From assembly GCA_018971105.1 (NCBI GenBank), contig JAGWVB010000013.1, forward strand, positions 1 to 34,993: a stretch of 34,993 nucleotides of DNA, read 5' to 3'. Origin of the DNA: Burkholderiales bacterium. GTDB taxonomy: Bacteria; Pseudomonadota; Gammaproteobacteria; Burkholderiales; Burkholderiaceae_C. A model generated the notes under the pieces. It was not told the origin of the DNA and did no database searches. It saw nothing but the letters and a program-made list of their open reading frames with translations. Made by a program: the position numbers and the translations under genes. Positions 1 to 34,993 of this stretch are shown piece by piece; positions within the stretch are counted from its first letter, which is position 1, and every line of letters begins with the position of its first letter.

Positions 1-393
1 TCGCTGGCCGTCAAGGATGCCCAGGAACTGCTCGCGCTGCAAGCCGGCCTGCTGCAACCGGCCGCCGAGAAGGCCGCCGCCTACAGCCGTCATCTGTACG
101 ACATCATCGCCGGCACCAACGCCGAAGTGTCGAAGGCCGCCGAGGCGACCCTGGCCGAAGGCCAGCAGAAGGTCCTGGCGCTGGTCGACAACGCCGTCAA
201 GAACGCGCCCGCCGGCACCGAAAGCGCCGCCGCGCTCGTCAAGTCGGCCGTCGCCGCCGCCAACAACGCCTACGAAAGCGTGCACAAGGCCGCCAAGCAG
301 GCCACCGAAGTCGCCGAAGCCAACTTCACCGCCATGACCAACACCGCGGTCAAGGCGACGCAGTCGGCCGCCAAGAGCAAGAAGGCCGCCTGA
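1..393 (+). CDS. phasin family protein (5' truncated by window edge)
   Basis: Frame 1 is open from base 1 (SLAVKDAQELLALQAGLLQPAAEKAAAYSRHLYDIIAGTNAEVSK...); Ala/Lys-rich helical phasin-like sequence ending KSKKAA*. Confidence 0.85.
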   Translation, partial: SLAVKDAQELLALQAGLLQPAAEKAAAYSRHLYDIIAGTNAEVSKAAEATLAEGQQKVLALVDNAVKNAPAGTESAAALVKSAVAAANNAYESVHKAAKQATEVAEANFTAMTNTAVKATQSAAKSKKAA

Positions 394-508
394 GAGTTCC
401 AGGCCGTCTGATTGACAAGCTAGGGGTTAGTCGGGGGGAACTCTTCCGAAACCCGAGCGTCTACAAGCTGCCAGGGACATTGCCCTGGGTCTTGTGTGGA
501 ACGTTCAA

Positions 509-541
509 GGGCCTGGTCGAAAGATCAGGCCCCTTTTTTTG
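509..541 (+). terminator. Rho-independent terminator
   Basis: GGGCCTGGTC-gaaa-GATCAGGCCC stem followed by a T-tract (CTTTTTTTG). Confidence 0.85.
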
Positions 542-576
542 TCCCGACGGCCCCGTCGCAGCGCCAGCGGCGCCGG

Positions 577-1563
577 TCAGCGCGTGGCCGCAGCGATGCG
601 CTGGCGGATCTGCGGCAACTGGCGCAGCGTCACCTCGCGCCCGGCCTCGATCGCCCTCAGCCGCGCCGCGAAGTCGGCGCTCGAGATGCCCGCCAGCGCC
701 GGGCGCAGCACCACATCGGCGCCGCGCAGTTCATAGCGGTTGATGCTCCGGCTCATGATGGCGAAGGTCTGCAGCAGCAGCTTGAACATGTCGCCGGTGG
801 CGTTGGCGTCGGGCGGCGACGAGATGTCGACCGCGATCACGAGCTCGGCGCCCATCTGGCGCGCATAGCGCACCGGCACCGGCGCGACCAGTCCGCCGTC
901 GACATATTCGCGATTGCCGATGCGCACCGGCTCGAACACCGCCGGCACGGCGCTGCTGGCGCGCACCGCGCTGCCGGTGTCGCCGCGCTGGAACAGGATG
1001 GGCGCGCCGCTGGCGAGGTCGGTGGCGACGATGCCCAGCGGCAGCTTCATCTGCTCGATCAGGCGCCCGCCGGTCTCCTCGCGCACGAAGCGCGCCAGCG
1101 CCTCGCCCTTGATCAGTCCGCGGCCGGGGAACGACCAGTCGGTGATCGCGCCCTCGTCCATCGTGCGTGCCAGCGTGCCCAGATCCTGGCCGTTCTTGCC
1201 CGAAGCCCAGAGCGCCGCCACGAGGCTGCCGGCCGAGGTACCGGCGACGAGCGCGGGCTGGATGCCCGCTTCCTCGAGCACCTGGATGACGCCGATATGC
1301 GCGAAGCCGCGCGCCGCGCCCCCGCCCAGCGCGATGCCGATGCGAGGCGGGCGCGGCGGCGGACGCGGTGGCGGGGGCGGTGGCGGGGGCGGTTCCGGCA
1401 CCGGCGGCGCAGGGGCTACCGGTGCAGTCTGGCAGGCGGCAAGCACCAGACCCAGCCCGCAGGCGAGTCCGGCCGACGACATCGCACGCAGGGCGCGCCG
1501 CCGGTCGGCGGCTGGTGGATCGGGATGCACGCGATGATTGTAGAGAGCCAGGTCTTTAGTCAT
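577..1563 (-). CDS. patatin-like phospholipase family lipoprotein (RssA-like)
   Basis: Lipobox-like LVLAAC, poly-proline linker, GIALGGGAARGFAHIGV, GTSAGS nucleophile elbow, DGG motif. Confidence 0.88.
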   Translation of the reverse strand: MTKDLALYNHRVHPDPPAADRRRALRAMSSAGLACGLGLVLAACQTAPVAPAPPVPEPPPPPPPPPRPPPRPPRIGIALGGGAARGFAHIGVIQVLEEAGIQPALVAGTSAGSLVAALWASGKNGQDLGTLARTMDEGAITDWSFPGRGLIKGEALARFVREETGGRLIEQMKLPLGIVATDLASGAPILFQRGDTGSAVRASSAVPAVFEPVRIGNREYVDGGLVAPVPVRYARQMGAELVIAVDISSPPDANATGDMFKLLLQTFAIMSRSINRYELRGADVVLRPALAGISSADFAARLRAIEAGREVTLRQLPQIRQRIAAATR

Positions 1564-1821
1564 TCTGAATATAAGTAAGTCACTTCTTTTTAGTTCCGGA
1601 AATTTAGGGCTTTCCCTAGAGTCCGGTCCTCAGCCGAGCAGGTCCGTTCCGCGTCCTGCCGCCAGCGAGGAATAGCCCATGGACCCGTACACCGAAGCCG
1701 ATCGCCGATGGGCGCACCCGCGCGCAGCGCCGTCGGGCGGCCAGCCGCTGCGCCATGCCGCGGGCGCCGATGCTGCCGGCGGACGCTCGACCGCGGCCGT
1801 GGCCTGAGCCGGAGGCCGACG

Positions 1822-2196
1822 ATGGAATTCATAGACCCCCAGGCCGCACAGCCCGCCGACGCCCTGCTGCTGGACAACGACGCCGACGTGCTGGCGCGCG
1901 CCGCCGAGATCCACCGCCACCCGGCGGTCGTGCTGCAGTTCCCGAAATCGACCGACGGCCGCGCCTACTCGCAGGCCGTGCTGCTGCGTGGGCGGTTGCA
2001 CTATCGCGGCGAGATTCGCGCCATCGGCGAGGTCCTGGCCGACATGCTGCCGCTGCTGCGGCGCTGCGGCTTCGATGCCGTGCGGCTGCGCGCCGACCAG
2101 AAGGTCGAGAGCGCGCAGCGCGCGCTGGGCTATTTCGACGACCACCACACGAGCGTGTCGCCCGAGCGCACGGGCGAGCCAGGAGCCTGCGCATGA
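1822..2196 (+). CDS. DUF934 domain-containing protein (sulfite reduction associated)
   Basis: MEFIDPQAAQPADALLLDNDADVL...; sits directly before cysH with an ATGA overlap. Confidence 0.8.
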   Translation: MEFIDPQAAQPADALLLDNDADVLARAAEIHRHPAVVLQFPKSTDGRAYSQAVLLRGRLHYRGEIRAIGEVLADMLPLLRRCGFDAVRLRADQKVESAQRALGYFDDHHTSVSPERTGEPGACA

Positions 2197-2933
2197 ACCC
2201 GGCGATCGAACGCAACGCCCGCCCGACCCCGGGCTACGACGACCGCGCCGCACAGGCGCTGACGCTGCTGCGCCGCGCCGCGGCCGCGCATCCGGGGACG
2301 GTCGTCTTCACGACCAGCCTGGGCGCCGAGGACATGGTGATCACCGACCTGATCGCGCGCCACCGGCTGCCGATCGCGCTGGCGACGCTCGAGACCGGCG
2401 CGCTGCCGGCGCAGACGCTGGACTTGATCCCGCGCGTCGAAGCGCATTACGGGTTGAGGCTCGAAATCTGGCGCCCGCAGCCCGAGCAGGTGATCCATTT
2501 CGTCGCCCGCCACGGCGAACTCGCGATGCGCGCGAGCGTCGACCTGCGCAAGGCCTGCTGCGCGCTGCGCAAGCTCGAACCGCTGGCGCGTGCGCTGCAG
2601 GGCCGCACGGCCTGGATCGCCGGCCTGCGCCGCGAGCAGTCGGGCGCCCGGGCCGAGGTACCGGCCGAGAGCCTCGATGAGAACGGGCGCGCCAAATACA
2701 GCCCGCTCGTCGACTGGAGCTGGAAGGACGTCTGGCATTACATCGACGTGCACGGCGTCCCGTACAACGAACTGCACGATCACTTCTATCCCAGCATAGG
2801 CTGCGAACCCTGCACCCGCGCCGTCGCGCTGGGCGAGGACTTCCGCGCCGGCAGATGGTGGTGGGAAGCGGAAGACGCCAAGGAATGCGGTCTTCACGTG
2901 AGCAAGCACATAGCCCAGGAAATTCCCGCATGA
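2193..2933 (+). CDS. cysH: phosphoadenylyl-sulfate / adenylyl-sulfate reductase
   Basis: TTSLGAEDMVITDLI, KACCALRKLEPL, GLRREQS, GCEPCTRAV cysteine motifs. Confidence 0.93.
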   Translation: MNPAIERNARPTPGYDDRAAQALTLLRRAAAAHPGTVVFTTSLGAEDMVITDLIARHRLPIALATLETGALPAQTLDLIPRVEAHYGLRLEIWRPQPEQVIHFVARHGELAMRASVDLRKACCALRKLEPLARALQGRTAWIAGLRREQSGARAEVPAESLDENGRAKYSPLVDWSWKDVWHYIDVHGVPYNELHDHFYPSIGCEPCTRAVALGEDFRAGRWWWEAEDAKECGLHVSKHIAQEIPA

Positions 2934-3889
2934 ACGCGCCCACCTCGATCGAACACCTGCTCCCCGGACTCGACCACCAGCACCTCGACGCGCTCGAGGA
3001 AGAGGCCATCTTCATCCTGCGCGAGGTCGCCGCGAGCTTCGAGCGCCCGGCGCTGCTGTTCTCGGGCGGCAAGGATTCCTGCGTCGTGCTGCGGCTGGCC
3101 GAGAAGGCCTTCAAGCACCGCATCGCCGGCAATCATTTCGACGGCCGGATGCCGTTCCCGCTGCTGCATGTCGACACGGGGCACAACTTCCCCGAGGTGA
3201 TCGAGTTCCGCGACCGTCGCGTCGCCGAGATGGGCGAGCGCCTCGTCGTCGGCAGCGTCGAGGACAGCATGCGCCGCGGCACCGTGCGGCTGGCACATGA
3301 ACTGGAGTCGCGCAACGGCCACCAGACGGTCGCGCTGCTCGAGGCGATCGAGGCGCACCGCTACGACTGCCTCATCGGCGGCGCCCGCCGCGACGAGGAA
3401 AAGGCGCGCGCCAAGGAGCGCATCTTCAGCCACCGCGACAGCTTCGGCCAATGGCAGCCGAAGGAGCAGCGGCCCGAGCTGTGGACGCTGTTCAACACGC
3501 GCATCAAGCCGGGCGAGCATTTCCGCAGCTTCCCGATCAGCAACTGGACCGAGCTCGACGTCTGGCTCTACATTGCGCGCGAGAACATCCCGCTGCCCGG
3601 CCTGTACTACCGCCACGAACGCGAGGTCGTGCGCCGCAAGGGCCTGCTCGTGCCGGTGACGCCGGTGACGCCCCCGCAGGCGGGCGAGACGGTCGAGACG
3701 CTGCCGGTGCGCTTCCGCACCGTCGGCGACATGACCTGCACCTGCCCGGTCGAGAGCGAGGCGGCGAATGCGGTCGAGATCGTCGCCGAGACGCTCAGCG
3801 TCACCGTCAGCGAGCGCGGCGCCACGCGCATGGACGATCGCAGCTCGGACGCCTCGATGGAGCGCCGCAAGAAGGAAGGGTATTTCTGA
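2930..3889 (+). CDS. cysD: sulfate adenylyltransferase subunit 2
   Basis: LLFSGGKDSCVVLRLAEKAF, HVDTGHNFPEVIEFRD, GARRDEEKARAKERIFSHRD. Confidence 0.95.
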   Translation: MNAPTSIEHLLPGLDHQHLDALEEEAIFILREVAASFERPALLFSGGKDSCVVLRLAEKAFKHRIAGNHFDGRMPFPLLHVDTGHNFPEVIEFRDRRVAEMGERLVVGSVEDSMRRGTVRLAHELESRNGHQTVALLEAIEAHRYDCLIGGARRDEEKARAKERIFSHRDSFGQWQPKEQRPELWTLFNTRIKPGEHFRSFPISNWTELDVWLYIARENIPLPGLYYRHEREVVRRKGLLVPVTPVTPPQAGETVETLPVRFRTVGDMTCTCPVESEAANAVEIVAETLSVTVSERGATRMDDRSSDASMERRKKEGYF

Positions 3890-5187
3890 TGACCGCCACC
3901 GCCAGCCGCCGCGCGCTGCGCTTCCTCACCGCGGGCAGCGTCGACGACGGCAAGAGCACGCTGATCGGCCGCCTGCTGTTCGACAGCCGCGCCATCCTCG
4001 CCGACCAGCTCGACCACCTGCACGCCAAGGCAGCGGGCCGGTCGCACCCCGAGGGCGGGCCGAAGTTCGACCTGAGCCTGCTCACCGACGGCCTCGAGGC
4101 CGAGCGCGAACAGGGCATCACGATCGATGTCGCCTACCGCTATTTCGCGACGCCGCAGCGCAAGTTCATCATCGCCGACGCGCCCGGCCATGAGCAGTAC
4201 ACGCGCAACATGGTCACCGCGGCGGCGGGCAGCGACGCCGCCGTCGTGCTCGTCGACATCACCAAGCTCGATCTTGCGCAGCAGCCGCTGCAGCTGCTGG
4301 CGCAGACGCGCCGCCACACCTTGCTGGCGCAGCTGCTGCGCGTGCCGAGCATCGTCTTCGCCGTCAACAAGCTCGACACCGTCGCCGATCCCGCACCCGC
4401 CTACGCCGCCGTGTCGGCGGCGCTGACGCGCTTCGCCGCCGAGGCCGGCATCGCGGTGGCCGGCATCGTCCCGGTGTCGGCGCTGCGCGGCGACAACGTC
4501 ACCGCGCCGCTGGCGGCCGACTGGTACGCCGGCCCGTCGCTGCTGCAACTGCTCGAAGGCCTGCCGACGACGCAGGAGCATGACTGCGGCGGCTTCAGCC
4601 TGCCGGTGCAGTACGTGGCGCGCGCAGGCGGCGGCACCGGCGAGCAGCCGCGCGTGTGCTGGGGCCGCATCGCCCTGGGCGGCGTGCAGGTCGGCGACGA
4701 GGTCCAGGTCTTCCCGAGCGGCGAGCGCGCCCGCGTCGCCGCGCTCCGGCGCGCCGGCGCCGTCGTCGAGCACGCCCAGGCCGGGCAGTCGGCCGGCGTC
4801 GTCCTCGACCGCCAGCTCGACGTCTCGCGCGGCGACTGGCTCGCCACGCCGGGCGCGCTGACGGCGGCGCCGCGCTTCACGGCGACGCTGGCCTGGCTCG
4901 ACACCGAGGCCGCGACCCCGGGCCGCAAATACCTGCTGCGCCACGGCAACCGCTGGGTGCAGGCACGGCTGACCGAGATCCGCCACCGCCTCGACATCCA
5001 CAGCCTGCAGCCGCAGGACGCGCAGACGCTGGCCGTCAACGACATCGGCGAAGTCGCGTTCGAGCTGCAGCAGCCGCTGCCGCTGGCGCCCTACGCGCAG
5101 AACCGCATCGGCGGCGCGCTCATCGTCGTCGACCCCGCGAGCCACCGCACGAGCGGCGCGCTGCTGGTGCGCGCCGCGCTGGCGTGA
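3889..5187 (+). CDS. cysN: sulfate adenylyltransferase subunit 1 (GTPase)
   Basis: TAGSVDDGKSTLIGRLLFDS, ITIDVAYRYF, DAPGHEQYTRNMVTAA; overlaps cysD stop. Confidence 0.95.
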   Translation: MTATASRRALRFLTAGSVDDGKSTLIGRLLFDSRAILADQLDHLHAKAAGRSHPEGGPKFDLSLLTDGLEAEREQGITIDVAYRYFATPQRKFIIADAPGHEQYTRNMVTAAAGSDAAVVLVDITKLDLAQQPLQLLAQTRRHTLLAQLLRVPSIVFAVNKLDTVADPAPAYAAVSAALTRFAAEAGIAVAGIVPVSALRGDNVTAPLAADWYAGPSLLQLLEGLPTTQEHDCGGFSLPVQYVARAGGGTGEQPRVCWGRIALGGVQVGDEVQVFPSGERARVAALRRAGAVVEHAQAGQSAGVVLDRQLDVSRGDWLATPGALTAAPRFTATLAWLDTEAATPGRKYLLRHGNRWVQARLTEIRHRLDIHSLQPQDAQTLAVNDIGEVAFELQQPLPLAPYAQNRIGGALIVVDPASHRTSGALLVRAALA

Positions 5188-6059
5188 CAGCCGGCCGCGT
5201 CGTCTTCATCGGCGCCGGCCCCGGTGCCGCCGACCTCATCACGCTGCGCGGCGCCGCCTGGCTGGCGCGCGCCGAGGTCGTGCTGCACGATGCGCTGACC
5301 GACCCGGCGCTGCGCGAGCTCGCGCCGCAGGCGCGCTGGGTCGATGTCGGCAAGCGCGGCTACGCCCACGCCACGGGCCAGGCGAAGATCGACGCGATGC
5401 TGATCGCCGAGGCCGGCCGCCACGCCATCGTCGTGCGCCTGAAGGGCGGCGACCCGAGCGTCTTCGGCCGCCTCGAGGAGGAATTGCAGGCGCTGGCCGC
5501 CGCCGGCATCGCCTGCGAAGTCGTCCCCGGCATCACCGCGGCGCTGGCCGCGGCGGCCGATGCGCGCCGGCCGCTGACGCGCCGCGGCAGCGGCCGCACG
5601 CTGAGCCTGGCGACGGCGATGACGCGCGCCGGCCCGCACGAGCTGCAGCGCCAGGCCGACACCGAGGTCTTCTACATGGCCGGGCTGCGCCTGGCCGCGC
5701 TGGCGCAGGAACTGCTGCACGCGGGCTGGAGCGCCGACACGCCGGCCAGCGTCGTCTCGCGCGCCGGCTGGCCCGACAGCCTGGAGAGCGCGCACCGCCT
5801 GGCCGATCTGGGCGCCGCGGCGACGCTGCATGCCGGGCGCCCGACCATCGTCGTCGTCGGCGCCGGCGCCGCGCCCGCCTGCACCCCCGCCCCGGGGTCC
5901 GCCCTTCCGCCCGCCGCTGCGTCAGCCCTTCCGTCCGCGCTACCGTCAGCCCTTCCGTCAGCCCTACCGTCAGCCCTTCAGCCAACCCTTCCACCCGCCC
6001 TCGCGCCGGCAGCGCGCCTTGACGCCGAGCAAAACGGAAACACCCCCGCCTCAACGTAA
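5184..6059 (+). CDS. cobA: uroporphyrinogen-III C-methyltransferase, GTG start, with SALP-repeat tail
   Basis: VVFIGAGPGAADLITLRGAAWL, RLKGGDPSVFGR, EVVPGITAALAAAA, PTIVVVG; GTGA overlap with cysN. Confidence 0.9.
   Translation: MTAGRVVFIGAGPGAADLITLRGAAWLARAEVVLHDALTDPALRELAPQARWVDVGKRGYAHATGQAKIDAMLIAEAGRHAIVVRLKGGDPSVFGRLEEELQALAAAGIACEVVPGITAALAAAADARRPLTRRGSGRTLSLATAMTRAGPHELQRQADTEVFYMAGLRLAALAQELLHAGWSADTPASVVSRAGWPDSLESAHRLADLGAAATLHAGRPTIVVVGAGAAPACTPAPGSALPPAAASALPSALPSALPSALPSALQPTLPPALAPAARLDAEQNGNTPAST
5920..6003 (+). repeat. 12-bp tandem repeat (CGTCAGCCCTWC-like, ~7 units)
   Basis: CGTCAGCCCTTC / CGTCCGCGCTAC / CGTCAGCCCTTC / CGTCAGCCCTAC / CGTCAGCCCTTC / AGCCAACCCTTC / CACCCGCCCTCG read in register. 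Confidence 0.9.
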
Positions 6060-6127
6060 AATAAGGGGTTACGCGCAGTGCGTCCGTCCCGCCGCCTGCC
6101 GACCCTCATTCCACCTGCGTCCATTTC

Positions 6128-6451
6128 ATGACCCACGTCGTCCTCGAATCGTGCATCCGCTGCAAGTACACCGACTGCGTCGATGTCTGCCCCGTCGACT
6201 GCTTCCGCGAGGGGCCGAACATGCTTGTCATCGACCCCGATGAATGCATCGACTGCGCGGTCTGCATCCCCGAATGCCCGGTCAACGCGATCCTGCCGGA
6301 AGAGGACGTGCCGAGTGACCAGCTCGCCTTCGTCAAGCTCAATGCCGAACTCGCGCCGGGCTGGCCCAGCATCACCAAGCGCAAGCCCGCCCTGCCCGAC
6401 GCCGAGGAGTGGAAGGACCGCAAGAACAAGCTCGACCAGCTCAAACGCTGA
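6128..6451 (+). CDS. fdxA: FdxA-type 7Fe/8Fe ferredoxin
   Basis: [26 protein letters not shown]...[16 protein letters not shown]. Confidence 0.95.
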
Positions 6452-6468
6452 TCGGACCCGGGCTCAAG

Positions 6469-7569
6469 ATGCAACGCGAACTCGCCCCCACCATCGCCGC
6501 CACCGACCGCCAGCATGGCGGTCCGATCGAGACCGATGCCGTCATCGTCGGCGCCGGTCCGGTGGGGCTGTTCCAGGTCTTCGAACTCGGGCTGCTCGAG
6601 ATCAAGGCCCACATCATCGACAGCCTGGAGCACCCGGGCGGCCAATGCATCGAGCTCTATCCCGACAAGCCGATCTATGACATCCCGGCGGTGCCGTTGT
6701 GCACGGGCCAGGAGCTCACGGCCAACCTGCTCAAGCAGATCGAGCCGTTCGGCGCCACCTTCCATCTCGGCCAGGAGGTGCAGGTCGTGCGCAAGCAGGA
6801 CGATGGGCGCTTCTTCGTCCAGACCTCCAAGGGTACGCAGTTCCTCGCCCGGACGGTGTTCATCGCCGGCGGCGTCGGCTCGTTCCAGGCACGCACGCTC
6901 AAGGTCGACGGGCTCGATCAGTTCCTCGGCACGCAGCTGCATTACCACGTGCGCGATCCGTCGCAGTTCGCGGGCAAGAACCTCGTCATCGTCGGCGGCG
7001 GCGATTCGGCGCTCGACTGGGCCTTGAACTTCGCGCAGGAAGGGCCGCACAAGGCCGAGAGCGTGATCCTCGTGCATCGCCGCGACGGCTTCCGCGCCGC
7101 GCCGGCCAGCGTGGCGAAGATGCGCGCGCTGTGCGAGGCCTACGAGATGCAGTTCGTCGTCGGCCAGGTCACCGGCTTCGAGGAGGACGCCGGGCGCCTG
7201 GCCAAGCTCAAGCTCACCGGCAGCGACGGCGTCACGCGGCTGCTGCCGCTGGACATGCTGCTCGTGTTCTTCGGCCTGAGCCCTAAGCTGGGCCCGATCG
7301 CCGAATGGGGCCTCGGGCTCGACCGCAAGCAGATCACCGTCGACACCGAGAAATTCGAGACCACCGTGCCGGGCATCTTCGCCGTCGGCGACGTGAACAT
7401 CTACCCGGGCAAGAAGAAGCTCATCCTCTCGGGCTTCCACGAGGCCGCGCTGGCCGCCTTCGGCGCCGCACCCTATGTCTTCCCGGACAAGCGCGTGCTG
7501 CTGCAGTACACGACGACGAGCCCGAAGCTGCACAAGGTGCTGGGCGTCGAATCGCCGGTTTTCGATTGA
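6469..7569 (+). CDS. ferredoxin--NADP(+) reductase, thioredoxin-reductase-like (FAD/NAD(P) oxidoreductase)
   Basis: [74 protein letters not shown]. Confidence 0.92.
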
Positions 7570-7617
7570 GCGACACCGTTCGGTCATAATTCGCCCGTTC
7601 CGGTTCCCGACCGGGAC

Positions 7618-7706
7618 ACACGCTAGGGGTGTTGGCGCCGCGCAAGCGACGCCGACTGAGAAAGTCCCTTTGAACCTGATTGAGGTAATCCTCGCGCAGG
7701 GAAGCA
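7618..7706 (+). ncRNA. TPP riboswitch (THI element)
   Basis: Conserved CTAGGGGTG ... ACTGAGAAAGTCCCTTTGAACCTGAT ... GGTAATCCTCGCGCAGGGAAGC core, with P3-like stem GGCG/CGCC. Confidence 0.93.
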
Positions 7707-7770
7707 TGCACCGCAGCCGAGCGATACGCGGCACGGGTGCCGGCCGACCTGCCATCGACCGAGAAAGACG

Positions 7771-9951
7771 ATGGCCCACGCATTCCCACCGAACCGCCCG
7801 CAGCGCCTCGCGCTGCGCCCCGCCTGCGCCGCCGCGGCCGCGCTGTGCGCGCTGCATGCCGGCGCGCAGACCGCCGGCGACACGGCCCAGCTCGACCCGA
7901 TCACGATCGTCGCGCCCGGCGCCGGCAGCGCCGGCGTCACCGGATTCGGCGACGCGCCGCTGGCGCGCAGCCCCGTGCAGGCCAGCGTCGTCGACGCGGC
8001 GCGCATCCGCGACGGCGGCGGCGTCGGCCTCACCGCGCTGACGCGCTACGACGCGTCGATCAGCGACGCCTACGACGCCGACGGCTACTGGACGACGTTC
8101 AACATCCGCGGCTACGCGACCGACAACCGCTACAACTTCCTGCGCGACGGCCTGCCGATCAACGGCGAGACCAGCCTGCCGCTGGACAACAAGTCGGGCG
8201 TCGAGGTGCTCAAGGGCACGAGCGGCATCCAGGCCGGCACGAGCGCGCCCGGCGGTCTCGTCAACCTCGTCGTCAAGCGGCCCGAAGGAACGCAGCGCAG
8301 CGTGGGCATCGGCTGGCACCAGAACGGCAGCATCGCGGCCTGGGCCGACATCGGCCAGCGCTTCGGCGCCGGCGACGCCTTCGGGCTGCGGCTGAACGTC
8401 GCCGTCGAGCGGCTGGACCCCGTCGTGCGCGATGACCGCGGGCATCGCAACCTGGTCGCACTGGCCGGCGACTGGCGCCTCGACGCCGACACGCTGCTCG
8501 AGGCCGAACTCGAAAGCAGCCGCCAGAGCCAGCCGAGCGTGCCCGGCTTCAGCCTGCTGGGCAACCAGCTGCCGAGCGCAGCCAGCATCGATCCGCGCAT
8601 CAACCTCAACAACCAGCCCTGGACGCTGCCGGTCGTGCTCGCAGGCCATACCGGATCGCTGCGGCTGCAGCGGCGGCTGGCGGGCGACTGGAAACTGGTG
8701 GCGCAACTGATGCAGCAGCGCCTGCGCAGCGACGACCGGCTGGACTATTCCTTCGGTTGTTCGGCCGAAGGCAATTACGACCGCTATTGCTCGGACGGCA
8801 GCTTCGACTATTACGAATACCGCAGCGACGGCGAGCGCCGCATCACGACCGATATCGACATCCATGCCCAGGGCCGCGTCGCCACCGGCGGCCTGCGCCA
8901 CGAACTGACATTCGGCGCGTTGACGACACGGTTTCGGCTGCGCACGCAGCCCCAGGCCGACAGCAGCGTCATCGTCGGCCAGGGCAACGTCAACGGACTG
9001 GTGATGATCCCGGCGCTGCCGGCGAATCTGGGCTGGGTGCCCAATTCCGACCGCACCGAACGCTCGAACGAGCTGTATCTGCGCGACCATGTCCGCGTTT
9101 CCAACGCGCTGGGCCTGTGGCTGGGACTGCGCCACAGCGCGATCGGGCGCGACAGCGTGCAGACCGACGGCAGCCAGGCCACGAGCTACACGCAGGGCTT
9201 CACGACCCCGTGGCTGGCCGCCGGCTGGAGGGTCGGCGCGACGGCGCTGCTCTACGCGAGCTGGGGCGAGGGCATCCAGTCGACGGTGGCGCCGAACCGG
9301 CCCGGCTATATCAATGCGGGCCGGCCGCTGCCGGCGATCGAGAGCCGGCAGACCGAGATCGGCATCAAGAGCGCAGGCTCCGAGCTGGGCTGGAGCGTGA
9401 ACGCGTTCGACATCCGCCAGCCGCAATTCGACGATGTGTCGAGCGGCTGCGATGTCGATCCGAACGCCTGCATCACGACGCGGCTCGACGGCACGCAGCG
9501 CAACCGGGGACTCGAGGCCAGCTTGCGCTGGCGCGCCGATGCGCTGACGCTGCAAGCCAGCGCGATGCTGCTGCGCGCGACGATCGAGGGCAACAGCAAT
9601 CCGGCGATCAACGGCAAGCGACCGACCAACGTCCCGGCGCGGACGCTGAAATTCAATGCCGATTACGCGATCGGCGCCTGGCCGGGCCTGAAGCTGCAGG
9701 CCGCCATGGCGTTCGAGGGCGAGCGCATGGTGCTGCCCGACAACAGCGTTTCGGTCCCCGGCTGGTCACGCTGGGACCTGGGCGCGAGCTACGCGCTGCG
9801 GTCGGGTGCGACGACCTACATCTGGAGCGCCGGCATCGACAACGCGACCGACCGCCGCGCGTGGCGCGAGTCGCCGTACGAATACCAGCACGTCTACCTC
9901 TTCCCGCTGGCGCCGCGGACCTGGCGCCTGGCGCTGCGCGTGAACCTTTGA
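7771..9951 (+). CDS. TonB-dependent receptor (siderophore-receptor-like fold; candidate thiamin/precursor transporter)
   Basis: Signal-like N-terminus, TonB-box-like DPITIVAP, plug domain (FNIRGY, LPLDNKSGVEVLKGTSGIQAGTSAPGGLVNLVVKRP), C-terminal aromatic barrel strand RTWRLALRVNL. Confidence 0.92.
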   Translation: MAHAFPPNRPQRLALRPACAAAAALCALHAGAQTAGDTAQLDPITIVAPGAGSAGVTGFGDAPLARSPVQASVVDAARIRDGGGVGLTALTRYDASISDAYDADGYWTTFNIRGYATDNRYNFLRDGLPINGETSLPLDNKSGVEVLKGTSGIQAGTSAPGGLVNLVVKRPEGTQRSVGIGWHQNGSIAAWADIGQRFGAGDAFGLRLNVAVERLDPVVRDDRGHRNLVALAGDWRLDADTLLEAELESSRQSQPSVPGFSLLGNQLPSAASIDPRINLNNQPWTLPVVLAGHTGSLRLQRRLAGDWKLVAQLMQQRLRSDDRLDYSFGCSAEGNYDRYCSDGSFDYYEYRSDGERRITTDIDIHAQGRVATGGLRHELTFGALTTRFRLRTQPQADSSVIVGQGNVNGLVMIPALPANLGWVPNSDRTERSNELYLRDHVRVSNALGLWLGLRHSAIGRDSVQTDGSQATSYTQGFTTPWLAAGWRVGATALLYASWGEGIQSTVAPNRPGYINAGRPLPAIESRQTEIGIKSAGSELGWSVNAFDIRQPQFDDVSSGCDVDPNACITTRLDGTQRNRGLEASLRWRADALTLQASAMLLRATIEGNSNPAINGKRPTNVPARTLKFNADYAIGAWPGLKLQAAMAFEGERMVLPDNSVSVPGWSRWDLGASYALRSGATTYIWSAGIDNATDRRAWRESPYEYQHVYLFPLAPRTWRLALRVNL

Positions 9952-10003
9952 ACGCCGGCTCCCGGTCGGAGCCCCTGGGCGTTGTGTTAGACTGCGAGGC
10001 TGT

Positions 10004-10079
10004 TCCCCGATAGCTCAGTCGGTAGAGCGCCGGACTGTTAATCCGTAGGTCCCTGGTTCGAGCCCAGGTCGGGGAGCCA
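10004..10079 (+). tRNA. tRNA-Asn (GTT anticodon), CCA encoded
   Basis: TCCCCGATAGCTCAGTCGGTAGAGCGCCGGACTGTTAATCCGTAGGTCCCTGGTTCGAGCCCAGGTCGGGGAGCCA; cloverleaf arms readable. Confidence 0.96.
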
Positions 10080-10100
10080 AGAAAACTCGATATGAAACAA

Positions 10101-10137
10101 GGACTTAGGCGCTTCGGCTCCTAGGTCCTTTTTCTTT
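10101..10137 (+). terminator. Rho-independent terminator after tRNA-Asn
   Basis: GGACTTAGG-cgcttcggct-CCTAGGTCC followed by TTTTT. Confidence 0.85.
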
Positions 10138-10385
10138 GCTCGGCCTGCTGGTGGCTCCATGTAGCCACCATGTAGCGAGCGGTACAGGGTTTCGGCCCTT
10201 CCGGGCCATCCCGGCGTCGGCCTGCGTCGGCCTGCATTGCATGGGGCGTTTCGGCGCCGGGTCGCCCTCGCCTATGGGGTGTCGGCCCGGGGACCCTTGC
10301 ATGGGATTGTTTTTCCGGTGGGCGTCGCCGTCGCTCGCGCGGGGCGGCCACACATGAACACTTTTGTACTCGGCCGGCGGCGCGG

Positions 10386-10610
10386 TCAGGGTGCCGGCGC
10401 TGGTGCCTGGGGCGGCGCGCATTCGCTCTCGTCCAACAGAAAGCCGTTGAAGTCGACGCGATGCGCTGGCACTACCTCAACGGTCTCGGCGATGGGGGCG
10501 CCGCCCAGCATCTGGATGGCCTGCGCAGACCCCTTCCGCGGAAACTGGTACGGCGCACCGGTCCCATCGCGCCGGAGCGTGAAGGCACAGACGAGGACGG
10601 GCGTTGTCAC
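10386..10610 (-). CDS. hypothetical protein (island)
   Basis: ORF with coherent protein-like composition: MTTPVLVCAFTLRRDGTGAPYQFPRKGSAQAIQMLGG... Confidence 0.5.
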   Translation of the reverse strand: MTTPVLVCAFTLRRDGTGAPYQFPRKGSAQAIQMLGGAPIAETVEVVPAHRVDFNGFLLDESECAPPQAPAPAP

Positions 10611-10834
10611 GGTTCGGAGTTTGCCACTCTCATCCGTGGTAGAGAAAAGCTTTGCGTCGAGGGCGGCACTCGCACGCTCTTGCTAGCTGCCTCCTGCCCT
10701 GTCCCTGTTCTCAGACCGGAGCGTCGCCCTCGCGCAGGCGGTTTGACACCATGACTTTTCATAACAGGCTCGGCCCCTGCGGCGCGGCCCCGATGCCAAC
10801 ATTTGCCAACCTCTACAGTTCGCAAACTGCGCGG

Positions 10835-11146
10835 CTACCGGCGCCAGAGCCGGGCCGTCAGCACCTCTACGGCGATGCGCTCGGCGTCGGCTCGAATGCG
10901 CGCTTCCTGGGCCAGCCGCAGCGCGGTAGCCTGCTCGGCGGGAGACAAGGCGCACAGCGCCTGCTCGGCGTCGAACAGCCGTTGCGCAACACTGCGCACG
11001 GCCTGCACCTGCGCCGATAGGCGTTCGGATACCGTTGCTTTGCTCACGCCGAATTCACGCGCAAGGTCGGCGGCACGCTCACCAGCCAGCAGCCGCGCCG
11101 TGAGTGCCTGCCAGGCGCGCGGCGACAGCTTCGAGGGCCTACCCAT
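10835..11146 (-). CDS. helix-turn-helix DNA-binding protein
   Basis: MGRPSKLSPRAWQALTARLLAGERAADLAREFGVSKATVSERL; overlaps upstream ORF end. Confidence 0.7.
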   Translation of the reverse strand: MGRPSKLSPRAWQALTARLLAGERAADLAREFGVSKATVSERLSAQVQAVRSVAQRLFDAEQALCALSPAEQATALRLAQEARIRADAERIAVEVLTARLWRR

Positions 11147-11387
11147 GCGGCAACGCCTCGGCAGCGGCCAGCGGGTCGCGCAGGGCGCACTGTGCCAGGA
11201 CGGCGAGCCCACCGCGTCCGTCTCCGTCCGTCTCCGTCCGTATCCTGTCCGTCTCGGAAACTTGGATACGGTCGAAGGACGGGGGGACTTCAGTCCCCGT
11301 CCGTCCGTACCGCAGGCTGTTTTCCTTAAGGCGGTACGGACGAGCCGAGACGGACGGAATCGCCCTTCTCCCTGGTGCAGTGCTCAT
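11139..11387 (-). CDS. small hypothetical protein; ORF contains the iteron-like array
   Basis: ATG at 11387 overlaps the primase stop (ATGA); its 3' end overlaps the HTH gene start. Confidence 0.45.
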   Translation of the reverse strand: MSTAPGRRAIPSVSARPYRLKENSLRYGRTGTEVPPSFDRIQVSETDRIRTETDGDGRGGLAVLAQCALRDPLAAAEALPHG

Positions 11388-11425
11388 GGCTTCCCCGGCT
11401 CTGGCGCCGTTTCGCCGATACGGAC
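11216..11425. repeat. iteron-like cluster (GTCCGT-core repeats, both orientations) with nested inverted repeats
   Basis: GTCCGT at 11216, 11226, 11236, 11247, 11299, 11303 (+) and ACGGAC at 11336, 11350, 11420; IRs GTCCGTCTCGG(11247-11257)/CCGAGACGGAC(11345-11355) and GTCCGTACCGC(11303-11313)/GCGGTACGGAC(11331-11341). Confidence 0.85.
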
Positions 11426-13558
11426 GGCTGCGGGCGATTTGCGCCAGGTGGGCGGCACTTTCAGCTTATGCGGCGGCAACCCCTCTCCCCGTCTCGCGGC
11501 CTCGCGCTCGTCAGGCGTCAAGCTCACCAGAAAGGCGGCGCGCTTGGGGTTCGTCCTCTCTTTCGGCGGCACGGGCACTTCGATAACCCACTGCTCGGCA
11601 ATGAGGCTTTCCAGACAGGATGCAACGTCTGCGCGGTTGCGCTTGGCCCTGCCTTTGACGCCCTCACGGTTCAACGGGCAGCCCGTCACCCATTCAGTCT
11701 CGATGATGTCGCGCACCTCGTCACGCATGGCTGCGGCTTCAGCCTTGCGGGCGGCCTCCTTTGCTTGCTCCTGGGCTTCCTTGCGGGACTGCTCGGGCGG
11801 TATTGCGACTCCCCAGCGCAGCGTGACTCGCTCAGGGTTGCCGAATTCATCGCGCGCCTCGACGGTCGCCCAATCTCCCCGAATCAGCAGCTCGGGCCAC
11901 TGCGCCTCGAAGCGGGTTTTGCCCCGCACCAGATAGCGCGACTCGTCAGCCTCTTTGACCAAGTAGAGGACTTGGTTTGCATCGGCCTCGAATGCCGAGC
12001 CACCCCGCAGAGACAGCCCGGCAGCATCGGCGCGGCTCATGTTGGCTTTGGCGACATGGCCCACCAGCCAGACGGGCAGGCTGTCGAATTCTTGCTTCAG
12101 CAGGGCCACGATGGCGCTCGCCTCTGAGTTGCTGTTTTCCTCGTCCATCGCCAGGACGGCGGCCTTTGTGTCGAACACCACCAGGGGCAGCACCTCCACG
12201 CCGTCAACGGTGCGGGTGAAGCGTTCGCGGTAGGTCTCGCCTACCTCGGCGACTCGCGCGGGGTCCATGCGCTTCGCCTCGACCATGTGCAGCCGCTCTT
12301 GCACTGTCGGCAGGCCCAGCCCAAGCCCGCCAAACCCCACGATGCCGGCCACGATGCGGCGGGCCTGCTCGATGTCCTCCACGATGTAGACCACATGCCG
12401 CCAATGGCGCGGCGCCAGCTCATCGCCTGGGGCGTGTAGACCGGCGGCCACCATCGCCAGCGGCAGGAGCGCGGTTGTCTTGCCGACGCCGTGCGAGCCG
12501 GCCACTATGACAAGCCCATGCCCGATGAAGCCCGGAATCACCCAGCGCGGGGCGATGGGGCTTCCATCGAGTTCAACGAACTTCGCCAGGGGATGGACCG
12601 GCACGCTTGGACGCTCGGGGGCGCTCGATGACATCAGCAATTCCTCCAGCGCATCAAACCCCTCGGCCTGGGCGTAGTCGTTGGCGTCGAAGTTCTTCGG
12701 GCTGCCCTCGGGCATCGTCACCACCTCGGCGCCGACATCGCGGGCGATTGCCTCGGCGTCAGCTTCCTTGCCGGCGTCGGGCACCAGCACCAGGCGGGCC
12801 GATGCGTCGCGCTGGCGCAGTTCGGCGGCCACAGCACGCATTCGGCCGGCGCCGAAGCAAACCGCCGAGCGAAACCCCACGGCCCGGCGGCAGGCCCACG
12901 CCTGCCCGATGCCCTCGACGATGAAGACCGTATCGCCCGGCTCTACCTCCGCCGGGGAATCGCCGACGATGAACACGCCGGCCATCGCCGCACCGGGCAG
13001 GTTCAACTTCTTGCCATTGCCGGGGGGTGGGATGAATTGCAACGAGACAGGCTCTCCCCCTTCCAACGGCAGCACTGGCACCACCAGCCAGCCGGCCACG
13101 GGCTCACCAGCGATGCGCAGCGGGTCACCGACCGGCACCACGCGCAGCCCATCGGGGCGGCCTGCCTTCGCAGCGATGTAGGGATGCGTCTCGGAAGCCG
13201 GATTGCAGCGGCCCCAAACCTCGGCGGCACTCATGCCAGGGGCTGGGCGACGGCGGGGCTCTGCGGGCTTCCTGCGGGCCTGCGCGGGGCTTTGGCGGCG
13301 CCGCCCATAGCCCCCATGCTCGGCCGCCATCTTGTACAGCGTACCGGGACCTACGCCCTTGCCGGGCGTGAAGCTGCGCCAGGTGTCGCGGGCGGCGCGT
13401 TCATCGTAGTTGCCGCCCTGCGCGCTCCACTCGTTGAAGTCGTCAAACTCGAGCCCGGCAGCCTGGGCGGCCATGCCAGCGCGTACCCATTCATCGCGCG
13501 GCAAGTCGGGCGGGATGGCGCGCAGCGCTTCACGGGCGCGGTTTAGGTCAGCGAGCAT
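11384..13558 (-). CDS. primase/helicase-like protein (PriCT-2-like + Toprim-like + RepA-type AAA ATPase)
   Basis: N-term REALRAIPPDLPRDEWVRAGMAAQAAG...TWRSF; VFIVEGIGQAWACR (Toprim-like); VIVAGSHGVGKTTALLPLAMVAAGL (Walker A); VFDTKA, VWLVGHVAKA. Confidence 0.85.
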   Translation of the reverse strand: MLADLNRAREALRAIPPDLPRDEWVRAGMAAQAAGLEFDDFNEWSAQGGNYDERAARDTWRSFTPGKGVGPGTLYKMAAEHGGYGRRRQSPAQARRKPAEPRRRPAPGMSAAEVWGRCNPASETHPYIAAKAGRPDGLRVVPVGDPLRIAGEPVAGWLVVPVLPLEGGEPVSLQFIPPPGNGKKLNLPGAAMAGVFIVGDSPAEVEPGDTVFIVEGIGQAWACRRAVGFRSAVCFGAGRMRAVAAELRQRDASARLVLVPDAGKEADAEAIARDVGAEVVTMPEGSPKNFDANDYAQAEGFDALEELLMSSSAPERPSVPVHPLAKFVELDGSPIAPRWVIPGFIGHGLVIVAGSHGVGKTTALLPLAMVAAGLHAPGDELAPRHWRHVVYIVEDIEQARRIVAGIVGFGGLGLGLPTVQERLHMVEAKRMDPARVAEVGETYRERFTRTVDGVEVLPLVVFDTKAAVLAMDEENSNSEASAIVALLKQEFDSLPVWLVGHVAKANMSRADAAGLSLRGGSAFEADANQVLYLVKEADESRYLVRGKTRFEAQWPELLIRGDWATVEARDEFGNPERVTLRWGVAIPPEQSRKEAQEQAKEAARKAEAAAMRDEVRDIIETEWVTGCPLNREGVKGRAKRNRADVASCLESLIAEQWVIEVPVPPKERTNPKRAAFLVSLTPDEREAARRGEGLPPHKLKVPPTWRKSPAAVRIGETAPEPGKP

Positions 13559-13661
13559 TGACGCACCTCCACAGCATCGCCGCGACCGAGACGGCAGCCG
13601 GAAACAGCGCACATAGGCCCGGCCCGCAGGCGGCCAAAAGGACGAACAGGCGCGCGGTCAT
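13548..13661 (-). CDS. 37-aa hydrophobic microprotein between SSB-like and primase genes
   Basis: MTARLFVLLAACGPGLCALFPAAVSVAAMLWRCVNAR*; ATG overlaps SSB stop (ATGA) and its end overlaps primase start. Confidence 0.55.
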   Translation of the reverse strand: MTARLFVLLAACGPGLCALFPAAVSVAAMLWRCVNAR

Positions 13662-14080
13662 GCCCTGCCTCCGTTCAGCCATGCATCGTCATCGGCTCCG
13701 AAGTCGTCGCCGGCCGGTTGCTGGCGCCGCGCGCTTTCGGGCTGGCGCTCGCTGGCCTGCGCGGCATCGCGCTTCTTTTTCAGCCCGTACTGCGTCATCA
13801 CTTGCGCGGCCACAAGGTCCACGCTCGGGCGGGCGTTGCCCTCGCGGTCGGTCCAGGCGCCAGGCTTGAGCGTGCCGGCCAGCGCGACGGAATCGCCCGC
13901 GTCCAGCGCCAGCAGGGCGGCGCATGCAGACTCGCTGAAAGCGATTACGTTGACAAACAGGGAATCCGCATCGCCGGCAGCCGCGCGGACTTTGGCAACG
14001 ATGAACGAGCGGCCGGCCTTGCTGGTGCGTTCCTCGGCGCGCTGGTGCAACTTGCCGAGCACGAGGGCTTCGATGCTCAT
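13658..14080 (-). CDS. single-stranded DNA-binding protein-like
   Basis: MSIEALVLGKLHQRAEERTSKAGRSFIVAKVRA...FVNVIAFSESACAALLALDAGDSVALAGTLKPGAWTDREGNARPSVDLVAAQV; acidic tail. Confidence 0.75.
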   Translation of the reverse strand: MSIEALVLGKLHQRAEERTSKAGRSFIVAKVRAAAGDADSLFVNVIAFSESACAALLALDAGDSVALAGTLKPGAWTDREGNARPSVDLVAAQVMTQYGLKKKRDAAQASERQPESARRQQPAGDDFGADDDAWLNGGRA

Positions 14081-14430
14081 AGCCGGCCCCCCGTCATCGC
14101 GGCCAGGGCCTGCGCGATGTACTTGCCGGGCAGGTGATACAGCGCAATCACGCGGTCCGGGCAATCGTCGGTCGGCGCCGGAATCTCGATGGTCTCGATG
14201 GGCCAGCCGAGCGAGCGCAGGACGAATATCGAGGCGCCCAGGCGCCAACTCTGCGTGCGGCTCTCAAAATCGGGATGATCAATCTTGCGACCGTCCATCA
14301 GCATGCCGAGCGCGCGGTCGGGGAGAGTTCCACGGGTCGGCCAGGTCGGGGAGAATGGCGGCGGCGGGAGAAACGACATTTGTTCGCCCGAGGCCCCGGC
14401 AGCCGGCAAGTTGTTCGGGGCCTTCTTCAT
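14077..14430 (-). CDS. hypothetical protein (island operon)
   Basis: MKKAPNNLPAAGASGEQMSFLPPPPFSPTWPTRGTLPDRALGML...; ATGA overlap with SSB-like gene. Confidence 0.65.
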   Translation of the reverse strand: MKKAPNNLPAAGASGEQMSFLPPPPFSPTWPTRGTLPDRALGMLMDGRKIDHPDFESRTQSWRLGASIFVLRSLGWPIETIEIPAPTDDCPDRVIALYHLPGKYIAQALAAMTGGRL

Positions 14431-14666
14431 TGCGTCACCCCGAGGAGACTGCGCAAATCGCCGGTTTTCCAGGCAAGGCGCCCGAACAGGCGAACCGGAC
14501 GGATGGGGCCATCCTCGTGACAGGCCCACGCGCGGAGTGTCTGCGGCTTACGGTTGAGGTAGTACGCGGCGGCGGCGGTCGTCACGGTCGGGCTCGTGAC
14601 AGCCTCCAGCGGCGGGTGTTTCTCCCAGTGCGCCAGCGTGGCGGCGTTGGGGATTGAGGTTTGCAT
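14427..14666 (-). CDS. small HTH (MerR/excisionase-like) DNA-binding protein
   Basis: AAYYLNRKPQTLRAWACHEDGPIRPVRLFGRLAWKTGDLRSLL (excisionase/MerR-like helix and wing). Confidence 0.7.
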   Translation of the reverse strand: MQTSIPNAATLAHWEKHPPLEAVTSPTVTTAAAAYYLNRKPQTLRAWACHEDGPIRPVRLFGRLAWKTGDLRSLLGVTQ

Positions 14667-14718
14667 TTGGAACCATCCTTCCGCGCATTTGCGCTGTGTT
14701 GATGGTTCGTAAATGTTG

Positions 14719-14780
14719 ATTCCCGGAATTCCCGGGCCGGCTTCCTCGTTCCCGCCGGGAACCGCGGGAACTGCGGGAAT
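14719..14780. promoter_or_regulatory. candidate operator/iteron cluster: six CGGGAAY heptamers, three per strand
   Basis: ATTCCCG 14719-14725 and 14728-14734, GTTCCCG 14748-14754, CGGGAAC 14756-14762 and 14765-14771, CGGGAAT 14774-14780; includes palindrome GTTCCCGCCGGGAAC. Confidence 0.75.
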
Positions 14781-14792
14781 TCAGGAGGGCAA

Positions 14793-15602
14793 TTACCTCG
14801 CGGCGTCCTGCAGCTCTGCCCAGTGGTTTTGAATTGTCTTCAGCGTCAGCGGTTTACCAATCTCGCGCACCCACAAGCTCCCTCGGTGGTGCCCTATGCC
14901 CTTGTCAAATGGGCTACTGTCGCTCCCGGCGTCCTCATGCAGCGCATGATTCAACTCAACCGCCGTAGCGAACCTACCCGCCCGCACCCGCCCCGCCATA
15001 TAGTCCCATGCGACATCGCGCCACGTCTTGCGCGGCTGCCTCGCTGGCACCTGCGCGGCTTCGTTCTCTGAATCGTCGCCGGCAGCGCCGGCATCGGCCA
15101 GCGGCACATTGTCGGCCGGCGCAGGCTCGGCGGCCGTTGCAGGCGTCGGCGCATCGGCGACCGGCGCTGGCGCGGTAGCCGTTGTCGGCGGTGTTGCAGA
15201 TGCTGATACGGCGGATGAGGGCAGCAGGCCTAGATATCGGGCAAATACTTCCAATCCGTTGACATAGCCTGTCAAAGCACGCGCCCGCTCCAGCGCACTC
15301 GCCCCCGGCGGTATCGACGGCAGCACCAGCGCGGCGAACTCAATCGGGTCGATGAATCGCCCTTGCGGGTTAGGCTCGCATTCCAGCCCGTAGCGCGGAA
15401 TACGGCCCGCAGCTATCAGCGAATCAGTCTTCCGGCGAAACGCGTCTTCCGTGCGATGCCGCAGGCACTCAAGCCCGCTGAGATTGCGCCGGTCTATGCC
15501 GAGGGCGCGCAGAATGTATTGCGCTTCGCTCTCGGTGGAGTCCTGCCATTGCTCGGCCGCGAGTAGCGCAGGCGCGTCGGCCAAGACACAGTATGAATTC
15601 AA
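14793..15602 (-). CDS. hypothetical protein (island; start uncertain, TTG proposed)
   Basis: Long ORF with coherent composition: ESEAQYILRALGIDRRNLSGLECLRHRTEDAFRRKTDSLIAAGRIPRYGLE...KTIQNHWAELQDAAR*; Ala/Pro-rich linker. Confidence 0.6.
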   Translation of the reverse strand: MNSYCVLADAPALLAAEQWQDSTESEAQYILRALGIDRRNLSGLECLRHRTEDAFRRKTDSLIAAGRIPRYGLECEPNPQGRFIDPIEFAALVLPSIPPGASALERARALTGYVNGLEVFARYLGLLPSSAVSASATPPTTATAPAPVADAPTPATAAEPAPADNVPLADAGAAGDDSENEAAQVPARQPRKTWRDVAWDYMAGRVRAGRFATAVELNHALHEDAGSDSSPFDKGIGHHRGSLWVREIGKPLTLKTIQNHWAELQDAAR

Positions 15603-15708
15603 GTTGCATCCCCCGATGCGCCCGGTACGGGGTGCCACCAGCAGCCGCGCCGGGGGTCGCGGTCTTCGGCCCGATTTGCGGTCGGGTCTAGCTGGCGGCG
15701 AACTGAGT

Positions 15709-16431
15709 CTAAGCGCCAGCAACCACGCGCAGCCCGGCGGGCTCGGCCTTCGGGTCGAACTTGACGCCGGCCTGCTCAAGAATCCACGCCTCGATGCGCT
15801 CGTGATGAACGCGCAGCAGGTCGAGCGGCCGGCGTTTGTAGTGCTTCTCTGCGGTCGCGCTGGGCTTGTGTCCCTGAATCTGCGCTACCACCCCGGCCGG
15901 CACTTCGAGCCATTCCGTCAGGCTGGCGAAGCTGCGCCGCAACCCGTGCAGCGTCAGCCCTTGCAGTCCAACGGCAGCGCATGCCTTGCGGTGCGCAATG
16001 TCGGGGTCCATCAGGCGCCCGGACTCGCTCGCCTGGGCGGCGTCGCCGACCGGGGCGGCGGTTCCCCGGGCTTCGTGATACCGCTCGCGGCGGGCGATGT
16101 GTATCGGGTTCAGGCTGACGGCTCGGGCGCTCGAAAACACCCACTGATTGCGGCGCGGCAGGGCCGACAGCAGGCTCCAGACATAGGGGGTCAGCGGAAT
16201 CTGGCGCTCGCCTTCCACCTTGTCGCGGATGGTGATGCCGCTCCATTGCGTGTCCAGGTCATCCCAGCGCAGGGCGATGACTTCGCCAGGGCGGGCGCCC
16301 GTCATCAGCAGCGTTTGCAGGTAGGCTGCGGTTACGGCGTTCGGCATGGCACGCACGGCACCGAACCACGCCTTCAGTTGCCCGCGCTCTAGAACATCGT
16401 CTTTGGGCTTCGCCTTGCCGGCTGCCTCGCG
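15709..16431 (-). pseudogene. tyrosine recombinase/integrase, N-terminus removed at IS3-family junction
   Basis: TGARPGEVIALRWDDLD, LTLHGLRRSFASL, IQGHKPSATAEKHYKRR catalytic motifs; ORF loses homology at 16432 (IS end). Confidence 0.88.
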
Positions 16432-16487
16432 TGAGCTGCCCGCCGTTTTTCGTCTTCCAAGGGTCGATTGATAGCATCGAGACCTGA

Positions 16488-17678
<1,191 letters not shown>

Positions 17679-17717
17679 GCGCGGCCCGTTGGAAGGCGAA
17701 ATTCGACGGGCAACTCA

Positions 17718-17960
17718 CAATCTCAAGACGCCACGGCGAGACGCTTACGATGCTCAGACTGGCATGGTGGTGGAAGCCTCTCCAGCCGCGGCCTTCGTAG
17801 TGCCCGAGGCCAAAATCCTGCTTTTAATCCTGGTAGTCGCGCTTGATGCGTCAGCGCTAATGGGTTGCCGCGACCAGTTCATTCAGCGACGTTTCCTCAG
17901 GGAGCGTATGCAGAACGTATTTGCTTGGCTCTGCCTGACTCTGAGGCCGCGCCCGGCCGT
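17718..17960 (-). pseudogene. DDE transposase remnant (IS701/IS4-like), several stops
   Basis: Minus translation KYVLHTLPEETSLNELVAATH*R*RIKRDYQD*KQDFGLGHYEGRGWRGFHHHASLSI matches the ERDYQELKQELGLGHYEGRGWRGFHHHA signature, with nonsense codons. Confidence 0.8.
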
Positions 17961-18085
17961 CGGCGCCGGGGTCTGCACAGTGACGAGTTCAAGGCAGACG
18001 CTGCCGCCGCCGCTGTGCAGCCTGGCGCGTCCATAGCAGCCCCAGCCGACGGACCTCCCGGCATCGCCGCGTAAACCCCAGGTTG

Positions 18086-18101
18086 TGTGAAAGCGCTTTC
18101 A
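18086..18101. promoter_or_regulatory. perfect 16-bp palindrome, LacI-family-type operator
   Basis: GTGAAAGCGCTTTCAC. Confidence 0.6.
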
Positions 18102-18357
18102 CGCGCAGACTGCGTTCGGGGCTGAATCAGACAGACCCTGCCAGGATCCGTGTCGCATGACTCCGCCACGGGCTGACCTGGCTCGTCGCTCGCTCGGGCT
18201 GACCCCGCTATTGCAGCCTTTCGTCTGATGCCCGGCACCGAGCCCACGAGGGACGGCGTACTTCTCCACCGCGACCCCTTCGATCGCAGCTTCTCAGGGC
18301 TGCGGCCGGTGGGTCATTCGCCCGCGCAAATCCAGGCGGGGCCCCACTAGCAAGAAC

Positions 18358-20733
18358 GTGATGAAACTCCATACTCCCCCATTTCCCGTCCTCCCGGCCT
18401 GCCTGCTGGCAGCCAGCATCGCCCTGTCCGGCTGCGGCGGCGGTTCGAGCACGCCAGCCGCGACGGCGCAGACCATCACCTTCACTTCACCGGGCAATCA
18501 GACCTTCGGCGCAGCCGCCGCGACCCTCGCCGCGACGGCGAGCTCGGGCCTGGGCGTGACGTTCACGTCCAGTACCCCGGCGGTGTGCACGGTGAGCGGC
18601 AACGCGCTCAGCCTGGTCGCTGCCGGCACTTGCACGGTCTCGGCCGAGCAGGCGGGCGACGCCAGCTACGCGGCGGCGCCGACGCAGGCCGTGACGTTCA
18701 CGGTGGCCCAGGGTCCCCAGACCATCAGCTTCACCGGCCCGGGCAACCAGACGCTCGGTGCGATGCCGCCCCCGCTGGTCGCGACCGCCTCGTCCGGCCT
18801 GCCGCCGACGATTGCCTCGCAGACCGCGTCGGTTTGCACCACGAGCGGGACGACGCTGACGCTGGTCGCGGCCGGCACCTGCACGCTCGACGCCAGTCAG
18901 CCGGGCAACGCCAATTACGCCATGGCCACCGATGTCGTGGTCAGCTTCGCCGTCGCGGCGGGCTCGTCGGTTGCGCCGGCAACGGCCGCGCCGGCGCCAG
19001 CGCACGCCGTCGTGACCTCCTTGCTGACGACCTCGGCCAAGGACGTCTCGGGAACCAATTTCTTTCCGAATTGGGGCCAGGCGACGCAGTACACGAACAC
19101 CGTGATCGGTGGCGTGGAAACGGCTGAATATTCCGCGTTGAATTACGAGGGAATCCAGCTGGCAGCGACCAGCGACCTTTCCGCCGAAGGCTATGTGCAC
19201 TTCGACGTCTGGACGCCGAACGTGACGAGCCTGGGCTTCGACATCATCTCCGCGGGACCGGTCCAGGCGCAGGTCGCGAGCACCTTGACCGCAGGCAGCT
19301 GGAACTCGATCGACATTCCGCTCAGTGCGTTCTCGGGGGTCGACCTGACCCATGTGATCCAACTCAGCTTCACGGGTCTGACGCCGGCGGCGGGGGGCAC
19401 GATCTATGTGCAGAACCTGTACTTCTGGGGGACCGGCGCCGTGGCTTCCACCGCTCCCGCCGCGCCGGTCATCGGCACGGCGACCGCAGGCAATGCCCAG
19501 GCCACGGTCAGCTTCACCGCACCTGCCAGCAACGGCGGCAGTCCCATCACGGGCTACACCGTGATCTCCAACCCAGCCGGTGGCGCGGATGGCGCGGCCG
19601 GCACGACGGCGTTGACCCACACCGTCACCGGCCTGGCCAACGGCGTCAGCTACACCTTCACCGTCATCGCAACGAACTCGGTCGGCAACAGCCCGGCGTC
19701 CGGCGTCTCGAACGCGGTGACACCGGCCTTCGTCCCCGGACTGGTGACTTCGACCGCCTCCAGCTGGAGCCTGGGCGGTGCCGCCGACTTCAACGGCGTC
19801 ACCTCGTCGCTGGTCACGAACCCGCCCGCCGGCGGCAGCGCGACCAATGCGGCCATGGCCGTCATTCCGGTCGGTGCGCAATACGACGGCACGACCTTCC
19901 TGACGCTCGTGAACCAGGAGTTCTGCACCACCTTGCAGCCGACTATCAGCTTGGAGGTCAACGCACCCGCGTCCGGACTCATCATCGACCTGAAGCTCGA
20001 GCAAGACGGCAATCCGGCCCTGAACATCGAGATGAACAAGCTGTCCGTGGCGGGATGGCACACCTACAGCTTCAACTGCCTGACGGATTCCGGATCGGCC
20101 ACGACGCCGCCCACGGCGCCTTACGTGGAGTCGACCGTCTACAACAAGATGTCGGTGTTGTTCGACTTTCTCCCCCAAAACCCGGGGCAGACCTGGTACT
20201 GGGATAGTCTGAGCTATGTTCCGACGGCCGCGGTCACTTATGTCCCGCCTGCGGCCTTTGCCGCGCCGACGACCGCCGCAGCAGCGCCCGCCCACGGCGT
20301 CGTGCTGTCGTTGCTGACGTCTTCGGCCAGCGATGTCGCCGGAACCAACTTCTTTCCCAACTGGGGGCAGGCGACGCAATATGCGGCGCTGACCGTGGCT
20401 GGCGTGGAGACGGTGGAGTATTCGACGCTGAACTACGAAGGCATCGACCTGGCGGCACCGGTGAACGTCGGGGCGGCTACACACGTGCACTTTGACGTCT
20501 GGAGCAATGTCAGCAGCCTCGGATTCGACCTGATCAATTCAGCTGCAGTCACCGGGGCGGGAGCCGTGCAGTTCCAGGTGAATTCGCCTTTGACGACGGG
20601 ATGGAATTCGGTCGACATTCCGCTCAGTTCCTTCACCGGGGTGGACCTGACGAAGATCGACCAGCTCAGCTTCACGGGCGTGAACCCCGCCAGCGGCGGC
20701 ACGGTGTATATCCAGAACCTTTATTTCTGGTAA
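18358..20733 (+). CDS. multidomain lipoprotein: two Ig-like repeats, FN3, and carbohydrate-binding-like domains
   Basis: Lipobox LSGCGGGSS; two ~79-aa QTI.FT.PGNQT... repeats; FN3 (APVIGTATAGNAQATVSFTAPASNGGSPITGYTV); two ~140-aa domains GTNFFPNWGQATQY...VHFDVW...SLGFD...W.S(I/V)DIPLS.F.GVDLT...YIQNLYFW. Confidence 0.8.
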   Translation: MMKLHTPPFPVLPACLLAASIALSGCGGGSSTPAATAQTITFTSPGNQTFGAAAATLAATASSGLGVTFTSSTPAVCTVSGNALSLVAAGTCTVSAEQAGDASYAAAPTQAVTFTVAQGPQTISFTGPGNQTLGAMPPPLVATASSGLPPTIASQTASVCTTSGTTLTLVAAGTCTLDASQPGNANYAMATDVVVSFAVAAGSSVAPATAAPAPAHAVVTSLLTTSAKDVSGTNFFPNWGQATQYTNTVIGGVETAEYSALNYEGIQLAATSDLSAEGYVHFDVWTPNVTSLGFDIISAGPVQAQVASTLTAGSWNSIDIPLSAFSGVDLTHVIQLSFTGLTPAAGGTIYVQNLYFWGTGAVASTAPAAPVIGTATAGNAQATVSFTAPASNGGSPITGYTVISNPAGGADGAAGTTALTHTVTGLANGVSYTFTVIATNSVGNSPASGVSNAVTPAFVPGLVTSTASSWSLGGAADFNGVTSSLVTNPPAGGSATNAAMAVIPVGAQYDGTTFLTLVNQEFCTTLQPTISLEVNAPASGLIIDLKLEQDGNPALNIEMNKLSVAGWHTYSFNCLTDSGSATTPPTAPYVESTVYNKMSVLFDFLPQNPGQTWYWDSLSYVPTAAVTYVPPAAFAAPTTAAAAPAHGVVLSLLTSSASDVAGTNFFPNWGQATQYAALTVAGVETVEYSTLNYEGIDLAAPVNVGAATHVHFDVWSNVSSLGFDLINSAAVTGAGAVQFQVNSPLTTGWNSVDIPLSSFTGVDLTKIDQLSFTGVNPASGGTVYIQNLYFW

Positions 20734-20974
20734 ACCCGCGCAGGGAGGAGCGCAGAACGCTTGCCCGGGTCATCCTCGGCGGTTGATAAGTTCGGTCGCC
20801 GTTTCGGGGAAATCCCCGAACGGGGACCGGATTGTTCTTCGGTCGAGGTTTTCTCGCCCGATGCCGGAGGTACGGATGAATCATGCTTGTCGCTCGCGTT
20901 TTGCGGCAGCGCAGGCCTGCGATGCACGTCCGGGTCGGTCAGAACACGCTCAGCGTCCTTGCCAGAAGATCGAC

Positions 20975-21147
20975 CTACACGCGCGAGCCCGGCGCCGGCG
21001 CCTGCGTCACGTCGATTTCGAAACCGGCCAGCATCGTGATGCCGCCCAGCGCCGCGCCCTTGACGAGGAAGGGGTTGCCGGCGTTGAAGACGATCGGCAG
21101 CAGGGCCCGCTGGCGCGCCTGCATTTCGTACAAGGCGGATTTGGATC
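20975..21147 (-). pseudogene. C-terminal gene fragment, possibly of the same oxidoreductase as 21850-22165
   Basis: Minus frame GSKSALYEMQARQRALLPIVFNAGNPFLVKGAALGGITMLAGFEIDVTQAPAPGSRV*. Confidence 0.5.
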
Positions 21148-21149
21148 CG

Positions 21150-21845
21150 ACCCGAGGTCGATTGCATCGCGGTGCTGGCCCTTATGGGCGGACTTCTTCT
21201 CGACCTCGTACTCGGCGGCCGAATCGGCTTCGGTGGCCAGTTCCTCCCGATCCGCTGGCCCCTGCGGCAGCACCAGCGCGCGCAGCTTAACGTTCGGCGC
21301 CGGCACGCCGTGGAACCTGATGAGGTGCAGCCGCGGCCGCGGCACCAGCGCAGCAAGCCGCTGCATGAACTCCAGCGGGCTCATCACCAGGTACGCGATC
21401 CCATCGCGCCACGGTGTCATCAGCTTCAACTCCACCTGCCCTGCAGCGTTGAGTTGAACCCGTTCGTCGGACAGCGCAGGCCGGATCGCGCCGGCCGCGC
21501 GAGATGGCGGCCCAACGGTTCCAGCCGCTTGCGGCCGTGCGCCTTCACCCGCACTGCAGCATGCAGGCCGAAGCCGTCGATGTCCACGCACAGCGGCGGG
21601 CGCGCCGGAGCCGCGCGCGACACTGCGCCTCTCAGGGTGAGCACCTTCTGCCCGGCACGGGACCCGAAGGCGATGCGGTAGGTGACCGCCGCCGCCTGCA
21701 GCGGCCGCAGCGTCCGCGCATCCTCATCGTCGGCGTCAGGCTCGGCCAGGTCGGTAGGTCTGCCCTATGTCCTCAACCAGCACGCCCCGGTGCGTGAGCA
21801 TCTTCATCAGCCGAGTGATGACGGTCTGCAGCAGCGCAGCGTGAG
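21150..21845 (-). pseudogene. IS91-like (Y2) transposase remnant with frameshifts
   Basis: [27 protein letters not shown] / RTLRPLQAAAVTYRIAFGSRAGQKVLTLRGA / DIDGFGLHAAVRVKAHGRKRLEPL / ALSDERVQLNAAGQVELKLMTPWRDGIAYLVMSPLEFMQRLAALVPRPRLHLIRFHGVPAPN in different frames. Confidence 0.8.
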
Positions 21846-21849
21846 CAAG

Positions 21850-22165
21850 TCATCGATCAGCAGGCCGCGGCGCTTCGGATTGGCGAGCAGGTCGTCTTCG
21901 AGGTACGGGTTGCGCTGCAAGGCCCAGATGTCGCCCGGCACTTCGCACAACATGCGCGCGCCGAGCGGCCGGTGCGGCGCTCCTGGCGCAGCAGGTTGAG
22001 CAGTTTCCAGGCACGCGCGCCAAGCAGGCACAGCACGATCTCGCGGTCCGAGAACGAGGTGTAGTTGCAGGGAATCTCGCGCAGCCGCGGCTGGCCGGAG
22101 TCTTCGCCGCCAGCGTTGGCGTCGGCCGGGCCCAGGGCGCTGGCCATGGGAAGCGGGTCATTCAT
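21850..22165 (-). pseudogene. N-terminal fragment of DUF3683-type FAD/FMN oxidoreductase, frameshifted
   Basis: [42 protein letters not shown] then, in another frame, [37 protein letters not shown]. Confidence 0.65.
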
Positions 22166-22255
22166 GGGGGACCGCAGACGCTACCGCAGTGCAGCATCCG
22201 GCGCCGGGGTCGGCCCGTGCGGCGGGTATCCACCGATTCCGGGCCGGCTTCGGAC

Positions 22256-22303
22256 GTGACAGAAAGCGTGCTGTCACACAACTGCTGCAGACTTGTCATT
22301 TCC
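22256..22303 (+). promoter_or_regulatory. candidate PHO box upstream of ugpB
   Basis: 11-bp phased CTGTCACACAA / CTGCTGCAGAC / TTGTCATTTCC; also IR GTGACAG-8bp-CTGTCAC. Confidence 0.5.
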
Positions 22304-22329
22304 TCGTTCCCCCCATCCCCGGAGCCTGC

Positions 22330-23640
22330 ATGAAATTGAAAGCCTTGAGTACGGTCGTCATGGTCGCCGCCTTGTTCACCCAGCCGGTGCACGCCGCCGT
22401 CGAGATCCAGTGGTGGCACTCGATGGAAGGCGCGCTCGGCGACCGCGTCAACGAGATGGCGCGCCAGTTCAACGCCAGCCAGACCGAATTCAAGGTCGTT
22501 CCGGTCTACAAGGGCAATTACGCCGAGTCGATGGCGGCCGGGATCGCCGCGTTCCGCGGCGGCAATGCGCCCGACATCCTGCAGGTCTTCGAGGTCGGCA
22601 CCGCGACGATGATGGCAGCCAAGGGCGTCATCAAGCCGGTGGAGGAACTGATGAAGCAGAACGGCGAGAAATTCGACCGCAACTCGTTCCTGCCCGCGGT
22701 GGCCGGCTATTACGCCGCCAACAACGGCGAGCTGCTGTCGTTCCCGTTCAACAGCTCGACCACGGTGATGTTCTACAACAAGGACGCCTTCGCCAAGGCC
22801 GGGCTCGACGCCAACAAGCCGCCGGCGACCTGGCAGGACATGGTCGGCGCGATGGCCAAGCTCAAGGCCAGCGGCAGCAAGTGCCCCTACACCACGGCCT
22901 GGCAGGCCTGGGTCCAGCTCGAGAGCTTCTCGACCCTGCACAACGTGCCCTACGCCACCGAGAACAACGGCTTCGGCGGCACCGGGGCCCGCCTGGTGTT
23001 CAACGACGCGCTGCGCACGCGCCACATCGACAACATGGCGAAATGGGCGCAGCAGGGCTACTACAGCTATTCGGGGCGCAAGGACGAAGGCAACGCCCGC
23101 TTCTTCAGCGGCGAATGCGCGATGATCACCGGCTCGTCGGCGGCCTACGGCAACATCAAGAAGAACGCCACCTTCCACTGGGGCGTGGCCGCCCTGCCCT
23201 ATTACAGCGACGTGCCCGGCGCGCCCAAGAACACCATCATCGGCGGCGCCAGCCTGTGGGTGATGAGCGGCAAGTCCAAGGAAGAATACAAGGGCGTGGC
23301 GAAATTCCTGAGCTTCCTGTCGCAGCCGGCGCTGCAGGCCGACTGGCACCAGGGCACGGGCTACCTGCCGATCACGACCGCGGCCTACGAGCTGACCAAG
23401 AAGTCCGGCTTCTACGACAAGAACCCGGGCACCGACATCGCCGTCAAGCAGATGCTGGTCAAGACCACCGTCAAGTCGCGTGGCGTGCGCCTGGGCAACA
23501 TGCTGCAGATCCGCGACGTCGTCGACCAGGAACTCGAGAACGTCTGGAGCGGCAAGAAGAGCGCCAAGCAGGCGCTCGACGACGCGGCTTCGCGCGGCAA
23601 CGAACTGCTGGAACGGTTCCAGAAGGCGAACAAGTCCTGA
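22330..23640 (+). CDS. ugpB: sn-glycerol-3-phosphate ABC transporter substrate-binding protein
   Basis: VEIQWWHSMEGALGDRVNEMARQFN...YKGNYAESMAAGIAAFRGGNAPDILQVFEVGTATMMAAKG...IIGGASLWVMSGKSKEEYKGVAKFLSFL. Confidence 0.95.
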   Translation: MKLKALSTVVMVAALFTQPVHAAVEIQWWHSMEGALGDRVNEMARQFNASQTEFKVVPVYKGNYAESMAAGIAAFRGGNAPDILQVFEVGTATMMAAKGVIKPVEELMKQNGEKFDRNSFLPAVAGYYAANNGELLSFPFNSSTTVMFYNKDAFAKAGLDANKPPATWQDMVGAMAKLKASGSKCPYTTAWQAWVQLESFSTLHNVPYATENNGFGGTGARLVFNDALRTRHIDNMAKWAQQGYYSYSGRKDEGNARFFSGECAMITGSSAAYGNIKKNATFHWGVAALPYYSDVPGAPKNTIIGGASLWVMSGKSKEEYKGVAKFLSFLSQPALQADWHQGTGYLPITTAAYELTKKSGFYDKNPGTDIAVKQMLVKTTVKSRGVRLGNMLQIRDVVDQELENVWSGKKSAKQALDDAASRGNELLERFQKANKS

Positions 23641-23670
23641 ACGCGGTGTTCGCGGGCTGAGGCGGGAGCG

Positions 23671-24552
23671 ATGGAAAAGCGCGCCCGCTTCCGCTCGGCC
23701 TGGCTGCCTTATGCCTTGGTGGCGCCGCAGATCGCCGTCACCCTGGTGTTCTTCTTCTGGCCCGCAGCCCAGGCCTTGTGGCAGAGCCTGCTCGTTCAGG
23801 ACGCGTTCGGCACCCAGACCCAGTTCGTCTGGTTCGACAACTTCAAATCGCTGTTCCACGACCCGCTGTACCTCGCGGCGTTCGGCACCACGGCCGAGTT
23901 CTCGCTGCTGGTGGCGGCCTGCGCGATGGCCATCGCCCTCGTGCTGGCGATCTTTGCCGACCGCGTCGTGCGCGGCGCGCGCTGGTACCGCACGCTGCTG
24001 ATCTGGCCCTACGCGGTCTCGGCGGTGGTCTCGGGCGTGCTGTGGATGTTTCTCTTCAGCCCCTCGATCGGCCTCGTCTCGATCGCGCTCGGCCACCTCG
24101 GCGTGCACTGGAACCATTTCGCCAACAGCGGCCAGGCGATGGCGCTGATCGTCATCGCGTCGGTCTGGAAGCAGGTGAGCTACAACTTCCTGTTCTTCCT
24201 CGCCGGGATGCAGTCGATCCCGAAATCGCTGATCGAAGCGGCGGCGATCGACGGCGCCGGACCGCTGCGGCGGCTGCGCGACATCGTGCTGCCGTTGCTG
24301 TCGCCGACGAGCTTCTTCCTGCTCGTCGTCAACATCGTCTACGCCTTCTTCGACACCTTCGCCATCATCGACGTGACGACCCAGGGCGGCCCCGGCAACG
24401 ACACCGTGATCCTCGTCTACAAGGTCTACATGGACGGCTTCAAGGGCCAGGACCTGGGCAGCTCGGCAGCGCAGTCGGTGGTGCTGATGGCGCTCGTCAT
24501 CGGCCTCACGGTGCTGCAGTTCCGCTACGTCGAGAAGAAGGTCTCCTACTGA
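23671..24552 (+). CDS. ugpA: sn-glycerol-3-phosphate ABC transporter permease
   Basis: MalF-type permease; EAA loop [25 protein letters not shown]; follows ugpB. Confidence 0.93.
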
Positions 24553-25403
24553 TGGTCGAGCGCCGCCCGCTGCTGACCTTCGTCTCGCACGCCGTGCTGC
24601 TGCTCGGCGTGCTGGTGACGCTGTTCCCGATCTACGTCACGCTCGTCGCTTCGAGCCAGAGCGCCGAACAGATGAAGCGGGTGCCGATGTCGCTCGTGCC
24701 GGGAACGAGCGCGCTGCACAACTTCTCGATCGTCCTGTTCGGGGACGGCAGCGCCCCGGGCGCGACGGCGATGGCGCACATGCTCCAGGTCTCGCTCGCG
24801 ATGGCGCTGGGCATCGCCGTCGGCAAGATCGTGATCTCGATGCTCTCCGCTTTCGCGATCGTCTATTTCGAGTTCCCCGGGCGCAAGACCTTCTTCTGGA
24901 TGATCTTCGTGACCCTGATGCTGCCGGTGGAGGTGCGCATCTCGCCCACCTACCAGGTCGTCGCCAACCTCGGCCTGCTCAACACCTATGCCGGCCTTAC
25001 GCTGCCGCTCATCGCCTCGGCCACCGCGACCTTCCTGTTTCGCCAGTTCTTCCTCACCGTGCCCGACGAACTCGCCGAGGCCGCGCGCATCGACGGTGCC
25101 GGGCCGCTGCGCTTCCTGCGCGACGTGCTGCTGCCGCTGTCGGCCACCAACATCGCCGCGCTCTTCGTGATCCAGTTCATCTACGGCTGGAACCAGTACC
25201 TGTGGCCGCTGCTCGCGACGACGAACGAGAACATGTACCCGATCGTGCTCGGCCTGAAGCGCGTCATCGGCGCCAGCGGCGACGTCGCGGTGCAGTGGGA
25301 GCTGGCAATGGCGACCGCGGTGCTGGCGATGGCGCCGCCCGCGCTCGTCGTGATGCTGATGCAGAAGTGGTTCGTCAAGGGCCTGGTCGACAGCGAGAAA
25401 TAA
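24552..25403 (+). CDS. ugpE: sn-glycerol-3-phosphate ABC transporter permease
   Basis: [41 protein letters not shown]...; EAA loop [22 protein letters not shown]. Confidence 0.93.
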
Positions 25404-25409
25404 ATCAAC

Positions 25410-26476
<1,067 letters not shown>

Positions 26477-26480
<4 letters not shown>

Positions 26481-26749
26481 ACGACTGGCCCTACCCTCTG
26501 TGGATCGCCCACCGCGGCGCCGGCCGGCTTGCGCCCGAGAACACGCTCGCCGCGTTCCGCGTCGGCGCCGGCTACGGCTACCGCGGCTTCGAATGCGACG
26601 TGAAGCTCAGCGCCGACGGCGTGCCCTTGCTGCTCCACGACGACACGCTCGACCGCACCACGCCGGAACGCTGGCTGATCCACGCGGCGACGGCGGCGAC
26701 TTCGTCGGCGATCACCTGGGCGCTGCTGACCTGGATCCGGGTTTCGTGA
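26477..26749 (+). pseudogene. ugpQ: truncated glycerophosphodiester phosphodiesterase
   Basis: [66 protein letters not shown] then unrelated tail and stop at 90 aa; ATGA overlap with ugpC. Confidence 0.8.
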
Positions 26750-26777
26750 CTCTGACCGGGGCGCCGGCCCGTTGCCA

Positions 26778-27095
26778 TCAGTGGTAGTCGTCCTCGAGCT
26801 GGTGCCGCAAGGCGACGACGACCACGTTCGGCGCGTCCTCGATTTCGAAGAGCGCGACGTAGCCCGATCGACCGAAGGGGATGACCAGTTCGCGCAGGAA
26901 GGGGCTCCGGCCCGCCTTGCGACAGGTGAACGGCGACGTCTTCAGCGTCGCGATGCCGGACCGCAATGCGGTGATCGCCCGCGCCGGCAGACCCAGGCCG
27001 CCATCGTCGCGGGCCAGTCCCCGCTCGAGCAAGAAGTCGAACAGCCGACCGAGATCCTCCTCGGCGTCGCGTGTCAGGCGGATCTTGAAGCTCAC
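26778..27095 (-). CDS. RelE/ParE-family toxin
   Basis: FKIRLTRDAEEDLGRLFDFLLERGL...LRELVIPFGRSGYVALFEIEDAPNVVVVALRHQLEDDYH. Confidence 0.88.
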   Translation of the reverse strand: MSFKIRLTRDAEEDLGRLFDFLLERGLARDDGGLGLPARAITALRSGIATLKTSPFTCRKAGRSPFLRELVIPFGRSGYVALFEIEDAPNVVVVALRHQLEDDYH

Positions 27096-27373
27096 TTTCT
27101 CGTCTTGGCCAGGCGCGTGCGCGCGGCGTCGAGCTTGCGCTGCAGTCCGTCGATCACGACCTCGGCGTCGACGTAGTCACCGGTGCGGCGGGCTTCGTCG
27201 CGCGAGCGCAAGCCGCGGGCGATGAACTCGGCCTGGATCCGCCGCCGCTCGACGCTGGCTCGCACCGACGCTTCGACGAACTCGGACAAGGTCTCGCCCT
27301 CGGTCAGCACGGCCTCGACCTGGGCGCGGAACTCGGGCTCGACGCGGACGGAAGGGATGGTGGCGGTCTTCAT
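27092..27373 (-). CDS. cognate antitoxin (ribbon-helix-helix-like)
   Basis: MKTATIPSVRVEPEFRAQVEAVLTEGETLSEFVEASVRASVERRR...; ATGA overlap with toxin. Confidence 0.82.
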   Translation of the reverse strand: MKTATIPSVRVEPEFRAQVEAVLTEGETLSEFVEASVRASVERRRIQAEFIARGLRSRDEARRTGDYVDAEVVIDGLQRKLDAARTRLAKTRK

Positions 27374-27379
27374 GCTGGC

Positions 27380-27403
27380 ACTGTATCGCAATTGCGCTAC
27401 AGT
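27380..27403. promoter_or_regulatory. palindromic operator of the first TA module
   Basis: ACTGTATCGCAATTGCGCTACAGT (one mismatched pair). Confidence 0.7.
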
Positions 27404-27892
27404 CGCCATCGGCTGATCTACGGACGCTCCCTAACGCTGTTCAACTCGCCGGCGAACATTCCATTGGTCATTGCCGAAACGGTTGGGTCATATTTCGTTT
27501 TCCACGCTTTCTGCTTCGTTGGCGACAAGATCGCAGCGCGATTTAGACGGATCCATTGACCGCGCCGCCACCCTGGTCCGGGTACCAAGTCTTGCCTTTG
27601 CCTCACGTTGCCTGGCCTGCGTCTTCTTGCCCTTGTCCTCGGGGTTGATGAAACCCGTTTGCCCGCTTGGGCGGCGGCGCTGGCGTGACCAGTGACTTGT
27701 GGCCGATTGCCGGGCGTCACGAACGGCCGGTTCGTGGAGGCGAAAAGCGAAGCGGCGGGGCTGAACAACGGGATGCTTCGGAGAAGTCCGAAGGTCGGGA
27801 TTGGGTCGGACCCGGCGCGCCAACTTCGCCAATAAGCTGCGGTGGACCCGTCATCGAGCTCTGGACCTGCGCCAGCGGCGACCCAGGCGCCG

Positions 27893-28219
27893 TCAGTTCG
27901 AGGCGAACTCGTCGCCCGAGATTGCGGCGATGTCCTGGCGCTCGCCCAGCAGCCGGACCACATCAAGGTGGTTTCCGCGTTCGAAGTAGCACCAGAGTAG
28001 CGGGAACCTCGCCACCCGCCATGTCCGAAGCCCCGGAATGCCGAGGTGCTTGCCCAGCGTCGGTGAGCCGACGCCGGGTTCGAGTTCAACCTGGTCAAGC
28101 GCGGCGTTGGTGGCCTTGGCCAGTTTCACGGCCACGCGGGTGCCAGCCTCATTGCGGTAGTACCTGACCTCGCCTTGCTGATCGCGCAATGCCTGCGGGC
28201 GCAGAACTGCCGGCTTCAA
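27893..28219 (-). CDS. ParE-like toxin
   Basis: KPAVLRPQALRDQQGEVRYYRNEAGTRVAVKLAKATNAALDQVELEPGVGSPTLGKHLGIPGLRTWRVARFPLLWCYFERGNHLDVVRLLGERQDI. Confidence 0.88.
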   Translation of the reverse strand: MKPAVLRPQALRDQQGEVRYYRNEAGTRVAVKLAKATNAALDQVELEPGVGSPTLGKHLGIPGLRTWRVARFPLLWCYFERGNHLDVVRLLGERQDIAAISGDEFASN

Positions 28220-28467
28220 TCGATCTCGCCGCGAGCGATCGCCAGCAGTTCTTTTTCGTCCGCCTTGTTGCGGCGCCGACCGGGCCCGGATGCCAGCCCT
28301 TCTTCGATGAGATCGCGCAGCCGCTTCTTGGCCTGTTCTTCCTGATCTCGGCGGACCAGGTCGCGGATGTACTCGCTGGTGTTGCCGTAATTGCCGGCGG
28401 CGACCCGACTGTCGATGTACTCGCGCATCGACTCGGGCAATGCAAAGCTCATGGTTTGGCGACCCAT
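28216..28467 (-). CDS. ParD-like antitoxin
   Basis: MSFALPESMREYIDSRVAAGNYGNTSEYIRDLVRRDQEEQAKKRLRDLIEEGL; ATGA overlap with toxin. Confidence 0.92.
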   Translation of the reverse strand: MGRQTMSFALPESMREYIDSRVAAGNYGNTSEYIRDLVRRDQEEQAKKRLRDLIEEGLASGPGRRRNKADEKELLAIARGEID

Positions 28468-28483
28468 GGTGGTATCTTGGTCA

Positions 28484-28504
28484 ACTTGACAACAGTTGTC
28501 AAGT
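28484..28504. promoter_or_regulatory. palindromic operator of the ParDE module
   Basis: ACTTGACAAC-A-GTTGTCAAGT, perfect 10-bp arms. Confidence 0.78.
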
Positions 28505-28699
28505 CTGCCGGCGGGAACTCTTCCCGCTCCAGGAGTGCCGCCGCTGGCCGCCTGGCGAAGCCATCCGTGAGGTATGTCGATCATGGCAAGGCCGGTGGCT
28601 ATTCCGCCACGAAATCGGAGCGGCCGATTCGTCCGGTCGGCGTCAAGGGTCCGCTGCGCCGGGCTTCGCCCGCCCTGGACCCCGCCCGCACGCCCAAGG

Positions 28700-29029
28700 T
28701 CATGCCGGACCACCTACTCGAATTTCAAGACAGTCGTCGACGCTGCCGAAGGTCGCGGTGAACTCGTCGACGAAAGGCCCGACCGCGGTCAACGTCAGCG
28801 TGACCCGGTGCCAGCCGCCGTCCTCGATCGTCGACTGTAGGTCATGGTCCCAGTCCATCCCGTCGTCGATCGGACCATGCGTATCGGGAAACATGCGCCA
28901 GGCCCAGTCGAGCACTTGTTGCACTTCCGCCATCACCGCCGCGTGGCGCCCGGCAGGCGTGGAGGCCGTGGCTTCCAGCGTGGCAATGCCCTCAGCCACC
29001 TCATCGATGTCGAAGATCAGGTAATCCAT
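28700..29029 (-). CDS. hypothetical protein
   Basis: MDYLIFDIDEVAEGIATLEATAS...WDHDLQSTIEDGGWHRVTLTLTAVGPFVDEFTATFGSVDDCLEIRVGGPA. Confidence 0.65.
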   Translation of the reverse strand: MDYLIFDIDEVAEGIATLEATASTPAGRHAAVMAEVQQVLDWAWRMFPDTHGPIDDGMDWDHDLQSTIEDGGWHRVTLTLTAVGPFVDEFTATFGSVDDCLEIRVGGPA

Positions 29030-29141
29030 CGAAGCCGCTGTGCCGACACGGCAGGCCGATCGCCCAGGACCCAGGTTTCGATTGCCGACAGGCACGACCG
29101 GGCGTTGCCGGAACGGGAAGTCGCGCGTATCGACCCCGGAT

Positions 29142-29477
29142 TCATTCGCTTGATGGCTCGACCACGACCGCCGTGCCGTAGCACAGCACTTCCGTCAGAC
29201 CCGCCATGAGGTCCGTCGCGTCGTAGCGCATCGAGATGATCGCGTTGGCACCCAGTTGCCGGCCATGCCGGCACATCAACCCGTAGGTATCGACTCGTGC
29301 CTGCTCGCACAACGTCGTGTAGATGGTGATGTTGCCGCCGAAGAGCGACTGCAATCCGCCGAAGAAATTGCCCACGATCGAACGCGACCGCACGGTGATG
29401 CCGCGCACGACACCCAGGTTGCGGACTACCTTGTAGCCGGGCAGCGTCAGCGCCGTCGTCACCATCGTATCGTTCAT
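29142..29477 (-). CDS. YbjQ family (DUF74) heavy-metal-binding-like protein
   Basis: [79 protein letters not shown]. Confidence 0.9.
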
Positions 29478-30061
29478 GAACTTCCCCCTGTGGATGGCGC
29501 GCAATGTAGCGCGAATTGGGCTCCGGCCCGCCTTGCGGCAGGTGCAGGGCAAGCCCCCACGATCGATCACTGCTTGCTCGCGACGATCGACGTCGGGAAC
29601 CATCGGGTACGGATCGGCGCGACCCTGGCGCAGCCCATCCAGAACGCTCAGCAGGTCGTCGCTCATCTCGATGTCGACGGCGCGAAGCTCGAGGGGATCC
29701 CGTGCCAGCGCCCGGCCGTTGCCCTTCGCGGCGATGAAACGGGCGCCGCGCGGAATCGGGCCGGAGTCGCGGATCTCGGCGCGGTGAAGCCATCGAGCAG
29801 AGGCCTGGGTGCCCTTGCGCGTGGATTCCGGGCCTCGGCTCTCGGATCGATCGATTTCGCCGGCAATTCCGGACCGCAGATTCAAATCGCCTCGACGCGA
29901 CCACCGCGGCTGTCCGCGATCCAGGGCTTCCCCTCACAGGGGTCTTGGAGTACGCTGCGCGCCCGGATTCGACATCGCTTCGCAACGAGCGCCCTGCGGG
30001 ATCCCGATTACCAGACATTTGCGGCAGATCCGTTCCAGCCCCCCTCGAAGGAAACAAGCCC

Positions 30062-30967
30062 ATGACTTCCACCCAATCACGTTCCACTTTCGGCAGGCGC
30101 ATGAAAGACCTGGCACTCGGCTTGGCCCTGGCCGGGGGGCTTGTTGCGGCCGCGGCCGCCAAGCCGCCGGCCATGGAGCAGGACGGTGGCTTGCTCGCTC
30201 TCGGGGACAGCATCGTCTACGGCTTCATCGACGGCGACGGCTACGCCTATGGCAACCCCGGCAATTTCATCGGCTACCCGGAATTCCTGGAACGCCAGAT
30301 CGGCTTGAGAGCCACCAATGCCTCATGTCCCGGCGAGACGGCGGCAGGATTCGTCTCGTGGACGGGTGCCGACAACGGCTGCCGGCCGTTCCGGGCCAGT
30401 TTCCCGCTCCACGTCCCTTACGGCGCCACCCAGACCCAGCTCGACTGGGCGACGACCTACCTGTCGACGCACAAGAACACGCGGCTCGTGACCATCGGCC
30501 TCGGGGCGAACGACGGTTTTCTGCTCCAGGCCGCCTGCCAGGGCGACACGACCTGCATCATGAACGGGCTGCCGGCGACCCTGGCCTCGATTTACGCGAA
30601 CATGAACACCATCCTCGCCAATCTGAAGGCAACGGGGTTCAAAGGCATCCTGATGGTGGTCAACTACTACTCGCTGGATTACTCCGATCCCGTCCAGACC
30701 GGATTCAGCATGGCGCTGAATTCGACCCTGGCCGCCGTGGCCGCGGCCAACGGGGCCGTCGTTGCCGACGTGTTCTCGGCCTTCCAGCAAGTCGCCGTAG
30801 CCGCGGGTGGCAAGACCTGCATGACGGGCTTGCTCAACGGCGCCAATCCGCAGAACGCGGCGCCGCCGTTCGCCTGCGATGTCCATCCCAGCCTGTCCGG
30901 CCAACGGCTCCTCGCCAAGGTGGTGGCGGCGACGTTTGTCCAGGCGGGCGGTCATCCGCGCGATTGA
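30062..30967 (+). CDS. SGNH/GDSL hydrolase family protein (exported)
   Basis: LLALGDSIVYGF...PGETAAGF...IGLGANDGF...CDVHPSLSGQRLLA. Confidence 0.88.
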   Translation: MTSTQSRSTFGRRMKDLALGLALAGGLVAAAAAKPPAMEQDGGLLALGDSIVYGFIDGDGYAYGNPGNFIGYPEFLERQIGLRATNASCPGETAAGFVSWTGADNGCRPFRASFPLHVPYGATQTQLDWATTYLSTHKNTRLVTIGLGANDGFLLQAACQGDTTCIMNGLPATLASIYANMNTILANLKATGFKGILMVVNYYSLDYSDPVQTGFSMALNSTLAAVAAANGAVVADVFSAFQQVAVAAGGKTCMTGLLNGANPQNAAPPFACDVHPSLSGQRLLAKVVAATFVQAGGHPRD

Positions 30968-31407
30968 CGATCGGCGGCGGCGAGGGCTGCAGCCCCGCCC
31001 CCTTCCGCCACCTCGAACTCGCCCTTGATCGCTGCGCGCCGGGTCGGGCCCGGCCACGGTCCGCGCGCTGCAAGGTGGCGGGCGCCGTATTCACCATCAC
31101 CCGGCTTTGGCGCCGCAGGAGCCGGACAACGGAACCGGCGGCCCTGACCGAACGATCCGCACCGCGCTGCGACGGGCCCGGAATCCGCTTGCGTCCTTGC
31201 GGTCGATTCACCGACCGGATCCCTGTCTGCGCTCGCATCCCGGCTCCCGGTGGAACAGGCGGTCGCTCGATGCGGGAGCGCCGAAATCCGCCCGAACGAG
31301 AGCCCATCACAACGGCCGCATCGCGCGTCAGACGCGGTGCAGGGTCATGCGGCCACCGTAGTGCCCATCGTGGTGCCCATCGATGGCCCCGGGCACCGTC
31401 GCAGGCT

Positions 31408-31947
31408 TCAGCCTTCCAGCGCCGGCGCCGGGGGGAAATCCACGGCGATCTGCGTGGCGCCGTGCAGGAAGTTGCTGATCATCTTGTCGCCCACCACGAC
31501 CAGTGCGTCGACGAGTTGGCCTTCGGTCCAGCCGGCGGCGAAGAAGGCCTGCACCAGCGCCGGGTCGGCATGGCCGCGTTCGAGCGTGATGTTGCGCACC
31601 AGTCTGGCCAGCGCATCCAGCCGCACATCGAAGCCGGCGCCGCCACGGCGGATCTCCAGGATCTGCTCGGGCGTGAAACCCACCATCTTGCCCAGCGCCG
31701 TGTGCGCCGCCAGGCAATAGGCGCAGTGGTTGACCTGGCTGACCACCAGGTTGACGACTTCGCGCGCCTTCGGGCTCAGCGAGCTCTTGGCGTTCTGCAG
31801 CGCCAGATAGGTGGCCAACGCCGTATCCGAATAGGCAAACGTGGCGTACAGGTTGGGCACGAAGCCCAGGCCCTTCTTGAGTTGGTCGAAGATGGCCTGA
31901 TTGGCCGGCGAGACTTGGTCGTGGCGGGGGACGGTGATGGTCTTCAT
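31408..31947 (-). CDS. carboxymuconolactone decarboxylase / AhpD-like family protein
   Basis: KGLGFVPNLYATFAYSDTALATYLAL...VVSQVNHCAYCLAAHTALGKMVGFT (CxxC...H motif). Confidence 0.9.
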   Translation of the reverse strand: MKTITVPRHDQVSPANQAIFDQLKKGLGFVPNLYATFAYSDTALATYLALQNAKSSLSPKAREVVNLVVSQVNHCAYCLAAHTALGKMVGFTPEQILEIRRGGAGFDVRLDALARLVRNITLERGHADPALVQAFFAAGWTEGQLVDALVVVGDKMISNFLHGATQIAVDFPPAPALEG

Positions 31948-32021
31948 GAGAAGCTCCTGTCGATGAGGGTCGTGGATCGGGATGGAAGCGGTGCGATGAC
32001 CGGGCCCTTGGGGCCATCGTT

Positions 32022-32177
32022 TCAGGCGAGGCACGGGCCGGTGATGGCCCGTTGCAGGCCGGCCGCGTCGCGGCGACCCGAGACGACGAGGTGGGCGCCA
32101 TCACGGGCAAGCGCCAGGGCGGCGGCGCGACCGATGCCGGTCAGGGCGCCGGTGATCGGGACAGTGGGCTCGGGCAT
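32022..32177 (-). pseudogene. N-terminal fragment of short-chain dehydrogenase/reductase
   Basis: MPEPTVPITGALTGIGRAAALALARDGAHLVVSGRRDAAGLQRAITGPCLA* (TGxxxGIG Rossmann motif, then early stop). Confidence 0.75.
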
Positions 32178-32300
32178 CGAGAACTCCTGTAACGAGGGTG
32201 GTGGATCGGTGCAGTGAACTGTGATTGCTGAGCCGTGATGCCGGTAGTCCAGCGAATCGCCTAACATCCATTCCAGATTAGACTGAATGGAAGCTACGCG

Positions 32301-33215
32301 ATGGATCGTCTCCTGGCCATGCAGACCTTTGTTCGCGTCGTCGAGACCGGCAGCTTCTCGGCCGTGGCGCGTGAACAATCGAGTACCCAAAGCGCCATCA
32401 GCAAGCAGGTGGCGGCGCTCGAGAAGCACCTGGGAGCCAAGCTGCTGACGCGCACCACACGCACGCTGGCGCTGACCGATGACGGCCTGCGCTACTTCGA
32501 AGACGCGCGGCGGCTGGTAGCGGAAGTGACCGAGGCCGAAGGCCAATTGCGCCGCGGCGAACAGCAGTTGCTCGGCTGGCTGCGGCTGGCCTCGTCGGTG
32601 GGCTTCGGCGTGCGCGTGTTGCGGCCGCATGTGCGCAGCTTCCTGGCGGCCCATCCAGGGGTGAAGATCGACCTGAAACTCAACGACGGTTTCATCGACC
32701 TCGTCGAGCAAGGCATCGACGTGGCCGTGCGCATCGGCAACCTGGCCGACAGCACGCTGGTGGCGCGCCGCATCGGCCGCATCGGCCGCGCCGTGGTGGC
32801 GAGTCGGGACTATGTGCAGGCGGCCACGGCCCGGGGCACCCTGCCCCGCATACCGGAAGACCTGAAGCAGCACCCCTGCATCGTCTACACCGAATTGCGC
32901 AACCGCAATCTGTGGGACTTCAGCACGCCCGATGGATCCAGCGTCTGGGTGCGGGTCGAGGGGCCGCTGCAGACGAATGCGTCGGAGATCGTCCGCGCCG
33001 CGGTGCTCGACGGCGTCGGCATCGCGTACTCACCGACCTGGCTGTTCCAGGACCTGATCGACCGCGGCGAGGTGCAGGTGCTGCTGCCGGGCTGGCCGAC
33101 CAGCCCCTTGCCGCTGCACCTCGTCAGCCCGCCTGAGCGGCGCCACGCGGCCAAGGTGCGGGCTTTCTCGGAACACCTGGCCGCCGCCCTGGTCGACTGC
33201 CCGATGTGCAATTGA
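32301..33215 (+). CDS. LysR-family transcriptional regulator
   Basis: MDRLLAMQTFVRVVETGSFSAVAREQSSTQSAISKQVAALEKHLGAKLLTRTTRTLALTDDG. Confidence 0.95.
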   Translation: MDRLLAMQTFVRVVETGSFSAVAREQSSTQSAISKQVAALEKHLGAKLLTRTTRTLALTDDGLRYFEDARRLVAEVTEAEGQLRRGEQQLLGWLRLASSVGFGVRVLRPHVRSFLAAHPGVKIDLKLNDGFIDLVEQGIDVAVRIGNLADSTLVARRIGRIGRAVVASRDYVQAATARGTLPRIPEDLKQHPCIVYTELRNRNLWDFSTPDGSSVWVRVEGPLQTNASEIVRAAVLDGVGIAYSPTWLFQDLIDRGEVQVLLPGWPTSPLPLHLVSPPERRHAAKVRAFSEHLAAALVDCPMCN

Positions 33216-33713
33216 CGATCCGTCCGCGAGCAGCTGGTCTACGGATGCTTGCACCTTGCGCAACGAACGAAACGGCCAGCATCCGTAGCCTCCTCGCGGA
33301 AGCTGCGAGTGAAACGATGGATGACCGGTTCTGGCTGGGCTTGCCTGGCTGGAAAAGCATCAGATCGACCCCATGCGGCTCGGCCCAGACGACGCGGACT
33401 TCCCGCATGCACCCCCCATCCGTCGCCCGTGAGGCCGGCCCGGTGAAGTTGGCTTGCAGGGTCTTGGATGGATGGCGCAGCATCCACTCTGGCCGCCTCA
33501 TCACGCGGTTGTGAACGCGATCCGCCTGCGCGCCGGTTCGAATTCGGTCGCAACACATGTCGATGCGCTTTACAGCCGCAGGCCACGGCCTCCGCCTCGA
33601 TCGGACATCCTGCGGCCAAGCCTTTGATCGGGCACATGAACCCTGTTGGCGGCGTGCTTCTTGCAAATCGCCCACCGACTCGTCAATTCGAGCCTATTCT
33701 TGTAGGAGGAACC

Positions 33714-34709
33714 ATGACTCGATTCAAGGCACGGATCTGGATGATCGGTGGGCTGGCGGCGCTTGCCGCCGGCGGCGCGCAGGCGGGCAGCTACGGCTTC
33801 CAGATCGTGGACGATCCGGCCGACCCGACCTTCAACCAATTGCTCGGCATCAACAATGCCGGCACGGCCGTCGGCTATTACGGCAACGGCACGGTCAATC
33901 CGAACCGGGGTTACACGGTCGCCGCGCCTTACACGGGGGGCGGCGCGTTCACCAACGAGAACTTCCCGGGCTCGTTCCAGACCCAGGTCACGGGCATCAA
34001 CAACGCTGGCGTGACGGTCGGGTTCTGGGTCGACGGCAGCGGGGCCAATTACGGCTTCGTCGAGCAAGGCGGCACGTTCACGACCGTCGCCAATCCGGCT
34101 GTGCAGCAGTTCAACCAACTGCTGGCGATCAACGACAGCGAGATCGCCGCGGGTTTCTACACCGACGTCGCCGGGAATTCGCACGGCTACACCTACAACG
34201 TCGGCGCCGGAACCTTCACCAGCGTCACCGTCGCCGGCTTCGCCAGCGTCCAGGCCACCGCGATCAACAATGCCGGCACCGTCGCGGGAACCGCCGGCAA
34301 CGGCGCGTCGACCCAGGGCTTCATCGATGCCGGCGGCATCGTGACGCTGCTGAACGGGCCGGCCGGCAGCGTCTCGACCGCCGTCTTCGGTCTCAACAAC
34401 CTGGGATACGCCGACGGCTTCTACACCGATGCCGCGGGCGTCGATCACGGCTTTCTCTACGACGTCGCGACGCAGAGCTACACGACGATCGACGCACCGA
34501 ACGCATCGAAAGTGGCTGGCGGCGGCACGGTCCTGAACGGGCTGAACGACGTCGGCCAGTTGACGGGCTACTACATGGACAACGGCGGCTTCACCGACGG
34601 CCTGCTGGTTACCACGCAGGCAGGAACCATTCCCGAACCGGGCAGCGTTGCATTGGTCGGCCTCGGTCTCGCGGCCGCTGCGATAGGGAGACGCCGCCGC
34701 CACGGCTGA
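33714..34709 (+). CDS. PEP-CTERM sorting domain-containing protein with HAF-like repeats
   Basis: Signal peptide, repeated INNAGT.VG(Y/F)/LNDVGQLTGYY units, C-terminal IPEPGSVALVGLGLAAAAIGRRRRHG. Confidence 0.93.
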   Translation: MTRFKARIWMIGGLAALAAGGAQAGSYGFQIVDDPADPTFNQLLGINNAGTAVGYYGNGTVNPNRGYTVAAPYTGGGAFTNENFPGSFQTQVTGINNAGVTVGFWVDGSGANYGFVEQGGTFTTVANPAVQQFNQLLAINDSEIAAGFYTDVAGNSHGYTYNVGAGTFTSVTVAGFASVQATAINNAGTVAGTAGNGASTQGFIDAGGIVTLLNGPAGSVSTAVFGLNNLGYADGFYTDAAGVDHGFLYDVATQSYTTIDAPNASKVAGGGTVLNGLNDVGQLTGYYMDNGGFTDGLLVTTQAGTIPEPGSVALVGLGLAAAAIGRRRRHG

Positions 34710-34906
34710 AGTCGGCGCCCGCCGACCGCCGGCAGCAGCGCCGGATCGGCGAGCCCCCCGGCCGCATCAGTCGGCGCTTGGACTCAGTGCCGCCCGGCCG
34801 TTCCGAAGGCACTGAGCGGTCACCGTTGCGCACACCGAGGCGGCGCGCGCCCCAGGCCCGGCACGCCGCGTCGAAGGCCCGGCCGCGCGCTGCCTGAGCA
34901 CCGGGC

Positions 34907-34993
34907 TCAGCGTTCGGGGGCGCCGTGCTCCTTGCGTTCGGGGTGCTTCGCCTTCTTGGCCGCCGCGGCCGCCGCTGCGCGCTGCGCGTTGGC
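34907..34993 (-). CDS. C-terminus of a lysine/alanine-rich protein (truncated by window edge)
   Basis: Minus frame ANAQRAAAAAAAKKAKHPERKEHGAPER* open to the window end. Confidence 0.4.
   Translation of the reverse strand, partial: ANAQRAAAAAAAKKAKHPERKEHGAPER

Follow-up and report, generated by a model that had tools for sequence, protein, structure and literature searches.

What is the function of a dense array of short repeats at the end of a primase-helicase gene, and which protein would read it? The array was found in a 34,993-nucleotide stretch of Burkholderiales DNA (the window), between the 3' end of the gene, here called rep, and the end at which a small integrated element adjoins tRNA-Asn. 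It had been put forward as a candidate replication origin with iterons, to be recognised by the primase or by an adjacent helix-turn-helix (HTH) protein. We compared the array with those of related elements, and its type with the composition of the Rep proteins.

Geometry and surroundings of the array

Read on the minus strand toward tRNA-Asn, the element consists of an integrase (int) fragment, a 328-aa ORF, an xis-like gene, orf150 (150 aa), ssb, rep, the array and the HTH gene (Table 1). This agrees with the order int, AlpA, pri-rep, ori of phage-inducible chromosomal islands (PICIs), with a weak PHROG match for the AlpA-like gene of the window and a Pfam AlpA match for that of one relative. 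The 5' part of the integrase is severed by an IS3-type insertion (transposase gene pair at 16468-17678), and a search of the window and the rest of the genome for a second att site returned only weaker tRNA-like matches. Given the broken integrase and the second att site not found, this copy of the element may be immobile. A 9-bp tandem repeat, CGGGAACCG (2.7 copies, 14756-14779), lies in the gap that separates the 328-aa ORF from the xis-like gene and is possibly a regulator site. Elsewhere in the window, an Rfam TPP riboswitch (7615-7719) precedes a large ORF (7771-9951) that reads like an outer-membrane receptor.

Table 1 Features of the element and of its repeat array (window coordinates).
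Feature	Position	Strand	Remark
tRNA-Asn, presumed attachment site end	10004..10079	+	
Small HTH protein, starts MGRPSK, next gene after array	10835..11146	-	
Cluster of four iterons (CGTCCGTCTC x2, CGTCCGTATC, TGTCCGTCTC), 10-11 bp spacing	11215..11255	+	
One-mismatch iteron CGACCGTATC	11265..11274	-	aligned forward copy in relatives
Hairpin GGACGGGGGGACTTCAGTCCCCGTCC	11277..11302	.	matching-place hairpins in relatives
Iteron CGTCCGTACC, first reversed copy in rep-sense	11302..11311	+	
Core CGCCTTAAGGAAAACAG between two iteron sets, proposed opening site	11317..11333	-	alignment with relatives
Iteron CGTCCGTACC, forward copy 2 in rep-sense	11333..11342	-	
Iteron CGTCCGTCTC, forward copy 1 in rep-sense	11347..11356	-	
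Iteron CGTCCGTATC within last rep codons	11417..11426	-	
rep: PriCT_2 + TOPRIM-type primase, RSF1010-RepA-like helicase (AAA_25), C-terminal winged helix; proposed iteron binder	11384..13612	-	
SSB-family protein	13658..14095	-	
Excisionase/AlpA-like small protein, conserved in relatives	14427..14666	-	weak PHROG match
Tyrosine integrase, 3' part	15709..16460	-	break point approximate

The repeats are real and strongly non-random. Recounting of the hexamer GTCCGT within the ~210 bp bore out the six forward copies (11216, 11226, 11236, 11247, 11299, 11303) and three reversed copies (11336, 11350, 11420) of the original prediction, against 8 in the other 34.8 kb of the window. The 10-bp head-to-tail run is present exactly as claimed, as are the two perfect 11-bp inverted repeats (11247-11257 / 11345-11355 and 11303-11313 / 11331-11341) and the hairpin, whose letters are those given. 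A longer unit, CGTCCGTNYC, occurs between 11215 and 11426 in seven exact copies (starting at 11215, 11225, 11235, 11302, 11333, 11347 and 11417) and three copies with one mismatch (11246, 11265, 11298); elsewhere in the 35-kb window it is found once in exact form. Near-identical short repeats at helical spacing are a feature of iteron-type origins, and the array has such repeats, 10 bp apart. The placement of the array immediately 3' of the primase/helicase gene holds for most copies, with the exception of the one at 11417-11426, which falls within the rep frame.

The 160 bp that follow the rep stop had a repeat-pair score of 75, compared with at most 14 in 300 dinucleotide shuffles (z 26.6), and nowhere else in the window are repeats clustered as densely by this score. 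It occurs once in its own genome. An Rfam scan over the array revealed no RNA family, and DNA searches using it as query returned nothing beyond short GC-rich chance matches.

Layout and distribution in related elements

Conservation of repeat spacing in homologous elements, the check named in the original prediction, was observed. Relative to the rep stop, the iterons of the window lie at -39, +31 and +45 on one side of the core and at +73, +140, +150 and +160 on the other; those of the related locus L059 lie at -58, +13 and +28, and at +54, +124, +134 and +143. The layout kept consists of two forward copies 14-15 nt apart, the core and a reversed copy, with three reversed copies 10 nt apart located ~70 nt beyond the first reversed copy. 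Counterparts of the first reversed copy are found at +53 to +55 in L059, L060 and L061, and the cluster of four iterons, which is the distal, reversed cluster in rep-sense, has an equal period in relatives at +115 to +143. The core between the two opposed sets measures 14-17 nt, is partly AT-rich, and aligns with CCCCTATAGGAAAAAA of the relatives. Hairpins occur at the matching place in L017, L059 and L060, with different stem letters.

The iteron inside rep lies 70-71 nt from copy 1 in the window and in relatives, and is read as GTC-CGT-ATC in the window versus TCC-GTT-CCC in L059. Since it is kept across a change of frame, conservation here seems to act on the DNA and not on the protein; such frame-shifted retention would be hard to explain by protein constraint.

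Of 201 genomes sampled across the family, 10 carry homologous elements, as do 9 of 399 from the order, the window's own genome being counted in both; further examples are on Comamonadaceae and Aquabacterium contigs and on viral contigs. Most relatives keep the order int, xis, orf150, rep, with rep adjoining a tRNA, and eight (L003, L017, L019, L021, L023, L024, L046 and L067) are flanked by copies of the tRNA 3' end of 20 to 51 nt. L023 and L046 are examples of relatives whose integrase gene is intact. Repeats follow rep in nearly all relatives, in a sequence particular to each element (TTCCCGAA, CCCCGAAA, GCCACA, TGTCTC, TGCGGCGACT, CATCCGTTCCC and others).

A scan from -2000 to +700 of the rep stop, with motifs not chosen beforehand, located the start of the densest repeat cluster between -260 and +60 in 22 of 26 loci, where ~13% is expected by chance; the p-value of this result is overstated, as some of the loci are close relatives. 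As a positive control, the scan placed the origin of the E. coli island EcCICFT073, published and deletion-tested in a plasmid (PMC6092414), at +4 from the primase stop as the top cluster of that island. The top cluster lies elsewhere in four loci (L020, L024, L053, L064), three of which (L020, L053 and L064) nonetheless have visible iterons at the rep stop. In L015, L016, L019, L021 and L023 the array falls within the last ~200 nt of rep, so that origin and gene overlap, the embedded iterons coding for Ala/Thr-rich tails. No other locus has a cluster as strong as the long tandem array of L064 (past 10106, units with CGAAACGGGCAACCGCATGCC), ~150 bp after the rep stop, which could be an additional control region or have some other role.

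The replicon is not limited to islands, and also occurs in a locus with head genes and in a phage. Genes for major head protein, head protease and portal directly follow the array in L066 (1236-4105) and L070 (4116-7787), which are apparently one locus, L070 adding a terminase small subunit; this locus resembles a satellite that encodes a capsid, or else the end of a prophage. An equal layout, with yet another iteron, is present in L069, which comes from a viral contig of 40 kb that also has terminase and portal. PriCT_2/TOPRIM primases are also encoded in plasmid records from Proteus and E. coli (L055, L056 and L057; 8,955, 17,382 and 9,138 bp), two of which carry an annotated tape-measure protein; these may be plasmid-form satellites.

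Rep composition and the function of the array

The Rep proteins of the loci group into C-terminal classes. In the Rep of the window, residues 8-335, the primase half, are 67% identical to L046, while the helicase and C-terminus share 45-51% identity with L017, L059, L060 and L061, whose N-termini are unlike that of the window. Pfam recognised a Prim-Pol N-terminus in L017 and L060 and no primase family in that of L061. By these alignments, Rep is a natural chimera, with a primase that matches one element group and a helicase and winged helix that match another. The array aligns with those of the loci sharing the helicase half (z 13.6 for L060, 9.3 for L059, 3.5 for L017 and 3.4 for L061); of seven arrays from other classes, none aligns with it.

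Array similarity correlated with similarity of the Rep C-terminus (r about 0.5-0.56) in a Mantel test of 20 loci whose arrays lie outside the coding region, the five with an array overlapping the end of rep being left out. The correlation persisted when the primase half was controlled for (partial r 0.47-0.50, p about <=0.001, a value inflated, like all p-values of this test, by related loci), and the primase half added nothing once the C-terminus was given. Given the helicase, the C-terminus retained a partial r of 0.22-0.27 (p 0.02-0.05, likewise inflated). Iteron type thus separates only weakly from the helicase, so that helicase and C-terminus act as one block.

Modelling of Rep residues 330-742, based on an alignment with viral-contig relatives, gave a mean pLDDT of 83. 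The best PDB match of the helicase model was the hexameric helicase RepA of RSF1010 (E 1e-8), and the modelled C-terminus has the helix-helix-helix-strand-strand pattern of a winged helix; a sequence-profile search of the PDB returned chance matches only. Of the two binders originally proposed, the primase/helicase is favoured, because the repeat type follows its helicase/C-terminal half, whereas for the HTH protein no homologue was found in the array-bearing relatives tested. We infer that Rep would bind the iterons through its C-terminal winged helix, the C-terminal domain spanning about residues 620-742; the HTH protein is not required to account for the array.

The array is thus read as an ori, the origin from which a small integrative element of satellite-like type would replicate, at a probability of roughly 0.88, judged from sequence comparison. 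In the proposed mechanism, the element would excise, and the winged helix of Rep would bind the two opposed iteron sets. The DNA would open at the short AT-containing core (CGCCTTAAGGAAAA in the window, CCCCTATAGGAAAA in relatives), where the RepA-like helicase ring could load and the fused primase begin synthesis, perhaps with the help of SSB. As a guess, the hairpin may serve as a primase or strand-initiation site.

The repeats could instead be transcription operators, bound by the adjacent HTH protein or by the AlpA-like protein. In favour of this, the HTH gene directly follows the array and is transcribed away from it. Against it, the region 10080-12000 contains no sigma-70-like promoter or terminator, no HTH homologue was found in the array-bearing relatives tested, and the array type follows Rep, which together render operators improbable. 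Searches of phages for homologues of the HTH protein gave none at E 1e-3. Small DNA-binding proteins are common beside pac sites, and packaging-type genes occur in relatives, L070 combining head genes with a terminase small subunit; the array might on these grounds be a packaging site (pac or cos), with the HTH protein as its small terminase. The terminase small subunit of L070 lies ~3.5 kb from the array, however, arrays follow rep also in loci without a recognised terminase nearby, and the L069 phage has both an array after rep and a terminase of its own. We consider a packaging site very improbable.

An 82-aa ORF (11139-11387), whose start overlaps the rep stop (ATGA), runs through the array, and the repeats might be a by-product of a coding repeat or of low complexity. 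The ORF, however, matches no protein family and has no homologue found in relatives, where most frames across the aligned arrays are interrupted, and the repeats stand in both orientations. Elements with the repeats lost and the ORF kept, the counter-case named in the original prediction, did not appear: relatives keep an array and lack the ORF. A coding or low-complexity origin of the repeats is accordingly given hardly any weight.

Returning to the replication origin, on balance we lean towards a broader reading of it as part of an exchangeable, widespread module. In a single protein, an interchangeable primase (TOPRIM/PriCT_2, Prim-Pol or others) would be joined to a helicase like RepA of RSF1010 and to a winged helix, which would recognise the cognate iterons of an origin placed where the protein's own gene ends, the whole being common to tRNA-integrated islands, the head-gene locus and the phage; primase swaps would place the choice of origin in the helicase/winged-helix half. 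The natural primase swap then yields a prediction as to the segment of a fused primase-helicase that determines origin choice, and whether two elements can replicate together could be explained by iterons that differ between classes. For satellites and phages with unrecognisable initiators, looking near the rep stop codon for a repeat cluster specific to the element would offer a rule for finding the origin.

Comparison with known origins

The helicase fold links Rep to the IncQ plasmid RSF1010, the origin of which has iterons plus hairpins, as in the array. RSF1010 encodes separate RepA, RepB' and RepC proteins, whereas primase, helicase and winged helix form one chain in the window and the element integrates at a tRNA. 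In pRN1 (orf904; PMC4234260), an essential origin element similarly lies just downstream of a primase-helicase-winged-helix gene, and Prim-Pol N-termini occur in loci related to the window element; replication of pRN1 depends on a stem-loop of 100 nt together with a helicase of the SF3 type, whereas iterons dominate in the window. PICMI satellites (PMC10803314) resemble the element in their size of about 6-7 kb and in carrying int, AlpA and primase genes, but are found in Vibrionaceae, integrate beside fis, and have DUF3987/DUF5906 primases in their model.

The closest parallels are with PICIs, which, like the element, carry int and an AlpA-type gene, and whose origins (SaPI, EcCICFT073; PMC6092414) lie directly 3' of the primase/initiator gene. 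In these origins two iteron sets flank a melting region, comparable to the two opposed sets around the core, though the core of the window is short and only partly AT-rich. The initiators differ: that of EcCICFT073 is of D5_N/DUF5906 type, while in that of the window a PriCT_2/TOPRIM primase is fused to a RepA helicase of RecA-like type; the two proteins have different Pfam domains and do not match significantly by BLASTP. Since the position is that of a PICI origin, the iteron layout agrees in part and the initiator is not of the D5/DUF5906 type, we file the array, relative to the open-access papers compared, as a PICI-origin variant rather than as a PICI. It is best read as a predicted iteron origin in the PICI style.
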